Assembly: GCA_003155915.1 (NCBI GenBank)
Contig: PMFA01000005.1
Location: 124,686 to 188,685 of the forward strand
Origin: Acidimicrobiaceae bacterium
GTDB taxonomy: Bacteria > Actinomycetota > Acidimicrobiia > Acidimicrobiales > RAAP-2
Length of the DNA stretch: 64,000 nucleotides
Direction: 5' to 3'
Positions 1-64,000 of the stretch are shown here, in pieces. Positions within the stretch are counted from its first letter, which is position 1; each line of letters starts with the position of its first letter. Made by a program: the position numbers and the translations under genes. A model generated the notes under the pieces. The model saw only the letters and a program-made list of their open reading frames with translations. It did no database searches and was not told the origin of the DNA.

Positions 1-111
1 CCTCGCCGGGCGTAAGGAAGAACTGGGCCAGGTTGAACAAAAATAGGTCGCTCAGAAGTACGTTCAGTAACGGTCGTTTTCACTCAACTTCTTCGAACAT
101 GAAGTCCCCGG

Positions 112-152
112 ATTCCCAAGTCAAGGTCGCGAGTTTGATTCTCGATCGCTCC
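112..152 (+). other. Possible tRNA-Gly(CCC) 3'-half remnant
   Basis: The stretch reads like the 3' half of a tRNA-Gly: a TTCCCAA anticodon-loop-like heptamer, then GCGAG-TTTGATT-CTCGA, which folds as a T arm with 4 of 5 stem pairs, then GCTCC where the acceptor 3' end would be. No matching 5' half is visible upstream, the T loop has TTT where TTC is usual, and no CCA follows. It is therefore not a functional tRNA. It could be a decayed gene or an attachment-site scar. The resemblance is judged from memory of tRNA-Gly sequences. Confidence 0.3.
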
Positions 153-168
153 GCGCAAGAATGGGACA

Positions 169-1047
169 GTGACACTACGTAGGCCGACGTGCGCTCTGAT
201 CGTGATCATGTTGCTCCTCGCTTTGATCGCTTCACCGTCCAGTGGCACCGCCTTGAAGAAGCTTCAAGTGACGTCCCCGTGCGGTGTCGCGGGCAGCACG
301 CGATACAGCCACGTGGTCTGGATCATGCTGGAAAATGTCGGCTACTCGATAGTTGGCTCATCCGACGCTCCCTATTTCAACGAGCTCGCGTCGAGGTGCG
401 GACTCGCGACGAATGACGACGCCGTCTCGCATCCGAGCCTGCCCAATTACATCGCCTTGACGTCAGGCTCGACCCAGGGCATCACCGACGACGATGAGCC
501 GAGTTCGCATCCTCTCAAGTCGCCGAGCATCTTCTCAGAACTGGGATCGAACTGGAGGGCGCTGGTTGAATCCATGCCCGCAGCCTGTGATCACGTCACG
601 ACTGGTCAGTACGCCGCGCGGCACAATCCCGCCGTCTATTACACGTCAATTGCGACGTCGTGTCGGCGAAATGACGTTTCGATGAGCCTGCCGTTGAACC
701 TCAGCGCGGGTTTCACCATGATCGTGCCCAATATCTGCGATGACATGCACAGTTGCGCGGTGAGCGTTGGCGACGCGTGGCTTCGACGAATCGTTCCCTT
801 GATACTCGCGAGCTCGCAGTATCAAACTCGCTCCCTGGTTCTCTTCATCACGTTCGACGAGAATGACTCGATGGCGTCCAACCAGGTTCCGACGCTCGTC
901 ATCTCGCCGTCCACTCCACGTGGCGAGCGCGTCGCCACTCACTTCTCCCACTACTCACTCTTGAACACGACCGAAACGCTGCTGCACGTGGGACTCCTCG
1001 GCCAGGCAAGAACGGCTCGTTCGATGGCTGCGCCCTTCCATCTTTGA
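169..1047 (+). CDS. Secreted phosphoesterase (acid phosphatase / phospholipase C family)
   Basis: A 292-aa protein with a GTG start and an N-terminal hydrophobic signal segment (about residues 8-26) ending near an Ala/Ser-rich cleavage region, so probably exported. The mature part opens with HVVWIMLENVGYS, followed by an NDDAVSHPSLPNYIALTSG stretch and later FITFDENDS; these are the metal-binding blocks of the PF04185 phosphoesterase family (acid phosphatases and phospholipase C). The family hydrolyses phosphomonoesters or phospholipids outside the membrane. It stands alone, about 110 bp ahead of the SCO fusion gene. The substrate cannot be told from sequence. The start is moderately certain because no strong ribosome site is visible. 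Confidence 0.75.
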   Translation: MTLRRPTCALIVIMLLLALIASPSSGTALKKLQVTSPCGVAGSTRYSHVVWIMLENVGYSIVGSSDAPYFNELASRCGLATNDDAVSHPSLPNYIALTSGSTQGITDDDEPSSHPLKSPSIFSELGSNWRALVESMPAACDHVTTGQYAARHNPAVYYTSIATSCRRNDVSMSLPLNLSAGFTMIVPNICDDMHSCAVSVGDAWLRRIVPLILASSQYQTRSLVLFITFDENDSMASNQVPTLVISPSTPRGERVATHFSHYSLLNTTETLLHVGLLGQARTARSMAAPFHL

Positions 1048-1081
1048 GGACCGGTCCGTGGCTTATCCGACAAAGGCCGCA

Positions 1082-1119
1082 GCTTCGTCGACCGAACTGC
1101 CGGCAATGCTTCGTCGACC
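1082..1119 (+). repeat. Direct repeat GCTTCGTCGACC x2
   Basis: The 12-mer GCTTCGTCGACC occurs at 1082-1093 and again at 1108-1119, 26 bp apart, in the gap before the SCO fusion gene. Each copy contains the palindrome GTCGAC. The spacing is compatible with a repeated regulator site, but no regulator can be named. Confidence 0.3.
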
Positions 1120-1155
1120 TAGCGTGGTCTCAGTCAACAACACCAGGAGCGCTTC

Positions 1156-2892
1156 ATGCCGGGCATGAATCCCAACACCTACAGCTTGAGTAACGCGCTA
1201 ATCGTCGCACTCTTCCGCCACGCACTCTTCGTCACGGGCCTCTTTCGCCTCACGCTGATCGCGATGGTGTTGATGATCGCACTCGTGCTCTCACGACGGA
1301 TCCTTCGTTTCAATTTCTCCGCCGAAGGAACGAACGAACCGCGGGCGCGCACGTACCTTCGCTGGAGCTTCGGCGTGATCTGGCTCGTTGACGGGATCCT
1401 GCAGTTTCAGGTCTCGATGCCCCTCGGACTCGCCAACAACGTGGTGGCACCGCTACGGGCGAACACGCCGTCGTGGCTCAACGCGCTCATGAGTCACGGT
1501 ATTTTCCTCTGGAACAGTCACCCGATCAACTTGGCGGTGGGCGTGGCGTGGTTGCAGGTCGGCATCGGCCTCATCCTTCTGGTTTCGAACGGGATGACCG
1601 GACGAATTGCGGGTCTCGTGTCGGCGTTGTGGGCGGCGTTGGTCTGGCTGATCGGTAACGGCGCGGGCGGCATTTTCGTCTCCGGGGCATCGTTCCTCTT
1701 CGGCTGGCCGGGTGCCACGGTGTTCTACGCGATTGCGGGCGGGTGGCTGTTCTTGAAGCCCGAGACCTTTCATCGGTGGTTCTCGCTCGTCGCGCTGCGC
1801 GTCATCGCCGTGATCGTGGCCTTCGGGGCGCTGTTGCAACTGTTGCCATCGACGGAGTTCTGGCACGGCGGCAATACCAATGCGCTCACCGCGATGACGT
1901 CGTACATGACCAAGATCGCCCAACCCCACTGGTTGGCGTGGCTGTCGAGAGAAGTCGGCACCATAGCCGGATTGATGGGCGGGGGGTTCAACGTCGTCGT
2001 GGTCCTGTGGCTCGCGACCTGCGCCGCAGGACTCTGGTTCGCGGAGAAGAAGGGGTGGCGTTGGCCCGTGTGGGCCTTGGTGGCGGGTTGCCTCTTCTTC
2101 TGGCTGACCTCGGAAGATACGTCGCTCTTTGGAGGACTCTCGACCGATTTCAACTCCCTCTTGCCCCTAGCGGTGCTGGCGTGGTGCGCGTCGCCGTCGT
2201 TGCGTGACGCCCCCTCGCTCGAGCGCAAACTCCCGCGAGAGTTGACGAGCAGCACCGGCGCCGTCGTGGCCACCTTCGCCACGGCGATGATCGTCTATTC
2301 CAGCGCTCTCATGGCCACCTCCTCGTTCGCGAGCGCCGAAACGACCCTTTATCAGGCCCAAAATGGCCCGGCGTCGGCGACCTCGACGAAGGCGCCGAGT
2401 TTCACGCTCAAGGACCAGTTCGACAAGACCTACTCGCTCGGCGAGCACCCGGGCAACGTCACGCTCTTGACCTTCCTCGACCCGCGCTGTTGGACGGACT
2501 GTCCGTTACTCGCCCAGCAGCTCAAGGTCCTTCGCGCGGACCTGCCGACGAGCACGAAACTCGACATCGTGGCGGTGGCGGCCGATCCCTACCACGAGCA
2601 GCTCAGCGATCTACGCCATTTCATCGCTATTCGAGGACTCACGCACGTGAAGAACTTCTACTTCGTCACCGGCAAGCTCGCAACCGTCAAAAAAGTCTGG
2701 GCGTCGTACGGAATCGGCGTGTCCATGACCAAGTCGGACGTGATGAGCATCCACTCGGACTATATGTTCATCATCAATGCGAAATACCTCGTGAAGTGGG
2801 TTATCCCCGACGATCCGATTTCCAGTTCGTCGGGTCAGGCCTCCGCCGTGTCCGAATTGCGCGTCTTACTCGCCGACGAAGGCGTCCGCTAA
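1156..2892 (+). CDS. Polytopic membrane protein fused to a SCO1/SenC thioredoxin-like domain
   Basis: A 578-aa protein whose first roughly 400 residues form about ten hydrophobic segments, with a DoxX/DoxD-like look. Residues about 415-570 are a SCO1/SenC domain. The domain has the copper-binding CxxxC as C445-W-T-D-C449, and the distal SCO histidine is H533 (SIHSDYMFIINAKY). SCO proteins deliver copper to the CuA site of cytochrome oxidase subunit II, and an oxidase operon begins 350 bp downstream. The fusion to a large membrane region is unusual, since most SCO proteins have a single anchor. The ATG start is preceded by CCAGGAGCG. Confidence 0.75.
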   Translation: MPGMNPNTYSLSNALIVALFRHALFVTGLFRLTLIAMVLMIALVLSRRILRFNFSAEGTNEPRARTYLRWSFGVIWLVDGILQFQVSMPLGLANNVVAPLRANTPSWLNALMSHGIFLWNSHPINLAVGVAWLQVGIGLILLVSNGMTGRIAGLVSALWAALVWLIGNGAGGIFVSGASFLFGWPGATVFYAIAGGWLFLKPETFHRWFSLVALRVIAVIVAFGALLQLLPSTEFWHGGNTNALTAMTSYMTKIAQPHWLAWLSREVGTIAGLMGGGFNVVVVLWLATCAAGLWFAEKKGWRWPVWALVAGCLFFWLTSEDTSLFGGLSTDFNSLLPLAVLAWCASPSLRDAPSLERKLPRELTSSTGAVVATFATAMIVYSSALMATSSFASAETTLYQAQNGPASATSTKAPSFTLKDQFDKTYSLGEHPGNVTLLTFLDPRCWTDCPLLAQQLKVLRADLPTSTKLDIVAVAADPYHEQLSDLRHFIAIRGLTHVKNFYFVTGKLATVKKVWASYGIGVSMTKSDVMSIHSDYMFIINAKYLVKWVIPDDPISSSSGQASAVSELRVLLADEGVR

Positions 2893-3245
2893 GGATTTGA
2901 CGGCCTCGAGGTCTATCCCTGGGCCCTGATCCGCCGAAAAGGGCGAACCTCCAAACGAACGTTTGAGCAGTCGCCTCGAGCGGGCACGACGTCACTTCAC
3001 GCGCTCGCACGTGGCGAACTTCGCGCCGACGCACGCAAGGGGTTATGAGAAGGTATTGCCCACGAGAACCCACACGATCGAGGTCGAAGTCGTTGAATCC
3101 CCTGATATTTAGCTAATACCTGAGCCGAGGCGAATCCCAAGAATTCACATATTTTTTGCGCCACCAAGTCTTTCCAATGGTGATGAGTGTCGATAATCTA
3201 GGTTCGGAGTTCCACCGGGGACGCCCTGTCACAAGGAGTTGAGTT
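2893..3245. other. Intergenic region upstream of oxidase operon
   Basis: No convincing ORF was found. The last 75 bp carry the probable oxidase-operon promoter and a strong ribosome-binding site (AAGGAG at 3233-3238). An AT-rich stretch (about 3100-3155) stands out from the GC-rich surroundings. Confidence 0.5.
3171..3199 (+). promoter_or_regulatory. Candidate sigma70-type promoter for the oxidase operon
   Basis: TTTCCA (3171-3176) and TAATCT (3194-3199) are separated by 17 bp, ahead of the cupredoxin start at 3246. The -35 box is weak and the -10 box is fair. Confidence 0.4.
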
Positions 3246-3923
3246 ATGTCAAAGGGGGGGAGACTGACAACGGTATTTGGGCTCTTCTTGGTTGTCGTGG
3301 GTCTCGTCGTGTGGGCGGTGGCCGGTCTTCTGACTCCAGGCGTTCCAGGTGGCGTAGTCAACTTTACGAACACCCAAGGCGCCGGTCAACCAGTGCATTT
3401 GACGGTACAAACGGTCGGGTCGATTGGTTTCGGCGCCCACCCTACGTGGGTGTCGTACCTGGTCAAGGACCCGAAGACTGGTAAGTGGATTCACGACACC
3501 TCCTGGGAACTGCCCGCCCACACCGTGATTGATATGACGGTGTACCAGTACGACAGTGGCAGCCCGCTCCGCAACCAAGAGTGGGGCCAGGTTTTGGGCA
3601 CCATTGGCAACTCCGCGACACTGAACGGCAAGAGTTTCACGACCTATGACTCCTACACCGGCACCGGCATAGGCCACACCTTCGCGATTCCGACGCTCAA
3701 CATAAGTGTTCCGTTGGTGGGCGTGAGTGGCAACCCGTGCGCCGTGGCACCGTGTCACTTCAATTCGCCCCACAACATCGAGACGTTTAGCTTCAAGACG
3801 CCGGGCGCCGGCAGTTATAACTGGCAGTGCTTCGTGCCGTGTGCGCTGGGATACTTATTTGGAAACGGGGGCGCGATGTCGACGCAGAACTACATGGGCG
3901 GCGAACTGGAAGTGGTGAATTAA
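3246..3923 (+). CDS. Membrane-anchored cupredoxin-like protein, CuA-related
   Basis: A 225-aa protein with one N-terminal membrane segment (about 8-30) and an extracytoplasmic beta-rich domain. H144 lies in GHTFAIP, the usual position of the first cupredoxin histidine. C195-F-V-P-C199 and a GGAM ending at M211 resemble the CuA loop of oxidase subunit II, but the histidine between the second Cys and the Met is absent. A second Cys pair (C165, C170) precedes H171. It sits 2 nt upstream of subunit II and shares its operon, so it is probably an extra copper-binding or electron-transfer subunit. It could instead be a structural relic of subunit II. The start is supported by AAGGAG. Confidence 0.6.
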   Translation: MSKGGRLTTVFGLFLVVVGLVVWAVAGLLTPGVPGGVVNFTNTQGAGQPVHLTVQTVGSIGFGAHPTWVSYLVKDPKTGKWIHDTSWELPAHTVIDMTVYQYDSGSPLRNQEWGQVLGTIGNSATLNGKSFTTYDSYTGTGIGHTFAIPTLNISVPLVGVSGNPCAVAPCHFNSPHNIETFSFKTPGAGSYNWQCFVPCALGYLFGNGGAMSTQNYMGGELEVVN

Positions 3924-3925
3924 TC

Positions 3926-4915
3926 ATGTCACTAGAGAGTCCAAAAAATTACGGAGAGAACGACTTTCGCCACATTGTCACCATCTGGATCGTACTTTCG
4001 GTAGTTCTTGACGTTCTGTACTGGTTCCTTGTAGGACCGCACGTCCCTCCGGGCCGAATGACGTCGACGGCAAAGGACAATCAGCTCGACTTCAACGTGC
4101 TATTCGTCATTGCGTTGCCCGTCTTGATCGGCGTGTGGGAGTGGTTGGCCTTCGCCGGCCTCCGGTGGAATTCGAAGCGCAAGGACGCACCCGAATCGGT
4201 GGGCGGACCCAGCGCCGCCGGCAAAAGGAGCGCCGAATGGTCGTGGATCGTGATTACGTCCGTTGTGGTGTTGTTCCTCGCGGGTTTCGGAACCGTTGAG
4301 TTGTACGCGGGGAACGGTTCTGGCGGCGGCGAAGGCCCGAACCCGATCCAACAGCCCGCCGGTGCCGTCAGGGCCGAAACGGCCGCTATCCAGGGCACCG
4401 GTTCGTGGTCGCCCAACAGCAACGAGGTCCTTCCTGTTCAGGTGATCGCCCAGCAATGGAAGTTCACCTACCGTTACCCAACCTTCGGCGGTTTCGAGTC
4501 GCCATTCCTCATCCTTCCCAATGACACCCAGATCGCGTTCAACGTGACCTCGCTCGACGTCATCCACAGTTTCTGGGCCTACCAACTCGAAGTGAAGGCC
4601 GACGCGAACCCCTTAGAGAACAACGTCGCCTTCACCAAGACCGAACAGCTCGGTAGCTTTGAAGTTCGCTGCAGCGAACTGTGCGGGATCTGGCACGGAG
4701 CGATGTTCAACTCCGGCAAGGTCGTCTCGCAGTCGGCATTCATGAATTGGGCGACCTCCACGGAAACGAAGAACGCGCAGAACACGAAAGACTTGCCACC
4801 GTTCGCGTGGACCTACGTGCCCGACGCCAACGGTGCGGCGGGTGGCTATTACCCCGACGGCAATGTGACGCCCTACAGCACCGTCGAGATCTACGGATCG
4901 AAGCAGCCCTCATGA
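3926..4915 (+). CDS. ctaC: Cytochrome c oxidase subunit II
   Basis: A 329-aa protein. The ATG at 3926 is chosen because it follows the upstream stop by 2 nt. Hydrophobic segments lie near residues 17-35, 57-75 and 106-122, one more than the usual two. The C-terminal domain binds the binuclear CuA centre: H214 (VIHSFW), then C249-SEL-C253-GIW-H257-GA-M260, all ligands present. An aromatic patch (QQWKFTYRYP) matches the electron-entry region of the family. It takes electrons from a cytochrome c or cupredoxin and passes them to haem a in subunit I. The stop overlaps a 21-codon ORF by ATGA. Confidence 0.93.
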   Translation: MSLESPKNYGENDFRHIVTIWIVLSVVLDVLYWFLVGPHVPPGRMTSTAKDNQLDFNVLFVIALPVLIGVWEWLAFAGLRWNSKRKDAPESVGGPSAAGKRSAEWSWIVITSVVVLFLAGFGTVELYAGNGSGGGEGPNPIQQPAGAVRAETAAIQGTGSWSPNSNEVLPVQVIAQQWKFTYRYPTFGGFESPFLILPNDTQIAFNVTSLDVIHSFWAYQLEVKADANPLENNVAFTKTEQLGSFEVRCSELCGIWHGAMFNSGKVVSQSAFMNWATSTETKNAQNTKDLPPFAWTYVPDANGAAGGYYPDGNVTPYSTVEIYGSKQPS

Positions 4916-4977
4916 TGAAGCACCGTCGTAATTTCAGTCTGAAGTTCGTGAGCGAAGAAACGGAGATCGCGCGATGA
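4912..4977 (+). CDS. 21-aa linker ORF between oxidase subunits II and I
   Basis: An ORF of 21 codons plus stop (MMKHRR...EIAR). Its ATG overlaps the subunit II stop (ATGA at 4912-4915) and its TGA overlaps the subunit I ATG (ATGA at 4974-4977). Double overlap of this kind is what a translational-coupling relay would look like: ribosomes finishing subunit II would read through this peptide to reach subunit I. The peptide is basic at the N-terminus and has no membrane segment. No homology is recognised and it may be translated without being a functional protein. Confidence 0.4.
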   Translation: MMKHRRNFSLKFVSEETEIAR

Positions 4978-6935
4978 CCACAAGCGCTGCAGCACCTTCG
5001 GACGTCGAGAAGGCAACATCAGGGGCCGAAGATGCCCCCAGAACGACGGGTCATGGGTGGCTAAGCCAGCACGTCGGCACCGCGATCGTCGGTGGGTTCC
5101 TGGGCTATATCTTGGGCCACTGGCTCGGTAACTACATCGGCAGTGCCTACCCCTACATCGCGAACAGTGGGCAGAACTCACTCGCCGTCCTCTTGGCGCT
5201 GTTGTTCATGGTCGCGGGTTGGCTGCTCGGGATTGGCGCGTTGAACTATCCGCTCCTCAAGATAGTGGGCCGAGAGGCCAAACCGGAGGTGGAGCACGTC
5301 GGATGGTCGAAGTACTTCCGCTACAACCTGGACCACAAGGTCGTCGGCATCCAGTACGTCGTCGGCGTGCTCATGTTCTTCTTCACGGGTGGGCTTTTGG
5401 CAATGGCCATCCGTACCGAGCTCTTGAGCCCGACGGTCCACGTCTTTAGTGCCGATACCTACATCAAGATCGTGAGCGAGCACGGCACGATCATGATGAT
5501 GATGGCGTCGTCGATCGTCGTGGGTCCCCTGGGCAACTACTTCGTACCGCTGATGATCGGCGCTCGTCGCATGGCGTACCCGCGAATCGAGGCCTTCAGT
5601 CTGTGGACCTTCGTCGCGGGGTATTTCGTAATCTTCTCGGCCCTGTTCTTCGGGGGGTTCCCGACCGGCTGGACGGGCTACGCACCCCTCCAGACCCAAG
5701 CCGGTCCGGGCATGATCTCCTATCTCTTCGGCTTCGCCGTGATCAGCGTCGGCATGATCGCCGCCGGCTTCAATTTGGCCGCGACGATCATCAACTACCG
5801 CGCGCCGGGCATGACCTGGAGCCGGGTACCGATCTTCGTCTGGTCCATCATCGCCACCGCCGCACTGTTGACCTTGGCCTCACCCGTGTTGCTGGCGGCC
5901 GGCCTCTTCGGCCTGCTCGACAAGACGGCGCAGACGGCGTTCTACGTCACCGAGCACGGCGGGAGCTCGTACCTCTGGGAGAACCTGTTCTGGTTCTTCG
6001 GGCACCCCGAGGTCTACATCATGGCGCTCCCGGGCTTTGGCATCGTAGGCGAGATACTCCCGGTGTTCACCCGAAAGCCGCTCTTCGCGTTCCGAATCGC
6101 CGCGGCGGGAATGATTGGCGTGGCGTTGCTGTCCTTCTTCGTGTGGCAACACCACCTCTTCCAGAGTGGCATCAACCCGGACATGCGGCCGCTGTTCATG
6201 CTCACGACGGAACTCATCTCGATCCCGACCGGATTCATCTTCTTGGTGGGAATGGGCACGATGTATAAAGCCAAGATCAGATATGAAGTGCCGATGCTCT
6301 TCTGCATGGCCGTGTACTTCAACTTCCTGATCGGTGGTATCTCGGGCGTATTCCTTTCCGACGTGCCCGTGAACGTGACGGTGCACGGCGGCTTCTTCGT
6401 ACTCTCGCACTTCCATTACACGATCATGGGTGGACTCATCTTCGCGTTCTTCGCCGGGCTGTACTTCTGGCTGCCCAAGATGACCGGGCGCACGATGAAC
6501 AAGAAATTGGGGCTGTGGCACTTCTGGACGATGTTCGTCTTCTTCAACCTGACGTTCTTCCCGATGTTCATCATCGGCTTGTTGGGCCAACCGCGTCGTG
6601 TCTTCACCTACGCGAGGGACCTGCAGACCCTGAACGACTTCTCCTCGATCGCGGCTTTCTGTCTCGGGGCCTCCTTCCTCATCTTCGTGGCGAACCTGAT
6701 GTGGTCCCAGTTCATCGCACCGCAAAAGTCCCCGGCCAATCCGTGGGACTCACTCGGTCTCGAATGGCAGACCGCCACACCGATTCCGCCCTACAACTTC
6801 GAGCGGATTCCGGTCATCATGACCGACCCGTATCACTACAGCGAAGTCGGCGCGCCCGCGCTCGTCGACTCGGGAGACGGTCCACCGGTGCACGCCAGTA
6901 GTTTCGTCGCCTCCAGTACTGACCCGGATCAATAG
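4974..6935 (+). CDS. ctaD: Cytochrome c oxidase subunit I
   Basis: A 653-aa haem-copper oxidase catalytic subunit with an N-terminal extension carrying about two extra membrane segments (residues 35-95). Metal ligands are present: H170 for low-spin haem, H344 and Y348 in GHPEVY, H393-H394 in WQHHLF for CuB, and H479 and H481 in HFHYT for the haems. The HPEVY Glu is an A1-type mark. However, the D-channel Asp of the usual GAPDMAFPR block is Arg (GARRMAYPR, R199), and the K-channel Lys of PTGVK is Ile (PTGFI, I422). It reduces oxygen to water and pumps protons in the family. Translation is probably coupled to the preceding short ORF. Confidence 0.93.
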   Translation: MTTSAAAPSDVEKATSGAEDAPRTTGHGWLSQHVGTAIVGGFLGYILGHWLGNYIGSAYPYIANSGQNSLAVLLALLFMVAGWLLGIGALNYPLLKIVGREAKPEVEHVGWSKYFRYNLDHKVVGIQYVVGVLMFFFTGGLLAMAIRTELLSPTVHVFSADTYIKIVSEHGTIMMMMASSIVVGPLGNYFVPLMIGARRMAYPRIEAFSLWTFVAGYFVIFSALFFGGFPTGWTGYAPLQTQAGPGMISYLFGFAVISVGMIAAGFNLAATIINYRAPGMTWSRVPIFVWSIIATAALLTLASPVLLAAGLFGLLDKTAQTAFYVTEHGGSSYLWENLFWFFGHPEVYIMALPGFGIVGEILPVFTRKPLFAFRIAAAGMIGVALLSFFVWQHHLFQSGINPDMRPLFMLTTELISIPTGFIFLVGMGTMYKAKIRYEVPMLFCMAVYFNFLIGGISGVFLSDVPVNVTVHGGFFVLSHFHYTIMGGLIFAFFAGLYFWLPKMTGRTMNKKLGLWHFWTMFVFFNLTFFPMFIIGLLGQPRRVFTYARDLQTLNDFSSIAAFCLGASFLIFVANLMWSQFIAPQKSPANPWDSLGLEWQTATPIPPYNFERIPVIMTDPYHYSEVGAPALVDSGDGPPVHASSFVASSTDPDQ

Positions 6936-6953
6936 CGAGTAGAGAGTAACGAC

Positions 6954-7610
6954 ATGACGGACATGATCAAGAGCTCACAAAAGATGAGTGACACGCCCGA
7001 AGAGCGCGAGTTCGAGCTTCGTGCGCACATCGGTGCGATATGGAGCGGGGGCCGACTTTTCATCGGCATCTACACCTTCTTGCTCGCGGCGCTCGCCTTC
7101 AGCTACTTCTATCTTCGCTCGAGCAACAACGGGCTCCTGTGGCGACCGGATCACGTGACGGCGCCCACCGCGTACGGCTGGACCATTTACACCTTGGTCC
7201 TTCTCGCCGCGCTCATGGCCATCTTCGGTCAGGCCCGACTGCGCAAGGGAAGTGTGTCGGAGTGGCAGGTGGCCGTCTGGGTCGGGGTGGCGGCGTCGCT
7301 CCTCGCATTGTTCCTGCAGGTCTGGGAGTTCACCGCGGTGCCCTTCTACCCCGGCTCGAGTGGCTACGCCTCGACGTTCATTGGCTATTCGGTCATCAAT
7401 ATCTTGACCATCTTCATCGTGTTGTACTGGTTGGAGACGACCGTCGCACGTTCGCTTCGAATGAACAAGGAAATTGGCGGAGTCGCGCCTCAGCTTTCGA
7501 TGCACCCTTCGGCGCAGTCGTTTCGCGCGAACGTGGCGTCAATGACGTATTTCTTGGGATTCGTGGCGCTCGCCAGCACGCTGTTGTTCGCGATGTTTTA
7601 CCTGCTGTAG
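6954..7610 (+). CDS. ctaE: Cytochrome c oxidase subunit III
   Basis: A 218-aa protein with five hydrophobic segments and the layout of bacterial subunit III (RLFIGIYTFLLAALAFSYFYLR, then QVWEFTAVPFYP, then a C-terminal helix pair). It lies 18 nt after subunit I. The family stabilises subunit I and influences proton uptake; it binds no redox metal. An ATG two codons further in gives an alternative start. Confidence 0.88.
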   Translation: MTDMIKSSQKMSDTPEEREFELRAHIGAIWSGGRLFIGIYTFLLAALAFSYFYLRSSNNGLLWRPDHVTAPTAYGWTIYTLVLLAALMAIFGQARLRKGSVSEWQVAVWVGVAASLLALFLQVWEFTAVPFYPGSSGYASTFIGYSVINILTIFIVLYWLETTVARSLRMNKEIGGVAPQLSMHPSAQSFRANVASMTYFLGFVALASTLLFAMFYLL

Positions 7611-7680
7611 TGACGAAACGTAGGAGCCATAAGGTGATCAACAAGGTGCGGATTGACGTTCGAGAGTTGGGGTGGTCGTG

Positions 7681-7794
7681 ATGCCAGGCGTAGACAGTTA
7701 CATCGGCCCTCAGGTCGAGACGATGGTGATTCTCTTGGGCACGCTGTTCGTCGTTGTCATCTGGGGATTCTTCCAGCGTCATCATTCGGAGTGA
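7681..7794 (+). CDS. 37-aa single-span membrane peptide, possible oxidase subunit IV
   Basis: An ORF of 37 codons (MPGVDSYIGPQVE, then one hydrophobic helix, ending QRHHSE). It lies between subunit III and the CtaG gene, whose GTG start overlaps its stop as GTGA at 7791-7794. Size, single helix and placement resemble accessory small subunits such as CcoQ or CydX, though no sequence similarity is claimed. It was too short for ordinary ORF calling. The overlap with a recognised gene start supports real translation. Confidence 0.6.
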   Translation: MPGVDSYIGPQVETMVILLGTLFVVVIWGFFQRHHSE

Positions 7795-8612
7795 GCGCCG
7801 AGCCGACTCCCCGGCAGTTCTCACCTCACCGCCTCCTCTTCCACGACCTCCTCACGTGTAGCGCCCTCGTCCTGTGGGTGATCGTATTGACGCCACCGGT
7901 ACTCACGCTGACGAGTGAGTACGAGTTCGTCCAGGCCACGCAGTTCTGTCTGTTCGCCGTCGTGATTCCCTCACTGCTCATCGTCGGAAGTCCGTGGCGA
8001 TGGTTCAACTTGGCGTCGCTCGAAACGCCGCTCGTGGACGCCGACGGCCAGCAGATCGCAGCGCCACCGGACCGTCCACTCGATCGATGGGTGCAGCGCC
8101 GCTCGTCGCAAAAGGGCTACCACCGCGTGGTCACGCTCCTGCTCATCTTCGTGGGACAGACGATCCTGTGGCGATCGGCGCCGGTCGTCGACGCGCTGAT
8201 CCGACACCCGTGGCTCTCGATTGTGGAGTCGTTCGCGCTCGTGGTCGGCGGCGCGTTCTTGTGGCTCGAATTAGTCGAGTCGGCCCCCTTTCGACCGACG
8301 ACGGCGCGCCCGTACCGCATTGGTGTCTCGGCCGTCGCGATGTGGACGGTGTGGGTGATCGCCTATCTCATGGCCATGGCGCCCAACACGTGGTACACGG
8401 GTTTCCGGCACGTATCGGGACGGCTGTTCTCCCTCGCGATCGACCAACAGGTGACGACGGCGCTGATGTGGTTCATCACGGCCGGGGCGTTCCTGCCGCT
8501 CATCTTCTCGAACCTCTACCGATGGCTGCAATCCGAGGAGGACCCCGACGAAGAGCTCTACCATCTCGTTCGACGTGAGCGCTCGCGAGGCTTCTTCGGC
8601 ACCAACCCGTAG
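7791..8612 (+). CDS. ctaG: CtaG-type cytochrome c oxidase assembly factor
   Basis: A 273-aa membrane protein. GTG at 7791 is preferred over upstream in-frame starts because it couples to the 37-aa ORF by a 4-nt overlap and gives a sensible N-terminus (SAEPTPRQFSPH). It has about seven membrane segments and the CtaG_Cox (caa3_CtaG, PF09678) layout, including a DQQ...TAGAFLPLIFSNLYRW end block. In Bacillus, CtaG is needed for caa3 oxidase assembly. It ends the oxidase operon and faces the PsiE-like gene tail to tail. Confidence 0.75.
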   Translation: MSAEPTPRQFSPHRLLFHDLLTCSALVLWVIVLTPPVLTLTSEYEFVQATQFCLFAVVIPSLLIVGSPWRWFNLASLETPLVDADGQQIAAPPDRPLDRWVQRRSSQKGYHRVVTLLLIFVGQTILWRSAPVVDALIRHPWLSIVESFALVVGGAFLWLELVESAPFRPTTARPYRIGVSAVAMWTVWVIAYLMAMAPNTWYTGFRHVSGRLFSLAIDQQVTTALMWFITAGAFLPLIFSNLYRWLQSEEDPDEELYHLVRRERSRGFFGTNP

Positions 8613-8663
8613 TCACGCGGACGTCTTCAGCGGCCCTCGCCGTGTCGACGTCGTCACGGACCC

Positions 8664-9146
8664 TCAGGTCGCGTCGTCATCCCCGGGTAAGGCCGCAAAG
8701 CGCAGGATGAGCAGTCCGAGCAGCAAGATCACCACGACCCCGACCCCGACGCCCAAGGAGATCATGGTGTCGCGGAAGTCGACCGAAGACAGGGTGCCAC
8801 TCAGCGCGAGGTGAGCCGAAGAGCTCAGGATGTCTCGAACACCGGCCAGAATTCCAATGATGAGGAACGGTCGAACCGGAAAGACTGACGCCCTGAGGTG
8901 GCCGAAAACCGTATGGGCGATGTCGAGCAGGATGATCACCACGAGGATGCCGTCGATCGCTGACACCACGGATTGCGGGAACTCGTTCCAATCATCCAGA
9001 AAGTTGACGAGCGATCGCACCAGAACAATCGCCGCCACCAGCATCAGACTCAACACGATGGCGTACTCGATGGCGATGATGAGCCAACGAATCACCGAGT
9101 TGGTGTCAATGGCGTGTGGGACGCCCTCTCGATCCGACTTTTCCAT
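8664..9146 (-). CDS. PsiE-family membrane protein
   Basis: A 160-aa protein with four hydrophobic segments. The stretch SAIDGILVVIILLDIAHTV followed by RPFLIIGILAGVRDIL matches the phosphate-starvation-inducible PsiE family (PF06146). The molecular role of PsiE is not known. It is transcribed towards the oxidase operon with about 50 bp between. No Pho box was recognised. Confidence 0.7.
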   Translation of the reverse strand: MEKSDREGVPHAIDTNSVIRWLIIAIEYAIVLSLMLVAAIVLVRSLVNFLDDWNEFPQSVVSAIDGILVVIILLDIAHTVFGHLRASVFPVRPFLIIGILAGVRDILSSSAHLALSGTLSSVDFRDTMISLGVGVGVVVILLLGLLILRFAALPGDDDAT

Positions 9147-9209
9147 TGCAGCGAACGTTAGCGCGGATACGGCCCTCGCGGTCGCGAGCCACCGCCATCA
9201 CGCCGCGTG

Positions 9210-9887
9210 TTAAGTGCCGTTCAGATGCCGGAGCGACGGGATCTTGAGCGCGTACAGTTTCAACCCGAGCACACTGTCGGCCTGGGACAAGTCGTCCAAC
9301 GCCTTGATGCGCTCGCTCGCGAGTTGTTGTTCTTGAATTCCTAGGTGACGGATCGTCTTCGCGTCGCCGGGGTGGTTGAACAGGTATTGGATATCACGAA
9401 TCGACGCCAAGGCGTAGTCGGTGATCCAACGCTCGACGACGCTCAGCATTCGGTCAATGTGTTTGCCGGCCTTTGTGTCGTCGACTTGGAGGTTGTTCGT
9501 GAGGTCGTAGACCGGCTCGCTCGCGAACGAGCACGCCGTTTCGTCACCGGTGAGCAGGGTGGGTACCTCGGCCAAGTCCGACGGGGTCAGTTTGCCACTG
9601 ACGTCCTCGTTATAAATCTTGAACGACTCATTGACCGCGAACGCGCATTCGGCGAGGTCGCCGTTTATCTCCTTGATCGAAGCATTCTGTGAGGCCGCGT
9701 CCTGGGACTTGGTGATGGGTCGGGGCAGGTCGATGACCACCGAGACGGCGACGATGACGATCAACGCCAGCGTCGCGAGGACCCAGGGTCGTCGATACCA
9801 GACGGCCTTCGCGATGCCCAAGGACGAGGTCGGCATCGAGGCCGGGTCAAAAGGGACGTTCTCGAAGCCGGAGAGGTCGTCAGTCAC
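9210..9887 (-). CDS. Hypothetical single-span membrane protein downstream of SCO
   Basis: A 225-aa protein not recognised as a known family. One membrane segment (about 33-52) follows a short cytoplasmic part; the remainder is a soluble, probably extracytoplasmic, helical domain with two cysteines (near 76 and 117). Its ATG overlaps the stop of the SCO gene by 4 nt, so the two are co-translated. An accessory role in copper delivery or oxidase assembly is possible but rests only on position. Confidence 0.75.
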   Translation of the reverse strand: MTDDLSGFENVPFDPASMPTSSLGIAKAVWYRRPWVLATLALIVIVAVSVVIDLPRPITKSQDAASQNASIKEINGDLAECAFAVNESFKIYNEDVSGKLTPSDLAEVPTLLTGDETACSFASEPVYDLTNNLQVDDTKAGKHIDRMLSVVERWITDYALASIRDIQYLFNHPGDAKTIRHLGIQEQQLASERIKALDDLSQADSVLGLKLYALKIPSLRHLNGT

Positions 9888-10762
9888 TGGACAAGACTAT
9901 CGGCGGTCTCGGCGATGGCTCGGGCGTACGTTCGAAGGCTCGACGCGTTGAGGGAGTACAAACCCGTCTTGCTTTCGGTGCCGAAGGGCGTCGCGTAGGC
10001 CGAGAGATTGCCGTTGGGTCCAATGAAGTACAAAGCGTTGTTGTGCGACACCTCGCTCGCCTTAGCCCCGACGGCGACGCGCACCCCGTAGGCGGACCAG
10101 ACGTGATTGAGCGTGTCGACGCTCCCAGAGAGCAACGTGACGGACGGATCGTTGCCCAGACCCGGCACGGTGAGGGCGGGGCTGCTGGAGGAGATCTTGG
10201 TCGCGTTGGGGTCAGTGTTGACGATCACGAAATGGACCGTACTGCCCTCTGCGCCGAGTTCGTGTGACGCGAGTTGTATCTCCGCGCCGAGCACCGGGCA
10301 GATGTCGTTGCAGATGGCGTCGTAAAAGGCGAGGACGATGACCTGACCCTTGTGCGACGCGAGGCGCCACTTGCGCCCGTGCTGGGTGAGCAACGTGAAC
10401 GTGGGGGCCACTTCGTCGCCAATATCCTTCAGTCCGATGAACACCTGGAGCGAGATCAACGTGGGCAAGTGGGGATTCGTCGTGGGCGTGCCCTTCAGCA
10501 CGTGCGTTTTCGGCGGGGGCTTCGCCTTGCCGTAGGTCTCGAAGAAGTGCTGGCCCACTTCGCCACCGAGCCCGAGAACGAGGACGGCGACGGTCGCCCA
10601 CGCGATGAACTTGCGCGGAATCGTGACACGCCGGGTCTGAAGGGCGCCGTGTCGGTCCCGCGGCGCGTTCGCGGCCCCGAAGATCGCGGCGCGCCGTTCC
10701 TCGTCCAACTCGCCGGGTTCGCTCGAGATCCCCTCAGTGCCGTTCGTCATCTCGCTGCCCAT
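9884..10762 (-). CDS. SCO1/SenC-family copper chaperone
   Basis: A 292-aa protein with one N-terminal membrane anchor (about 52-70) and an extracytoplasmic thioredoxin-like domain (about 113-290). The copper-binding motif is C151-N-D-I-C155 and the distal histidine is H240 (SEVSHNNALYF). SCO proteins load or reduce the CuA site of oxidase subunit II. This is the second SCO domain in the window, and unlike the first it has the usual single-anchor form. It is the first gene of a two-gene operon. Confidence 0.85.
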   Translation of the reverse strand: MGSEMTNGTEGISSEPGELDEERRAAIFGAANAPRDRHGALQTRRVTIPRKFIAWATVAVLVLGLGGEVGQHFFETYGKAKPPPKTHVLKGTPTTNPHLPTLISLQVFIGLKDIGDEVAPTFTLLTQHGRKWRLASHKGQVIVLAFYDAICNDICPVLGAEIQLASHELGAEGSTVHFVIVNTDPNATKISSSSPALTVPGLGNDPSVTLLSGSVDTLNHVWSAYGVRVAVGAKASEVSHNNALYFIGPNGNLSAYATPFGTESKTGLYSLNASSLRTYARAIAETADSLVQ

Positions 10763-10873
10763 CGCTCGACGTCATTTTTACCATAGGGAGCGGAGCGCTT
10801 TGACGCGCATCGTGCGGTGGCGCCGCGCTGCGGCGCCACCGGCGAAGGCAAAATTGCCCAGTACATTGGGAAC

Positions 10874-11284
10874 GTGAGCGACGCCGAGAAGGTGCCCGAT
10901 GAGCAGCCGGCGAAAGAAGCCAAGTCCCCATTGACGGGTGCCTCGGCGATGAAGACGCACCTCACGTTGGTTATCGGCCTGGCGCTCTGCGCGGCGGCGT
11001 TTTGGTTCGAGCTCGGTCGCGCTGAAGGGGGCAACGAACTCAGCTGGGCCTACGTCTTTGAATGGCCGTTGCTCGCTATCTTCGCCATATATATGTGGTG
11101 GAAACTGCTCCACCCCGGTTTCACGATCAGGCGAGCACGTGAGAAGGCCGCCGTCGCGCCCGAGTACCAGGGGATGCTCGAAGCGTGGCAGGGTGAGGTA
11201 CGAAAACTCGAGATGAACCGCAGGGCCGAGGAAGCCGCGAGCGCGCCGCACACCGGCGACGCCGTGACGCCCGACGATGAGTGA
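10874..11284 (+). CDS. Conserved small membrane protein with two spans
   Basis: A 136-aa protein starting at GTG 10874; the longer reading frame begins in implausible sequence. Two membrane helices lie at about residues 28-45 and 53-72, with LSWAYVFEWPLLAIFAIYMW in the second. The hydrophilic C-terminus contains a helical, charged tail. This looks like a hypothetical family common in actinobacteria, of unknown function. It overlaps the next gene by 8 nt, so it is probably translated with it. Confidence 0.65.
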   Translation: MSDAEKVPDEQPAKEAKSPLTGASAMKTHLTLVIGLALCAAAFWFELGRAEGGNELSWAYVFEWPLLAIFAIYMWWKLLHPGFTIRRAREKAAVAPEYQGMLEAWQGEVRKLEMNRRAEEAASAPHTGDAVTPDDE

Positions 11285-12206
11285 GTCTCCACCGATGACG
11301 GCGCTGCGCACCTTCCCCTCGGGCCTTCGCGTCGCCGTGGTCACCGCGATAGCGGCGATCGCCTCGGTCATCGTCAACGCCGCGCTCGTATGGATCGCCA
11401 AGGCCTCCGACGCTTCCCTCCAGGACTATTCACACTTCCGTCTTTCGGACTACGGCACGCTCAGCGTCGTCGGCGTCATCGGAGCCGGCGTGGCGTGGTA
11501 CATCGCCACGCGATACCTCGCCACGCCTCGCGCCATTTTCTTTCGCGTCGCCGTCGTCGTGACGTTGGTCCTGTGGGCGCCGGATATCTGGATCCTCATC
11601 AAGCACGAGCCGACACGTGCCGTGCTCTTTCTCGTCCTCATGCACCTGACCGTGGCGCTTATTACGTACAACCTTTTGGTGTTCGCCGCTCCTGTGGGAT
11701 CTCGCGAGGCGCCGAGTGCTGTCACGCTCGAGCCTCGGTCGCGACGCGTCGTCGCGCTCCAACAAGACGCGGTGCCGACCAGGGTGCCGCGCGTCGTGTG
11801 GGTAGTTTTGATGATCGCAGTCGCCATCGATTTCTTCGCTGGGCTCATCGGCATGCTGTACGTGCCGTTCAATCGACCCAACGGTTGGCTGGTGCATCGA
11901 GATGAGGCGATTTACCTTCTTCACGCGCTGCTCGGGGGCGTGTTGGGCGTCGCGGCGCTCGCCGTCGTCCTTCACGTGTCGCGTCGAACATCGGTTCATC
12001 GTGTGGACCGGATCGCCGCGATAAGTGGGCTCTGCGGAATGCTGGTCGGCGCTCTCGGTGGTGTGCTGTGCGCCTTCCATCCGCTGCGACTCTTGGGAAT
12101 GGCGTTGATGTTCGTCGGAGTGTCCGTGGCGTTCTTCGGCTACCTCATTCCGATGATCGACGAGACGCCTCCGGTAGCGCCCGAGAGGGCGTCTTCGACG
12201 ACGTAA
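11277..12206 (+). CDS. Polytopic membrane protein (DUF6069-like)
   Basis: A 309-aa protein with eight predicted membrane segments in two halves separated by an Arg-rich loop near residues 140-165. The first half resembles DUF6069-type proteins. The function is unknown. It is coupled to the preceding small membrane protein and ends 28 bp before the tail of the convergent CtaG-like gene. A start at the internal ATG seven codons in (MTALRTF) is equally possible. Confidence 0.65.
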   Translation: MSESPPMTALRTFPSGLRVAVVTAIAAIASVIVNAALVWIAKASDASLQDYSHFRLSDYGTLSVVGVIGAGVAWYIATRYLATPRAIFFRVAVVVTLVLWAPDIWILIKHEPTRAVLFLVLMHLTVALITYNLLVFAAPVGSREAPSAVTLEPRSRRVVALQQDAVPTRVPRVVWVVLMIAVAIDFFAGLIGMLYVPFNRPNGWLVHRDEAIYLLHALLGGVLGVAALAVVLHVSRRTSVHRVDRIAAISGLCGMLVGALGGVLCAFHPLRLLGMALMFVGVSVAFFGYLIPMIDETPPVAPERASSTT

Positions 12207-12234
12207 GTTCTCCGGCGGAGTCGAGAGCCGAGCG

Positions 12235-13176
12235 TTAGGTGACGGTCTCGTCGTGCGCCAGGCCCCGGAACTCCTCGACGGTCATCGATCGCCGACCCCG
12301 CAGTACCTGATCCATCGCACTGGAATTGGCGTCGTTCTTGGTCGCGAGACGTAGCGCCATCACCAGCGCCGGGTAGCACCAGAAGTCGCCGCACACCCAC
12401 AAGATCGCGGCACCGATCTGTTGGTCCGCGAAGGGATTCAGCGTGGTCGGCGTCATGGAGGCCATGTTGGCCATATGGAGCATCGAATTACCGATGTCGT
12501 AGAAGGGGCCCGAAGCCAAGAAACTCAGCGCCATGGCGATGACCGTCATCACGACGTTCGTGACGAGCAGGGCGCCCACCCGTGCGAAGGGCGAGAGCGT
12601 CGGTCGCCATGGGCGCGACGGGATGAACTGCATCCAGAACAAGAGCCCCGAGACGAAGAAGCTGGTCAGCATCAGGCCGACGTGGAGGTTGGGATTACCC
12701 ATCGCCGGGTTGAACACGCGCGGGATCATCCACACGACCATCACCGCGTTGAAGAAGACGATGGCGAAGAGCGGTGAAAACACCACCGCGCCGATCCTTC
12801 GTAGTAATGGGCGCCCCGGCCGAAGGAACACCCATCGCAGGAGTCGTCGACGCGTCGCCACGGGCAGCGCGAAGGTGAGAGGAATCGCCGGAGCGCCGGC
12901 GACGTACAGCGCGGGCGCGGCGAGCATCACCGTGACGTGCTGGATCATATGCACCCAGAAGTACTCCATCGACCAGTACTGCAGGGGCGACACGACGCTG
13001 AGCGTCACGACCGTAATGCCGGCGTAGGCGAGCCACATCCGGCGCCGTCTGGTTCGGGCGTGCGCCAGTGTGGAGCGGGCGTTGAGGGCCCGAAGACCCC
13101 GTTCGTGCACACCGATGACGAGAACGGCGAGGACCGCGATCTCCGGGTAACCCCAGTGGTGCACGAAGTAGTTCAC
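12235..13176 (-). CDS. CtaG-family oxidase assembly protein, second copy
   Basis: A 313-aa polytopic protein of the CtaG_Cox (PF09678) family: SPLQYWSMEYFWVHMIQHV followed by PALYVAGAPAIPLTF, with paired histidines in the second block. About seven membrane helices are predicted. It belongs with copper delivery or assembly of haem-copper oxidase, but is diverged from the CtaG at 7791 and may serve another oxidase. It is alone on the minus strand between two gene pairs. Confidence 0.75.
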   Translation of the reverse strand: MNYFVHHWGYPEIAVLAVLVIGVHERGLRALNARSTLAHARTRRRRMWLAYAGITVVTLSVVSPLQYWSMEYFWVHMIQHVTVMLAAPALYVAGAPAIPLTFALPVATRRRLLRWVFLRPGRPLLRRIGAVVFSPLFAIVFFNAVMVVWMIPRVFNPAMGNPNLHVGLMLTSFFVSGLLFWMQFIPSRPWRPTLSPFARVGALLVTNVVMTVIAMALSFLASGPFYDIGNSMLHMANMASMTPTTLNPFADQQIGAAILWVCGDFWCYPALVMALRLATKNDANSSAMDQVLRGRRSMTVEEFRGLAHDETVT

Positions 13177-13351
13177 CGCCGCGACGGCGCTCGACGATCG
13201 GCGCGGGCGCGACGCGGTTCAGCCGAACAATTCATGCTTTTGACCACCCCTCGCGATCCTGCCTGGTCATCCCTGAAGCGTACCAAGACGGCCTCAGTGG
13301 CGTCGGTGTCAAAATGCAAGGTCGAAGACCCGCCCTCGCTCGGTAACCGGC

Positions 13352-13705
13352 TCAGGTGCCGCGTAGACCTGGTTTGGTACACGGTCCGAACGCGGCGTTC
13401 TCACACACCGTCGAGACGTTCGTCAACACGCCTCGAGTTTTCGCGCCACTCAGGTCCGCTCCCTGCAGATTTGCCCCGTCCAGATCGGCGTCTGTCAGGT
13501 TCACTCGGCGAAGGTTGTCCGACGCCATATCGAGTCCCTGGAAGTCATGATGCGCGAGGTCACAACCGGCGTAATCGACGTTGGTCACGCTGACGGTGCA
13601 GTCGGCCGAGGCCACGAAGGGCGAACTCGCGTGCGCCGTAGCTCCGCAGGCACTCAGTCCAATCGCACTCAGCGCGACGGCGAGAACGATACGAACTGTC
13701 TTCAT
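13352..13705 (-). CDS. Pentapeptide-repeat lipoprotein
   Basis: A 117-aa protein. The ATG at 13705 (MKTVRIVLAV) is chosen over an earlier in-frame start because it gives a clean lipoprotein signal with lipobox LSAC, so the protein is probably tethered to the outer face of the membrane. The mature part has about six A(D/N)LXX-type repeats (LRRVNLTDADLDGANLQGAD), enough for a short right-handed quadrilateral helix. Four further cysteines lie outside the repeats. The binding partner is unknown. Confidence 0.65.
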   Translation of the reverse strand: MKTVRIVLAVALSAIGLSACGATAHASSPFVASADCTVSVTNVDYAGCDLAHHDFQGLDMASDNLRRVNLTDADLDGANLQGADLSGAKTRGVLTNVSTVCENAAFGPCTKPGLRGT

Positions 13706-13747
13706 CTTCCAACGATAAACAAATGTGAGTGTTGTGAGAATAATCAC

Positions 13748-13982
13748 GACGTCCCACTGACGTGACGTCCGAGTGGCTGGGATTGAGACCGATGAGTTGA
13801 CGTAAAACGGTGTTGATCAGGTCCCACTCAACATGGGCGCAGCTCGTGTGCGTGCGCGACGGCGCTTTGGATCACGAGGATTACTGGAAAATCCTCGTCA
13901 GAAGCTCCATATGGGTCTTTATTCCCTATTGGACCCCATTTTTCCCATGGGAGACTGCTCAGAACATGAGTGGGGAGGGGTG
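13748..13982. other. Leader region of the cytochrome b locus
   Basis: No gene is convincing here. The segment carries a TTGACG box near 13797, the 9-bp hairpin described separately, a T-run near 13936-13941, and a strong GGGGAGGGG ribosome site directly before the ATG at 13983. Confidence 0.4.
13874..13898 (+). other. 9-bp hairpin in the cytochrome b leader
   Basis: ACGAGGATT (13874-13882) and AATCCTCGT (13890-13898) form a perfect 9-bp stem with the 7-nt loop ACTGGAA. A T-rich stretch follows only some 40 nt later, so it is not a classic terminator. It could be an operator or an mRNA structure ahead of the cytochrome b genes. Confidence 0.4.
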
Positions 13983-14165
13983 ATGTCAAGTTTCGGATTG
14001 TTAGCCGCCATATGGCCGTTAACCACGCTTGGTCACTACGTGCACTGGCACATTATCCAGATCAGCGTGGCCAACTTGACGGTCATCATCTTGATGGTCG
14101 TGACGTTCATCGTTGCACTATTCGCACCGTTTCCAGGTCGACGACGCCGTAAGGAGAAGCCATGA
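13983..14165 (+). CDS. 60-aa membrane protein ahead of cytochrome b
   Basis: The ATG at 13983 follows GGGGAGGGG, which fixes the start. The 60-aa product has two hydrophobic stretches, HYVHWHIIQIS between them, and a basic tail (PGRRRRKEKP). Three histidines lie at the membrane edge. Its stop overlaps the start of the cytochrome b gene by 4 nt, so it is probably a small subunit of the same complex. No family is recognised. Confidence 0.6.
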   Translation: MSSFGLLAAIWPLTTLGHYVHWHIIQISVANLTVIILMVVTFIVALFAPFPGRRRRKEKP

Positions 14166-14791
14166 GCACCACGGAGATCGATCGACAGTGGACGACCCGT
14201 CTTCGACGACGCGTCGCCGGCAAACTCCCCCCAGAAAAGCTGCTGCCCGATACGCAGCCCACGTACGTCGCTTCGTGGATCTACGTCTTTGGCGTCACGA
14301 CGATGGCCGCCCTCGGCGTCGTCATCGTCTCGGGCTGTCTCCTGGCACTACGCGGACCGCAGTGGTGGCACACTTCCTCAGTCGGCCACTTCGTTAATTC
14401 GCTGCACCTCTGGAGCGTCGAGATCTTCTTCTTCGCCATGGTCATACATCTCTGGGGCAAGTACTTCATGGCCGCGTGGCGCGGAGGCCGTGCGCTCACG
14501 TGGATGACCGGCGTTTTTACATTTCTCGTTTCCATCGCCACGGCGTTCACCGGTTACGTGAGCCAGTCGAACTTCGACTCACAATGGATCTCGACCCAGG
14601 CGAAGGACGGCATCAACTCCACCGGCGCCGGTGCGTTTTGGAATGTCTTGAATACGGGTCAGATGCTCATGTGGCACATCGTCTTACTGCCCCTCGCGGC
14701 GGTCGTCTTGACGGTGTTTCACGTCTTACTCGTTCGCATCAAGGGCGTTGTACCACCCTTTGAAAAGGACGGCGCGGAGGTGGCACAATGA
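14162..14791 (+). CDS. Cytochrome b (b6-type, N-terminal half)
   Basis: A 209-aa protein with four membrane helices. The haem ligands are visible as paired histidines: H-x13-H in the second helix (HLWSVEIFFFAMVIH) and H-x14-H in the fourth (HIVLLPLAAVVLTVFH). The 14-residue spacing of the second pair is typical of b6 rather than mitochondrial cytochrome b. It carries two b haems and would move electrons from quinol across the membrane. The partner half is the next gene, overlapping by 4 nt. No Rieske or cytochrome c1/f gene is adjacent. Confidence 0.85.
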   Translation: MSTTEIDRQWTTRLRRRVAGKLPPEKLLPDTQPTYVASWIYVFGVTTMAALGVVIVSGCLLALRGPQWWHTSSVGHFVNSLHLWSVEIFFFAMVIHLWGKYFMAAWRGGRALTWMTGVFTFLVSIATAFTGYVSQSNFDSQWISTQAKDGINSTGAGAFWNVLNTGQMLMWHIVLLPLAAVVLTVFHVLLVRIKGVVPPFEKDGAEVAQ

Positions 14792-15735
14792 AGTCCAAGG
14801 CCTTCCGTCCCGACGTGGACGCTCCCGAGTGGAAGGGCGGCTACAGCCCCTACGACATCATCAAAGAAGGCATCATCGCGGTCGTGATCGTTTCGATTCT
14901 GACGGTGTTGCTCGCCATCGCCTTCGGTTCGCCCGACGATCCCTCAATCACCGTCAAAGCCTGGTCAACCAATGACCCGATGGACTTTGCCGCGACGGCG
15001 CTCAGCGAGCTGAACAACACCTCGGGCACGGCGCAGTACGGCGCTCCGTACAACAAGGCATCGACTGGTCAGCAACTGGGACCACTCACCCTGGCCAAAT
15101 GGGTCGGCGCGCGAATCCCCATCAACACGGTGAACGACTTCGTCATCAATCCACTCAAGTCGCTGCCCGGGCAACCCGCGTTGTCCTCGGACTTGTCGCA
15201 GTGGTCGAGTGCGTCAACGTCGACGCGCGCCAATTGGGTCAATAACTACACGCACGCGGCGAACAAGATGAAGATCGTGAGCGGCCAACTGGTCGTCAAC
15301 ACGACCAGCGCCGGACCGGTGCCGCTCATGATGTCGGACCTCTTGCAAATGGCCCGCACGGGTGCACTCGACCAGGCCCTCGTCACGCAGAACGGTTTCT
15401 ACACCACGGACTACACGCTGCCGTTGTTGTTCTTGGCCGACGGAACCTACATGGCCAACCTTGCGCAAAAGCAGCACCTCACGGGCGACCAGTGGGGCAT
15501 GATGAACGAGACGGGCAACTACCCAGGCCAAGCCTGGCTGTGGCTCTATACCTTTTGGTACCAAGTCTCGCCCATGAATTCGAGCGGCAACGGTGACATC
15601 CTCGTCTGGGGCATCATGATGGTGCTCTCCGCGGGCCTCTTGTTGATGCCGTTCATCCCGGGGCTGCGATCCATTCCTCGAAAGACCCGCGTCTATCGAC
15701 TGATCTGGCGCGAGCACTACCGCGACGTCGAGTAA
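14788..15735 (+). CDS. Cytochrome b C-terminal/subunit-IV-like membrane protein with a large insertion
   Basis: A 315-aa protein: one N-terminal helix (about 24-46), some 200 mostly polar residues, then a helix pair near 248-295 ending in a basic tail. Position and overlap with cytochrome b6 point to a subunit IV-like partner, and FGSPDDPSI after the first helix recalls that subunit. But the quinol-site PEWY motif of subunit IV is not present, and the soluble insert has no counterpart in PetD. It is probably a diverged partner in a quinol-oxidising complex; an unrelated subunit is possible. Confidence 0.55.
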   Translation: MKSKAFRPDVDAPEWKGGYSPYDIIKEGIIAVVIVSILTVLLAIAFGSPDDPSITVKAWSTNDPMDFAATALSELNNTSGTAQYGAPYNKASTGQQLGPLTLAKWVGARIPINTVNDFVINPLKSLPGQPALSSDLSQWSSASTSTRANWVNNYTHAANKMKIVSGQLVVNTTSAGPVPLMMSDLLQMARTGALDQALVTQNGFYTTDYTLPLLFLADGTYMANLAQKQHLTGDQWGMMNETGNYPGQAWLWLYTFWYQVSPMNSSGNGDILVWGIMMVLSAGLLLMPFIPGLRSIPRKTRVYRLIWREHYRDVE

Positions 15736-15794
15736 CGACCGAAGCGAAGAGACCAACTGCTTCTTACGTTGAGTGACTGCTACTCCAAGGTTCT

Positions 15795-16970
15795 TTAGAC
15801 GGGCACGCCCGACAGCGCCAACAGTAGGCCCACGATGCCGGCCGCGAGCAGACATCCGACGACGCTGCGCCGAAAGACCCAGAGCAAGAGGATCGCTGCA
15901 ACCAACACCGGAATCTGCCACAGATGCGTAAATGAGCGCGCCAACGGAATCGCGGAACCGGCGATTGCGCCAATGACGGCCGGTCCGGCGCCGCGAAAGA
16001 ACGACTGGACCGTCGTATTGGTTCGAACCCGGTCGAAATGTGGAGCGCCGGCCAGTACGAAGAGGAACGACGGGGTGAACACGATCAACGCCGCGAGCAG
16101 TCCCCCGCCAATTCCATCGGCGACGTAGCCCACCGCGGCGACCGTCTGGACGACCGGGCCCGGCGTCAGTTGTCCCAGGGCCACGGCGCTTAAGAACTGT
16201 GTGCCGCTCATCCAGTGATAGGTGCTCACGACGTCGTGTTGCATGAGTGGAACGATGACGAATCCCCCGCCGTAGGACAGGGCGCCCACTTTGAGGGCGA
16301 CCCACGCGAGTGCACCGAGGCCGCCGGCGACGCCGACGTGACCAATGACCGCAGGCGACATCGCTCGGGCCAGTCCCGACGAACTCTTCGACTCCCATCC
16401 CTCCACGGCGATTTCGAGCAACCCACACGCCACGAGCACCAGCACGAGATACGAGCCCGCGACGGCGGGCGCGACGGCGCCGATCACGACATAGCTCATC
16501 CACCGTGCGCGAGCCACCCGTCGAGTGCCCGCTCGCTCTCGGCTCGCCGGCATGAGGCTCCGTGCGGCATTCAGCGCGATTGCCGGGACGACCGCGCCGG
16601 CACCAGCCGCTGCCCCAAGGGCCCACGAGGGCGCGTGACGATCAAGAAAGAGGACCGAGAGGGCGAGGATCAGTACCAGTCCGGGCACGATGAAGCAGAC
16701 CCCACCGACGAGTGCGCCCGCCGTTCTGCGCAGTCGCCACGCACAATAAATCGCGAGCTGCGTCGACGCCGGACCCGGAAGGAGGTTGGCTGCGGCGATG
16801 CCATCTTCGAAATCTCTTTCCTCGATCCACTGCCGTTGCTCGACGCACAGTCGTCGAAGCAAAGTGATGTGGGTCGGTGGACCCCCGAATCCGATGCAGC
16901 CGATTCGTGTCCACTCCCGCGCGATGGTGACCAGCGAGACTCTCTGCACTGATGCTCGCTCATCGATCAT
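15795..16970 (-). CDS. chrA: ChrA-family chromate transporter
   Basis: A 391-aa protein with two homologous halves of the chromate transporter family: FGGPPTHITLL near the start of the first and SYGGGFVIVPLMQ starting the second, with NLLPGPASTQLAIYCAWR and QLTPGPVVQTVAAVGY as the matching Pro-Gly-Pro blocks. About ten to twelve helices are predicted. ChrA members export chromate by a proton-linked mechanism; many homologues have other anions as substrate, so chromate is only the default. It converges on the cytochrome b locus. A strong start is not obvious. Confidence 0.85.
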   Translation of the reverse strand: MIDERASVQRVSLVTIAREWTRIGCIGFGGPPTHITLLRRLCVEQRQWIEERDFEDGIAAANLLPGPASTQLAIYCAWRLRRTAGALVGGVCFIVPGLVLILALSVLFLDRHAPSWALGAAAGAGAVVPAIALNAARSLMPASRERAGTRRVARARWMSYVVIGAVAPAVAGSYLVLVLVACGLLEIAVEGWESKSSSGLARAMSPAVIGHVGVAGGLGALAWVALKVGALSYGGGFVIVPLMQHDVVSTYHWMSGTQFLSAVALGQLTPGPVVQTVAAVGYVADGIGGGLLAALIVFTPSFLFVLAGAPHFDRVRTNTTVQSFFRGAGPAVIGAIAGSAIPLARSFTHLWQIPVLVAAILLLWVFRRSVVGCLLAAGIVGLLLALSGVPV

Positions 16971-17050
16971 GCGATCACGTTCCGCTCGGCACGCTGACCG
17001 CTGCGCAACGTCGTCACGGGATCACGGCTTGAAGAGATCATGAATCGACT

Positions 17051-17080
17051 GTTCGTCGTTCGTTCGTCGTTCGTTCGTCG
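17051..17080 (+). repeat. 11-bp tandem repeat, 2.7 copies
   Basis: GTTCGTCGTTC is repeated head to tail 2.7 times across 30 bp in the gap between the chrA start and the first M24 gene. It is a simple microsatellite-like expansion and codes for nothing recognised. Confidence 0.7.
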
Positions 17081-17211
17081 CGCATTCGACGAACTCTCAC
17101 AATGACTGGTCTCACGGTTCGTAGCCTACGAATCACAGGCGGCTGAAGGGAGTTAACTCGGCGCGGACGTCTCGCGGACTCTAGGAGTCCCTTCATCGCA
17201 CTCCGAGACTG

Positions 17212-17225
17212 AGCGATCGATCGCT
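17212..17225. other. 14-bp perfect palindrome
   Basis: AGCGATCGATCGCT is a perfect 14-bp palindrome 20 bp past the stop of the M24 gene (minus strand). It may act as an operator or a weak terminator stem; a T-run does not follow. Confidence 0.35.
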
Positions 17226-17244
17226 ATTGACACCAGGCGATCAA

Positions 17245-18609
17245 TTAAATGGAACCGCCGCCTTCACCTCGACCGGCAGCGGTGTTGAGGTGTGACTGCG
17301 CCTCTCTTAGTCCGTTGACGGGACCACCGGCACTGAAGTAGCGCTGTCCGGCAACCAGTAATTCCTCGGCCGGGAACTTCGTGATTACTTCACAGCCCGT
17401 CGCCGTGACGACGACCTCTTCTTCGATTCGCGCCGCCGACCACCCGTCTTTCGCCGGCCAGTACGTCTCGAGAGCGAAGACCATTCCCTCTTCCAGCACC
17501 TCGGGGTGGTCGAGCGAGATCATGCGACTGAAGATCGGCCGCTCCCAGATTGACAGTCCGATACCGTGACCGTACTGGAGACCGAACGCCGCCTCTTCGT
17601 TGGCGAAGCCGAACTCCGTCGCCTTGGGCCACAAGGAAACCACGTCAGCCGTCGTCGTACCGGGCTTCACGATCGAAATTGCCGAGTCGACGAGCTCTCG
17701 GCACTTCGTATAGGCGTCGCGTTGGGCGACCGAGGCGCTGCCCACGGCGAACGTGCGGTAGTAACAGGTGCGATAGCCGTTGAAGCTGTGCAGGATGTCG
17801 AAGAAGGCCGGGTCGCCAGGACGAATGAGTCGGTCACTGAACACGTGCGGGTGTGGTGAGCACCGTTCACCGGAAATGGCGTTGACGCCTTCGACGTGTT
17901 CGGAACCCAAGTCGTACAGCGTTTTGTTCACCAGACCGACGCACTCGTTCTCCCGTACTCCCGGTCGTAGGAACGAGTAGAGCTCTTCGTAGGCCGTGTC
18001 CACCATCGAGGCGGCGTGCGCGAGCAACGAGATCTCGTCGGTCGTCTTGATGCGACGGGCCTCGAGGAAGACCTGTTGACCATCGACCAACGTCATTCCC
18101 TCCTTCGCGAACGCGGCGAGGACGGGCATTTCGATGACGTCAACGCCGATAGGTTCGTTCTGGAGACCGAACTGCGCCAAAACTTCCTTGATCTTTTCGG
18201 CCACGGTGCCGGCGCGCTCGGCCCCCGGTGGGATGGCTCCGCGCAATGTAGAGATGCCGGCGCGGGCGCCCTCGTACGGCATTTCGGTGCCGTCGGGTCC
18301 GATTTGAACCCCGGTCAACCACGGGTTGTAGAGCTGATGATGTCGCGCGGCCGAGCCGAAGTCCCACACGATGGGCTTGCCACCGCGGGGCAACAACGCG
18401 AAACGGATCAGTTTGTCCATGGCCCACGTCCCGATGTGAGTCCCGGTCATGTATCGGATGTTGTGGAAGTCGAACGTGAGCAGCGCTCCGAGGTCCGACC
18501 TCTCTAACTCGGCCTGGAGTTTGGCGAGTCGCTCCTCGCGAAGACGGGGCATGTCAACACGGTTCTCCCAATCAACGGCGTTGCTTCCGTAGGTGTGAAT
18601 GCCCATCAT
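17245..18609 (-). CDS. M24 (pita-bread fold) hydrolase with a Cys in the metal site, copy A
   Basis: A 454-aa member of the aminopeptidase P / creatinase / ectoine hydrolase superfamily. The creatinase-like N-terminal domain covers about 20-190 and the catalytic domain about 195-425. Aligned to the M24 ligands D-D-H-E-E it has D271, C282 in place of the second Asp, H348 (GHGIGL), E381 (ALETYWP) and E396 (RIEEEVVV). The change suggests a non-peptidase hydrolase with altered or absent metals. It lies just past the ribose-type permease and probably acts on the imported substrate. GGAGGA precedes two consecutive ATGs; the second (18606) is better spaced. A close paralogue is at 29878. Confidence 0.8.
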   Translation of the reverse strand: MMGIHTYGSNAVDWENRVDMPRLREERLAKLQAELERSDLGALLTFDFHNIRYMTGTHIGTWAMDKLIRFALLPRGGKPIVWDFGSAARHHQLYNPWLTGVQIGPDGTEMPYEGARAGISTLRGAIPPGAERAGTVAEKIKEVLAQFGLQNEPIGVDVIEMPVLAAFAKEGMTLVDGQQVFLEARRIKTTDEISLLAHAASMVDTAYEELYSFLRPGVRENECVGLVNKTLYDLGSEHVEGVNAISGERCSPHPHVFSDRLIRPGDPAFFDILHSFNGYRTCYYRTFAVGSASVAQRDAYTKCRELVDSAISIVKPGTTTADVVSLWPKATEFGFANEEAAFGLQYGHGIGLSIWERPIFSRMISLDHPEVLEEGMVFALETYWPAKDGWSAARIEEEVVVTATGCEVITKFPAEELLVAGQRYFSAGGPVNGLREAQSHLNTAAGRGEGGGSI

Positions 18610-18632
18610 TCCTCCAGGTATCTAGCGATTAA

Positions 18633-19646
18633 TTAGCGTCGGCGCTTGCGCGCCCAGACGTCGATTGAGACTGCGAGCAATAAGATTATTCCGAGGACAA
18701 TCTGCTGGTACAACTCATTGATGTTCAAAAGGTTGATGCCGTTGCCGATCAACGCGATGAAGAGGACACCGATCGTCGTGCGCGGCACTGAACCTTCGCC
18801 ACCCGCAATTGACGTTCCACCGACGACGATGCCGGCGAGCACTGTGAACGTCAGGTTGGGACCACCGCCGGTGGACTGAGCGCTGAGTAATCTCGACGTG
18901 TCGATGACGCCGCCGAGTCCCGCCGCCAGACCACTCAACGCGAAGGTGATGATGCGAATTTGGTTGACCCGGACACCGGCCAAGCGCGCGGCTTCGGCGT
19001 TCCCGCCGGAGGCGACGACGTAGCGACCGAATGACGTTTTGGCCAGAAGTAATCCGAGAATCACGATGAATATCAAGACAATCCACACGGCGCTGGGGAC
19101 GCTCCAGAGTTCCGCATTGGCGAATTTATAAAACGCAGAGTTTTGGGAGAGCACGATGAGGTTGCCACTGGACACCCTCAGCGCGACCCCACTTATGACA
19201 AATGACATTGCCAATGTCGCGATGAGCGGATTGATCTTTAAGAAGGCCACGATCATTCCGTTGACCAGACCGACGCCGAGTCCCACGAGAAGCGCGGCGG
19301 CGATGGCGATCCACGCGGAATGATGTTCGGCGACTTCTCCCGATACCACGGTGGCGAGACCGTAAATCGCTCCGACCGACAAGTCGAGTCCTCCGGCCAC
19401 GAGCACGAGCGTCCCGGCGGCGGCGATGGCGAGAATGGCCGACTGCTGGTCAAGAATGTTGATCAGGTTCGTCTTGGAGAGGAATGGCCCACTCCACACG
19501 GACAGGGTGATGAAAAGAACCAGGAATGGTATGGCGATGCCCGCGAGCCGCCACGAACCGAGCAACCGGATTACCCCGGAGCGCAAGCCGGAGGTTCCAC
19601 CGTCGTCGATGTCGAGGTCCTCGGGAGTCTCAACTTGTACGTTCAT
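18633..19646 (-). CDS. Ribose-type ABC transporter permease
   Basis: A 337-aa membrane protein of the RbsC family (BPD_transp_2), with about eight to ten helices and the typical GGLDLSVGAI and GGTSIAGGEGSV blocks. The ATG at 19646 is chosen because it lies directly after the ATPase stop; longer readings are out of character. It forms the channel for the substrate delivered by the binding protein at 21260. The family moves pentoses and other small polar molecules. The neighbouring M24 hydrolase and amidohydrolase suggest a non-sugar or modified substrate here. Confidence 0.9.
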   Translation of the reverse strand: MNVQVETPEDLDIDDGGTSGLRSGVIRLLGSWRLAGIAIPFLVLFITLSVWSGPFLSKTNLINILDQQSAILAIAAAGTLVLVAGGLDLSVGAIYGLATVVSGEVAEHHSAWIAIAAALLVGLGVGLVNGMIVAFLKINPLIATLAMSFVISGVALRVSSGNLIVLSQNSAFYKFANAELWSVPSAVWIVLIFIVILGLLLAKTSFGRYVVASGGNAEAARLAGVRVNQIRIITFALSGLAAGLGGVIDTSRLLSAQSTGGGPNLTFTVLAGIVVGGTSIAGGEGSVPRTTIGVLFIALIGNGINLLNINELYQQIVLGIILLLAVSIDVWARKRRR

Positions 19647-19648
19647 TA

Positions 19649-21202
19649 TCAATCCGTTCCTTCGTTGTTCGACTCGGTAAACGCGGCGGCGAGCACTGCC
19701 TGCTCGTTCATTCGTTCGCCAGAGAGTTCGGTGATGATGCGACCGTGGCGCATGACGAGGACTCGATGGGCGAGTCCCAGCACCTCTTCTAAGTCTGAGG
19801 AGATGACGACGACGCCCATTCCGGACGCGGCCATCTCGGTTAAGAGATCGTAGATTGCCCTTTTCGATCCGACATCGACACCCCGCGTCGGCTCGTCCGC
19901 AATCAAGACGCTGGGCGAGCACATGACGGATCGCGCGAACATCAGCTTTTGCTGATTACCGCCCGACAGCATGGAAACCGGCGTTCGAATGCTGGCGGCC
20001 TTCACCGTCACGGCATTCATCAATTCGTTGACCTTGCGCCGCTCGCGAATTCCCGAAATCCATCCGAACCGGCTGACGAGATCGAGCCGCGACAGCGAGA
20101 TGTTTTCTTTCACTGAGCGTCCAACCAGAAGACCCATTTCTTTGCGTGATTCCGGGATCAAGACCAGTCCGCGTCGAATCGATCGCGACGGGCTGTGACC
20201 GGCCAGGTCCGCGCCCTTCAAGCGAACGGTCCCTCCGGACACCTTTGAATCGCGGAATATCGCACGAGCCAACTCAGATCTACCAGCACCAACGAGCCCG
20301 GCGATGCCGAGAATCTCGCTCTCGTGAAGTACGAAGGAACAATCATTGACACCCGGTGCCCTGAGGTGGTCGACCTCCAAGACGACCGTCCTCTCCTCGT
20401 CCGCCATTCGCTTTTCGGGAAAGGCCGTGAGGAGAGAGCGACCGAGCATTCCTTCAATCAGGGATTCTTCGGTCGCGTCCTTCGCGTCCGTCGTGCGAAT
20501 CAGATGACCGTCGCGAAGCGTGGTGATGACGTCGGCCAGTGCGAGCACTTCAGAGAGGAAGTGCGAGATTAGAACGACGGACTTGCCATCACGCGCCAGG
20601 GACCGGATGATCTCGTGGAGGGCGGCGGTCTCGTTTCCCGAAAGTGCGGCCGTCGGCTCGTCCATGACGACGATTGAAGCGTTGCGAGAGAGCGCTCGCA
20701 TGATTTCCACTTTTTGTTGGTCGGCGATCGATAGGCCTCCCGCGCGACGATCCGGCGACAGATCAAATCCCACCGTCTTCGCGAGCTCGCGAAAACGACG
20801 TCGAGACTCACGGCGCCGCACGAATCCCGCGGTCGTTGCCTCGACACCGAGATAGACGTTCTCAGCGACGGTCAGTCCCGGCACGATGGCGAGCTCTTGA
20901 ACGATTGTGACGATGCCGTGCGCGAGCGCCTCACGCGGTGATTTGAAACTGAGCTGTTCACCACCCAGCGTCATCGTCCCCTCATCGGGAGTGATGACGC
21001 CCGAGATGATCTTGCCGAGCGTGGACTTCCCGGCGCCATTCTCCCCGACCAGCGCGTGGACTGTGCCGGGCGTGATCGTCAGTGAGACGTCACTGAGAGC
21101 GGGCACCCCGCCGTACCGCTTCGACACACCGGTGACAACTAAGTCGCCTCCAGCGTTCGCCGCGGCACTGCGGGGTGCCTCTTCGATGTTCCCAGTCGAC
21201 AT
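19649..21202 (-). CDS. Ribose-type ABC transporter ATPase (tandem domains)
   Basis: A 517-aa protein with two ABC domains, as in RbsA/MglA. The first (about 20-245) has Walker A GENGAGKS, signature LSIADQQKVEIMRAL and Walker B IVVMDEPTAAL. The second (about 265-505) has the degenerate Walker A GLVGAGRSE usual for this family, with signature LSGGNQQKLMFARSV and Walker B VLIADEPTRGVD. It powers uptake with the permease at 18633 and the binding protein at 21260. Two nt separate it from the permease gene. Confidence 0.93.
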   Translation of the reverse strand: MSTGNIEEAPRSAAANAGGDLVVTGVSKRYGGVPALSDVSLTITPGTVHALVGENGAGKSTLGKIISGVITPDEGTMTLGGEQLSFKSPREALAHGIVTIVQELAIVPGLTVAENVYLGVEATTAGFVRRRESRRRFRELAKTVGFDLSPDRRAGGLSIADQQKVEIMRALSRNASIVVMDEPTAALSGNETAALHEIIRSLARDGKSVVLISHFLSEVLALADVITTLRDGHLIRTTDAKDATEESLIEGMLGRSLLTAFPEKRMADEERTVVLEVDHLRAPGVNDCSFVLHESEILGIAGLVGAGRSELARAIFRDSKVSGGTVRLKGADLAGHSPSRSIRRGLVLIPESRKEMGLLVGRSVKENISLSRLDLVSRFGWISGIRERRKVNELMNAVTVKAASIRTPVSMLSGGNQQKLMFARSVMCSPSVLIADEPTRGVDVGSKRAIYDLLTEMAASGMGVVVISSDLEEVLGLAHRVLVMRHGRIITELSGERMNEQAVLAAAFTESNNEGTD

Positions 21203-21259
21203 GTCAGTTCAAGCTATCCATGTCAGTCTCGGATGTTCGCTCCCTCTCCTACTAACGAA

Positions 21260-22279
21260 TCAACCCGGCCATTCGCCGTTGAACTTACCGGCGTTGGCCT
21301 GGGTCACGATGCCGTTGTTGGGCAATTTGGCGACCGGGTTCTGTGAACCGGAGCCTTTGCCAGTCTTCATGGCCTTGATGAGCGCGATCATGCCGAGCTC
21401 GCCTTCAGTCGCCGGCAACTGCGCGACGTCCGCGAACCATGCTCCACTCTTCACCGCGGCGATACCGGTCGCACTCGCGCCGTAGCACACGAGCTTCACG
21501 GACGTGTTCTTCGCAGACGTGAGGGCCGACTGAGCGCCTTCGCAGTCCTGGTCGGCACCGACGATCACGTTCAAACTCGGGTGGGCCACGAGCTGGTCAG
21601 CAATGAAGGTCAACGCCACTGATGGCGTGTAGAGACCGTCACCGTTGGCCACGATGCTCGCGGTTGCGTCCTTCGCGATACCGGCGTCAAACGTCGACGT
21701 GATCTCGGCATCCGGCTCATCACCGATGTAATTGTGAACCAGCGCGATTTGGCAAGGGTTGGCTGAACCACAGGCCAAAATTGTCTCCGCAGCCAGTTGT
21801 GTACCGATCTTCGCGGGGAAGAACACGACATTGCCGGAGAGACCGTGCACCTCAATTTGGTCGCTGCTGTAGTTCGTGCCCAGGATCTGGTCGATGTTGA
21901 CGACCTTGATCCCCTTCTTGATCGCGGCCTCCACGCCAGGAACGAGGACCGGTCCATAAATCGGCTGTGTGATTATGCCCTGGAACTTGCCCGAGCTGAT
22001 CACTTGTTGCAGGTCCGACACTTGGAGGGTGTCAGTGCTTTGTGAATCGAACACCTGCACGTTCACGTGTCCGGTTGTCTCAGCCACCGCTTTAGCGGCG
22101 GCGAGCATTGGCGCGTCGTAACTGTTCGCGACCCCGTACGACAAGTAGGCAACGTTGTAGGTCTTCACCTTGTGCTTCGTGGCGGCCTGCGCGCTGGACA
22201 TGACACCGAAACCAATCGACGTCATCACCATCAATCCGGCCGTCAGAATCGTGACACTACGAAATCTGTTTTTGAGCAT
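21260..22279 (-). CDS. Ribose-type ABC transporter substrate-binding protein
   Basis: A 339-aa exported protein with a Sec signal peptide (about 1-33, ending AQA) and the two-lobed periplasmic binding protein fold of the RbsB group (LSYGVANSYDAPMLAAAK, VVNIDQILGTNY, VGADQDCEGAQSAL). First gene of the operon running to the M24 hydrolase. The ribosome site is an unusual run of six G before the ATG. The acidic and aromatic pocket residues cannot be assigned to a ligand by eye. A promoter with consensus -35 lies about 150 bp upstream. Confidence 0.9.
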   Translation of the reverse strand: MLKNRFRSVTILTAGLMVMTSIGFGVMSSAQAATKHKVKTYNVAYLSYGVANSYDAPMLAAAKAVAETTGHVNVQVFDSQSTDTLQVSDLQQVISSGKFQGIITQPIYGPVLVPGVEAAIKKGIKVVNIDQILGTNYSSDQIEVHGLSGNVVFFPAKIGTQLAAETILACGSANPCQIALVHNYIGDEPDAEITSTFDAGIAKDATASIVANGDGLYTPSVALTFIADQLVAHPSLNVIVGADQDCEGAQSALTSAKNTSVKLVCYGASATGIAAVKSGAWFADVAQLPATEGELGMIALIKAMKTGKGSGSQNPVAKLPNNGIVTQANAGKFNGEWPG

Positions 22280-22624
22280 TAATCCCCCCTAAGAAGCCGG
22301 AGGCGCTTTACCCCCGACGGATGTTGCGATGTTCCTTGCGTCCTGCGGCCCCCCAGTGAACTCTCAGCGAGAGGCTCAGCAACGACCAACGTTCCGCTCA
22401 GAACGAACTGCCATAGGTGTCAGACAGTACACGTGTTTACTTAACGTGTCAACCGATAGTGAACAGTTCTCGCCCGTGCTGTTCCCCTCGGTCCCGCTGC
22501 AAAATCACACTGAAAGTACCTACTTATTACAAGGTCGAACATACGCGAATCCGGCGTCAAAAGGGCGTGGGTTCGCGGAAAACCGAATCAGAAAGAAGCC
22601 ATTTTCAAGGAATTTAGAGGGTTC
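22280..22624. other. Intergenic region with the promoter of the transporter operon
   Basis: No gene is supported; small ORFs on the plus strand have poor codon character. It contains the promoter described separately, a 5' leader of about 140 nt with a GC-rich segment near 22335-22390, and an AT-richer part (22500-22624) behind the amidohydrolase stop. No clear terminator hairpin was seen. Confidence 0.5.
22424..22452 (-). promoter_or_regulatory. Sigma70-type promoter with a palindromic spacer, transporter operon A
   Basis: On the minus strand TTGACA (22452-22447), a 17-bp spacer and TACTGT (22429-22424) form a near-consensus promoter for the binding-protein gene. The spacer contains the palindrome ACACGTGT and a partly inverted ACGTGT on the other side of TTTACTTA, a plausible operator that would block polymerase. 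Confidence 0.6.
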
Positions 22625-24067
22625 TCATTCGTTGACGTACTTATAGGGGTTCTCGTTGACTTGACGCTCGGTCAACTCTGGATTCATTCCATCGACCCAC
22701 GCTGCTTCACCGATCGTGTCGGCGAGGAATGAGACCGTCTTTTCGGTTTTTGATCGAGCGGCTGCCAGGTCAATGCCGACAAGTTTGTGCTCGTGCTTAA
22801 CAATGTTGCCGTCAATGACCACCGTGTCAACGTCGGCACGTTGAGCCTGCATCACGACGTGACCGTACGGGTTGATGATCGGGAACATCACCGGTGAGTT
22901 GTCGTTCTTCACGAGCACGATGTCAGCGCGCTTGCCGACTTCAATGCTGCCGATCTTGTCCTCGAGTCCGAGGGCCTTGGCGCCTCCTCGTGTAGCCCAG
23001 TGGATGACTTCCTCGCACCGAACGTCGAGGTTGACGACCTGCTCGCCCTTGAGTTGAGACTCGAAGTGCTGACGTGATCGGTCCGCTCCAGCGGTCGCTC
23101 GCATGGCGGTGAAGAAGTCCGCACTCCACCACACCGTGGTGTCCTGGGACAGGGAAATCGGAATGTCGTATTGGCGCAAAATCCAGGAGGACGGATAGCC
23201 CTGGCCCGCACTCTGCTCACTCTCAGTCGAAACCGAGGCTGACCCACCCGAGGCCGCGATGCGGTGATAGGAGTCTTCGGAAAGTGACGAACAGTGGACA
23301 AAGACGGTGTCGGAGCCCATGCAGTCGTTCTCGTGCATCAAACGAATGCTTTCGTCGCCGTTGACGCCGTAGACCCCCGCGTGTGTCGTGACCGACACAC
23401 CCAGCTCCTTGGCCATGTCAAACGCCGGCTTCTCAGGGAATGACGGGTCACCGAGCACGTCAAAGGCCACCTGGAAACCGAGCATGTCGTTTTTTGCGCC
23501 GAATCGGCGACTGTAGAAATCCTTGAACTCCTTGGAAACCGACCACTCCCAAGGTGCCGCCTGGATGTTGCCGTAGCCGAGGATGAACCGTCCCGGCACC
23601 GCTTCAAGCGCGTCCACCGCGGCGTCGGCATGATCGGTGCTCGACAGACCGTGCGACCAGTCGACCGAGGTCGTTACGCCTGCGTCGATCGCCTCGATCT
23701 CTGACAAGAGATTGCCGGAGTAAATATCCTCGGGTCGAAAGTCCTTACCGTGCTGTAGGTAGTACCAAACGAAGTACTGCGACAGACTCCAGTCGGCGCC
23801 GTAGCCCCGCATCGCGGTCTGCCACATGTGGCGGTGCGTGTCAATCATTCCGGGCATGATGATGCCGCCGGTCGCGTCAATGCTGAGGGCACCTTCAGGA
23901 GCGCTGAGATTCGGACCAATCTCCTTGATGACGCCGTCGACCACCAGAACGTCGCTGTTCTTCAAGACTCGATGCTGGTTGTCCATCGTGATCACGATGC
24001 CGTTTCGAAACACAATCGGTCGTCCGTGCTCGAGCGACTCGCCCTTCGAGTTGACGTCATTGCTCAT
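22625..24067 (-). CDS. Amidohydrolase (TrzA/AtzA/cytosine-deaminase-like superfamily)
   Basis: A 480-aa metal-dependent amidohydrolase of subtype TrzA/AtzA/SsnA. Metal and catalytic residues are visible in order: HRH after IIMPGMIDT (the H-x-H motif), H in SVTTHAGVYG, H in VFVHCSSLS, and D in SLSQDTTVWW. The small beta-sandwich domain is split between both termini, as usual. The family deaminates or hydrolyses C-N bonds in ring or guanidino compounds. It has its own promoter, diverges from the SDR-bicupin genes and lies behind the binding-protein gene. The substrate is unknown. Confidence 0.85.
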   Translation of the reverse strand: MSNDVNSKGESLEHGRPIVFRNGIVITMDNQHRVLKNSDVLVVDGVIKEIGPNLSAPEGALSIDATGGIIMPGMIDTHRHMWQTAMRGYGADWSLSQYFVWYYLQHGKDFRPEDIYSGNLLSEIEAIDAGVTTSVDWSHGLSSTDHADAAVDALEAVPGRFILGYGNIQAAPWEWSVSKEFKDFYSRRFGAKNDMLGFQVAFDVLGDPSFPEKPAFDMAKELGVSVTTHAGVYGVNGDESIRLMHENDCMGSDTVFVHCSSLSEDSYHRIAASGGSASVSTESEQSAGQGYPSSWILRQYDIPISLSQDTTVWWSADFFTAMRATAGADRSRQHFESQLKGEQVVNLDVRCEEVIHWATRGGAKALGLEDKIGSIEVGKRADIVLVKNDNSPVMFPIINPYGHVVMQAQRADVDTVVIDGNIVKHEHKLVGIDLAAARSKTEKTVSFLADTIGEAAWVDGMNPELTERQVNENPYKYVNE

Positions 24068-24102
24068 TACAAGCCCCCCAATAATTTGCCGTTAAGGGCT
24101 TG

Positions 24103-24130
24103 AGCGTAGCACTGAGTTCATTAATGTCAA
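24103..24130 (-). promoter_or_regulatory. Sigma70-type promoter of the amidohydrolase gene
   Basis: On the minus strand TTGACA (24130-24125), a 16-bp spacer and TACGCT (24108-24103) lie about 35 bp ahead of the start codon. The ribosome site is again a six-G run. Confidence 0.55.
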
Positions 24131-24186
24131 TAGTGACTTCACACGGCTGGTGATGAACTGAAACCACTCATTCTCCTTACGTGGAC

Positions 24187-24198
24187 AACGATATATCG
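24187..24198. promoter_or_regulatory. AACGATATATCG element in the divergent promoter region
   Basis: The 12-mer AACGATATATCG contains the palindrome CGATATATCG and is identical to the core of the PadR-type operator at 46893-46908. It lies between the amidohydrolase and SDR promoters. It could be a PadR site or chance, since the core is a simple AT alternation. Confidence 0.3.
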
Positions 24199-24295
24199 GG
24201 CGCCCTTACGTTCGGCGGTGCTCTCAATCTCTGTTTCACTCCGCGATTTCTTGGAGTATGTTTTACTTCACTGAACACTCAAAGGGGGACGGTCG

Positions 24296-25000
24296 ATGTC
24301 AGAAAGCCGCGCAGGTCGTATCGCAGTTGTCCTTGGGGGCACCCAGGGTATTGGCAAGGAGATCGTCAAGACACTCGCCGCGAACGGCACGACCGTCTAT
24401 CTCTCGGGTCGTACGCAAGACAGCGCGAACGCAGCGGTCGAGGAAATCGGGCAGGGAACCATAGGCCTCGCGGTCGATCTCGCGATGCCCGAGACCATTG
24501 CCGACGCTCTTTCGAGCGTGCCGTCGGTCGACGATCTGATCATCGTGGCTATCGAGCGCGACGCCAACACCTTGGCGAACTACGACATCGCGGCCGCGGT
24601 TCGTCTCGTCACACTCAAGTTGGTCGGCTACACCGAAGCGGTGCACGCCCTGCGCGGGCGCCTCACGCCCCAAGCGTCCATCGTGCTCTTCGGGGGCTTG
24701 GCAACACTTCGCCCCTACCCCGGCTCGACCACCGTGTCGACGGTCAACGGCGGCATCGTCGGAATCGTCAATTCGCTCGCCACGGAGCTCGCGCCGATTC
24801 GCGTCAACGCAATTCATCCCGGCATCATCGGTGATAGCCCCTTCTGGGAGGGCAAGGACAACAGTCCCGTGATCAATCGCACACCGCTGGGTCGATTGGT
24901 GACGATGGCAGAGATCGTTGATTCGGTCGAGTTCTTACTGAGTAACACGGGAATCAATGGAGTGAATCTAGCGGTGGACGGTGGCTGGTTACTGAAGTAA
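24296..25000 (+). CDS. SDR-fold protein with degenerate catalytic residues
   Basis: A 234-aa short-chain dehydrogenase/reductase-fold protein. The nucleotide-binding GGTQGIG motif near residue 14 is intact. In the active-site region the alignment over STVNGGIVGIVNSLATEL puts V147 at the catalytic Tyr and N151 at the Lys, and the preceding Ser is Gly (FGG). So the Ser-Tyr-Lys triad is absent. It may be a non-redox SDR (isomerase, lyase or binding protein) or work by another mechanism. First gene of the plus-strand group with the bicupin; ribosome site AAAGGGGGA. Confidence 0.75.
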   Translation: MSESRAGRIAVVLGGTQGIGKEIVKTLAANGTTVYLSGRTQDSANAAVEEIGQGTIGLAVDLAMPETIADALSSVPSVDDLIIVAIERDANTLANYDIAAAVRLVTLKLVGYTEAVHALRGRLTPQASIVLFGGLATLRPYPGSTTVSTVNGGIVGIVNSLATELAPIRVNAIHPGIIGDSPFWEGKDNSPVINRTPLGRLVTMAEIVDSVEFLLSNTGINGVNLAVDGGWLLK

Positions 25001-25016
25001 CCATCGCCACCAGTCA

Positions 25017-25949
25017 TTGACTGGGCGATCGAAGGAGTTGACTATTTACCACTTAACTGCGATCGATGACCGGACGGCACGCGAACCCGAGAACTTTACG
25101 GCGCACGCTTCGGGGTACGCCAGACAAATCCTGGTGAACCGGGCAACCGGATCGCCTCACATGACGCTGTCGGTAAATCATCTGGCCGAGGGCGGTCACG
25201 TCGACGCCGTACTTCATTCATTCGAGACAAGTTTCTACGTGCTTTCGGGGACCCTCGCACTGACCACGCTCGGACAGACGACTCATCTCGAGCCGGACCA
25301 TTGCATCGTCCTTCCCCTCGCCACGACGTACCAACTTCGCGCGCTGGAGGGACCGGTGCGTTGGCTCCAGATGCAATCACCGGCCGAACTTGATGACGGC
25401 CGTCGACAAGACACCTTCTTCACCGGCGAAACATTGGTCGACTCGACCCCGGTGACTCCCGATATGCGAGACCCTCGTAATCGCAATGTCGCTCGATTCG
25501 ATTCTGCTGCGATGGACCTCAAGCGACTCGCCGGCGGGTCCGACGTCAGTGCGCCAACGGTGTCGCCCAGCATGGCGACGGCACTCCTCGCCTACAGCGG
25601 CATCGGAGTGAAGATGCTGATCGACCAGCAAGTCGGTGCGCAGTTGCACACAATGTTCATGGTCGACTATCAACCGACCGCGATCGCGCACCCCCACGAC
25701 CACCCGTTCGAAGAGGCGTACGTCTTTGTCGAAGGAGAAGTTCACGGCCTGATCGACGGCGAACTATTGATCCTTCATCCCGGTGACGTGCTCTGGGCGG
25801 GAGTTGGTTGCGACCACGGCTTCGAGAACCGGGGCTCGGGGCTCGTCCGGTGGATCGAGGTCCAGGCGCCGGCCCCCCCGCCGCGTCACTCGTACCGCTT
25901 CAGCCGGGAGTGGGAACATCTCTCCGACAAATTGAAAGCGGACGAGTAG
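25017..25949 (+). CDS. Bicupin protein, (S)-ureidoglycine aminohydrolase-like
   Basis: A 310-aa protein with two cupin domains (about 55-125 and 195-285), in the layout of ureidoglycine aminohydrolase (AllE/UGlyAH). The second cupin keeps a metal set: HPHDHPFEEAYVFVEGE followed by PGDVLWAGVGCDHGF. In purine catabolism that enzyme releases ammonia from ureidoglycine. No allantoinase or allantoate hydrolase genes are nearby, so a related substrate is more likely. The start is doubtful: TTG 25017 lacks a ribosome site, TTG 25038 abuts GAAGGAG, and ATT 25044 would be ideally spaced but is a rare start. Confidence 0.7.
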   Translation: MTGRSKELTIYHLTAIDDRTAREPENFTAHASGYARQILVNRATGSPHMTLSVNHLAEGGHVDAVLHSFETSFYVLSGTLALTTLGQTTHLEPDHCIVLPLATTYQLRALEGPVRWLQMQSPAELDDGRRQDTFFTGETLVDSTPVTPDMRDPRNRNVARFDSAAMDLKRLAGGSDVSAPTVSPSMATALLAYSGIGVKMLIDQQVGAQLHTMFMVDYQPTAIAHPHDHPFEEAYVFVEGEVHGLIDGELLILHPGDVLWAGVGCDHGFENRGSGLVRWIEVQAPAPPPRHSYRFSREWEHLSDKLKADE

Positions 25950-26042
25950 GTGTCAATAGAATCTGAGAACATTAGTTGCGCGAGCGTACGTCAATCCCAA
26001 CCCAGGTTTGCGGCTGACAAGTGCGGGAAGAGGAATTGACAG

Positions 26043-26834
26043 ATGGGGGTTCCCAAGAGGGTGGCCACCGAACCAAGGGCGACAGTTTCTCCTCGGACCA
26101 CGAAGGTCCCGCGCAAGTCAGGCGCCGTCGAGCCTCACGCGATCACCAACAACAACCGATTCGCACCGGGTCTGGTGGGTGCACGCCTGCGCGAGCGTCG
26201 ATTGGAGCGCGGAATCACGCTTCGCCAATTCGCGCGAGACATCGACGTGTCGGCATCGTTCATTTCCCAACTCGAAACGGGCAAGGCGCAACCGTCGGTC
26301 GCCACGTTTTACTCGATTTGCGCCGCCCTCGACATCTCCATTGATGAGTTGTTCAACTACGACGAACCGATGGCACCGGCGGCCGAGGAGACCACCAACG
26401 GCCGTACCGACGCCGCTCACAATAACTGGCTTAACGCCGAGGAAAGTGCCGCCCCCCCGGCCAGAGGTCGTGTTCGTCACGAAAGCGGGACATCACCGGT
26501 CGTGCGACCGAACGAGCGCAAGGTGCTGGTCCTCGATTCTGGTGTGACCTGGGAGTCCTTGATTTCCTCGCATCACGACAAGACAGATTTCATGTTCGTG
26601 CACTACGAGGTCGGAGGCAGTTCCACCTTGGAGGATCGGCTCATTCGACACGCGGGAACGGAGTACGGATTCATCATCAAGGGAACGTTGCAAATCGCCT
26701 TGGGATTCGATACCTACGAGCTCAACGCCGGAGACTCCATCTGCTTTGACTCGAGTCGCCCCCATCGTCTTTACAACATGGGCGACGTCGCCGTTGAGGC
26801 GATTTGGGTCAACCTAGAGTTTCGAGGGAATTAG
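26043..26834 (+). CDS. XRE-family regulator with C-terminal cupin domain
   Basis: A 263-aa transcription factor. A basic N-terminal extension of about 40 residues precedes a helix-turn-helix (about 44-100; LRERRLERGITLRQFARDID then SASFISQLETGKAQPS). The C-terminal cupin (about 185-260) is expected to sense a small molecule. The type often represses or activates amino-acid, amine or polyol catabolism next to it. It follows the bicupin gene and is probably the local regulator of module A. The cupin family shared with its neighbour suggests related ligands, which is inference. GGAAGAGGA precedes the ATG. Confidence 0.85.
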   Translation: MGVPKRVATEPRATVSPRTTKVPRKSGAVEPHAITNNNRFAPGLVGARLRERRLERGITLRQFARDIDVSASFISQLETGKAQPSVATFYSICAALDISIDELFNYDEPMAPAAEETTNGRTDAAHNNWLNAEESAAPPARGRVRHESGTSPVVRPNERKVLVLDSGVTWESLISSHHDKTDFMFVHYEVGGSSTLEDRLIRHAGTEYGFIIKGTLQIALGFDTYELNAGDSICFDSSRPHRLYNMGDVAVEAIWVNLEFRGN

Positions 26835-26952
26835 AGGATTCCGCGTCGGCGTGTAGCCACCCGGACTTCGTCGTCAATCATGGATTCGCGTTCGCTCACC
26901 GAAGAGTCGAGGCGTCCTTTGATCGTCCGTCGCCTTCGAGAAAGGAACCTCA

Positions 26953-27873
26953 ATGGAACACGGTGAGGATCGACCGACCATCGCGGTACTGGGCATGGGC
27001 AAGATGGGCCAAGCGCTCGCCGGTAGGTTGCTCGACCAAGGTTGGAACATTGTCATTTGGAACCGTTCGCCCAAGGACCTCTCGCAACTCGAGTCTCGAG
27101 GTGCCGTTCGCCTGAACTCATTCGAAGATCTCTGGGACCGGGCTGCGATCGTCATCACGTTCCTCGCCAATGACGACGCCTTGGCCAGCGTCTGCTTCGA
27201 AGACGGTGGCGTCTTGCAGTCTGGAGCAAGTGATCGAATTTTGATCGATATGTCCACCGTGTCGCCGCGGATCTCCTCTGAGATTTCCGCGAGGGCCGAG
27301 GCCGTCGGCGTCGACTACCTCCGTTCACCCGTCAGCGGCAACCCGGCGGTTCTCTCGGCCGGCAACGTCACGTTGATCGTCTCGGGCCCGCGCGACACCT
27401 TCGAACGCGTCGAGGCGTTGATGAATTCGATTGGGCCGACCGTTTTGTACGTGGGCGACGCCGAACATTCTCGGACGCTCAAGCTCGCGATCAACGCCGG
27501 ACTCGCCGTGACCGCCCAGATCATGGCCGAACTCATCGTCTTCGGCGAGAACAACGGCATCGATCGATCGATACTGCTGCACGCATTAGGCGAGTCGGTG
27601 ATGGGATCGCCGTTCGTTCGCTACAAGACACCGGGCCTCGTCGCGCACGACTACTCCGCGACCTTCACGACGAACCTCTTGATCAAGGACCTGGAGTTGG
27701 CGCTCGACGTCGCGCACGGCTCCGACCTGACACTCCCGGTGGTCGAACTGGTCAGCTCCCTCACGCACCTCGCGTCGACGAACGGCTACGGCGAGATCGA
27801 CGTCGCGGCGCTACTGCCGAGCCTTCAGCTCGCGTTGGGCCATTCCCCTGACATCGAACCGTCGCCCTCGTAA
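26953..27873 (+). CDS. 3-hydroxyisobutyrate-dehydrogenase-type oxidoreductase, copy A
   Basis: A 306-aa NAD(P)-binding beta-hydroxyacid dehydrogenase. The Rossmann motif is LGMGKMGQA at the N-terminus. The substrate loop reads PVSGNPAVLSAGN, where the family usually has SGG. The catalytic Lys is in TLKLAINAG. The C-terminal helical domain contains SVMGSPFVRYKTPG. It would oxidise a 3-hydroxyacid or reduce a semialdehyde. It closes the plus-strand group of module A and converges with E1 beta, 22 bp apart. The same SGNP and SVMGS/RYKTP blocks recur in the copy at 31125. Confidence 0.85.
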   Translation: MEHGEDRPTIAVLGMGKMGQALAGRLLDQGWNIVIWNRSPKDLSQLESRGAVRLNSFEDLWDRAAIVITFLANDDALASVCFEDGGVLQSGASDRILIDMSTVSPRISSEISARAEAVGVDYLRSPVSGNPAVLSAGNVTLIVSGPRDTFERVEALMNSIGPTVLYVGDAEHSRTLKLAINAGLAVTAQIMAELIVFGENNGIDRSILLHALGESVMGSPFVRYKTPGLVAHDYSATFTTNLLIKDLELALDVAHGSDLTLPVVELVSSLTHLASTNGYGEIDVAALLPSLQLALGHSPDIEPSPS

Positions 27874-27895
27874 CCCACACTGGCCCAGGCGCTGA

Positions 27896-28873
27896 CTAGG
27901 AGTTCATCGACTTGGCGATCGTGGTGACGATTCTCTCAACCGAAGGAATCGCCAAGTCCTCAAGCGCGTCGGCCGCGGGCAGCGGTATGTGTGGCGTCGT
28001 GATTCGAACGATCGGTCCGTCGAGGTCGTAGAAGGCCTCTTCACTGACGATCGAGGAGAGTTCGCCGCCCCAACCGCACAGCCGCGGATTCTCCTCGACC
28101 GTGAACAGACGACCGGTCGCGGATACCTCACGAAGGATCGTCGTCATGTCGAGGGGCACCAACGAACGAACGTCCACGACCGTGCACTCAATACCGGCGT
28201 TCGAAAGTTCTTCGGCGGCGGCGAGTGCCTTGGGGACCATCGCCCCCAGCGCGACAACCGTTGCGTCCGTGCCTTCGCGAAGGACCTTCGCCGAGCCGAG
28301 TGTGTCCACGATCTCACCGTCGGGCACGTCCATCTTCGACGCGTAGAGCGCCTTGGCTTCGAGGAATATGACCGGGTCATTGTCGCGAACGGAGGCCGCC
28401 ATAAGTCCGATGACGTCGGTGGCGTTGCTCGGTACAACGACCTTGAGGCCCGGGATCATCATCGCCCAGTTCTCCACGCTCTGGGAGTGCTGCGCACCAA
28501 ACCGCAGGCCACCACCATTACCTGAGCGAATCACCAGTGGGAACGTCAACTGACCGTTGGTCATGTACCGACTCTTGGCGATCTCGTTGGCGACGATGTC
28601 CCAGCAGACCGCGAAGAAGTCGGCGAACATGATCTCAGCTATGGGCCGCAGTCCCGTCATCGACGCGCCCATCGCCGCGCCGAGGATCGCTTGTTCCGAG
28701 ATCGGGGTATCGCGAACGCGTAACGGCCCGAACTCCTCGAACAATCCGACCGTTCCCTTGAACACACCGCCAGCTGCGCCGACGTCTTCTCCTAAGAAGA
28801 CCACCGATTCGTCACGACGCATCTCTTGGGCGATACCGCGCGCGATGGCTTCGCGAAATGTCAGTTGCGCCAT
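27896..28873 (-). CDS. 2-oxoacid dehydrogenase E1 component, beta subunit
   Basis: A 325-aa transketolase-like protein of the PdhB/AcoB/BkdB group (LGEDVGAAGGVFKGT, RVRDTPISEQAILGAAMG, and the C-terminal ITTPHIPLPAADALE). The ATG at 28873 is preferred over an in-frame start seven codons earlier: GGGAGCGG precedes it, and it overlaps the E1 alpha stop by 13 nt. With E1 alpha it forms the thiamine-diphosphate decarboxylase of a 2-oxoacid or acetoin dehydrogenase complex. It is the last gene of the nine-gene operon. Confidence 0.9.
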   Translation of the reverse strand: MAQLTFREAIARGIAQEMRRDESVVFLGEDVGAAGGVFKGTVGLFEEFGPLRVRDTPISEQAILGAAMGASMTGLRPIAEIMFADFFAVCWDIVANEIAKSRYMTNGQLTFPLVIRSGNGGGLRFGAQHSQSVENWAMMIPGLKVVVPSNATDVIGLMAASVRDNDPVIFLEAKALYASKMDVPDGEIVDTLGSAKVLREGTDATVVALGAMVPKALAAAEELSNAGIECTVVDVRSLVPLDMTTILREVSATGRLFTVEENPRLCGWGGELSSIVSEEAFYDLDGPIVRITTPHIPLPAADALEDLAIPSVERIVTTIAKSMNS

Positions 28874-29868
28874 GATCCGCTCCCGTCCGCCCACACGTCC
28901 TGGAACAAAAGTTCTTCACCCGGCGCTGCGCCGGCCTTCGCTTCGTTCGTGGCCGTATCTACTTCGGCGTCCACGTCGGCCTCTAGGACTAGAAGTTCGT
29001 CCTCATCGACACCCATCTCCAAGAGGCGTGACCGGTAGAGGGGAATCGGATCTTTCAATAGCCATTCGGCCAGTTCATCGTCGGGACGATATTTGCCGGG
29101 ATCGGCCCGCGAGTGTCCCCCGTGACGATAGGTCTTGGCCTCGATCATGCTCGGCCCCTCACCCGCTCGTGCGCGGGCAATGGCCAGTGACGCCACTTCA
29201 TAGACGGCGTCAGCGTCGTTGCCGTCAACGATGATCGACTCGAGTCCGTACGCGCTCGCGCGATCGGCGGCGGGATTCGCCACGGCCGTGACCTCAGAGG
29301 TTCGGGTGTATTCCATCCAGAGATTGTTCTCACAGAAGAAGATCACTGGAAGTTTCCATATCGCGGCAAAGTTAAGGGCCTCGTGGAATGCGCCGATGTT
29401 CACCGAGCCGTCACCGAAGAAGCAGACCGCCACCTGGTCGGTGCCTCGATACTGCGCGCTCCAGGCCGCCCCACAGGCGATCGGCAAATGGGCGCCGATG
29501 ATCGCGTAACTCCCCATGACGCCGTGTTCCACGCTCGTCAAGTGCATCGAGCCACCCTTACCGGCCATGAGTCCGTTCGATCGTCCCATCAACTCGGCGA
29601 ACACCGGGGTCATCGGCACCCCGCGTGCGAGCGTATGTGCGTGACCTCGGTAGGTGGCGAACGTCCAGTCCGTCGGACGCATGGCCGCCGCCACGCCCGC
29701 AGCGATCGCCTCTTGGCCAATCGAGAGGTGACTCGTCCCTTTCACGTAGTTCTCGAGGAATAGGTCATACGCGCGTTGTTCGAATCGACGAAGCGCCACT
29801 TGCGAGCGATACATCGCCACTTTATGTTCGAGGTAGCTCAGCTCGGGTGCTGCCTGTGTACTGGTCAC
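28861..29868 (-). CDS. 2-oxoacid dehydrogenase E1 component, alpha subunit
   Basis: A 335-aa protein with the thiamine-diphosphate motif GDGSVNIGAFHEALNFAAIW...CENN and a preceding GSMHLTSVEHGVMGSYAIIG block, as in AcoA and PdhA. Substrate choice among pyruvate, acetoin and branched 2-oxoacids cannot be decided by eye; the short form and HLS motif lean to the AcoA/PdhA side. It follows the second M24 gene by 9 nt. The matching E2 is 9 kb away at 39016, and no E3 is in the window. Confidence 0.92.
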   Translation of the reverse strand: MTSTQAAPELSYLEHKVAMYRSQVALRRFEQRAYDLFLENYVKGTSHLSIGQEAIAAGVAAAMRPTDWTFATYRGHAHTLARGVPMTPVFAELMGRSNGLMAGKGGSMHLTSVEHGVMGSYAIIGAHLPIACGAAWSAQYRGTDQVAVCFFGDGSVNIGAFHEALNFAAIWKLPVIFFCENNLWMEYTRTSEVTAVANPAADRASAYGLESIIVDGNDADAVYEVASLAIARARAGEGPSMIEAKTYRHGGHSRADPGKYRPDDELAEWLLKDPIPLYRSRLLEMGVDEDELLVLEADVDAEVDTATNEAKAGAAPGEELLFQDVWADGSGSWRN

Positions 29869-29877
29869 TTGATCCTC

Positions 29878-31125
29878 CTAGTATCTGTTTGCAATCATGA
29901 GTTCTTGGGCGGGGAAGTGCGTAAGTATCGCCGGCCCCTGTTCAGTGACAACTACTTCTTCTTCGATGCGCGCCGCCGAGACACCGTCAGTGGCGGGACA
30001 GTATGTCTCAAGAGCGAACACCATACCGGCTCGCAACTCAATTGGTTCACGCAGACTGTTAAGGCGACTGATGATTGGCCGCTCGTGTAAACCGAGTCCG
30101 AGACCGTGGCCGAACTGCAACCCGAATGCGTTCATCTCGCTGGCGAAGCCAAAGTCCGTCGCCGCGGGCCATACGAGCGCGATCTCGTCCGTGCCGACAC
30201 CCGGCTTCACGAGATCGATCGCTGCGTCCATCCACGCGCGAGCCTTGGCGTACGCATCGCGTTGGGGCGCCGTCGAGCTCCCGACCGACATCGTGCGGTA
30301 GTAACAAGTGCGGTAGCCGTTGTACGAGTGGATAATGTCGAAAAAGGCCTGGTCACCAGGGCGGATGATGCGATCCGTGAAGTTGTGGGGGTGGGGATTA
30401 CACCGCTCGCCCGAGACGGCGTTGATGGCTTCGACCTGGTCGGAACCCATCTCATAGAGTCGCTTGTTCGCCAACGCGACAATCTCGTTCTCTCGGATCC
30501 CGGGTTTCAATGCCTCGAAGATGTCTTGGTAGACACCGTCGACCATTGCCGCCGCCTGGGAGAGCAGCATCAGTTCATCCTGGTTTTTGATCTGTCGCGC
30601 GTCGAGCATCAATTGCTGAGCGTCGCGTATCTCGACTCCGGCGCTCTGCATTTCGAACAGGAACGGAAGTTCGACGATATCGATTCCCACCGGTTGACCG
30701 AGAAGGCCCTGATCGTTCAGGACGCCGACGATCTCCTTGACGGCGGACTCGAAGAGACCGGCCGAAGGAGCGATCGCTCCGCGCAGACCCAGCATTCCCG
30801 CCCGACAGTTGTCCGGTTCCAGCCACGGCGCGAAGAGTTGGTGATGGCGCGCCGCTGATCCAAAATCCCACACCATCGGTTCGCCACCGCGCGTTAAGAG
30901 GCAATAGCGCGACATCTTGTCCCCGAGCGCGCCACCAATCCAGGTTTGCGAGACGTAACGAATGTTGTAAAAGTCAAAGAGCAAGATCGCGGCGAGATCA
31001 CTCTTCTCGAGTGCCTCGCGTGCCCGAGCCAGTCGATACGCACGAAGGCGTTCGAAGTCAACGCGGGTCTCAAAGTCGACGCCGTTATGGCCCGGCGTAT
31101 TTACTATTGGCCCAAAGCTCTCCAT
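29878..31125 (-). CDS. M24 (pita-bread fold) hydrolase with a Cys in the metal site, copy B
   Basis: A 415-aa close paralogue of the protein at 17245; long blocks such as VWDFGSAARHHQL, SGERC-PHPH and NGYRTCYYRT are identical or nearly so. Ligand alignment: D263, C274 in place of the second Asp, H340, E373 and E388. It lacks the C-terminal tail of copy A. The ATG at 31125 overlaps the preceding stop as TGATG; a GTG at 31128 is an alternative. It sits between a beta-hydroxyacid dehydrogenase and E1 alpha in a Liv-transporter operon, so it probably hydrolyses the imported compound. Creatinase-like or ectoine-hydrolase-like C-N cleavage is the best guess. Confidence 0.85.
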   Translation of the reverse strand: MESFGPIVNTPGHNGVDFETRVDFERLRAYRLARAREALEKSDLAAILLFDFYNIRYVSQTWIGGALGDKMSRYCLLTRGGEPMVWDFGSAARHHQLFAPWLEPDNCRAGMLGLRGAIAPSAGLFESAVKEIVGVLNDQGLLGQPVGIDIVELPFLFEMQSAGVEIRDAQQLMLDARQIKNQDELMLLSQAAAMVDGVYQDIFEALKPGIRENEIVALANKRLYEMGSDQVEAINAVSGERCNPHPHNFTDRIIRPGDQAFFDIIHSYNGYRTCYYRTMSVGSSTAPQRDAYAKARAWMDAAIDLVKPGVGTDEIALVWPAATDFGFASEMNAFGLQFGHGLGLGLHERPIISRLNSLREPIELRAGMVFALETYCPATDGVSAARIEEEVVVTEQGPAILTHFPAQELMIANRY

Positions 31126-32057
31126 CACTGCACCCCGAGTCCGTCGGCGATGACCTTATTCTCGGGTTCCATCACCAGTCCCGCACTTCGAGCCACTTCC
31201 AACAAGAGCACGGCGAAGTCTTCGTCAACGTGTCCGGCGCCAATCGCGCTGAGCACGACCTCGCTGCACAGCGCTGACACCGGCATTGGCACCCCTAACT
31301 TTCGCGCCTCGGTCATCCCGAGGTCGAAGTCTTTTCGCAGCAGCACCGGGGTGAAACTCGGCGTGAAGTCGAGATTCACAAATGCCGGTGTCTTGTAGCG
31401 CGAGAACGTTGAACCCATGACCGAATCGTTCAAGAACTCGAGGAAGGCGCTGCGTTCGATTCCCCCCTTCTCGGCGAGGACCGTGATTTCGGCCATGCAT
31501 TGGGTGACCACACCGAGGAACATGTTGTGGCAAATTTTAACCAAGCGAGCCACTTCCCCCTCGCCAACGTACGTGACACCGTGCCCGAGTTGTTCCAGGA
31601 GAGTACGGACCTCGTCGAAGGAAGTGCGCGAACCGGATACCGCGAGGGTCAATTTTCCCGACGCCACCACTTTCGGATTCCCACTTACCGGAGCGGCGAG
31701 GAATTCGCTGCCGCGCAGCGAACAGGCTTCGCGTGCCGTGGCCGATGCACTCGTTGAGACCGTCGAACAATCGATGACGATGCGTGGCGCGACGTCTTCG
31801 TTCGCGAGAACTCCGAGGGGACCGTTTAGAACCTCGAGCAGTTGGGCGTCCGCCGACACCATCACGAAGACGACGTCGCAGTCCGCAAGGTCCAAGGGGT
31901 TGTCGACGACGCGCGCGCCGAGTTCACCGAGGATTTCGGCGCGCGAGCGCGTACGGTTCGTTACGTGCAGTTCGTTTGCTCCGGCGATGAGCCGCTTGGC
32001 CATCGCGCTTCCCATTCGTCCACACCCAATCCAACCAATGCGCGGCTGGTCTCTCAT
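31125..32057 (-). CDS. 3-hydroxyisobutyrate-dehydrogenase-type oxidoreductase, copy B
   Basis: A 310-aa beta-hydroxyacid dehydrogenase: Rossmann motif IGCGRMGSAM, substrate loop PVSGNPKVVASGKL, catalytic Lys in RLVKICHNM, and SVMGSTFSRYKTP in the C-terminal domain. It shares the non-canonical SGNP loop and the RYKTP block with copy A (26953), though the two are otherwise well diverged. Both ends show TGATG junctions with livF and the M24 gene, so translation is coupled through the operon. Likely role: oxidation of a hydroxy product made by the M24 hydrolase. Confidence 0.87.
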   Translation of the reverse strand: MRDQPRIGWIGCGRMGSAMAKRLIAGANELHVTNRTRSRAEILGELGARVVDNPLDLADCDVVFVMVSADAQLLEVLNGPLGVLANEDVAPRIVIDCSTVSTSASATAREACSLRGSEFLAAPVSGNPKVVASGKLTLAVSGSRTSFDEVRTLLEQLGHGVTYVGEGEVARLVKICHNMFLGVVTQCMAEITVLAEKGGIERSAFLEFLNDSVMGSTFSRYKTPAFVNLDFTPSFTPVLLRKDFDLGMTEARKLGVPMPVSALCSEVVLSAIGAGHVDEDFAVLLLEVARSAGLVMEPENKVIADGLGVQ

Positions 32058-32833
32058 CAGTCGGTCTCCTTCATCGCCGTGTCCTCGGGCGCCGGGGGCT
32101 TCGAGTGAAAGGTGCCACCCAGGTACAGCGCACCGATTTCTGGATTATTCAACACTTCTTTTCCAGTTCCAGAGAGTCGCACCTGCCCGTTCTCCAGCAC
32201 CACGCCATGATGACTCATCTTGAGGGCTTGACGCGCATTCTGTTCGACCAACAGAACCGTTCGACCCATTTCGTTCATCAACTTGACAGTGTGGAACATC
32301 GATCGCAGTGTCTTCGGATCGAGTCCCATTGACGGTTCGTCCAAGACCACCAATTCGGGCTCGAGCATCAGACAACGAGCGAACTCGACGAGGCGCTGTT
32401 GTCCGCCCGAGAGGCTTCCGGCCTTGTCCTTCGCTCGGGCGGTCACGATTGGAAAGATCTCGCGCACCGATTCGAGGCGGCGCGACACCTCACTACGATC
32501 TCGGACCAGGAAGGCCCCCAGCGAGACGTTCTCTTCGACTGTCATCTCCTTGAACAGACTGTGCTGCTGTGGAACCTGGACGATGCCCATCTTCAGGATC
32601 TCGCGTGGCGTCTTTCCGACCAAGGGTGTCCCCTTGAAAAGGATCTGCCCCAGCCGAGGACGGAGCAGGCCACTCACCGTCTTGAGCAGCGTCGACTTGC
32701 CGGAGCCGTTGGGACCCACGATGCACGTGACGCCGCCCTCCTGCACGACGAAATTCACGCGCTTAAGGACGTCGCCACCCCCGTAGCCCGCGACGACGTC
32801 ATCGAAACTCAAGAACGCCGTTGTGGAAGTCAA
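32057..32833 (-). CDS. livF: Branched-chain amino-acid-type ABC transporter ATPase LivF
   Basis: A 258-aa ABC ATPase: Walker A VGPNGSGKST, signature SLSGGQQRLVEFARC, Walker B LVVLDEPSMGL and switch His in the VLLVEQNARQAL region, typical of LivF. It pairs with LivG to energise the LivHM permease. Such systems carry branched-chain amino acids but also urea, amides and aromatic acids, so the substrate is open. The start overlaps the livG stop by 4 nt. Confidence 0.92.
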   Translation of the reverse strand: MTSTTAFLSFDDVVAGYGGGDVLKRVNFVVQEGGVTCIVGPNGSGKSTLLKTVSGLLRPRLGQILFKGTPLVGKTPREILKMGIVQVPQQHSLFKEMTVEENVSLGAFLVRDRSEVSRRLESVREIFPIVTARAKDKAGSLSGGQQRLVEFARCLMLEPELVVLDEPSMGLDPKTLRSMFHTVKLMNEMGRTVLLVEQNARQALKMSHHGVVLENGQVRLSGTGKEVLNNPEIGALYLGGTFHSKPPAPEDTAMKETD

Positions 32834-33603
32834 GAGAGTTCCTCGTCGTCATCGTCGTCGTCGTTACCGCCCAAGTACGCGTCGAGAACCATTGGATTGC
32901 TTCGTATTTCACTTGGTGTGCCGCTCACCAGATCGGCGCCTTGGTGCATGACGGTCACGCGATCGCAAAGATTCATCACGAACTCCATGTTGTGCTCGAC
33001 GATGAGGAACGACTTCCCATCCTTGTTGAGGGCTCGAATCTTGTCCGCGATTTCATTTATCAAGGTGAGATTCACTCCACCGGCGGGTTCGTCCAACAAG
33101 ATGACGTCGGGATCGGCCACCAAGACGTAGGCGAGTTCGAGGAGCTTGCGCTGTCCGAAGGAGAGCGACCCCGCCGGCAAGGACGCCAATCCGCCGATAC
33201 CCACGAAATCGAGCCACTCCATCGCCGCGACCAGTTCGGACTTCGATGACTTCGACCTCGTGAGGCCGCGCAGCCAGCCTTCGTCACGCTGGGTCGCGAC
33301 GAGCATGTTCTCGAGGACCGTGATGCGAGCGAAGATTCGGGTGATTTGGAATGTTCGTCCGACACCGAGCGCGAACACCCGGCTCGGACTAGCACGCGTT
33401 ATCTCCGTCCCCTCGAAGGTCACCGTTCCGGAATCCGGCTTCTCGTATCCGGTGATGACGTTGAAGAGGGTGGTCTTTCCTGAGCCATTGGGACCTATGA
33501 GACCGGTGATGCTCCCCATCTCGACACTCAATGAGCATTCGGTGAGCGCCCGTAGCCCGCCGAAGGACTTAGACACGCGATCCACGTTGAGAAGCGTGGT
33601 CAC
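32830..33603 (-). CDS. livG: Branched-chain amino-acid-type ABC transporter ATPase LivG
   Basis: A 257-aa ABC ATPase: Walker A IGPNGSGKTT, signature GSLSFGQRKLLELAY, Walker B VILLDEPAGGVN and the LivG-typical FLIVEHNMEFVMNLCDRV. GTG 33603 is the probable start because it overlaps the livM stop (GTGA) and follows GGAGGAGAAG; the longer frame adds only an Arg/Gly-rich stretch. The C-terminus ends in a run of Asp residues. Confidence 0.92.
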   Translation of the reverse strand: MTTLLNVDRVSKSFGGLRALTECSLSVEMGSITGLIGPNGSGKTTLFNVITGYEKPDSGTVTFEGTEITRASPSRVFALGVGRTFQITRIFARITVLENMLVATQRDEGWLRGLTRSKSSKSELVAAMEWLDFVGIGGLASLPAGSLSFGQRKLLELAYVLVADPDVILLDEPAGGVNLTLINEIADKIRALNKDGKSFLIVEHNMEFVMNLCDRVTVMHQGADLVSGTPSEIRSNPMVLDAYLGGNDDDDDDEELS

Positions 33604-34592
33604 GACTTCTCCTCCGGGACGACCCGGGCGCCCTCGACGCGCCGCGACGCGAGAAGTGAACGCCACTCACTCAGGTACACGACGACGCCCTGGGGCATGA
33701 ACAAGACGATCACTAGGAACAGTGCGCCGAAGATGATCAAGTACAGCGAACCGTTGGAGAAACGAATCGCCAAGTACTGCTGCATCGACTCGAGCACGAG
33801 AGCGCCGAGCAGTGGCCCCGTCAACGTCCCGAGACCACCGAAGATCGCCATCAGGGCGATTGAGATATCGAAGAGCGGATCGAAGACGAACTGCGGATAG
33901 ATCTGACCGATGAAGATCGCGAAGAGGGCGCCCCCCATGCCGACCGCGAAGGCCGACAGCGTGAAGCCCGTGAGCTTCACCGCGAACACTTTGACGCCCA
34001 GCCCCGCCGCGCGATCTTCGTCATCTCGAATAGCGAGGAGTTGCAAACCGAATCGCGAACGTCGAACCGCGACTGACAACAACGTGGCGAAGACCACGAT
34101 GGCGAGTGCGGCGTAATAGAACGGCTTGTTGTAATTGGTCTCCAACCAAGGGATCAGCGGTAGTTGGAGACCGGCGGTGCCTCCGGTAAAGCCGAAGTTA
34201 ATCGCTGAGAGCTGGAACACAAAGAATATGGCGATCGTGATTACGACGAATGTGTGGCGTCGCACCCGCAACGCCACGAGTCCCACCGGTACGGCCACAA
34301 TCATCGCCGCGAGCCCGCCGACGGGTACGAGCCAGAACAGATCGCCGTTCCCGGGAACATTGAGATGATCGGCCAGCAGGGTCATCGTGTACGCACCGAC
34401 ACCGTAAAAGACGGCGGAACCGAGATTGACGTAGCCCGAATAGCCCGAGAACATGTTCCAGGACGTCGCGCACCCCATGAAGATGAGCGCGATGACCCCG
34501 ATCCCCGTGTACGTCGGGTTCGTCTCGATCAGTGGGAAGAGGACCAAGGCACCGAACGCCGCGATCCACCAGACATTCCGAACTTTCAGCAC
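33600..34592 (-). CDS. livM: Branched-chain amino-acid-type ABC transporter permease LivM
   Basis: A 330-aa membrane protein with about ten helices and the LivM cytoplasmic loop RRSRFGLQLLAIRDDEDRAAGLG, where the ATPase coupling helix sits. The start is GTG 34592, sharing one base with the livH stop (TAGTG). With LivH it forms the channel. Confidence 0.92.
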   Translation of the reverse strand: MLKVRNVWWIAAFGALVLFPLIETNPTYTGIGVIALIFMGCATSWNMFSGYSGYVNLGSAVFYGVGAYTMTLLADHLNVPGNGDLFWLVPVGGLAAMIVAVPVGLVALRVRRHTFVVITIAIFFVFQLSAINFGFTGGTAGLQLPLIPWLETNYNKPFYYAALAIVVFATLLSVAVRRSRFGLQLLAIRDDEDRAAGLGVKVFAVKLTGFTLSAFAVGMGGALFAIFIGQIYPQFVFDPLFDISIALMAIFGGLGTLTGPLLGALVLESMQQYLAIRFSNGSLYLIIFGALFLVIVLFMPQGVVVYLSEWRSLLASRRVEGARVVPEEKS

Positions 34593-35476
34593 TAGGCCAC
34601 CCGTACTGTTTGCTTACCGAAGAGGCCCTGGGGACGAAGCGACAGTACGACGACCAAGATGAGGAAGAACGCAAGATTCGACCACACCGGTCCCCAGACG
34701 ACGGAGACCAGGTCCTCGATGGTGACCATCATGATGCCCGCCACCAGCGCGCCGCCGATGCTTCCCATGCCGCCCAGTACAATAATGACGAGAAGACGAC
34801 TGATGAGGTCGTAACTCGAACTCGCGTTGAAGGCGTTGGTCGCGCCGTAGATCATCCCGCCCGCGGCCGTGACCGCGACGCCAAGACCAAAGCACACGGT
34901 CGAGACTCGTTTGACGTTGATGCCCACCAACGCCGCCGACGTTTGATCGGCCAGCGAGGCACGCACGCTCGATCCAAATCGAGTTCGATACAACATCACG
35001 TACAGCGCCGTGAGTAGGACCACCGCCATCGCGAATCCCAGAAGGTAGATATACGGCAGATAGATGCCAAAGACCTTCACCGAACGGTCCACGTACCACG
35101 CGTGCAGTTCGACGTAATTGGTCGAGAACACCATGTTGAGAACGCCCTCGATTACCAGCGAGACCGCGTAGGTCACCAGGATCGACATCACCACGCGCTC
35201 CGGTCCTTTGATACGCGTGAGAAAGAGGCGCTCCACCACGACCCCCACCACAAAAAGGGTGGGGATCGTGATGGCCAGTCCGACAAACAGGTCAATGCCC
35301 AAATGGACGGAGAGCGCGTAACTCAAGTACGCACCGAGGATCACGAAGATCCCCTGGGCGACGTTGATGATGTTCATCACTCCGAAGATGAGGGTAAGAC
35401 CCGTCGCCATCAAGGCGTAGACCGAACCGGTCAAGACGCCGTCGATGATCGAATGCAGGACCGCAGTGCCGTTCAA
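34592..35476 (-). CDS. livH: Branched-chain amino-acid-type ABC transporter permease LivH
   Basis: A 294-aa membrane protein with eight or nine helices, N-terminal GSVYALMATGLTLIFGVMNI (family hallmark) and the coupling loop YRTRFGSSVRASLADQTSAALVG. It starts 3 nt after the livK stop and ends overlapped with livM. Confidence 0.92.
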   Translation of the reverse strand: MNGTAVLHSIIDGVLTGSVYALMATGLTLIFGVMNIINVAQGIFVILGAYLSYALSVHLGIDLFVGLAITIPTLFVVGVVVERLFLTRIKGPERVVMSILVTYAVSLVIEGVLNMVFSTNYVELHAWYVDRSVKVFGIYLPYIYLLGFAMAVVLLTALYVMLYRTRFGSSVRASLADQTSAALVGINVKRVSTVCFGLGVAVTAAGGMIYGATNAFNASSSYDLISRLLVIIVLGGMGSIGGALVAGIMMVTIEDLVSVVWGPVWSNLAFFLILVVVLSLRPQGLFGKQTVRVA

Positions 35477-35479
35477 GGG

Positions 35480-36730
35480 TTAGTTCTTCCAGGCGGGCTT
35501 GGGAAAGAGGATCTTCGTCGCACCCGGGTCCGTCGTGGGGTTGACTTCGACGAACTTCGCGCCTTGCCACTGGAACGTGTACGCCGTGGGCTGGTTGTTC
35601 TCTCCCAGGCTGTTGAACTTCACCGCACCGAGAACGCTCTGGATCGTGACACCCGAGTGGAGGTACGTGATGATCTTGGTGTTGTCGAATCCGCCCGTGG
35701 CTTTGACCGCGGCCGTGATGACCTGACCGACGGCGTACGCTTCGGCGACGTCGGCGTTGACGTCCGCGGCGGTGCCACCGTACTTCTTGATGTACTCGGC
35801 CACCATCGTCTTGCTTTCCGGATTGCTCGAGCCGCCGAACCACGCGTTGGGCACCATGACGCCATTGGCGTTACCGGCACCCACGGCATTGACGAAGGTC
35901 TTGCCCTGGTCGGGTCCGGCCGTGGCGATGAATGCCTTGGGGTTGTAGTGCGCCTGTTCGAAGGCCTGCATGAACGCCGACACCGTCGGAACGTCTACCG
36001 AACCGAGGATGACCACTTGCGCGTTCGCAGCCGCCACCGCGTCAGCGATGGGTGTGTAGTCCGTAGCCTCGGCGGGGAAGGTCTTGTAGTACACCGTCTT
36101 GATTCCGGCGGCCTTGATGATCTTCTCAGCGACGGGGATCTGTGGCTCGGTGAACGGGTCCGTTGACGTCACGTACGCAATCGTCTTGGGTCGTTGACTG
36201 GCGGGCAGCGAGGCGAGCCACTGCGCGAACGGCACCAGTCCATTCGCCACGGGCAACGCCGCGTCAAAGACATTGTGAAGTCCCGCCTGGAACACCGACG
36301 GTGCACCGCCGGCCCCTTCGACCATGGCGTAGCCGTATCGGCTCACCGCTCGGGCGGCCGGCAGCGTCAAGAGTGACGAGAACGGTCCAAAAGTCAGGTT
36401 CACGTGATCACTCGAAATCAGCGCTTGGTAGTTCGTGACGACCTGAGTTGGAGTCGACGTGTCGTTCAGAATCTTCAGTTCAATCTTGTGACCGAGCAGA
36501 CCACCATTCTTGTTCTGGTCCGCGGCCCACAGGTTGTAGCCCTGCTGAAAGGCCTGCCCGTCGCCCGAGAAGTCACCCGTTAAGGAGAGTGACGCCCCGA
36601 TCAACACGGGTTGGCCCTTGGCAATGGTTCCGCTCGATGACGCCCCACTCGTGGTGGAGACAGCAGCTAGTGACGCCAGTGAGATTGAAACCACACCGAA
36701 CACGCGAAAAAGTCGCGAATTCCCTTTCAT
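35480..36730 (-). CDS. livK: Branched-chain amino-acid-type ABC transporter substrate-binding protein
   Basis: A 416-aa exported binding protein. The ATG at 36730 is chosen because GGGGGAGA precedes it and the N-terminus then reads as a signal peptide (MKGNSRLFRVFGVVSISLASL). The mature domain belongs to the type I LivJ/LivK fold (GASLSLTGDFSGDGQAFQQGYN, then the YQALISSDHV and GPFSSLLTLPAARAV blocks). These are close to the Peripla_BP_6 group binding amides, urea or aromatic acids. First gene of the nine-gene operon ending at 27896. Confidence 0.9.
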   Translation of the reverse strand: MKGNSRLFRVFGVVSISLASLAAVSTTSGASSSGTIAKGQPVLIGASLSLTGDFSGDGQAFQQGYNLWAADQNKNGGLLGHKIELKILNDTSTPTQVVTNYQALISSDHVNLTFGPFSSLLTLPAARAVSRYGYAMVEGAGGAPSVFQAGLHNVFDAALPVANGLVPFAQWLASLPASQRPKTIAYVTSTDPFTEPQIPVAEKIIKAAGIKTVYYKTFPAEATDYTPIADAVAAANAQVVILGSVDVPTVSAFMQAFEQAHYNPKAFIATAGPDQGKTFVNAVGAGNANGVMVPNAWFGGSSNPESKTMVAEYIKKYGGTAADVNADVAEAYAVGQVITAAVKATGGFDNTKIITYLHSGVTIQSVLGAVKFNSLGENNQPTAYTFQWQGAKFVEVNPTTDPGATKILFPKPAWKN

Positions 36731-36865
36731 ATATTCTCCCCCTGCATTTACGCGGCCCCGGCATCCCCCAATGTGCGTTACTCCAGAGTCGATCACCCGA
36801 TGGGCGATGCCGTAACCATAACGATGACCCGTCCATCACACAAGGTCGCCGAGCCATTTAAGGGG

Positions 36866-36878
36866 TGAAAAGATTTCA
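36866..36878. promoter_or_regulatory. Inverted repeat TGAAA-N3-TTTCA, site 1
   Basis: TGAAAAGATTTCA lies between the divergent livK and hydrolase genes. It matches the element at 38840-38852 in 11 of 13 positions and has the same arms. It is a candidate operator for the TetR regulator at 38129. Confidence 0.45.
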
Positions 36879-36894
36879 ACGCTGACGCGCTATT

Positions 36895-36909
36895 CACTGC
36901 TTCACAGTG
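36895..36909. other. Small inverted repeat CACTG-N5-CAGTG
   Basis: CACTG and CAGTG flank CTTCA in the same divergent promoter region, 16 bp from the TGAAA element. It may be a second protein site or part of a leader hairpin. Confidence 0.25.
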
Positions 36910-36952
36910 TCCATTACGATCAGCATCATTTCCAACGTCCGTAGGGGGCCCC

Positions 36953-38035
36953 ATGTCTGACGTACTGCTCGACACGGCCGTCGCCAATTGGGGCCCGCGC
37001 TTCACCGCCAACGGCGTTGACGCCAGTGACTACGCCCGAATCACTGGTCCGCTCGAACACTGGGATGACTGGTGCGCGGCGTGGTGCGCCGGTGCCCAAG
37101 AGCAACTCGAATTGGGCGAAGTGGCCCTGGCAGAAGACCGTCGACGAAGTGCCAGTGAGTACTTCGCCCGAGCGGCGACGTACTTCCATTTCGGCAAGTT
37201 CATGTTCGTGCACGACATGGACCAGGCAAAGGACGCGCACACCCGCGCCGTGGACGCGCTCAACCGCGCGACGCCCCTGTTCGTGCCGCCGGGAAGTCGA
37301 CACGAGATCCCCTTTGAGAATTCCAAACTCGTCGGTCTCTTTCGTCGGCCCCACGTCGATGGACCGCACCCGACGGTCCTCTTGATTCCCGGTCTCGACT
37401 CGACGAAGGACGAGTTTCGAGAAGTGGAACGTTCCTTCCACGACCGAGGCATGGCGACTTTCGCACTCGACGGCCCCGGGCAGGGCGAGGCGGAATGGAC
37501 GCTGCCCATTCGACCGGAGTGGGAGGTCGTCGGCGAGACCGTCATTGGGTATCTCCAATCGATGCCCGACGTGGACTCGAATCGAATCGGCGTCTGGGGA
37601 GTGTCCCTGGGCGGTTTCTACGCCGCACGACTGGCGAGTGCGAACTTGCCGGTCCGGGCGACGATCGCGCTCGCCGGCCCCTACAACTTGGGCGCCACCT
37701 GGAAGGACTTAAATCCACTTACCCGCCACGCCTTCGAAGTTCGTTCGTACTCTCCGTCGCCCGAGGCCGCCGAGCGTAGGGCCTGGGACATGACGCTTGA
37801 GGGCTTCGCGGAGAAGATAACAACGCCGCTCATGGTGATTATGGGAAAGCGCGACCGTCTCTTCCCGTGGCAGGACGGGGAACGGCTCGTGAACGAAGCA
37901 CGAGGTGAAGCCAAATTCGTTTTGCTGGCGGAGGGCAACCACGGCTGTGCCAACGTCATCAACCACCATCGACCGCTTGGTGCCGACTGGATGGCCCTGC
38001 ACTTGGAAGTCGACTTGAACCACGTGTGGCCGTGA
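36953..38035 (+). CDS. Alpha/beta hydrolase, 2,6-dihydropseudooxynicotine hydrolase-like
   Basis: A 360-aa hydrolase with an N-terminal helical domain (about 1-110) and an alpha/beta core. Nucleophile S218 in GVSLGG, acid D301 in GKRDRLF and H330 in EGNHGC make the triad; D149 in PGLDSTKDEF lies where the nicotine-pathway C-C hydrolase has a Glu. Length, domain order and residue positions are nearly those remembered for 2,6-dihydropseudooxynicotine hydrolase (FrsA-like group), which cuts a C-C bond next to a ketone. Divergent from livK. The substrate here is unknown; no other nicotine genes are present. Confidence 0.8.
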   Translation: MSDVLLDTAVANWGPRFTANGVDASDYARITGPLEHWDDWCAAWCAGAQEQLELGEVALAEDRRRSASEYFARAATYFHFGKFMFVHDMDQAKDAHTRAVDALNRATPLFVPPGSRHEIPFENSKLVGLFRRPHVDGPHPTVLLIPGLDSTKDEFREVERSFHDRGMATFALDGPGQGEAEWTLPIRPEWEVVGETVIGYLQSMPDVDSNRIGVWGVSLGGFYAARLASANLPVRATIALAGPYNLGATWKDLNPLTRHAFEVRSYSPSPEAAERRAWDMTLEGFAEKITTPLMVIMGKRDRLFPWQDGERLVNEARGEAKFVLLAEGNHGCANVINHHRPLGADWMALHLEVDLNHVWP

Positions 38036-38116
38036 CGTCGAACACAGGTAATTAGCGGGTCCACGCACGTGGTCGTGATTGGTTTCACGAACACGAACTG
38101 ATTCGATATCGCGAAG

Positions 38117-38122
38117 TATCCT
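38117..38122 (+). promoter_or_regulatory. -10 element for a leaderless transcript (tetR)
   Basis: TATCCT ends 6 nt before the ATG at 38129, and there is no Shine-Dalgarno sequence. This spacing places transcription start on or next to the start codon. Confidence 0.4.
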
Positions 38123-38128
38123 CCGGTT

Positions 38129-38737
38129 ATGACGCGCGATGCGATACTCAGGGCGGCCGCCCAAGAGATCGAACTCAATGGTATGACGCTCTTTCGCGTA
38201 AAGCGAGTGGCGTACGCGGCGGGAATTTCGGTTGGTTTGTTGTACAGCTACTTTGACGACCGCGAGGATCTCATCGCGTGCGCAATCTCCCACCGATTTC
38301 GCGAAGTTCTCCACGGACTCGCCGAGACATTCACCAATCCGCTCATGTCCGTGAAATCGACCGAAGATCTACGTCAAGCACTGCGCATCATCATCGCGGA
38401 GGCACAAGTTCCGGCAAGAACTGAAGCGCGCATTCAACGAATTGAAAGCATGTCGTTCGCGCGTCACAATCCTGCGGCATCTCGAGCCATTGCCGAGGCC
38501 AAGAAGGAAATAGCCGACCTCATAGTTCGTCGCGTTCAGCCTCTCGAGGACGCACACCTCCTCGCCGAGGGAATGAGCGCCGTGGCGTTTGCTCGGATTT
38601 GGTACGCCCTCTTCTTTGGTCAGATCGAACTGGAGGGCGAACACGCGCTCTCCGTCAACCCAGACGAGTGGTTCCTCGCCCTTACGGTGTTGGCCGAAGC
38701 CGCCATTCGAAAAGAACCGAGCATCCTCGTTCTCTAG
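38129..38737 (+). CDS. TetR-family transcriptional regulator
   Basis: A 202-aa protein with an N-terminal TetR helix-turn-helix (TRDAILRAAAQEIELNG, then RVAYAAGISVGLLYSYFDDRE) and an all-helical ligand domain (about 60-200). It lies between the hydrolase and E2 genes and probably regulates module B, binding a pathway compound. The TGAAA-N3-TTTCA elements on both sides are its candidate operators. Apparently leaderless. Confidence 0.88.
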   Translation: MTRDAILRAAAQEIELNGMTLFRVKRVAYAAGISVGLLYSYFDDREDLIACAISHRFREVLHGLAETFTNPLMSVKSTEDLRQALRIIIAEAQVPARTEARIQRIESMSFARHNPAASRAIAEAKKEIADLIVRRVQPLEDAHLLAEGMSAVAFARIWYALFFGQIELEGEHALSVNPDEWFLALTVLAEAAIRKEPSILVL

Positions 38738-38839
38738 GCGAACGCCCGGCGGCGGCGTAGGGCTCGGACAATGATTTGGTCGAACGGCCCGGAGCCGCTG
38801 GTGCTCGCCGACTCGTACTCACGTGCAGTCCTCACTGAG

Positions 38840-38852
38840 TGAAAACGTTTCA
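38840..38852. promoter_or_regulatory. Inverted repeat TGAAA-N3-TTTCA, site 2
   Basis: TGAAAACGTTTCA lies between tetR and the E2 gene, upstream of a possible promoter (TTTAGT 38886-38891, 16 bp, TAACAT 38908-38913). It shares arms and length with the element at 36866-36878. Confidence 0.45.
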
Positions 38853-39015
38853 TTTGATGCAGCGTTGAATCGGTGCGCGCCATCGTTTAGTGTGACTTAA
38901 CATGCGGTAACATCGAGCGTCACAGCACGCGAGGACATGTGCCTCGCGGCGTCGAATCAGATCAACCTCAACTGCGATTGCAGCCTGTCGCAACAGAAGA
39001 CGAAAGACAGAACTC

Positions 39016-40377
39016 ATGGCCAATGTCACTATGCCGCAACTGGGTGAGACAGTCGCCGACGGCACGGTCACGAAATGGTTCAAGAAAGTGGGCGACGTCG
39101 TCGTAAAGGGCGAACCACTCTTCGAAGTGTCGACCGACAAGGTGGACACCGAGATTCCGTCACCGACCAACGGCGTGCTTACCGCCATTCTCGTCGACGA
39201 GGGCGTGACCGTTGACGTCGGAACGGTCTTGGCCGTCATCGGTGACGGTTCCGACGAGACCACCTCTTCGGCTCCAGAACCCGTCGCCTCGTCCCCGCGA
39301 GAGCGACCGAAAGAGGATGCGACAGTCCACGCGCGCGCGAACAGATCGACGTCGGAGGAGTCGCAACTCTCTCCCGTCGTGCGACGTCTTCTCGAGGAGA
39401 ACGACCTCGACGTCACGACCATTACCGGTTCGGGACCGAATGGTCGCGTCACTCGTCAAGACGTTCTCGCGTTCATTGAACAGACGAAGACGGCGCCGGT
39501 CAAAGAGTCCGGGCCACTGTCGCCGATTGTGCGCCGATTGATGAGTGACAACAACATCGATCCCAAGGCTGTCGTGGGGACCGGCCCTCGTGGCGCGATC
39601 ACGCGTCACGACGTCGACGCATTGATCGCCGCGTCACCGCTCGCGTCGATCGCGGGTACCGCTCGTGACGAGGTAATTCCCTTTACGAAGATCCGTCGGC
39701 TCACGGCAGAACATATGGTCCGGTCAAAGGCCACGTCGGCCCACACGCTGATGGTGAAGGAGGTGGACTACGAGCAGGTGGAGCTCGTTCGAGCCCGACT
39801 GGGCGGCGCATTCAAAGAGCGACAAGGCTTCAGTCTGAGTTACCTGCCCTTCAACGCGATTGCGGCCATCGAAGCGCTTCGCGACTTTCCGCGACTCAAC
39901 GCGTCGGTTGGTGACAATGAACTCATCGTTCATCTCGACATAAATCTCGGGATTGCGGTCGACATCGACAACGAGGGTCTCGTCGTCCCCGTAATTCGAA
40001 GCGCCGAACTCCTCGACTTGGACCAACTCGCGCATGCGGTACGCGACGTCGCGGAGAGAGCAAGGACGAAGCGTCTCGGACCCGATGAACTCGCCGGAGG
40101 AACCTTCACGATCTCGAACCCCGGACCGTTCGGCACTTTGCTTACCGGTGCGGTCATCAATCAACCGCAGGTCGCGATTCTCTCCACCGACTCCGTCGTG
40201 CGAAAGCCGGTGGTCGTCACCGAGAAGAACGGTGCGGAGTCCGTCGGAATCCATTCCGTGGGGTTACTGGCGCTCACGTTTGACCATCGCGCGGTTGACG
40301 GCGCGTACGCGGCGAGATTCTTGAATCGAATGGCCGAAGTCTTGGCGACTCGCGATTGGGAAAGCGACCTCACGTAG
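39016..40377 (+). CDS. Dihydrolipoamide acyltransferase (E2) with two E3-binding domains
   Basis: A 453-aa E2 component. The lipoyl domain (about 1-78) has the modified Lys at K42 in EVSTDKVDTEIPSP. Two peripheral-subunit-binding domains follow in tandem (about 118-155 and 168-205; both LSP-VRRL...GTG-P-G-(V/I)TR-DV). The catalytic acyltransferase domain (about 220-453) ends with H424 and D428 in FDHRAVDG. Most E2 proteins carry one such binding domain. It would pass the acyl group made by E1 at 27896-29868 to CoA. It is the only E2 in the window, so the split location suggests one regulon. Confidence 0.9.
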   Translation: MANVTMPQLGETVADGTVTKWFKKVGDVVVKGEPLFEVSTDKVDTEIPSPTNGVLTAILVDEGVTVDVGTVLAVIGDGSDETTSSAPEPVASSPRERPKEDATVHARANRSTSEESQLSPVVRRLLEENDLDVTTITGSGPNGRVTRQDVLAFIEQTKTAPVKESGPLSPIVRRLMSDNNIDPKAVVGTGPRGAITRHDVDALIAASPLASIAGTARDEVIPFTKIRRLTAEHMVRSKATSAHTLMVKEVDYEQVELVRARLGGAFKERQGFSLSYLPFNAIAAIEALRDFPRLNASVGDNELIVHLDINLGIAVDIDNEGLVVPVIRSAELLDLDQLAHAVRDVAERARTKRLGPDELAGGTFTISNPGPFGTLLTGAVINQPQVAILSTDSVVRKPVVVTEKNGAESVGIHSVGLLALTFDHRAVDGAYAARFLNRMAEVLATRDWESDLT

Positions 40378-40576
40378 TCGACGCTCGAGGCTTGACTTCT
40401 CAATGTCGCACCAGGCTAGTAACTTGAAACTTCGGACGTAAGTCGGAGCACGTACCAATCTCGAAGTCCGAGCTCCGTTATGAGTTCGCAGTCAAGGGGG
40501 ACGGGACACTCGTGTTCGCGTTGAAGATAGCTTCGGGGGCGTTCCAGCCCATCGCACATTTCCACCGGGGTGGACG

Positions 40577-41506
40577 ATGACCGGCACGCACGTCCTCGAG
40601 GCCCATCAATTGGTGAAACGCTTCGGCGAATTCGAAGCCGTCAAAGGTATCGACGTCGAAATTGACCGGGGCGAAAGCTTTGGCTTCCTTGGCCCCAACG
40701 GCGCTGGCAAGACGAGCACGATGCGGATGATCTCGGCCGTGTCGCAGCCGTCGGGCGGAACCATCTCCATATTCGGCCTCGACCCACGAACCCACGGACC
40801 AGAGATCCGCAGTCGATTGGGCGTCGTTCCCCAAGAAGACTCACTCGAACTGGAGCTGTCAGTTCGTCACAACCTAGAGATGTTCGGTCGCTACTTCGAC
40901 CTATCTCGTCGAGTCGTTCGCGAACGCGCGACCGAGCTGCTCGAGTTCACCCAGCTCACTGAGCGCGCGAATGACAAGGTCGACAACCTGTCCGGCGGAA
41001 TGAAGCGACGACTGACCATTGCGCGCGGATTGATGAATCGTCCCGAAATACTCATTCTCGACGAACCGACGACCGGCCTCGACCCCCAAGCTCGCCACTT
41101 GCTCTGGGACCGTCTCTATCGGCTCAAGCGAGAGGGCGTCACTCTCATCATCACGACGCACTACATGGACGAAGCCGAACAACTCTGCGACCGACTCGTC
41201 GTGATGGACCAAGGTTCGATCGTGGCCGAGGGCGCCCCGCGAACGCTCATCGAACAATTCTCCACGCGCGAAGTCGTTGAGTTGCGCTTCACGACTGACG
41301 ACCACGAGGAGTACTTCGATCGACTCGCGCCGTTCGCCGAGCGAGTCGAGGTCTTGCCCGACCGGGTATTGCTGTACGTCAACAACGGCGACGACACGCT
41401 GCGCGACGTTCACGCCGCGCACATCACGCCGACGAGTGCGCTCGTTCGGCGCAGCTCACTCGAAGACGTCTTCTTGCATCTCACCGGCCGGACGTTGACG
41501 GAGTAA
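40577..41506 (+). CDS. ABC-2 type transporter ATPase (DrrA/NodI-like)
   Basis: A 309-aa ABC ATPase: Walker A GPNGAGKTS, signature NLSGGMKRRLTIARG, Walker B ILILDEPTTGLD and H-switch TTHYMDEAE. The C-terminal extension is typical of drug or polysaccharide exporters of the DrrA/NodI group. It is followed 2 nt later by two ABC-2 permeases, so the three genes form one exporter. The substrate is unknown. Confidence 0.92.
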   Translation: MTGTHVLEAHQLVKRFGEFEAVKGIDVEIDRGESFGFLGPNGAGKTSTMRMISAVSQPSGGTISIFGLDPRTHGPEIRSRLGVVPQEDSLELELSVRHNLEMFGRYFDLSRRVVRERATELLEFTQLTERANDKVDNLSGGMKRRLTIARGLMNRPEILILDEPTTGLDPQARHLLWDRLYRLKREGVTLIITTHYMDEAEQLCDRLVVMDQGSIVAEGAPRTLIEQFSTREVVELRFTTDDHEEYFDRLAPFAERVEVLPDRVLLYVNNGDDTLRDVHAAHITPTSALVRRSSLEDVFLHLTGRTLTE

Positions 41507-41508
41507 TC

Positions 41509-42306
41509 GTGATTGGTTCGACGAACACCGACGTAGGTCGTTCGAGGTGGCTTCGAAGTTGGGGCTACCACGCGGAGTACTACGCCCAGACGTGGCGCGG
41601 TTCGGTCGCGAGTTCCGTCCTTTTCCCCATCCTCTATCTCGCGGCGCTCGGCATCGGTGTCGGTCACCTTGTGGCACATCACCACGGCGTGGTCGATGGC
41701 CAGACCTACCTGCACTACATCGCCCCGAGCCTGCTGGCGACGACCACGATGCAGCTGGGCGAAGGTGAGTCACTGTGGCCCGTCCTGGCCTGTGTGAAGT
41801 GGATTCGCACCTATCACGCCGCGGCCACGACACCGTTGGAACCGGATGACATTCTCTTCGGCAAACTGGCGTGGGTCGCGACGAGAGCGTTCGTCACGGC
41901 GGTCCTGTACACGGCCATCATCGCCTGTTTCGGTGCCATCCAATCGTGGTGGTCTCTGACGCTGCCCTTCATTGGCACACTGGTGACGCTCGCCTTCTCG
42001 GCGCCACTCGTCGCCTACGCCGCCAGGTCTCAATCCGACGCTTCGTTCACGACGCTGTATCGCTTCGCGTTCGTACCCATGTTTCTCTTTTCGGCGACGT
42101 TCTACCCGCTGTCGGAGTACCCCGGCTATTTGCGCCCGGTCGTGCAATTCTTCCCGCTGTACCACGGTGTGGCGCTGGCACGAGCGGCGGCGTTCGGACA
42201 AGGTTCACTGGTTCCGCAGTTAGGTCACGTCGCAGTCTTGGTGGCGATGGCGGTCCTCGGTGTCATGTGGGGACGGCGCACGATGCGTCGCCGGTTAACC
42301 GACTGA
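41509..42306 (+). CDS. ABC-2 type transporter permease 1 (NodJ-like)
   Basis: A 265-aa membrane protein with six helices and the ABC-2 block LFSATFYPLSEYPGYLRPVVQFFPLYHGVALAR cut near its middle by a helix, as in NodJ. Start GTG 41509 lies 2 nt past the ATPase stop. It shares TGATG with the second permease. Confidence 0.88.
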   Translation: MIGSTNTDVGRSRWLRSWGYHAEYYAQTWRGSVASSVLFPILYLAALGIGVGHLVAHHHGVVDGQTYLHYIAPSLLATTTMQLGEGESLWPVLACVKWIRTYHAAATTPLEPDDILFGKLAWVATRAFVTAVLYTAIIACFGAIQSWWSLTLPFIGTLVTLAFSAPLVAYAARSQSDASFTTLYRFAFVPMFLFSATFYPLSEYPGYLRPVVQFFPLYHGVALARAAAFGQGSLVPQLGHVAVLVAMAVLGVMWGRRTMRRRLTD

Positions 42307-43094
42307 TGCTCGCGCGCTCGTTCCCGATGATCGGTTCTCGCCGGTCGCTGCGCGTGCTCGAACGCAACGCGATGATCTACCGCGCGCAGTGGGTGATGCT
42401 CGTCTCGGGCTTCTTCGAGCCACTGTTCTATCTGCTCTCGATCGGCATCGGTCTCAACAAACTCGTAGGAAACCTTCACGTGCACGGTCAGGTGATCAGC
42501 TACGTCGCCTTCGTCGCTCCCGGAATGCTCGCGACCTCGGCGATGAACGGCGCCATGATCGATTCGATCTTCAACACGTTCTTCCGCCTGAAGATCTCAC
42601 ATTCCTACGACGCGATCCTCGCCACGCCCCTCGAGGTCACGGACATCGCGCTCGGCGAAGTGCTGTGGGCCCTCTCGCGCGCCACGGTGTACTCGGCGTC
42701 GTTCATCGTCTGCATGGCGGCGCTCGGCGATACGAGCAGTCCGTGGGTCATCTTTTGTTGGCCCGGCGCCATCTTGACGAGCCTGACGTTCAGTTGTATG
42801 GGTCTCGCCGCCTGCACGTTCATGCGTACGTGGCAGGACTTCGACCTCGTCACCTTGGTGCAGCTGCCGCTCTTCTTGTTCTCGGGTACGTTCTTCCCGA
42901 TTACTTCGTACCCTCACTGGCTCGGCGCCATCGTCTGGTTCTCTCCCCTGTACCAGTCCGCGGCACTGCTGCGTGGACTTTCACTCGGGCAGTTCGACTG
43001 GATCATGATTTTTCGAGCGGGCTACTTGCTCTTCATCGCACTGATTGGTCTGTACATCGCCGCTCGTCGCTTCAAGAAGATCCTCACGCCGTAG
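42306..43094 (+). CDS. ABC-2 type transporter permease 2
   Basis: A 262-aa permease homologous to the preceding one (LFSGTFFPITSYPHWLGAIV then FSPLYQSAALLRGLSLG). ATG 42306 is chosen because it overlaps the previous stop and gives a normal N-terminus; the frame is open much further upstream but there it shadows permease 1. The two permeases probably form a heterodimer. Confidence 0.88.
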   Translation: MLARSFPMIGSRRSLRVLERNAMIYRAQWVMLVSGFFEPLFYLLSIGIGLNKLVGNLHVHGQVISYVAFVAPGMLATSAMNGAMIDSIFNTFFRLKISHSYDAILATPLEVTDIALGEVLWALSRATVYSASFIVCMAALGDTSSPWVIFCWPGAILTSLTFSCMGLAACTFMRTWQDFDLVTLVQLPLFLFSGTFFPITSYPHWLGAIVWFSPLYQSAALLRGLSLGQFDWIMIFRAGYLLFIALIGLYIAARRFKKILTP

Positions 43095-43108
43095 CGAGCA
43101 ATCATTGC

Positions 43109-43114
43109 TATGGT
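43109..43114 (+). promoter_or_regulatory. -10 element for a leaderless transcript (epoxide-hydrolase-like gene)
   Basis: TATGGT ends 6 nt before the ATG at 43121 and no ribosome site is present. Confidence 0.4.
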
Positions 43115-43120
43115 CCGCCA

Positions 43121-43984
43121 ATGACTGACTTTGAGATCATCGAGCACCGGGTCAACGTAGGTGGCCTGACCTTCAACGTGGCGGAAGCCGGATCGGGAGA
43201 ACCGGTGATCTTGCTCCACGGGTGGCCCGACTCCTGGCACCTTTGGCGCGAGCAGATAAACGCCCTCGCGCAACGTGGTCACCGCGTCATTGCCCCCGAT
43301 CTTCGTGGATTCGGCGAGAGCGACCAACCCGAAAAAGTCGAGGATTACTCGTTGGGCAATCTCATCGGGGACGTCGCGGCGATCATGGATGAGTTCGAGA
43401 TCGGGCGCGCGGCGGTCGTGGGCCACGACTGGGGGGCCGCCGTGGCGTGGCTCGTCGCCACCTTCCTCCCCGAACGCGTCGAGCGATTGGTAGCGGTCTC
43501 CGTTGGGCACCCGTTAGCGTTCTCCGGCGCCGGATTTCAGCAAAAGCAACTCTCGTGGTACATGCTCTGGTTCCAGTTCCCGGGCGTGGCCGAAAGTAGG
43601 TTCCCGGAGAACGACTGGGAACTCTTTCGCAACTGGGCGCACGACGGCGCCGCTCGTGGGAGTGACGATTACATGGAGCGTCAGATCAGCGACCTCGCAC
43701 GACCCGGGAGATTGAGTGCCGGTTTCAACTGGTATCGGGCGAACATCTCGCCGGATACCTTCGCCGGGAATGGTCGAGGCATCGATCTTCCACCGGTCAC
43801 CTGTCCCGTCATGGGCGTGTGGAGCAGCGGCGACATGGCGTTGAGCGAGGTGCAGATGAGCGGGTCGGAGCAGTTCGTCACGGGACCGTGGCGATACGAA
43901 CGCATCGAGGGTTCCAATCACTGGATTCCGGTCTACGCCAGCGAGCAACTCAGCTCGCTGCTCGTGGACTTCCTCACCGTGTGA
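43121..43984 (+). CDS. Alpha/beta hydrolase, epoxide hydrolase-like
   Basis: A 287-aa protein of the epoxide hydrolase / haloalkane dehalogenase branch. The oxyanion motif is LHGWPDSWHLW, the nucleophile is D103 in GHDWGAAVAW (Asp, not Ser), and a C-terminal His lies in EGSNHWIPVY. Length fits a cap-domain member. It opens epoxides or removes halide through an alkyl-enzyme intermediate; the two activities cannot be separated by eye. It is monocistronic, with an apparently leaderless start. Confidence 0.85.
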   Translation: MTDFEIIEHRVNVGGLTFNVAEAGSGEPVILLHGWPDSWHLWREQINALAQRGHRVIAPDLRGFGESDQPEKVEDYSLGNLIGDVAAIMDEFEIGRAAVVGHDWGAAVAWLVATFLPERVERLVAVSVGHPLAFSGAGFQQKQLSWYMLWFQFPGVAESRFPENDWELFRNWAHDGAARGSDDYMERQISDLARPGRLSAGFNWYRANISPDTFAGNGRGIDLPPVTCPVMGVWSSGDMALSEVQMSGSEQFVTGPWRYERIEGSNHWIPVYASEQLSSLLVDFLTV

Positions 43985-44045
43985 ACTTGAACTCCCATCG
44001 ACGTTGATTCGACGGGCCGGTCGGCGCTCGTGCTAGGCCAAGTGG

Positions 44046-45473
44046 ATGGAAATGCCGACGGTCAACGACGCGGCGGCCCTCATCCGCGTGGGAGTCATAT
44101 CGGCCGAAGAATTAACGCGTGCCTGTCTCGAGACAATCGAGAACGAGAACGATGAGCTCAACGCGTTCGTCTTCGTCGACGCAGAAGGTGCCCTGGCCTC
44201 GGCCAAAGAGGTGGACCGGTTAATCCGCGACGGTCGCGTCGATGAGTTGGGTGTGCTCGCGGGTGTGCCCTTCGGCGTGAAGGATTTGGAGGATTGCGCG
44301 GGGATGCCCACGACCCGAGGATCGCGTTGGTTCGCCAACGGGTCCGCACAGTCCACCGATTCAATTCACGTGGGCCGGTTGCGCAAGGCCGGTGCGATCC
44401 CAATCGGCAAGACCGCGACGCCGGAGTTCGGCGCGTGGGCCTATACCGCGAGTCCGCTGCTCGGCGTCACCCGCAACCCGTGGAATCTCGAACGCACACC
44501 CGGCGGATCGAGCGGCGGTTCGAGTGCGGCCGTCTCGAGCGCCATGGTTCCCTTCGCCACCGCGAGTGACGGCGGCGGATCGATTCGTACTCCCGCGAGC
44601 TTCACCGGACTCGTTGGACTCAAGAACACCTACGGACGAATTCCCACCTTCGGCGACACGCACCTGGCTCAGAACTCAGTGGTCGGTAGCCTCACGACGA
44701 GCGTTCGCGACACCGCGTTGTTGCTAGATGTGATGGCCGGACCAGACAGCCGTGATCGCACTTCATTGCCCGCGCCCACCGAGTCGTACCTGGAATCGAT
44801 CGACACGATCGACCTCTCGCGTTATCGCGTGGCGTGGTCGAGCGACTTCGGCTTCGCCGTTGTCGATTCGAGGGTCGCCGCGCTCTGTCGCGACGCGGCA
44901 CAGGCGTTCGCGTCATCGATCGGCGTTACGCTCGTCGAACGACCGATCGAACTTGATGACTACATTCGGACCTACGTGGCGATCGAAGGGGTAGATAAGT
45001 TCGTCGGTGTCGAACGCGACCTGTGGGAGAACCACCTCGACGAACTCGATCCGCGCACGATAACCGGTTGGACTTCACTGCGCGAACGAACACTTCCGTG
45101 GGCCGCGAACGTTGAATTCACTCGACGTCGACTCGTGCACGAGGCGGCGGCGATGTTCCAAGACGTCGACTTGATCGTGACCCCGACATCTTCGATGCCA
45201 CCATTCGGCGCCGAGGGACCGATGCCGACCGAGATCGAAGGCGTCGAAGTCCACGCGGGGATGTCGGTCGTCCTCGCGATGCTCGCCAACTTGGTCAACT
45301 TGCCGGCGATCAGCGTCCCGGCGGGACTGGTTGACGGACTTCCCGTCGGCTTGCAGGTGATCGGACCGCGATTCCGCGAGGACCTGCTACTCGCGGCCGC
45401 CGCACACTACGAGTCACGACGCCCGTGGCCCCGCCACCACTGGGGAACCACTGCCGGCGGTAATGACGGTTGA
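44046..45473 (+). CDS. Amidase (amidase-signature family)
   Basis: A 475-aa amidase-signature enzyme. The Ser-cisSer-Lys triad is visible as K79 (PFGVKDLED), the cis-Ser in GGSSGGSS (about 155-156) and S179 in DGGGSIRTPA. It hydrolyses amides or, as in AtzF and 6-aminohexanoate hydrolases, more specialised C-N bonds. GatA is unlikely because gatB and gatC are absent. It is followed by a coupled 31-codon ORF and an MFS transporter, which may import or export its substrate. A TAGGCC box 6 nt before the ATG could be a -10 for a leaderless mRNA. Confidence 0.87.
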   Translation: MEMPTVNDAAALIRVGVISAEELTRACLETIENENDELNAFVFVDAEGALASAKEVDRLIRDGRVDELGVLAGVPFGVKDLEDCAGMPTTRGSRWFANGSAQSTDSIHVGRLRKAGAIPIGKTATPEFGAWAYTASPLLGVTRNPWNLERTPGGSSGGSSAAVSSAMVPFATASDGGGSIRTPASFTGLVGLKNTYGRIPTFGDTHLAQNSVVGSLTTSVRDTALLLDVMAGPDSRDRTSLPAPTESYLESIDTIDLSRYRVAWSSDFGFAVVDSRVAALCRDAAQAFASSIGVTLVERPIELDDYIRTYVAIEGVDKFVGVERDLWENHLDELDPRTITGWTSLRERTLPWAANVEFTRRRLVHEAAAMFQDVDLIVTPTSSMPPFGAEGPMPTEIEGVEVHAGMSVVLAMLANLVNLPAISVPAGLVDGLPVGLQVIGPRFREDLLLAAAAHYESRRPWPRHHWGTTAGGNDG

Positions 45474-45568
45474 TGACGACGCCGGATGAGATCGACGCTC
45501 GACTGGATCCCCGGGTTCGGACCTTTCTCCCCGACCAGCCCGACGACGTGATCTTCTCGAAGGTGTGA
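45473..45568 (+). CDS. 31-aa ORF between amidase and MFS genes
   Basis: ATG 45473 overlaps the amidase stop (TGATG) and the frame runs 31 codons to a stop 7 nt before the MFS start (MTTPDEIDARLDPRV..., acidic, no membrane span). It may be a relay ORF or a remnant of a lost gene. No homology is recognised. Confidence 0.3.
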   Translation: MTTPDEIDARLDPRVRTFLPDQPDDVIFSKV

Positions 45569-45575
45569 TGATCCC

Positions 45576-46766
45576 TTGACGTCGAATTCGTCGACCGAAC
45601 CCGGTCCCGCTTCGACCGAAGTCACGTTCCGTCCACTCCCACTCACGAGCGCGACGCTCGACCTCGTTGTCTTTGGGATGATCTCTTCGCTCTTCGGACC
45701 CTTATTGGTCACTCTCGCGCATCGATTCCATCTTTCGCTTCCCGCCGCTGGTGTCGTGCTCAGCGTGTACTTCGTGGGTGCCTTCTTTGGCGTGCCTATC
45801 GGCTGGCTCTCGATGCGACGATTCACGGGCGCCGCCGTACTGTCCGGCACGCTCTTGATCACCGCGCTCGGCGCGTGCGGGGCCGCGCTCTCGACCCACT
45901 GGGCGATGTTCCTCGCGTCGGTGTTCTTTCTCGGACTCGGATTCGGCGGCGTCGACTTCTCCCTTATTTCCCTCCTCGTTCGAACGCGGACGAGTGGCCG
46001 CGGTCGTCGCCTCAGCGTCACCAACGCCGGTTACGGACTCGGCGCCGTGATCGGTCCGCTCCTCCTCGTCGTCGTTCGTCCCCACAACTTTCGCTTGCTC
46101 TACGTCGCGATCGCGATCTCGGTCGTCCTACTCACCCTGGGCAACCGGGGACTCATCGCACCACCGCTTACGGTTGAACATCGCCGCAGCGAGCTCGTGG
46201 TGAATCGAACGAAACGCCGATCGATCCTCGCGACGTTCATCGCGGCCTATATCTTCTACGTGGCCACCGAAACGACGACCGCCGGTTGGATCGCGCCACA
46301 CCTGCACCGCATTGGTTATTCCGCGTCCCTCGGCAGCATCGACACGGCCGGCTTCTGGCTTGGCCTCGCGTTCGGTCGAGTTCTCGCTGGACCGGTAAGT
46401 CGTCGACATTCCGATCATCGTCTCGTCCTCGGAGGTCTGATCACTGCGGTAGCGCTGTGCTTGACGGCGCTCGCCACCGGTGCGGCGCCGTACGTCTATC
46501 CACTCGTGGGCCTGTCCATTGCGTTGGTGTACCCACTGGCGCTGGTTTGGTACTCCGCCCTCTGTCCGCACGACGACGACGGGGTCGCGCTCTTGATCCT
46601 GTGCATGATGGCGGGCGGCGTGATCGGGCCGGCGGTCGAAAGCCTGATGGTGTCGTCCTTCGGAATCCACGTGGTGCCGATCGTCCTGGCCAGCTTCGCG
46701 GCGCTCACCCTCGGAACGTTCGCCAGCGCCTTACGATTCTCTACGCCCGAAGCGCGCGTGGGATAG
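45576..46766 (+). CDS. MFS transporter
   Basis: A 396-aa protein with 12 hydrophobic segments in two groups and a central basic loop near residues 200-215 (NRTKRRS). The conserved cytoplasmic loop after helix 2 (GWLSMRRFTGAAV) replaces the usual G-x3-DR-x-GRR form. Closest in feel to sugar or drug/proton antiporters of the FucP/YbjJ type; the substrate is unassigned. Start TTG 45576 is the only reasonable start in phase after the 31-codon ORF. Confidence 0.82.
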   Translation: MTSNSSTEPGPASTEVTFRPLPLTSATLDLVVFGMISSLFGPLLVTLAHRFHLSLPAAGVVLSVYFVGAFFGVPIGWLSMRRFTGAAVLSGTLLITALGACGAALSTHWAMFLASVFFLGLGFGGVDFSLISLLVRTRTSGRGRRLSVTNAGYGLGAVIGPLLLVVVRPHNFRLLYVAIAISVVLLTLGNRGLIAPPLTVEHRRSELVVNRTKRRSILATFIAAYIFYVATETTTAGWIAPHLHRIGYSASLGSIDTAGFWLGLAFGRVLAGPVSRRHSDHRLVLGGLITAVALCLTALATGAAPYVYPLVGLSIALVYPLALVWYSALCPHDDDGVALLILCMMAGGVIGPAVESLMVSSFGIHVVPIVLASFAALTLGTFASALRFSTPEARVG

Positions 46767-46877
46767 CCGCGACGGGCCTTTATCGGCGGAATTCACGGCT
46801 CACCGAGCACCATCTGATCAGCGTCACCTGGCCAAATTCCTGATCGTAAGGTCTTTTCACAAACTAGAAAGTGCCCC

Positions 46878-46912
46878 TTGACAAACGTTCGCTAACGATA
46901 TATCGTTATAGT
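46878..46912 (+). promoter_or_regulatory. padR promoter with a 16-bp palindromic operator
   Basis: TTGACA (46878-46883), 17 bp and TATCGT (46901-46906) form the promoter. The perfect palindrome TAACGATATATCGTTA (46893-46908) covers the -10 box. This arrangement predicts autorepression by the PadR protein encoded downstream. Confidence 0.65.
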
Positions 46913-46936
46913 CAGTTTTACAACAAAGGAGAAACA

Positions 46937-47554
46937 ATGAATAACGAATTTCGTGAACACAAGCACGAAGAGCGCTCCGAGCGAGACCGTGATCCTCGCG
47001 GAAGCGGTCGCGGTCGCGGTCGAAGCCCCGGTGGACACCGCGGAGGTCCCTTCGGTCGAGGTGACGAGATGTTCCGAGGTGGATTTTCCCCTCGCGGCCG
47101 TCAGCGGCTTCGCCGTGGCGACGTTCGAGCGGCCGTCTTGGTTTTGCTCGACGAGTCCCCTCGCAACGGCTACCAGATCATCCAGGAATTGAGCGAGCGC
47201 TCCAACGGAGCGTGGCGTCCGAGCCCCGGATCGGTCTACCCGATTCTTCAACAGCTCGAAGATGAGGGTCTCGTGGAGATCTCCTCGACGGTGTCCGGCA
47301 AAACGTACAACCTGACCGCCACGGGCAAGGCCCTGGTGGAGAAGGACCGTGCGACGCTCGGAAAACCGTGGGAGACCGCGGCCGCTGACGTCAGTGACGC
47401 AACGTCGGATCTGTTCGGAACCCTCCGACAGGTAGTGCTCTCGGTTCGCCAAGTCGCGATGGCCGGTTCAGACGCGCAGACCCAAAAGGCGGCGACCATC
47501 CTGGCCGACGCTCGGCGGTCGATCTACCGCCTCCTGGCCGAAGACGAGTCTTAG
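46937..47554 (+). CDS. PadR-family transcriptional regulator with Arg/Gly-rich tail
   Basis: A 205-aa protein. The ATG at 46937 follows AAAGGAGA. An N-terminal Arg/Gly/His-rich segment (about 8-50) precedes the PadR winged helix (about 55-125; ARAVLVLLDESPRNGYQII replaced here by AAVLVLLDESPRNGYQII, then PSPGSVYPILQQLEDEGLV) and a C-terminal helical dimer domain. PadR proteins repress stress or transport genes and release DNA on ligand binding. The likely operator overlaps its own promoter; a perfect hairpin terminator follows. Confidence 0.88.
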   Translation: MNNEFREHKHEERSERDRDPRGSGRGRGRSPGGHRGGPFGRGDEMFRGGFSPRGRQRLRRGDVRAAVLVLLDESPRNGYQIIQELSERSNGAWRPSPGSVYPILQQLEDEGLVEISSTVSGKTYNLTATGKALVEKDRATLGKPWETAAADVSDATSDLFGTLRQVVLSVRQVAMAGSDAQTQKAATILADARRSIYRLLAEDES

Positions 47555-47560
47555 ACCTCC

Positions 47561-47601
47561 AAGCCCGCGCCCTCGAGTTTCATCGTCGAGGGCGCGGGCT
47601 T
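47561..47601 (+). terminator. Hairpin terminator after padR
   Basis: AAGCCCGCGCCCTCGA (47561-47576) pairs perfectly with TCGAGGGCGCGGGCTT (47586-47601) around a 9-nt loop. No T-run follows on the plus strand, as is common in GC-rich actinobacteria. Confidence 0.7.
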
Positions 47602-47656
47602 CGTCATTCGTGAATGCCTGTCGTGGCAACTCGTCGTACACAGCGACGTCATCCGC

Positions 47657-47662
47657 AATACT
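47657..47662 (+). promoter_or_regulatory. -10 element for a leaderless transcript (PLP enzyme gene)
   Basis: AATACT ends 6 nt before the ATG at 47669, with no ribosome site between. Confidence 0.3.
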
Positions 47663-47668
47663 GACTAG

Positions 47669-48787
47669 ATGGCCGAGTCCAAGAAGTGGCACGCCGAAAC
47701 GCTCGCGATTGTCGCCGGCCGACCCTCGTCGCCCGGTGCTCCCTTCAACGTTCCCCCGACCTTCGCGTCCACGTACCGTGACGGTGGCGACATCGGCTAC
47801 GGCCGATGGGGCAATCCGACGTGGAGCGCCTTCGAAGAGACGCTCGGCGAACTCGAAGGCGGGTACTGCGTCTCTTTCGCTTCGGGACTGGCCGCGGTGT
47901 CCGCGCTACTCGCGTCACGGCCGCTCGGAACCTCGGTCGTCTTTCCTACCAACGGCTACAACGGGACACGGGGTCTCCTCGAACGTCTGGAGAAAGAGGG
48001 ACGACTGAGTACGCGCCCCGTCGACGTGGTGAATACCCAAGAGGTGCTCGACGCGATGGACGGCGCCGACCTGCTGTGGCTCGAGTCCCCGACCAATCCG
48101 CTGCTCGGCATCGCCGACCTGCCGACGATACTGCGAGCGGCCCGCGACACCGGCGTCACGGCCGTCGTCGACAACACCTTCGCCACGCCCATGCTGCAAC
48201 AGCCGCTCGCGCTGGGTGCGAGTGCCGTCGTCCACTCCGCCACGAAGTACATCGGTGGACACTCCGACCTCCTCATGGGCGCGGTCATCGTCGCCGAGCA
48301 AAGCCAGCGCGACGAACTCGTCGAATGGCGCACGACCCAAGGCGCCATCCCTGGGGTGATGGAGTCGTACCTCGCGCTTCGCGGACTTCGCACCCTCCCG
48401 GTGCGTTTCGCCCGCCAACAGCGCACCGCGGCCGAACTCGCCGAGCGACTCGATGATCATCCCCACGTGGTGCGCGTGCGCTACCCCGGACTGGTGTCGG
48501 ACGCCGGTTTTGAACGCGCGAGTACGCAGATGGGGGGCTTCGGCGCGATGCTCTCGTTTGAGGTGAACGACGCGCAGAGCGCGGACCAGGTCATCGCATC
48601 ACTGCGACTGATCATCGGCGGCACGAGTTTGGGTGGCGTGGAATCCACGATCGACCGAAGAGCGCGATGGAAGGGCGAGGAGAACCTGCCGGGGGGACTG
48701 CTCCGACTCAGCGTCGGTTTGGAACACCCGACGGATCTCTGGGCCGATCTCGACGAAGCGCTTACGAGCGTCTTCGCACATTCGTAG
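47669..48787 (+). CDS. Cystathionine gamma-synthase/lyase-family PLP enzyme
   Basis: A 372-aa fold-type I PLP enzyme of the Cys/Met metabolism family. The PLP Lys is K193 in HSATKYIGGHSD; other family marks are GYGRWGNPTW, ASGLAAVSALL, WLESPTNPLLG and VVDNTFATPMLQQPLALGA. It could make or break cystathionine, or act on methionine; the Tyr and Arg residues that separate activities were not resolved. Monocistronic, bounded by two strong terminators. Confidence 0.88.
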   Translation: MAESKKWHAETLAIVAGRPSSPGAPFNVPPTFASTYRDGGDIGYGRWGNPTWSAFEETLGELEGGYCVSFASGLAAVSALLASRPLGTSVVFPTNGYNGTRGLLERLEKEGRLSTRPVDVVNTQEVLDAMDGADLLWLESPTNPLLGIADLPTILRAARDTGVTAVVDNTFATPMLQQPLALGASAVVHSATKYIGGHSDLLMGAVIVAEQSQRDELVEWRTTQGAIPGVMESYLALRGLRTLPVRFARQQRTAAELAERLDDHPHVVRVRYPGLVSDAGFERASTQMGGFGAMLSFEVNDAQSADQVIASLRLIIGGTSLGGVESTIDRRARWKGEENLPGGLLRLSVGLEHPTDLWADLDEALTSVFAHS

Positions 48788-48794
48788 TCAACGC

Positions 48795-48833
48795 AAAAAG
48801 TCCACGACGCTCCATATGGGAGCGTCGTGGACT
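48795..48833. terminator. Bidirectional terminator between the PLP enzyme and doxX genes
   Basis: AGTCCACGACGCTCC (48799-48813) pairs perfectly with GGAGCGTCGTGGACT (48819-48833) around ATATG. On the minus strand the stem is followed by a T-run (A-run 48795-48799 on the plus strand), a classic Rho-independent terminator for doxX. Confidence 0.85.
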
Positions 48834-48850
48834 CAGCGATTCAGATTTGA

Positions 48851-49441
48851 CTAGCCGACCGAAACGAGTTCCGGAACTGGTGTCACAACGGCCACTACTT
48901 CGACCGGTACGACGTGGTGACGACGCTGCTTGTATCCAGCGATGATTCCGTCGACGCCAATCCACGTCGACGTGCGCCACGTGGCGAGCACGATGATCGC
49001 GCACAGTGCGTAGAAGCCGCAGACACTGGCCGTACCCGACATGATGTACGTGAAGAGCAGCGCCAAGCTGGCGAGCGCGGCGATACGGGTGAGGAAACCG
49101 AAGGCGAGTCCGATACCGATCGCGAGTTCGCTAAAGGCGACCACGACGGCAATCCAACTGGCGTTGGGAACCACGAAGCTGTGCATGAAACTGCCCCACC
49201 AGCTGTACGCGGCGACGCCGTGACTGGCGAATCCGGCTACACCGGCTCCGTTGTTGTGGAGAAACGCTGGATTCTCGGCGCCCCACACCTTGGACACGCC
49301 GGCTTGAATCCACATGATCCCGACCCACACGCGCACTGCCAACCACGCGACAGATGCGACCTTGGATTCGCGCAGCCACGCCACGATTCCGGGAGTGGTG
49401 CGCTCGGCGGGATCACCGAAAATAGCGATGACTCTGTTCAT
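48851..49441 (-). CDS. DoxX/DoxD-family membrane protein
   Basis: A 196-aa protein with four helices and the DoxX blocks WVGIMWIQAGVSKV and VAFSELAIGIGLAFGFLTRIAAL. The family includes the small subunit of archaeal thiosulfate:quinone oxidoreductase, but most bacterial members have unknown function. AAAGAGGTC precedes the ATG. Monocistronic with a strong terminator. Confidence 0.8.
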   Translation of the reverse strand: MNRVIAIFGDPAERTTPGIVAWLRESKVASVAWLAVRVWVGIMWIQAGVSKVWGAENPAFLHNNGAGVAGFASHGVAAYSWWGSFMHSFVVPNASWIAVVVAFSELAIGIGLAFGFLTRIAALASLALLFTYIMSGTASVCGFYALCAIIVLATWRTSTWIGVDGIIAGYKQRRHHVVPVEVVAVVTPVPELVSVG

Positions 49442-49522
49442 CAGAAGACCTCTTTCGTATTCGTTAGGTTCAAACTTTCTCGAGATTGTTCGGAAATCTC
49501 ACTCTCGAATGCCGTTTGAATG

Positions 49523-49533
49523 ACCTTCAAGGT
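49523..49533. promoter_or_regulatory. ACCTTCAAGGT inverted repeat upstream of doxX
   Basis: An 11-bp inverted repeat inside a cluster of TTGAA/TTCAA half-sites (49516-49540) about 80 bp ahead of the doxX start. It resembles a regulator site (MerR-like sites look similar), but no regulator lies beside it. Confidence 0.3.
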
Positions 49534-49643
49534 TCAACCTAAGAGCATTAGAGGCTCAAATTCGCGTGAATTCCTAGGTCGAAAGTCACAACCGCGTGTA
49601 ATCGAGGTGCCGCGAAACTCGAACGACGGGTCACTTTCAACGC

Positions 49644-50624
49644 CTAACGGCGAATCGATGACACGCACTCGGCCAACGCAACTGACTCCGAAGCCGCGCA
49701 AAAGTATCCGGGAACGCCATCGACGAATTCGTCGGCGTACGTGGGTATCGTCGCGACGGCAATCTCGTCGGCCGCCGCCGCCGTCACTTTCGCACCACGA
49801 CCTCGTCGCCACACGAGCGTTTGTGGATTTCCCGCGTCGATGATCGTGCGCCACTCCAACTCGGGGTGATGGCGATCAAACAGCATCACGACGCGCCATA
49901 CGTCACCGTGCCACGGTCGTCCTTCGAGCCCCGCCGCGTCGCGTGCTCGATACGACGCCTCTTGATCGGGGATCGCGGAGTACTCGTCACTCGGGACCGT
50001 GTCGTCGATCAAGATCACCCCGGAACGCAAATGCGCAAAGGTATTGATCACGTCGCGGTATGTCTGTTCGAAGGTGTGCAGACCGTCGATGAACGCAACG
50101 TCGTAGCGTTTCGATGGACGCAAGGTCGAAAAGAACTCGTCACTCGTCGTCACGGCGAACGACGAACCGCGCGGCAAGAGCACCGCGTCGAAAAGAGGAC
50201 TGGGATCCACGCCGCAGCGCCGCCAAACTTTCACGTTGGCGAACGTCTCGCCCTCGAGCACGCCGATTTCGAGATACGAGCGAAGGTGAAGTTCGCGAAT
50301 GAGAATGTTGAGGCGGCGAGGGGACCAGAGTTCAACGAGTACCGGATCGGGTCGAAACTTCAGTAATGGCAACACTCCGGCGATCGCGCGCAGCCGGTTG
50401 ATCCCCTCCGTGCGGTCCTCGCGAAAGAGTCCCCACCGATCGAGGAACGGCCGCGCGAAGCCGTTACCGATCACTTTCCAGAGGTGGCGCTGACGAACCC
50501 TGATCCCTTCGTCGACGATCCGTCGAGGGATATTGCGAACTCGACGCAACGGATTACTCGGTGAAGACGCCACTGTTGCCGAGGCTACCGCCGCGTTCTC
50601 GAACCCTCTCCGGTGACGAGTCAT
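49644..50624 (-). CDS. Class I SAM-dependent methyltransferase (Methyltransf_24-like)
   Basis: A 326-aa protein. An N-terminal basic region of about 100 residues precedes the methyltransferase fold (about 110-260). Motif I is YLEIGVLEGETFANV, then CGVDPSPLFD, then DVAFIDGLHTFEQTYRDV, the last being typical of the Methyltransf_24 group that modifies sugars or macrolides. The substrate is unknown. It is divergent from the DUF429 gene and the two 5' ends lie only 62 bp apart. Confidence 0.75.
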   Translation of the reverse strand: MTRHRRGFENAAVASATVASSPSNPLRRVRNIPRRIVDEGIRVRQRHLWKVIGNGFARPFLDRWGLFREDRTEGINRLRAIAGVLPLLKFRPDPVLVELWSPRRLNILIRELHLRSYLEIGVLEGETFANVKVWRRCGVDPSPLFDAVLLPRGSSFAVTTSDEFFSTLRPSKRYDVAFIDGLHTFEQTYRDVINTFAHLRSGVILIDDTVPSDEYSAIPDQEASYRARDAAGLEGRPWHGDVWRVVMLFDRHHPELEWRTIIDAGNPQTLVWRRGRGAKVTAAAADEIAVATIPTYADEFVDGVPGYFCAASESVALAECVSSIRR

Positions 50625-50673
50625 CGTCTTCCATTCGGTCGAACGCTCTCCCCCGCATCGCCTCGAGAAGGTA

Positions 50674-50679
50674 TAACCT
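50674..50679 (+). promoter_or_regulatory. -10 element for a leaderless transcript (DUF429 gene)
   Basis: TAACCT ends 7 nt before the ATG at 50687 and no ribosome site is present. The overlapping TATAAC at 50672-50677 is a second reading. Confidence 0.45.
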
Positions 50680-50686
50680 GCCCAGG

Positions 50687-51505
50687 ATGACGAGCATCCT
50701 GGCCCTTGATCCAGCGTGGACGGCGACCGAACCTAGTGGTGTCGCAGTGTTGCAGCAAGTGAAGGAACGATGGAAGTGCGTTGGGCTCGCTCCGAGCTAC
50801 GCCCAGTTCATAGAACTGGCGAACGGCACACCGGTCGACTGGTCCAAGGTGCCCAGTGCCGGTCGCCCAGACGTCGACGCGTTGTTGGCTGCGGCGCGCA
50901 CGTTGCTTGGCGGCGACGGAGTCGACCTGGTGACGATCGACATGCCGGTCGCGCTGACCCCGATTCGCAAGCGTCGAGAGGCCGACAGCGCCGTGTCCCA
51001 GAAGTTCGGCTCCAAGGGTTGCAGCACCCATTCCCCCAGCGAAGTCCGGCCCGGCGACTTGGGTAGTCAGCTGACCGATCGCTTCAAGGAGCTGGGCTAC
51101 AGCGTCGCTACGGTCGAAACCCCCGTGGGCAGCACCTACGTGCTGGCCGAGGTCTATCCTCACCCGGCCCTCCTGCACCTGCTGGGCAAGGACTTTCGTT
51201 TCAAGTACAAGATTGGACGAGCGAGTGAGTATTGGCCCGAAAAGACTCCCGTCGATCGTCGACGGCGAATCGTCAAGAACTGGCGCAAGATCGTCGACCA
51301 ACTGTCCCTTACGATCAACAAGATCGAACTGCCGCTACCCGCCAAGTCCGACCTCGAGAACCTTCCTTCGACCTCGTTGAAGCGATTCGAGGACGCCCTC
51401 GACGCCCTCGTGGGAGGGTGGGTCGGGATCAAATATCTGGAGGGCGACTGCACCGCCTACGGCGACGAATCAGCCGCGATATGGATCCCTCCGAAGTCGT
51501 CCTAG
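50687..51505 (+). CDS. DUF429 domain protein
   Basis: A 272-aa protein. The ATG at 50687 is chosen because the -10 box lies just upstream and the N-terminus ILALDPAWTA then starts the fold, an RNase H-like first strand with a conserved Asp. Further blocks VTIDMPVAL, READSAVSQKFGSKGC and EVYPHPALLHLL match DUF429 (PF04250). The family is suspected to be a nuclease or nucleotidyl-binding protein but has no proven activity. Confidence 0.75.
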   Translation: MTSILALDPAWTATEPSGVAVLQQVKERWKCVGLAPSYAQFIELANGTPVDWSKVPSAGRPDVDALLAAARTLLGGDGVDLVTIDMPVALTPIRKRREADSAVSQKFGSKGCSTHSPSEVRPGDLGSQLTDRFKELGYSVATVETPVGSTYVLAEVYPHPALLHLLGKDFRFKYKIGRASEYWPEKTPVDRRRRIVKNWRKIVDQLSLTINKIELPLPAKSDLENLPSTSLKRFEDALDALVGGWVGIKYLEGDCTAYGDESAAIWIPPKSS

Positions 51506-51610
51506 GGACCGCTTCTGGCACCTCGCACTTTCTCACTCCTCCGGAGACAATGCAGAAATCTCACTGAAATTCTTCATTTTCAGGCGGAGTTCACCGAACC
51601 GCGTCATCAG

Positions 51611-51616
51611 TAACGT
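51611..51616 (+). promoter_or_regulatory. -10 element for a leaderless transcript (IDH-like gene)
   Basis: TAACGT ends 6 nt before the ATG at 51623, with no ribosome site. Confidence 0.4.
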
Positions 51617-51622
51617 GAAGTG

Positions 51623-52693
51623 ATGAAAACAAACACGATCGTCGTCTGCGAAGGCGACCAGACCGGCCAAGAACTACTTGACGAGGCCTTACGCGTACTC
51701 GAACCAAATGTATTGGGATTTGACGTCGACCTCATTCGCTTCGACCTGTCATTGGAGAAGCGTCGCGCGACCAATAACCAAGTCGTCCATGACGCCGCGG
51801 CCGCGATAGTTGAGACTGGATTAGGGCTGAAGGCCGCGACAATTACGCCCACCGAGATCGGGAGCGTGGGATCACCGAATCGAATTCTGCGCGAGGGCAT
51901 CGACGGCAAGGTGATCGTGCGAACCGGTCGGCGAATTCCTGGCGTCGCCCCCGTCGTTTCGCTGTCGCACCCCGTCGCAGTCGTTCGGATGGCCGTCGGC
52001 GACGCGTACGGCGCGGCCGAGGGCCGCGACGGCGAACCCGGTTCGCGAGGCGAATCGGCCTGGCGCACCGAACGCATCGACCGCAGCGTGTGCCAATCGG
52101 TCGCGGAATTCGCGTTCGCGACCGCGGTGTCCATGGGCGGTCTCGTCTACGGCGGACCGAAGTGGACCGTTTCGGCGGTCTATGAAGGCATGCTCAAAGA
52201 GGAGATGGACCGCGCCGCGAGTCGACACCCTGACGTCACCTACCATCCGATGCTCATCGACGCGGCCTACGCCGGTCTGATGACCGAGCAGTGGGATTGC
52301 AGCGTGGTGATTCCCACACTGAATCGTGACGGTGACTGTCTGAGTGACCTCGTGCTCGCGATGTTCGGCTCGATCGCGGGCGCCGAGTCTGTCCTCTTGG
52401 CCCTGGACGATGAGCTGAATCCCACGACGGCGATGGCCGAGGCGCCGCACGGCACGGCACCTTCGCTCGAGGGCAAGAACGTGGCCAATCCCATGGCGAT
52501 GCTGCTCGCGTGCGCCGCGGTGCTCGAACACGCGGGGATCCAGGGTGACGAGCGCGCCGGGGAGGCTTCGCGAACACTGCGCAGGGCGACGCTCGCGACC
52601 GCGATGGACGGCATTCGTAGCTTTGATCTTGGCGGCTCGGCTTCTACCTCCGAAGTCGTCGACGAGGTCGTGGCCCGAATGCGCAATCGCTGA
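51623..52693 (+). CDS. Isocitrate/isopropylmalate dehydrogenase-family protein
   Basis: A 356-aa beta-decarboxylating dehydrogenase-fold protein. Visible family blocks: NRILREGIDG (substrate Arg region), GGPKWTVSAVYEGM (catalytic Lys region), TLNRDGDCLSD (metal Asp region) and EAPHGTAPSLEGKNVANP (NAD(P) loop). The usual YxxxRP block is replaced by VIVRTGRRIPG, and the leading GDGxG motif is GDQTG. The substrate is therefore open; it may oxidise an unusual 2-hydroxyacid. ATG 51623 is favoured by the -10 spacing; GTG 51620 is in frame. Confidence 0.8.
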   Translation: MKTNTIVVCEGDQTGQELLDEALRVLEPNVLGFDVDLIRFDLSLEKRRATNNQVVHDAAAAIVETGLGLKAATITPTEIGSVGSPNRILREGIDGKVIVRTGRRIPGVAPVVSLSHPVAVVRMAVGDAYGAAEGRDGEPGSRGESAWRTERIDRSVCQSVAEFAFATAVSMGGLVYGGPKWTVSAVYEGMLKEEMDRAASRHPDVTYHPMLIDAAYAGLMTEQWDCSVVIPTLNRDGDCLSDLVLAMFGSIAGAESVLLALDDELNPTTAMAEAPHGTAPSLEGKNVANPMAMLLACAAVLEHAGIQGDERAGEASRTLRRATLATAMDGIRSFDLGGSASTSEVVDEVVARMRNR

Positions 52694-52792
52694 GGAAGTG
52701 TCGCAGCGGAACTGCGCGCTCTCGAGCGGCCCCCGGCGAGAGCGCCCACGAATCGGCGTATACGGTGGAGGCATAGGAAATGTTGTGATGCG

Positions 52793-55700
52793 GTGGGCGT
52801 GGACGGCGGAGTGGGACTCGATTCCCCTCGAGTGGTTGCGGTATCAGTGGCGCTGATTCCCACCGACCCCTCGATTGACTCGCTCGCCGATTCCGCGGTC
52901 GAGAACGCCCGCACCCTTATCGGCGATGCCGAGCGACTGCGTGGCCACTCGGAGAAAGCCAATCGTCGACGTTTCTCGCGACTGTTTCGCGACCCCCGCG
53001 CTCTTGAGGTCACGATTACGTTGACCGACGAAGTCATGCGTATCCGCTCGGTCAAGAGTTCGATCAACATTTTTCGCCGAGCGGCGGCCAAAGCGTCCGT
53101 CGAAGGCTTCGGCACCTTCAACGCGACCGGTCTTAAGTTTCTCGCCGCCGGTTCGCGGATGGCACCGGCGCCGGTGGTCAACATCGTCGCGCAACGAATC
53201 CGTCGTCTCTCGAAGGACCTGATCCTTCCCTACGAAGAAGCACCACTGAAGAAGCACCTCGAAGGACGAGCCCGCGATGACATCGCGCTGAACATCAACG
53301 TACTGGGTGAGGCCGTCCTGGGCGAGAGTGAGGCCGACGAACGATTCGAGCGAGTGCTCGAAGTGATCCGACGACCCGAGATCAATTACGTCTCCGTAAA
53401 ACTGTCGTCCATCGTGAGCCAAATCATCACGATCGACCGCGACGGTTCACTCGATCGCGTCGCGGCCAAGATGCGACTTCTCTACCGCGAGGCTGAGTCA
53501 CACGGGACCTTCGTCAACCTCGACATGGAGGAGTACCGTGATCTTGAACTCACGGTGACGGCGTTCAAGCGGGTCCTCGCCGAAGCAGAGTTCTCGAGCG
53601 TCGCGGCCGGCATCGTGCTCCAGGCCTACCTGCCCGAATCCCACGCCGCCTTCGCCGACCTCGTCGAGTGGTCTGCGTCGCGTTTCACACGCTCCGGTGG
53701 CACAATCAAGGTCCGATTGGTGAAGGGCGCCAATTTGGCGATGGAGACGACCGAAGCCGAACTCCACGGTTGGAGCGCCGCGCCCTACCGGTCCAAGGCC
53801 GACGTCGACGCCAGCTACGCCCGACTCATCGATGCCGCACTGCGACCAGAACACGCCGACGCCGTTCGGATCGGCATCGCGAGCCACAACCTCTTTCATC
53901 TGGCGTGGGCTCTCGAAGTGGCTCGATCACGGGGAGTCGAACGACAAGTCGACGTCGAAATGCTCGAAGGGATGGCGAATTCCGAATCGCTCGCCATCGC
54001 GAAGACAGGTCAACGTGTTCTGCTGTACGCGCCAGTTACCCGGCGCGACGACTTCGCGTCCGCCGTCGCCTACCTCGTGCGTCGTCTCGACGAGAACACG
54101 TCGGACGAGAACTATCTGAAGGCGGCCTTCGACATCGGTACCGACGCGGAGCGATTCGAAGAACAGAGTGACCGATTCGCCGCGTCCGTGCGAGAGCGCC
54201 ACGCGGTCTCGACGGCGTCACTACGCCACGTGCCGACGAGTGAATCTGACTCGACGGGCTTCGCCAACGTCGCGAACTTCGATCCAACGTCCACGAAAGC
54301 TTTCGACGAGATCACGAAGGCCTTTGCGACGATCCGCGCACTTCCGGATCGACAGATCCCGTTGGTCATCGGTGGAGAGGAGATCGTCACGGAGGAGTTT
54401 GAAGTCGGACGTGATCCGAGCGCGAACGCTGAGCCGTGGTATCGATACTCCGTCGCCGACGCCACGCGCGTTGACGAAGCCATACGATGCGCGACGCACG
54501 CCCAAGAGGCATGGTCGAGTCGCACAATCGAGGAACGCCGACAGATGCTCTTCGCGAGCGCTGCCGTGATGGAGTCGCAAAGAATCGAGACCACGGCGGT
54601 GATGGCTCGTGACGCCGGCAAGACCGAAGCCGAGGCCGATCCTGAAGTGAGCGAAGGAATCGACTTCGCTCGTTTCTACGCGACTTCGGCCTCGGACTTC
54701 GGTGGCTCGACACCGCTCGGAACAGTCCTCGTGGTTCCGCCGTGGAACTTTCCGTACGCGATACCAGCGGGGGGCGTCTGTGCCGCACTGGCGGCCGGCA
54801 ACGCCGTCATCTTGAAACCGGCACCGGAGACCGTGGCAACGGCGTGGCAGTTGGTGCAACAACTCTGGGCGGGCGGTGTTCCTCGCGACGTCCTACAGTT
54901 CGTGCCGACCCGAGACGACGACAGTGGTCGTCATCTCGTCACCCACGACGGTGTGGACGCGGTGATTCTGACGGGCTCGTTCGATACTGCGCTCATGTTC
55001 ACCACGTGGCGTCCCGACATCACCCTCCTCGCCGAAACGAGCGGGAAGAACGCCATACTGATCAGCGCGTGCGCCGACATCGACGTCGCGGTGAAGGACC
55101 TCGTGCAGTCGGCCTTCGGTCACGCCGGTCAGAAGTGCAGTGCGGCCAGCCTCGCCATCGTGGTACGTGACGTGTACGAAGACCCCGCCTTCCTTCGTCA
55201 ACTGATCGACGCCGTTCGAACCCTTCGCGTCGGCCCCGGCTGGCAGCTCTCGACGTCGGTTGGACCGATCATTCGCAGCGCCGAACCGGCGCTCGAACGC
55301 GCGCTCTATCATCTCGACCCCGGCGAGAGTTGGCTACTCGAACCTCATCAACTCGACGCCGCGGGACTGCAATGGAGTCCGGGAGTGAAGCTGGGCGTGC
55401 GTTCCGGTTCGTGGAGTCACCAACACGAGTGGTTCGGTCCCGTGCTTGGTGTCATGGTTGCCCCGGACTTCACCACCGCGATTCGGTGGCAGAACCGAAC
55501 CGACTTCGGCCTCACGGCCGGTCTCCAATCACTCGACGAGGCCGAGTGCGAACTATGGATGGACCGGATCCAGGCCGGCAATCTCTACGTCAACCGCGGA
55601 ATCACGGGGGCGATTGTGAACCGACAGCCCTTCGGCGGATGGCGCCGCAGCAGTGTCGGTCCGACCGCGAAAGCCGGTGGTCACCACTACGTCAACTCGC

Positions 55701-56239
55701 TGCGGCGTTGGGCGACGTTGACGAACACCGCGTCATCAATCGAGCTGGCACAAGAGTGGTGGCGCTCTACCGGCTCCCAGTCAATCGATCGAACTGGACT
55801 CGGCGTCGAAAAGAATTTCCAGCGATACCGACGTCACGCCAATCCGGTGTGCGTTCGGGTTGATTCCGCGTTCGACGAATCACAGCGATCGCTCATTGAC
55901 ACGATTGTGCGCGAGTCCGACCTGAACGTCACCTACAGCGCACTCGAACCGGTCGCCACTGCCCCGGAAGCGGTGATCGAATCGACGTCGGCACTGGTCG
56001 TACGGGCCGAGGGACTCGATCGAGTGCGGTGGCTGTCGAATGAGGTTGCGCCGAGTGTGGAGTTACTGCAGCACGGAATAAGCGTCGACCGTCGCGTGCT
56101 CGTACAGCGCGGCGACATTGAAATGGCGCGCTGGTTATTGGAACAGAGCGTCTCCATCACCCACCATCGCTACGGCAACGTCAACGCGGGACCCAAACCG
56201 AAGTGCGAGGGACTCGGGGCCTCAGTGCTCGAGGGCTAA
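52793..56239 (+). CDS. putA: Bifunctional proline dehydrogenase / P5C dehydrogenase
   Basis: A 1148-aa PutA. The proline dehydrogenase barrel (about 85-480) shows VRLVKGANLAMET and the RIGIASHNLFHLAWA and DVEMLEGMAN blocks of FAD-dependent PRODH. The aldehyde dehydrogenase domain (about 510-1010) has PWNFPYAIPAGG, LAETSGKNA and catalytic C782 in GHAGQKCSAAS. No DNA-binding ribbon-helix-helix is present, so it is not a self-regulator. It oxidises proline to glutamate at the membrane. GTG 52793 is the first start in frame; GTG 52847 gives a more family-like N-terminus. Its 3' end overlaps the convergent GH130 gene by 18 nt. Confidence 0.92.
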   Translation: MGVDGGVGLDSPRVVAVSVALIPTDPSIDSLADSAVENARTLIGDAERLRGHSEKANRRRFSRLFRDPRALEVTITLTDEVMRIRSVKSSINIFRRAAAKASVEGFGTFNATGLKFLAAGSRMAPAPVVNIVAQRIRRLSKDLILPYEEAPLKKHLEGRARDDIALNINVLGEAVLGESEADERFERVLEVIRRPEINYVSVKLSSIVSQIITIDRDGSLDRVAAKMRLLYREAESHGTFVNLDMEEYRDLELTVTAFKRVLAEAEFSSVAAGIVLQAYLPESHAAFADLVEWSASRFTRSGGTIKVRLVKGANLAMETTEAELHGWSAAPYRSKADVDASYARLIDAALRPEHADAVRIGIASHNLFHLAWALEVARSRGVERQVDVEMLEGMANSESLAIAKTGQRVLLYAPVTRRDDFASAVAYLVRRLDENTSDENYLKAAFDIGTDAERFEEQSDRFAASVRERHAVSTASLRHVPTSESDSTGFANVANFDPTSTKAFDEITKAFATIRALPDRQIPLVIGGEEIVTEEFEVGRDPSANAEPWYRYSVADATRVDEAIRCATHAQEAWSSRTIEERRQMLFASAAVMESQRIETTAVMARDAGKTEAEADPEVSEGIDFARFYATSASDFGGSTPLGTVLVVPPWNFPYAIPAGGVCAALAAGNAVILKPAPETVATAWQLVQQLWAGGVPRDVLQFVPTRDDDSGRHLVTHDGVDAVILTGSFDTALMFTTWRPDITLLAETSGKNAILISACADIDVAVKDLVQSAFGHAGQKCSAASLAIVVRDVYEDPAFLRQLIDAVRTLRVGPGWQLSTSVGPIIRSAEPALERALYHLDPGESWLLEPHQLDAAGLQWSPGVKLGVRSGSWSHQHEWFGPVLGVMVAPDFTTAIRWQNRTDFGLTAGLQSLDEAECELWMDRIQAGNLYVNRGITGAIVNRQPFGGWRRSSVGPTAKAGGHHYVNSLRRWATLTNTASSIELAQEWWRSTGSQSIDRTGLGVEKNFQRYRRHANPVCVRVDSAFDESQRSLIDTIVRESDLNVTYSALEPVATAPEAVIESTSALVVRAEGLDRVRWLSNEVAPSVELLQHGISVDRRVLVQRGDIEMARWLLEQSVSITHHRYGNVNAGPKPKCEGLGASVLEG

Positions 56240-57757
56240 ATCCTCGATACGGCGGTGGAGAACCTTGGCCACGATCGTCGGATGCTCGCTCGTCTTCATG
56301 GCCTTCAACACCGCAGTGATGCTGGCGGTCGCGAAGTTGATCCGGTGATCGGCGACGCCGTAGGGAATGACGAGGATGTCACCGTGCGCCAACGCCCCAC
56401 AGGTGTAGACCACGTTGGGCACGTAGCCGTCTTGCTCTTCGGCGGACGCGGTGAGGAGCGGCTCTTTCAGCGCGGCGATCATCTTGGTCGGATCGTCGAG
56501 GTCCAAGAGAACCGCACTGATGCTGTAGGTGCGCATCGGCCCGACGGCGTGCGTGAGAACCAGCCATCCGGCCTCAGTTTCGATAGGTGAACCGCAGTTG
56601 CCGAGCTGGATGACTTCCCAATCCCACTCCGGTATCTGGAAGGTCACGGCGTGCCCCCAGTGCCCGAGCGTGTCTGAGAAACAGACCGCGTTCGTCTCAC
56701 TGTCGTAGCGAGTGAGTGCGACGTATTGCCCGTTGATCCGACGCGGGAAGAGCGCGAGTCCCTTATTCGGCGCCGCCGCGCCGACGACGGGTGAAGCGTC
56801 GAAGGAGAGGAAGTCATCGGTTCGTAAGAGCTGCTGGGAGATATGCACGCCGTCGAACGCCGTGTAGGTGGCGAGGTACGTGGTCGTTCCGTCGCTCTCA
56901 GTGAAGAGTACGAATCGGGCGTCTTCCATCCCGTGCGCCTCGGCCGACATGACCGGCCACAGCACACGCTCCGAGAAATCGATGGTGTCGTCGAAGCGCA
57001 CGCCGTAACTGCAAGCCGCAATCGATCGGTGATGACGCGCGATGGTGTGCGCGTCTTGGCGAGTGTCGAACTCCGAAATCAGAATCTCCAAACGCGCTTC
57101 GAGTTCATCAATAGAGAACACGATCGGCAATTCATCGAGGACGTAGGCCGCGCTCTCACCGTCTTGACCCATTGCCTTTAATCGCGCGTGAAAGACGTCG
57201 CGATGGAACAGGGCGTCACGCGCCGTGCCGACCATCGGAAAGGGTTCGCGCGGGTCGAGAAAGATCTGCCCGTCGGCGCTGACCAGACCGGTGCGAAAAC
57301 TGATGCTCGAACGATGTCCCTCGCCGACGCCCCGAAAACTCATCACGAATCGCACGGCGCCTTCCGGTACGTCCGACTGATCGGGGTGGAGGACGATGCT
57401 CGGATTGCAGACCGCGGCCGCCTCGAGCGAGTACTCGTGAGTGAACGAGGCGCCCAACAGGAGCCAGCGCTCCTCACTCAGGTCTTCTTTCGGGTCTAAG
57501 CGATTGCTCACGCGCTCGGCGTGTTGACTGAAGATGGCGACGATGTCGCGGTGTCGTCGGCCGAATCGTTGGATGATCTCTTTGAGACGCCGACGCACGT
57601 CGGCCTCGGGCAACGCCACGATTCGCTTGACGACACTCGACGCGCGCGACTCGGCGCCACCAAGTTCTTGACCGGCGACGAAGAGCAGCGCCACCACTCG
57701 TGACGAGTCGGGGACGATGTGGACATCGGAGCGTGACACGAGGGGGTTTTCTTTCAT
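56222..57757 (-). CDS. GH130-type glycosidase/phosphorylase
   Basis: A 511-aa protein with a five-bladed propeller of the GH130 family (beta-mannoside phosphorylases and beta-1,2-mannosidases). Hallmarks: EYSLEAAAVCNPSIVLHPDQ, RFVMSFRGVGEGHRSSISFRTG and GMEDARFV in order, with IQLGNCGSPIETEAGWLVLTHAVG further on. The N-terminal 90 residues are an extra domain. It would cleave or phosphorolyse mannosides, possibly those made by the adjacent glycosyltransferase. Starts overlap the upstream gene by 4 nt. Confidence 0.8.
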   Translation of the reverse strand: MKENPLVSRSDVHIVPDSSRVVALLFVAGQELGGAESRASSVVKRIVALPEADVRRRLKEIIQRFGRRHRDIVAIFSQHAERVSNRLDPKEDLSEERWLLLGASFTHEYSLEAAAVCNPSIVLHPDQSDVPEGAVRFVMSFRGVGEGHRSSISFRTGLVSADGQIFLDPREPFPMVGTARDALFHRDVFHARLKAMGQDGESAAYVLDELPIVFSIDELEARLEILISEFDTRQDAHTIARHHRSIAACSYGVRFDDTIDFSERVLWPVMSAEAHGMEDARFVLFTESDGTTTYLATYTAFDGVHISQQLLRTDDFLSFDASPVVGAAAPNKGLALFPRRINGQYVALTRYDSETNAVCFSDTLGHWGHAVTFQIPEWDWEVIQLGNCGSPIETEAGWLVLTHAVGPMRTYSISAVLLDLDDPTKMIAALKEPLLTASAEEQDGYVPNVVYTCGALAHGDILVIPYGVADHRINFATASITAVLKAMKTSEHPTIVAKVLHRRIEDLALEH

Positions 57758-58764
57758 GTAGAGATAGTTTGGTGCGCGAAAGCCTGCTGACGGGTTGATA
57801 CCAGCGCCAAAGTTGATTCCGCCCCCTCGTTTTTATTGGCCACGTCGGCGTGCAGTCCGTCGTAGCCCCCGCCGGTCTCAGGATCCCACATCATGACTTT
57901 GGCGTCATTGTCCCCGTCAAACCAAGCGTTCGCCATGCCGATTGCCTCGAGCCACTTCGGTGAATCGTCGACGCTGAGCGCTCGGGCGCAGGCGTCGGCC
58001 ATCGTCGAGACTTCAATGGGCTGTTGATCAAAGCTGGGCCCGACGTCACCGGGTCCCGAGCCGTCGGCCGGCGTCACTGAGAGGTGTCCGTCTCGCGTCT
58101 CTCGCGCCAGCAGCCACCCGAGCAGGTCGAGTCCTCTCACAACCAGCTCCGGTCGCTCGAGGGCGACACCGACGGCGATCATCGCGTCGGGCAACAGTGC
58201 GTTGGCGTAGTAGAGCCGGGGCTCGGGCCACGGCCACGCTCGGTCCGATCGCGCCTTTAACGTCACGTCAGCGATATCGCTCAGAAGCGAACGAGCGGCC
58301 CTGTTCGTCGAATCGACCCCGAGCACGGCCGCGGCACCGAGCGCGGCGAAGGCCATGGCGCGCGGGTACTGAGAGCGCTGTTCGGCGCCGCGTTCAAAGA
58401 GTGAGAGCCCGGGACCGGCGATCGAGAACTGCGCGCTGGCCGCCGCGGTGCCGAGTCCCCAGAGACTTCGTCCCCAACAGTCCTCGGTTGAGCTTTCGCT
58501 CGTCCACGTACCGTCGGCCGACCGACGATTTCGACAGTCGCCGTGTGGTCCCATCGCGTCACCGACAAACGCCAACGATCCCTGGGCCAAGGACCGCACC
58601 GACGCGTTCGGTTGCGGTTCGCGAGCGCTGACGACGAGGACGCGCGCGACGTCGTCAACGCAGTAGCCGTGTTCACGGCGAGGCGTGGCGTGCTCGGCGT
58701 GCTCGAACGTGCCGAAGCGATCGGTCAACCGGACCAAGTGGTCGAAGCGCGGACTGTCGATCAT
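57754..58764 (-). CDS. (alpha/alpha)6-barrel glycoside-processing protein
   Basis: A 336-aa helical protein with repeated Trp/Gly/Asp-rich turns (HGYCVDDVARVL, STEDCWGRSLWGLG, AWPWPEPRLYYANALLPDAMI) that look like a six-hairpin toroid glycosidase or epimerase. It is often annotated glycosyltransferase only because of its neighbours. It is coupled by 4-nt overlaps to a GT4-like gene upstream and GH130 downstream. Exact chemistry is unknown. Confidence 0.65.
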   Translation of the reverse strand: MIDSPRFDHLVRLTDRFGTFEHAEHATPRREHGYCVDDVARVLVVSAREPQPNASVRSLAQGSLAFVGDAMGPHGDCRNRRSADGTWTSESSTEDCWGRSLWGLGTAAASAQFSIAGPGLSLFERGAEQRSQYPRAMAFAALGAAAVLGVDSTNRAARSLLSDIADVTLKARSDRAWPWPEPRLYYANALLPDAMIAVGVALERPELVVRGLDLLGWLLARETRDGHLSVTPADGSGPGDVGPSFDQQPIEVSTMADACARALSVDDSPKWLEAIGMANAWFDGDNDAKVMMWDPETGGGYDGLHADVANKNEGAESTLALVSTRQQAFAHQTIST

Positions 58765-59960
58765 CGGTTCGCCGACAGTGGTGCTCGATTGTCGAGCAAC
58801 TCTTCACCCAGGGCCGCGTACCGAGAGGCGATGTGCGGCCACGCCAATTCCGGCGCCAGCCGTCGGGCTTCACTCGCCATCGCGTTGACCATACCCGGCG
58901 TCGTCAGAGCAGTTCGAATCGCCTCGGCTATCGCCTCGGGGTCGCGACGCGGCACCACGATGCCGGCGCCACTCGAGAGCAGTTCAACCGCGTGCGGGAA
59001 CGCCGTCGCGATGACCGGACGACCGGCGGCGATCGCGTCGACCAACACACCGGAGGTCACCTGGTCCGGCGAGTCGTAGGGCAGGATCACCATCGTGGAC
59101 TCGCTGATCAACTGCGCGAGCGCCGGGAGCGATCGATACTCGGGGTCGAAGACCACGTCGACGTGACGATCTTTCGCGCGCTGTATCAGCATGTCGCGGT
59201 AGACATCACCCTCGTACTCGTGAACCTTGGGATGGGTATTGCCCGCAACCACGTACACCGGCTTCGGCCGGAGGTCGTCGACCAGGGCGAGCGCGTCGAT
59301 CGCCCACTCAATACCCTTGCCCGGTCCGAGCAGTCCCCACGTGAGCAGCCTCGGGCGCTCTTTGGAGTCCTCAAGACGTACCGCGCTCGACACGGCGGCG
59401 CCGTGAGGGATGACCGAGATCTTTCGCGCGTCGACGTCGAAATTTGAGCAGAGTCGTACACGGCCGGCTTCGGTCATCACCACGACTGCATCGGCCGCGC
59501 GAACGACGGCTTCGAGCACGAAGCGTTGGTGGGGAGTCGGGTGTTCAAGCACCGTGTGCGCGACGACGATCGTCGGCCTCTCAATTCCTTCCAGGACCGC
59601 GACGATCGAATCGCCGTCGGATCCGTCGTAGATCCCGTACTCGTGTTGGACGATGACGACGTCGGCTCGATTGAGGGCGTCCATGGCCTCGATCATCTCA
59701 AGCCCGTCTTGGTTGTTCAACTCGGCGATCACGATCTTGGCCGGCGGCTCACCGTCGGCGCCGACTCGCACTATTCCAACGTCGTCGCCGTATTCGTACA
59801 GCCCGCCCGCGAGCGCTGCGGCGAACGTCGCAATACCGCATTGGGTTGGCGGATACGTCGAGACCATCGCGTAGGTACGCGTTCGATGATCGGTCACTGG
59901 CTGCTCTTCAAACACGGGCAATCCCCTTGCTCGAATGAGTGTCAACGTCCTGTCGGTCAT
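58761..59960 (-). CDS. GT4/GT1-like glycosyltransferase
   Basis: A 399-aa GT-B glycosyltransferase. The N-terminal domain starts YAMVSTYPPTQCGIATFAAAL and the C-terminal nucleotide-sugar domain has LLTWGLLGPGKGIEWAI and the E-x7-E-type block SGVLVDAIAAGRPVIATAFPHAVELL. It moves a sugar, probably mannose, to an unknown acceptor. First gene of the three-gene minus operon. The first 24 residues look poorly conserved, so a start near 59890 is possible. Confidence 0.85.
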   Translation of the reverse strand: MTDRTLTLIRARGLPVFEEQPVTDHRTRTYAMVSTYPPTQCGIATFAAALAGGLYEYGDDVGIVRVGADGEPPAKIVIAELNNQDGLEMIEAMDALNRADVVIVQHEYGIYDGSDGDSIVAVLEGIERPTIVVAHTVLEHPTPHQRFVLEAVVRAADAVVVMTEAGRVRLCSNFDVDARKISVIPHGAAVSSAVRLEDSKERPRLLTWGLLGPGKGIEWAIDALALVDDLRPKPVYVVAGNTHPKVHEYEGDVYRDMLIQRAKDRHVDVVFDPEYRSLPALAQLISESTMVILPYDSPDQVTSGVLVDAIAAGRPVIATAFPHAVELLSSGAGIVVPRRDPEAIAEAIRTALTTPGMVNAMASEARRLAPELAWPHIASRYAALGEELLDNRAPLSANR

Positions 59961-60286
59961 CCGAACTACATTGAAAAATTCGGACTCGTGTCATTGGTCT
60001 CCTCTCATCTACGCAGTGGTTGCCCGTCATCAATTCACCGGCGATCGTTCGCCTCACGCCGTCGCCGAGTTACGAACTGCGAGCAGCGATCAATCGCCGA
60101 AGGCGACGAATCAATTCGGCGATCCGAACGACCGTCGAACCCGAAATCGGCGCCTTTGATGAACTGGCAGCCTGTCTGACTTCCGAACCCAACCTACCGG
60201 TATTGAGCGAGGCCTGGTCCGAGATCCGAGCGCGCTTGTGAACGCCCGGTTAACAATGTGAACAAACTGGAAGGTTCTCTCGAACC
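59961..60286. other. Gap between two minus-strand operons
   Basis: It holds the promoter region for the glycosyltransferase operon on the minus strand and the weak small ORF at 60020-60241 on the plus strand. No terminator hairpin was identified with confidence. Confidence 0.4.
60020..60241 (+). CDS. Possible 73-aa helical protein
   Basis: A TTG-started frame of 73 codons with moderately high GC in the third position and a plausible helical sequence (ELRAAINRRRRRINSAIRTT, then EIGAFDELAACLTSEP). It fills the plus strand of an otherwise empty gap. There is no ribosome site and no recognised family; it may be chance. Confidence 0.3.
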   Translation: MPVINSPAIVRLTPSPSYELRAAINRRRRRINSAIRTTVEPEIGAFDELAACLTSEPNLPVLSEAWSEIRARL

Positions 60287-61051
60287 TCAATCCATAAACG
60301 CTCCGCCGTTGACCGAAATCGCCTCGCCCGTGATGAACTCGGCGTCGTCGCTCGCGAGAAAGGCGACGACTTTGGCCACGTCGTTGGGTGTCTCGAGCCG
60401 GGCCAGCGGCGTGTCGTCGATCCACATCTGACGCACCGCGTCGGGGTCAATGCCGCGTAGTTCGGCCTCCCACGAGAGTTCGCGTGTTTGCATGGGCGTC
60501 GCGACGAATCCCGGACAGACGCAGTTCACCCTGATGCCGTGCGGGGCGAGCTCGAAGGCCATGGCTTGGGTGAGACCGAGCACGGCAAACTTGCTCGCGA
60601 CGTAGTCGGCGAGGAAGGGGACCCGTCCCTGCTTGGCCGCCATCGACGCGGTATTGATGATCCGTCCCGGTTTCGTGAGGGCGATCATGGCCCTCGCCGC
60701 CGATTGGCCGCAGTAAAAAATGCCGTAGGTGTTGACCTCGAAATTGCGTACGAGGTCGGCCGGCGAAACGTCAATGAATCGTTGCATTTTGGAAATGCCG
60801 GCGTTGGAAACCCAGACGTCAAGTCGGCCGTGCTCGGCGACGACGGCGTTGACCACGGCGTCACAGGCGTCGGGATCGGTCACGTCGAGTCGAAGGGCCT
60901 TCGCGCTCTCGAGGCGCGACGCCGTTCGTTCGGCACTGTCGAGATCGACATCGGTCACCACCACGTGAAAACCGCGTGCGCCGAGTGTCTCGGCGATCGC
61001 CGCTCCGATACCTGATCCCGCCCCGGTAACGCCAGCGATTGGAAGTGTCAT
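60287..61051 (-). CDS. SDR-family oxidoreductase (polyol/sugar dehydrogenase-like)
   Basis: A 254-aa classical SDR with intact motifs: TGAGSGIG, NAG in VSNAGIS, catalytic Ser in INTASM and YVASK. The C-terminal block ISVNGGAFMD is typical. It is coupled by a 4-nt overlap to the FGGY kinase gene, and with a DeoR regulator at the operon head it is probably a sugar or polyol dehydrogenase. It contrasts with the degenerate SDR at 24296. Confidence 0.88.
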   Translation of the reverse strand: MTLPIAGVTGAGSGIGAAIAETLGARGFHVVVTDVDLDSAERTASRLESAKALRLDVTDPDACDAVVNAVVAEHGRLDVWVSNAGISKMQRFIDVSPADLVRNFEVNTYGIFYCGQSAARAMIALTKPGRIINTASMAAKQGRVPFLADYVASKFAVLGLTQAMAFELAPHGIRVNCVCPGFVATPMQTRELSWEAELRGIDPDAVRQMWIDDTPLARLETPNDVAKVVAFLASDDAEFITGEAISVNGGAFMD

Positions 61052-62550
61052 TGTGAGCTCCTTGCCAGTGAGTGAGAGAGCGACGTTGTCGCCTCGTTGA
61101 GCTGACGAAACTGTTGGTAGCGCTCGTCGTAGATTGAAACGTTCGCGGACGTGGGCGAGATGATCTCACCTTCTGCCAGCGCACCGACCACGTAGGACCA
61201 ATCGGTTATGACGCCCGCGCCGACGCCGGCGATCACCGCCGCGCCGTAGGACGCGCCGGGGTGATCAACGATGGAGACCAGGTCGCGATTGAGGACGTCG
61301 GCCAATATCTCTCGCCACAGCCGTGACTTCGATCCCCCGTTGGTCACCCGTGGACGATTCAAGACGAGTCCGTCTTCGGCAAAGACGTCGAAGTGCGAGC
61401 GGAATCCGTAGGCGATCGCCTCGAGGAACGACCGGTGCAGGTCGCCACGAGTCGTGCCGAGGTGCAGTCCGATCATCGCCCCGCGTAGATCGGGGTCGTG
61501 CAAGGGTGTCTTTTCGCCTAAGAAATAGGGCAACGTCACGAGCGTCCCCGGTTCGCTGGCGGCCGCGTCGGCGTCCAATTCGGCCAGCGACACCCCGTCG
61601 AAGAGACCTTGCTCCCATCGCAACATCGAGCCGCTGGTGGCCATGCATCCGTTGGGCAGCCACTTGCCAGGAATCGGATAGCAGTCGAGATACAGGCGCG
61701 AGTCGAGGAACTTCTTGTCGCTCACGGCCAGGATGTCACCAGAGCCACCGAGTTTGATGAGACAGTCACCCTGATTGACGAGTCCGGCACCGTACGCTGA
61801 AAGTACGTGATCGGCGCCACCGACGACGATCGTCGTCCCGGCCCGCAGGCCCGTCGCCGCGGAGGCCGACACGCTGAGCTCGCCGACGACCTCGCCGGGC
61901 CGCGCGACGTCGAGCATCTTCGGCCAGGTCACCGGCGTCGCCGATTGAACCGCGTCGAGCGGCACGCCGTCGAAATCGTAGAGTCCACTCTCGATCGCCC
62001 AGTTGTACTCGACGTGCGGCACCGCGCCGAGGGCGCGAGCCATCCAGTCGTAGGAACCCTGCAGAGAGGCAACCTTTCCCCACACCTCGGGTTCGTGTCG
62101 CGCGAGCCAGAGCGCCGTGGGGGCAACGGACTGCTGGGTCAGGACCGAACCGGTTCGCGCGAGGAGGTCAAAGTCTCCGAGTGTGGTCCTGACCTCGTCG
62201 ATCTCAACTGTGGCGCGCGCGTCATTTTGCAGAATCGCTCGGCGAAGCGGCTCACCGTCGATGTCGACAGCGAGGATCGCCGGGACCATGCCCGTCACGG
62301 CGACGGCCGTAACGTCAGCGCTTGACGCCCCGGCGATCTCTAGGAGCCGTGGCACCAGGGCACACACGGCGCTCCACCATTCGTGGTGGTCGGCCTCGGC
62401 CCATCCCTGGTGATCGCTGAAGAGCGCGACCTCGTGGGACTGCGCCGCGACGATGCCGAGTTCGGCGTCGAGCAACACGGCCTTCACTCCGGAGGATCCG
62501 AGATCGATCCCGAGCAGGAGACGGCGCCCTTCAGGCACTCCGCGCCGCAT
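61048..62550 (-). CDS. FGGY-family carbohydrate kinase (xylulokinase-like)
   Basis: A 500-aa sugar kinase with the FGGY fold: phosphate-1 motif LLLGIDLGSSGVKAVLLD, VAVTGM, and the C-terminal adenosine block NGGSKSRLWREILADVLN. Length and motifs fit xylulose- or related pentulose kinases. It overlaps the BtpA-like gene by 20 nt. It phosphorylates the ketose produced by the neighbouring SDR, by inference. Confidence 0.88.
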   Translation of the reverse strand: MRRGVPEGRRLLLGIDLGSSGVKAVLLDAELGIVAAQSHEVALFSDHQGWAEADHHEWWSAVCALVPRLLEIAGASSADVTAVAVTGMVPAILAVDIDGEPLRRAILQNDARATVEIDEVRTTLGDFDLLARTGSVLTQQSVAPTALWLARHEPEVWGKVASLQGSYDWMARALGAVPHVEYNWAIESGLYDFDGVPLDAVQSATPVTWPKMLDVARPGEVVGELSVSASAATGLRAGTTIVVGGADHVLSAYGAGLVNQGDCLIKLGGSGDILAVSDKKFLDSRLYLDCYPIPGKWLPNGCMATSGSMLRWEQGLFDGVSLAELDADAAASEPGTLVTLPYFLGEKTPLHDPDLRGAMIGLHLGTTRGDLHRSFLEAIAYGFRSHFDVFAEDGLVLNRPRVTNGGSKSRLWREILADVLNRDLVSIVDHPGASYGAAVIAGVGAGVITDWSYVVGALAEGEIISPTSANVSIYDERYQQFRQLNEATTSLSHSLARSSQ

Positions 62551-63334
62551 CGACGAAGCGCTTCACCCGTTCCGGGTCGACTTCATTCCACGTATAGCCG
62601 TCGCGCTTCAAGGAGCTGCCGACGATGCAGCCGTCGGCGAAGCGGAAGAACTCCTTGATCGTTTCGGCGCGCGCGCCAGTGTTGAGCAGGACCGGCACCG
62701 TCTTATCGAGCGCCTCGCGTACCTCAGCGACCGTCTTCACGTCCGGTTCGCTACCCGCCATCGGACCGGACACCAAGATGACGTCGGCCAGGCTGGAGAC
62801 GACCGTCGACCGCGCTAACTCGGATGGTGTGCGACTGCCGGTGCTCGAAGCGAACTCCGGCGTGACGTTGGCGAAGATCGCCAGGTCATCGCGACCGAAG
62901 TTCCTTCGGTTGCGAAGCAACGTTGCGGCGTCGGGGTTCCAGGCTCCCATGTCCGACTCCCACGAACCGGTAACCACCTCGCGCATGAAGGACGCACCGC
63001 TACCCACGGCGATTGCCAACGCGCACTGCGCATCCCATAGGAAGTCAACGCCGAAGGGCCGGTCACTCGGTTTGCACTCGGTGACGACGCGCGTCATCAC
63101 CGCCGAGGCTTCGAGTCCCGCCCGCAGCTGATAGGGCCGGTCGCCCTCGTTACAGAACAACAGCGCGTCGAATCCCCCGTCCAAGAGGATTTCCACGTCG
63201 CGACGAACTTGGTCGATCAGACCCTGGACTCCCTTTTCTTGGTCAAACAGCGGGGTCCCCGGGAGCGGTGGCACGTGCGCCATCGCGATCAGTGGCTTGG
63301 ACACGGTCGGGAAGATTGTACTGAATCGACTCAC
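62531..63334 (-). CDS. BtpA/SgcQ-family TIM-barrel protein
   Basis: A 267-aa protein of the BtpA family (PF03437): MAHVPPLPGTPLFD at the N-terminus, GFDALLFCNEGDRPY, and the phosphate-site-like GCIVGSSLKRDG near the end. Members are found in photosystem I assembly (BtpA) and in sugar operons (SgcQ), where the reaction is not established. Start GTG 63334 overlaps the regulator stop by 4 nt. Confidence 0.82.
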   Translation of the reverse strand: MSRFSTIFPTVSKPLIAMAHVPPLPGTPLFDQEKGVQGLIDQVRRDVEILLDGGFDALLFCNEGDRPYQLRAGLEASAVMTRVVTECKPSDRPFGVDFLWDAQCALAIAVGSGASFMREVVTGSWESDMGAWNPDAATLLRNRRNFGRDDLAIFANVTPEFASSTGSRTPSELARSTVVSSLADVILVSGPMAGSEPDVKTVAEVREALDKTVPVLLNTGARAETIKEFFRFADGCIVGSSLKRDGYTWNEVDPERVKRFVDAARSA

Positions 63335-64000
63335 GAAGGACTCTCTTTCTTATACGGCTCGACGTGCAAGACCTCCACCCCATGGTCTTTGATGTCGCGA
63401 ATAATGTCCCCGTCCGGCGAGGCGTCAGTCACTAGAAGGTCTACAACATTGAGCGCCGCCACGCTGACGAAAGCCACGTGGCCAATCTTGGAAGCGTCGG
63501 CCAGCACCACGACGCGTCGCGCGGCCGAGAGAGCGGACTGCTTGACCATGGCGTCATCCATGTTGTATTCGCTCAGACCCTTGTCGATATCGACCCCGGC
63601 GACCCCGAGAAATAAGGTGTCGCAGTTCAAATCGCGATACGAAGCCTCGGCTCTCGAACCAACCAGGCTCATCTCGCCACTTCGAAGGACTCCGCCGGTC
63701 ACGATCGTGCGAACCTTGGGCTTGCGATCCAGCTCGGACGCGATGAGCAGCGAACTCGTGATGACGCTCAAGGACAGATCCGGCGAGATCGCCTTCGCCA
63801 TCTCCAAGGTCGTCGTTCCCACGTCAAGAATCACGGTCTCATCCGGATGCAACAGACCGGCCGCGATAGCGCCGATCCGCTTTTTCGCGTCCGAGCGGAA
63901 CGCCCCTCGTTGCAGAATCGGCGGCTCGTACGAACGACCCTGGGTCGAGATCGCGCCACCGCGGATGCGCCGAGCGAGTCCTTCGACTTCGAGCAGTTCG
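63331..64000 (-). CDS. DeoR-family regulator, 5' end beyond the window
   Basis: A partial gene cut by the window edge; the frame stays open to 64000. Visible are the end of the N-terminal helix-turn-helix domain (EVEGLARRIRGGAIS) and the sugar-phosphate-sensing DeoR C-terminal domain (ETVILDVGTTTLEMAKAI, GGVLRSGEMSLVG, DTLFLGVAGVD, SDASK-like LADASKIG). It probably represses the four-gene operon until a phosphorylated sugar binds. An internal TTG at 63852 is not the true start. Confidence 0.88.
   Translation of the reverse strand, partial: ELLEVEGLARRIRGGAISTQGRSYEPPILQRGAFRSDAKKRIGAIAAGLLHPDETVILDVGTTTLEMAKAISPDLSLSVITSSLLIASELDRKPKVRTIVTGGVLRSGEMSLVGSRAEASYRDLNCDTLFLGVAGVDIDKGLSEYNMDDAMVKQSALSAARRVVVLADASKIGHVAFVSVAALNVVDLLVTDASPDGDIIRDIKDHGVEVLHVEPYKKESPS

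Follow-up and report, generated by a model that had tools for sequence, protein, structure and literature searches.

A split cytochrome b6-type complex with a rewritten Qo motif and no adjacent Rieske gene in Acidimicrobiaceae and other actinobacteria

In excerpts of a 2022 review, all cytochrome bc complexes are stated to include a Rieske protein, and the Qo motif to be present in all of them (PMC9162462). The described systems closest to the locus reported here are PetB/PetD of the b6f complex, actinobacterial QcrB, ExtP of Geobacter and, as a functional idea, superoxide oxidase of the b561 type. ExtP is part of a cluster with the Rieske protein ExtO, as given in an excerpt of its description (PMC5877670). 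An extract on superoxide oxidase presents it as a minimal 4-helix bundle enzyme (PMC11869295).

The window analysed here is a stretch of 64,000 nucleotides from an Acidimicrobiaceae genome (GCA_003155915.1, contig PMFA01000005.1). A preliminary description had placed a split cytochrome b complex at positions 13983-15735, and this location proved exact. It holds three overlapping ORFs, hereafter the trio: a small ORF, a cytochrome b6 gene (b6) and the gene of a partner protein. Both junctions are ATGA start/stop overlaps of four bases. PADLOC and Rfam searches gave nothing. The features recognized are as follows.

3827..6935, + strand: cytochrome oxidase subunits II and I, given as context (PF00116 and PF00115)
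13983..14165, + strand: small single-helix subunit, 60 aa, with an ATG start behind GAGGGG
14162..14791, + strand: cytochrome b6-like protein, 209 aa, with two haem-b ligand pairs (Pfam match, invariant ligands)
14405..14407, + strand: His82 codon, haem ligand, first of helix B, invariant
14447..14449, + strand: His96 codon, haem ligand, second of helix B, invariant
14675..14677, + strand: His172 codon, haem ligand, first of helix D, invariant
14720..14722, + strand: His187 codon, haem ligand, second of helix D, invariant
14788..15735, + strand: partner, 315 aa, with a long insert separating its subunit-IV-like helices E and F, and no helix G
14926..15528, + strand: predicted soluble insert domain of the outer side, ~200 aa, mostly helical, no conserved Cys (model pLDDT 81, Cys counts)
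15508..15510, + strand: Glu241 codon, invariant Glu upstream of the Qo-equivalent motif (motif in 116/116 distinct partners)
15529..15540, + strand: QAWL, at the position equivalent to PEWY/PDWY (alignment with QcrB and relatives)

The b6 protein matched Pfam PF13631 with 49 bits (cut-off 27) and PF00033 with 28.7 bits (cut-off 27.2). Both haem-ligand pairs ascribed to it earlier, H82/H96 and H172/H187, were invariant in 18/18 aligned relatives. In a second scan, the two His patterns fitted 110 of 111 distinct b6 sequences, and the sole misfit (L198) misses just a proline required by the pattern. The protein has the four-helix cytochrome b core with two bis-His haem sites that defines Rieske/cytochrome b complexes. 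Judged by its sequence, it is a genuine cytochrome b6, and from the ligands a predicted transmembrane haem wire is as good as certain.

The trio shares with PetB/PetD the b6-length core, the helix-D ligand spacing of 15 and the split gene order, the window having one ORF for b6 and another for the subunit-IV-like partner. The nearest solved relatives of its b6 in the PDB were also cytochrome b6 chains. Unlike b6f, it has no Rieske protein, cytochrome f, PEWY or helix G, and its ef loop carries a long insert. The Cys next to helix A of b6 in b6f, which we take to be the haem c ligand, is replaced by Val in the window b6, and was found only in two distant loci (L041, 8570-10198, and L042; ~30% identity). 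These two have no small subunit, their partner reads GPWY, and their genomes carry a separate Rieske/b6/multihaem operon.

The best NCBIfam model for the window b6 was that of ExtP (NF040969), whose curated cut-off of 290 is far above the 49.4 bits reached. With actinobacterial QcrB the trio has in common the two-haem core and, according to structure modelling, apparently helices A-F. The QcrB of the same genome differs: it is a single chain of 511 aa, has PDWY and shares its operon with the Rieske protein QcrA and a double haem-c protein. In a tree where close relatives stood for the window b6, the trio cytochromes b formed one clade of 51 rows (support 100/98), apart from the Rieske-associated cytochromes b, including QcrB.

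The partner was harder to place. Hydropathy showed two membrane segments, at residues 28-46 and 271-289, unlike the genome's own QcrB, which has more segments beyond the helix-F position. No Pfam or NCBIfam family scored above cut-off for the partner. A match to PF22422 (glycoside hydrolase-like) inside the insert, 21.7 bits against a cut-off of 27, was taken as chance. Searches of the PDB by phmmer and hmmsearch gave just kinase-like noise and did not find PetD. The cytochrome b C-terminal domain PF00032 was matched neither in the window partner nor in the natural b6/partner fusion L109, nor was it reported for the own QcrB, so that its absence from the partner says little; the same library found it in L180.

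Comparison of the partner-alone profile with QcrB failed (probability 0.8%), whereas the fused profile gave a match extending over helix E (probability 97%). In L109, PF13631 spans residues 102-262 (profile 2-164 of 169), crossing the boundary between b6 and partner, and it runs through helix E in the own QcrB too. An AlphaFold model of the L109 fusion (535 aa, Acidithrix) had a pLDDT of 71.5. In Foldseek, ranks 1-48 were all cytochrome b chains, with E-values from 1.3e-4. VIA-align placed model residues 45-523 onto residues 23-327 of bovine cytochrome b, past the insert into helix F. Its Z of 9 to 11.5 across the listed cytochrome b chains is below 13, and at such values the mere arrangement of helical bundles can produce a match. 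Because the partner-alone profile comparison failed, the evidence for homology of helix F comes from the structure model and from a single motif alignment.

The structure search and the match over helix E make a cytochrome b C-terminal domain with a remodelled quinol site the most likely identity of the partner. We take it as a strongly diverged subunit IV, cut down to helices E and F. The preliminary description had named clear PetD homology with a shifted quinol site as a finding against novelty. Such homology is seen in part, in the structure and over helix E, but not when the profile of the partner is compared alone.

The reported absence of PEWY from the partner holds across the family. 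The P-E/D-W-Y Qo motif of Rieske/cytochrome b complexes is replaced by QAWL or a variant of it in 116 distinct partners: QAWL in 85, QSWL in 11, QPWL in 9, AWWL in 2, GPWY in 2, and seven singletons, the rarer variants (11/116) being tallied by eye. GPWY belongs to L041/L042, where the motif alignment is uncertain. Glu at the second position occurs in one partner alone (QEWL in L150), while the tryptophan of the motif is retained. In the window partner, the invariant Glu241 stands seven residues before QAWL.

The soluble insert after the first partner helix, put at about 190 residues in the preliminary description, was likewise recovered. Helix E and the Qo-equivalent motif are 200 residues apart, compared with 19 in QcrB, and the Qo-side loop is ~180 residues longer than that of the own QcrB. 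We considered a redox cofactor in the insert and rejected it: no Cys is conserved, 11/18 partners have zero Cys, and His230 is present in 16/18 only. Since most rows have no Cys, the insert is, on its sequence, not a redox domain of known type. A fold search with the insert model alone matched no solved fold in the PDB (none at E < 1, best Z 2.0), which is no proof of a new fold.

The small subunit is a one-helix protein with a positive C-terminus, and its orientation is probably outside-to-inside. It had been introduced as a 60-aa His-rich membrane protein. The length and the helix stand, and "His-rich" does not: there are 3 His in 60 residues, found in 83, 74 and 49 of the 107 distinct homologues. 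Metal binding through these His was rejected, as they are not conserved. The invariant residues are Asn31 and Ala45, each in 107/107.

A pattern scan of species genomes confirmed at least 591 relatives among 596 stretches. Most of the best 80 of these were actinobacterial bins, those of Acidimicrobiaceae among them, and labels pointing to peat or permafrost (palsa, bog, fen) were frequent; Acidithrix ferrooxidans was also included. Records labelled Acidobacteria among the relatives are probably misnamed bins. In whole-genome samples, the trio was present in 17/198 genomes of the class, 11/396 of the phylum, 21/197 of a second class and 1/36 of a third class. In total, 40 different genomes from several actinobacterial classes carry it. 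With the distant L041 partner as query, the phylum sample gave the same 11/396 genomes and no new branch.

The trio was kept across the loci with a partner gene (102, of which 97 distinct) and the 40 sampled genomes. The b6 gene lies directly upstream of the partner gene in 102/102 loci, and the small ORF is present in 98/102, the misses being two loci at contig ends and the distant pair. Compared with L044, L045 and L046, b6 and partner of the window had dN/dS values of ~0.01-0.18, the mark of purifying selection. Because the trio is conserved and under purifying selection, chance ORFs are excluded.

In 10/102 loci, b6 and partner are fused in one ORF (L043 included), and in L040 the small protein and b6 are fused in frame. 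All three parts are in one ORF in L043, L144 and L148. The three-part fusions group in one clade of the b6 tree, together with L019 from the same genome as L040. L013 and L017 fall with the Acidithrix group in another clade. Since fused forms occur in separate clades, fusion appears to have arisen about three times, counting L150, a number for which the bootstrap is not settled. As far as gene structure tells, the natural fusions, including those of all three parts, show that the trio works as one complex.

In the window, the trio has neither a Rieske gene nor a c-type cytochrome gene next to it, as had been noted. For relatives, c-type cytochromes were judged indirectly: no neighbour is conserved beyond the window's lineage. 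Among 115 distinct loci, whose flanks often end at contig ends, a Rieske motif was found near the trio in three (L122, L181 and L182), at ~1 to 5 kb, and in the same operon in 0/115. A Rieske gene conserved beside the trio in relatives, the second finding named as evidence against novelty, is thus seen in these three loci only.

The genome of the window encodes four Rieske domains. The first belongs to an ordinary qcrCAB operon, where consecutive genes match COX3, a double haem-c protein, QcrA and a cytochrome b, the last being QcrB with PDWY. The second is an oxygenase of the vanillate demethylase type, and the third a 117-aa frame beside a SUF gene. The fourth, a membrane-anchored protein of 407 aa on contig 28 (L025:7231-8454), is a DoxD-Rieske fusion, with a DoxD/DoxX membrane domain and a C-terminal QcrA/PetC-like Rieske domain. 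The proposed search for a Rieske gene elsewhere in the genome thus led to qcrCAB and to this second candidate. As the genome also has the ordinary qcrCAB operon, the trio is its second cytochrome b, in an operon of its own without Rieske. A stand-alone DoxX/DoxD-like protein is encoded in the window at 48851-49441.

A long QcrA match was found in 32/40 trio-bearing genomes, suggesting that the trio works beside a normal bcc complex. It is also what would be expected of a paralogue that borrows QcrA and QcrC from that complex. We hold such borrowing to be highly improbable: the docking loop is rebuilt, the trio cytochromes b form a separate deep clade, and 8 trio-bearing genomes have no long QcrA match, some of them with other bc-type Rieske genes.

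A further possibility is that the trio provides the cytochrome b half of a complex whose Rieske protein is encoded elsewhere, exported and anchored by DoxD/DoxX or a lipid. The insert would then be a docking platform, and some bifurcation would be kept. The Rieske proteins near the trio in L122, L181 and L182 are DoxD-Rieske fusions from two lineages, and the fusion is present in the window's own genome. Its Rieske domain scored best against QcrA/PetC models, yet below their cut-offs. In the class sample of 198 genomes, DoxD-Rieske was present in 15 (read from coordinates), the trio in 17 and both in 10. These 10 are all from the window's family, where they make up all trio-bearing genomes (with DoxD-Rieske in two pieces in G055 and G067) and where 12/13 genomes have DoxD-Rieske. 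In the second class, 12/21 trio-bearing genomes have DoxD-Rieske and most others an exported Rieske lipoprotein, these counts covering trio-bearing genomes only.

The overall Fisher p of 2e-9 for this co-occurrence in the class sample is a kinship effect, because the association vanishes outside the window's family (DoxD-Rieske in 0/7 trio-bearing compared with 3/178 other genomes). In addition, 7/17 trio-bearing genomes of the class sample, including the single-contig G014, have no full-length DoxD-Rieske. The non-QcrA Rieske of G014 looks cytosolic. With the two genes as neighbours in just 3/115 loci, the PEWY glutamate position lost and the docking loop rebuilt, we regard a Rieske protein supplied from elsewhere as unlikely, yet as a serious alternative. 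A stand-alone small Rieske protein as universal partner was rejected, being not universal among trio-bearing genomes.

In the window, coxBA, two CtaG genes and SCO1 lie within 13 kb upstream. A CtaA-like gene is near the trio in 57/115 loci and a CtaB-like gene in 55/115. From this, the trio could be imagined as an accessory or assembly factor that handles electrons or haem during maturation of the haem-copper oxidase. The CtaA/CtaB neighbourhood is, however, not retained in the second class. COX1 is missing from 6 of the 8 trio-bearing genomes in which no long QcrA match was found, and 4 of these 6 are 95-100% complete (G038, G062, G278 and G284). Three of the latter four have a bd oxidase. 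Because the trio occurs in four nearly complete genomes free of COX1, it is independent of the haem-copper oxidase, and we give an assembly role little chance.

The oxidase genes at 3246-8612 form a second haem-copper oxidase cluster, with COX2 carrying a CuA-type motif, COX1, CtaG, a possibly cupredoxin-like protein of 225 aa and a COX3-like protein of 218 aa without a Pfam match. The second COX1 of the genome is on contig 28. At 1156-2892 a 578-aa protein has many hydrophobic segments and a SCO1 domain at its C-terminus. A chromate transporter gene (15795-16970) is convergent with the trio, and a related gene is near the trio in 6/97 loci. In a background of nine other loci and the far part of the window, the neighbour markers gave no match except one COX1 and one trio, a set too small as a control.

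In 13/115 loci, at least two of the following are encoded nearby: a NarL/LuxR response regulator, a universal stress protein, a GAF histidine kinase, an Acg-family FMN oxidoreductase and a pyridoxamine-oxidase-like protein. In L181, L182, L122, L109, L110 and L117, the trio is found among response regulators, GAF kinase, Acg-family oxidoreductases and universal stress proteins, with a different subset per locus. By NCBIfam, the neighbouring oxidoreductases belonged to the Acg family (above cut-off), and the best model for the neighbouring regulator was MadR (below cut-off). This gene set is reminiscent of the mycobacterial DosR dormancy regulon. The 13/115 loci are the basis on which we suggest a link to low oxygen.

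The stress genes near some lineages would also fit a scavenger of superoxide or quinone, in which electrons from a radical or reductant on the outer side pass to quinone with no protein partner. Such an enzyme is described as a minimal 4-helix bundle in the extract cited above (PMC11869295), and as a two-haem carrier without partner proteins it offers a functional analogy to the trio, in which all parts can be fused in one chain and no other gene is conserved. The trio b6 gave no match to the b561 Pfam family at E-values up to 1, and the conserved insert has no counterpart in superoxide oxidase as that extract describes it. We consider a scavenger role improbable.

We tentatively favour a reading of the trio as a remodelled cytochrome b6/subunit IV complex that carries electrons across the membrane and does not bifurcate them, and to this reading we give a little under an even chance. 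Its core would be a b6-type four-helix, two-haem unit, joined by helices E and F of the partner and by the one-helix accessory subunit. The ef loop, in ordinary complexes the site of PEWY and of the Rieske docking face, would have its Qo motif rewritten from PEWY to QAWL, and the cofactor-free helical insert domain probably caps the outer side. The architecture of cytochromes b and the strong conservation at both ends suggest an inner-face quinone site and, in the outer pocket, a place for electron exchange. The reactant on the inner side, close to haem bH, would be menaquinol or menaquinone. By way of bH and bL, electrons would be exchanged in either direction with an acceptor or a quinone bound in the remodelled outer pocket. 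Glu241 may handle protons in place of the PEWY glutamate. No standard Q-cycle is expected, because the PEWY acid and a resident Rieske protein are missing. The carrier would work alongside the normal bcc complex and, at least in part of the family, be used in low oxygen or redox stress. Of the new quinol-linked complex proposed earlier, a distinct cytochrome b complex with no PEWY and no adjacent Rieske gene is borne out, and its link to quinol is what we infer.

The fold family is already known. A search of the open-licence literature found no description of this complex, and its combination of features is without description in the literature searched. It is quite possible, though less likely than not, that the trio represents a complex of the bc lineage without Rieske or bifurcation. 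Its Qo glutamate would have shifted upstream to Glu241, its outer site would be closed off by a new domain, and the whole enzyme could be a single polypeptide, serving as a transmembrane quinone-linked carrier in low-oxygen or dormant actinobacteria. If true, a conserved cytochrome b family that lacks Rieske and Qo motif, is at times fused in one chain and accompanies an intact bcc complex would be nature's own test of what the cytochrome b core can achieve without bifurcation. The trio, recurring in many poorly known soil and acid-loving bacteria, would mark an unrecognised part of respiration in actinobacteria of peat, permafrost and acid mines, including the cultured Acidithrix ferrooxidans.
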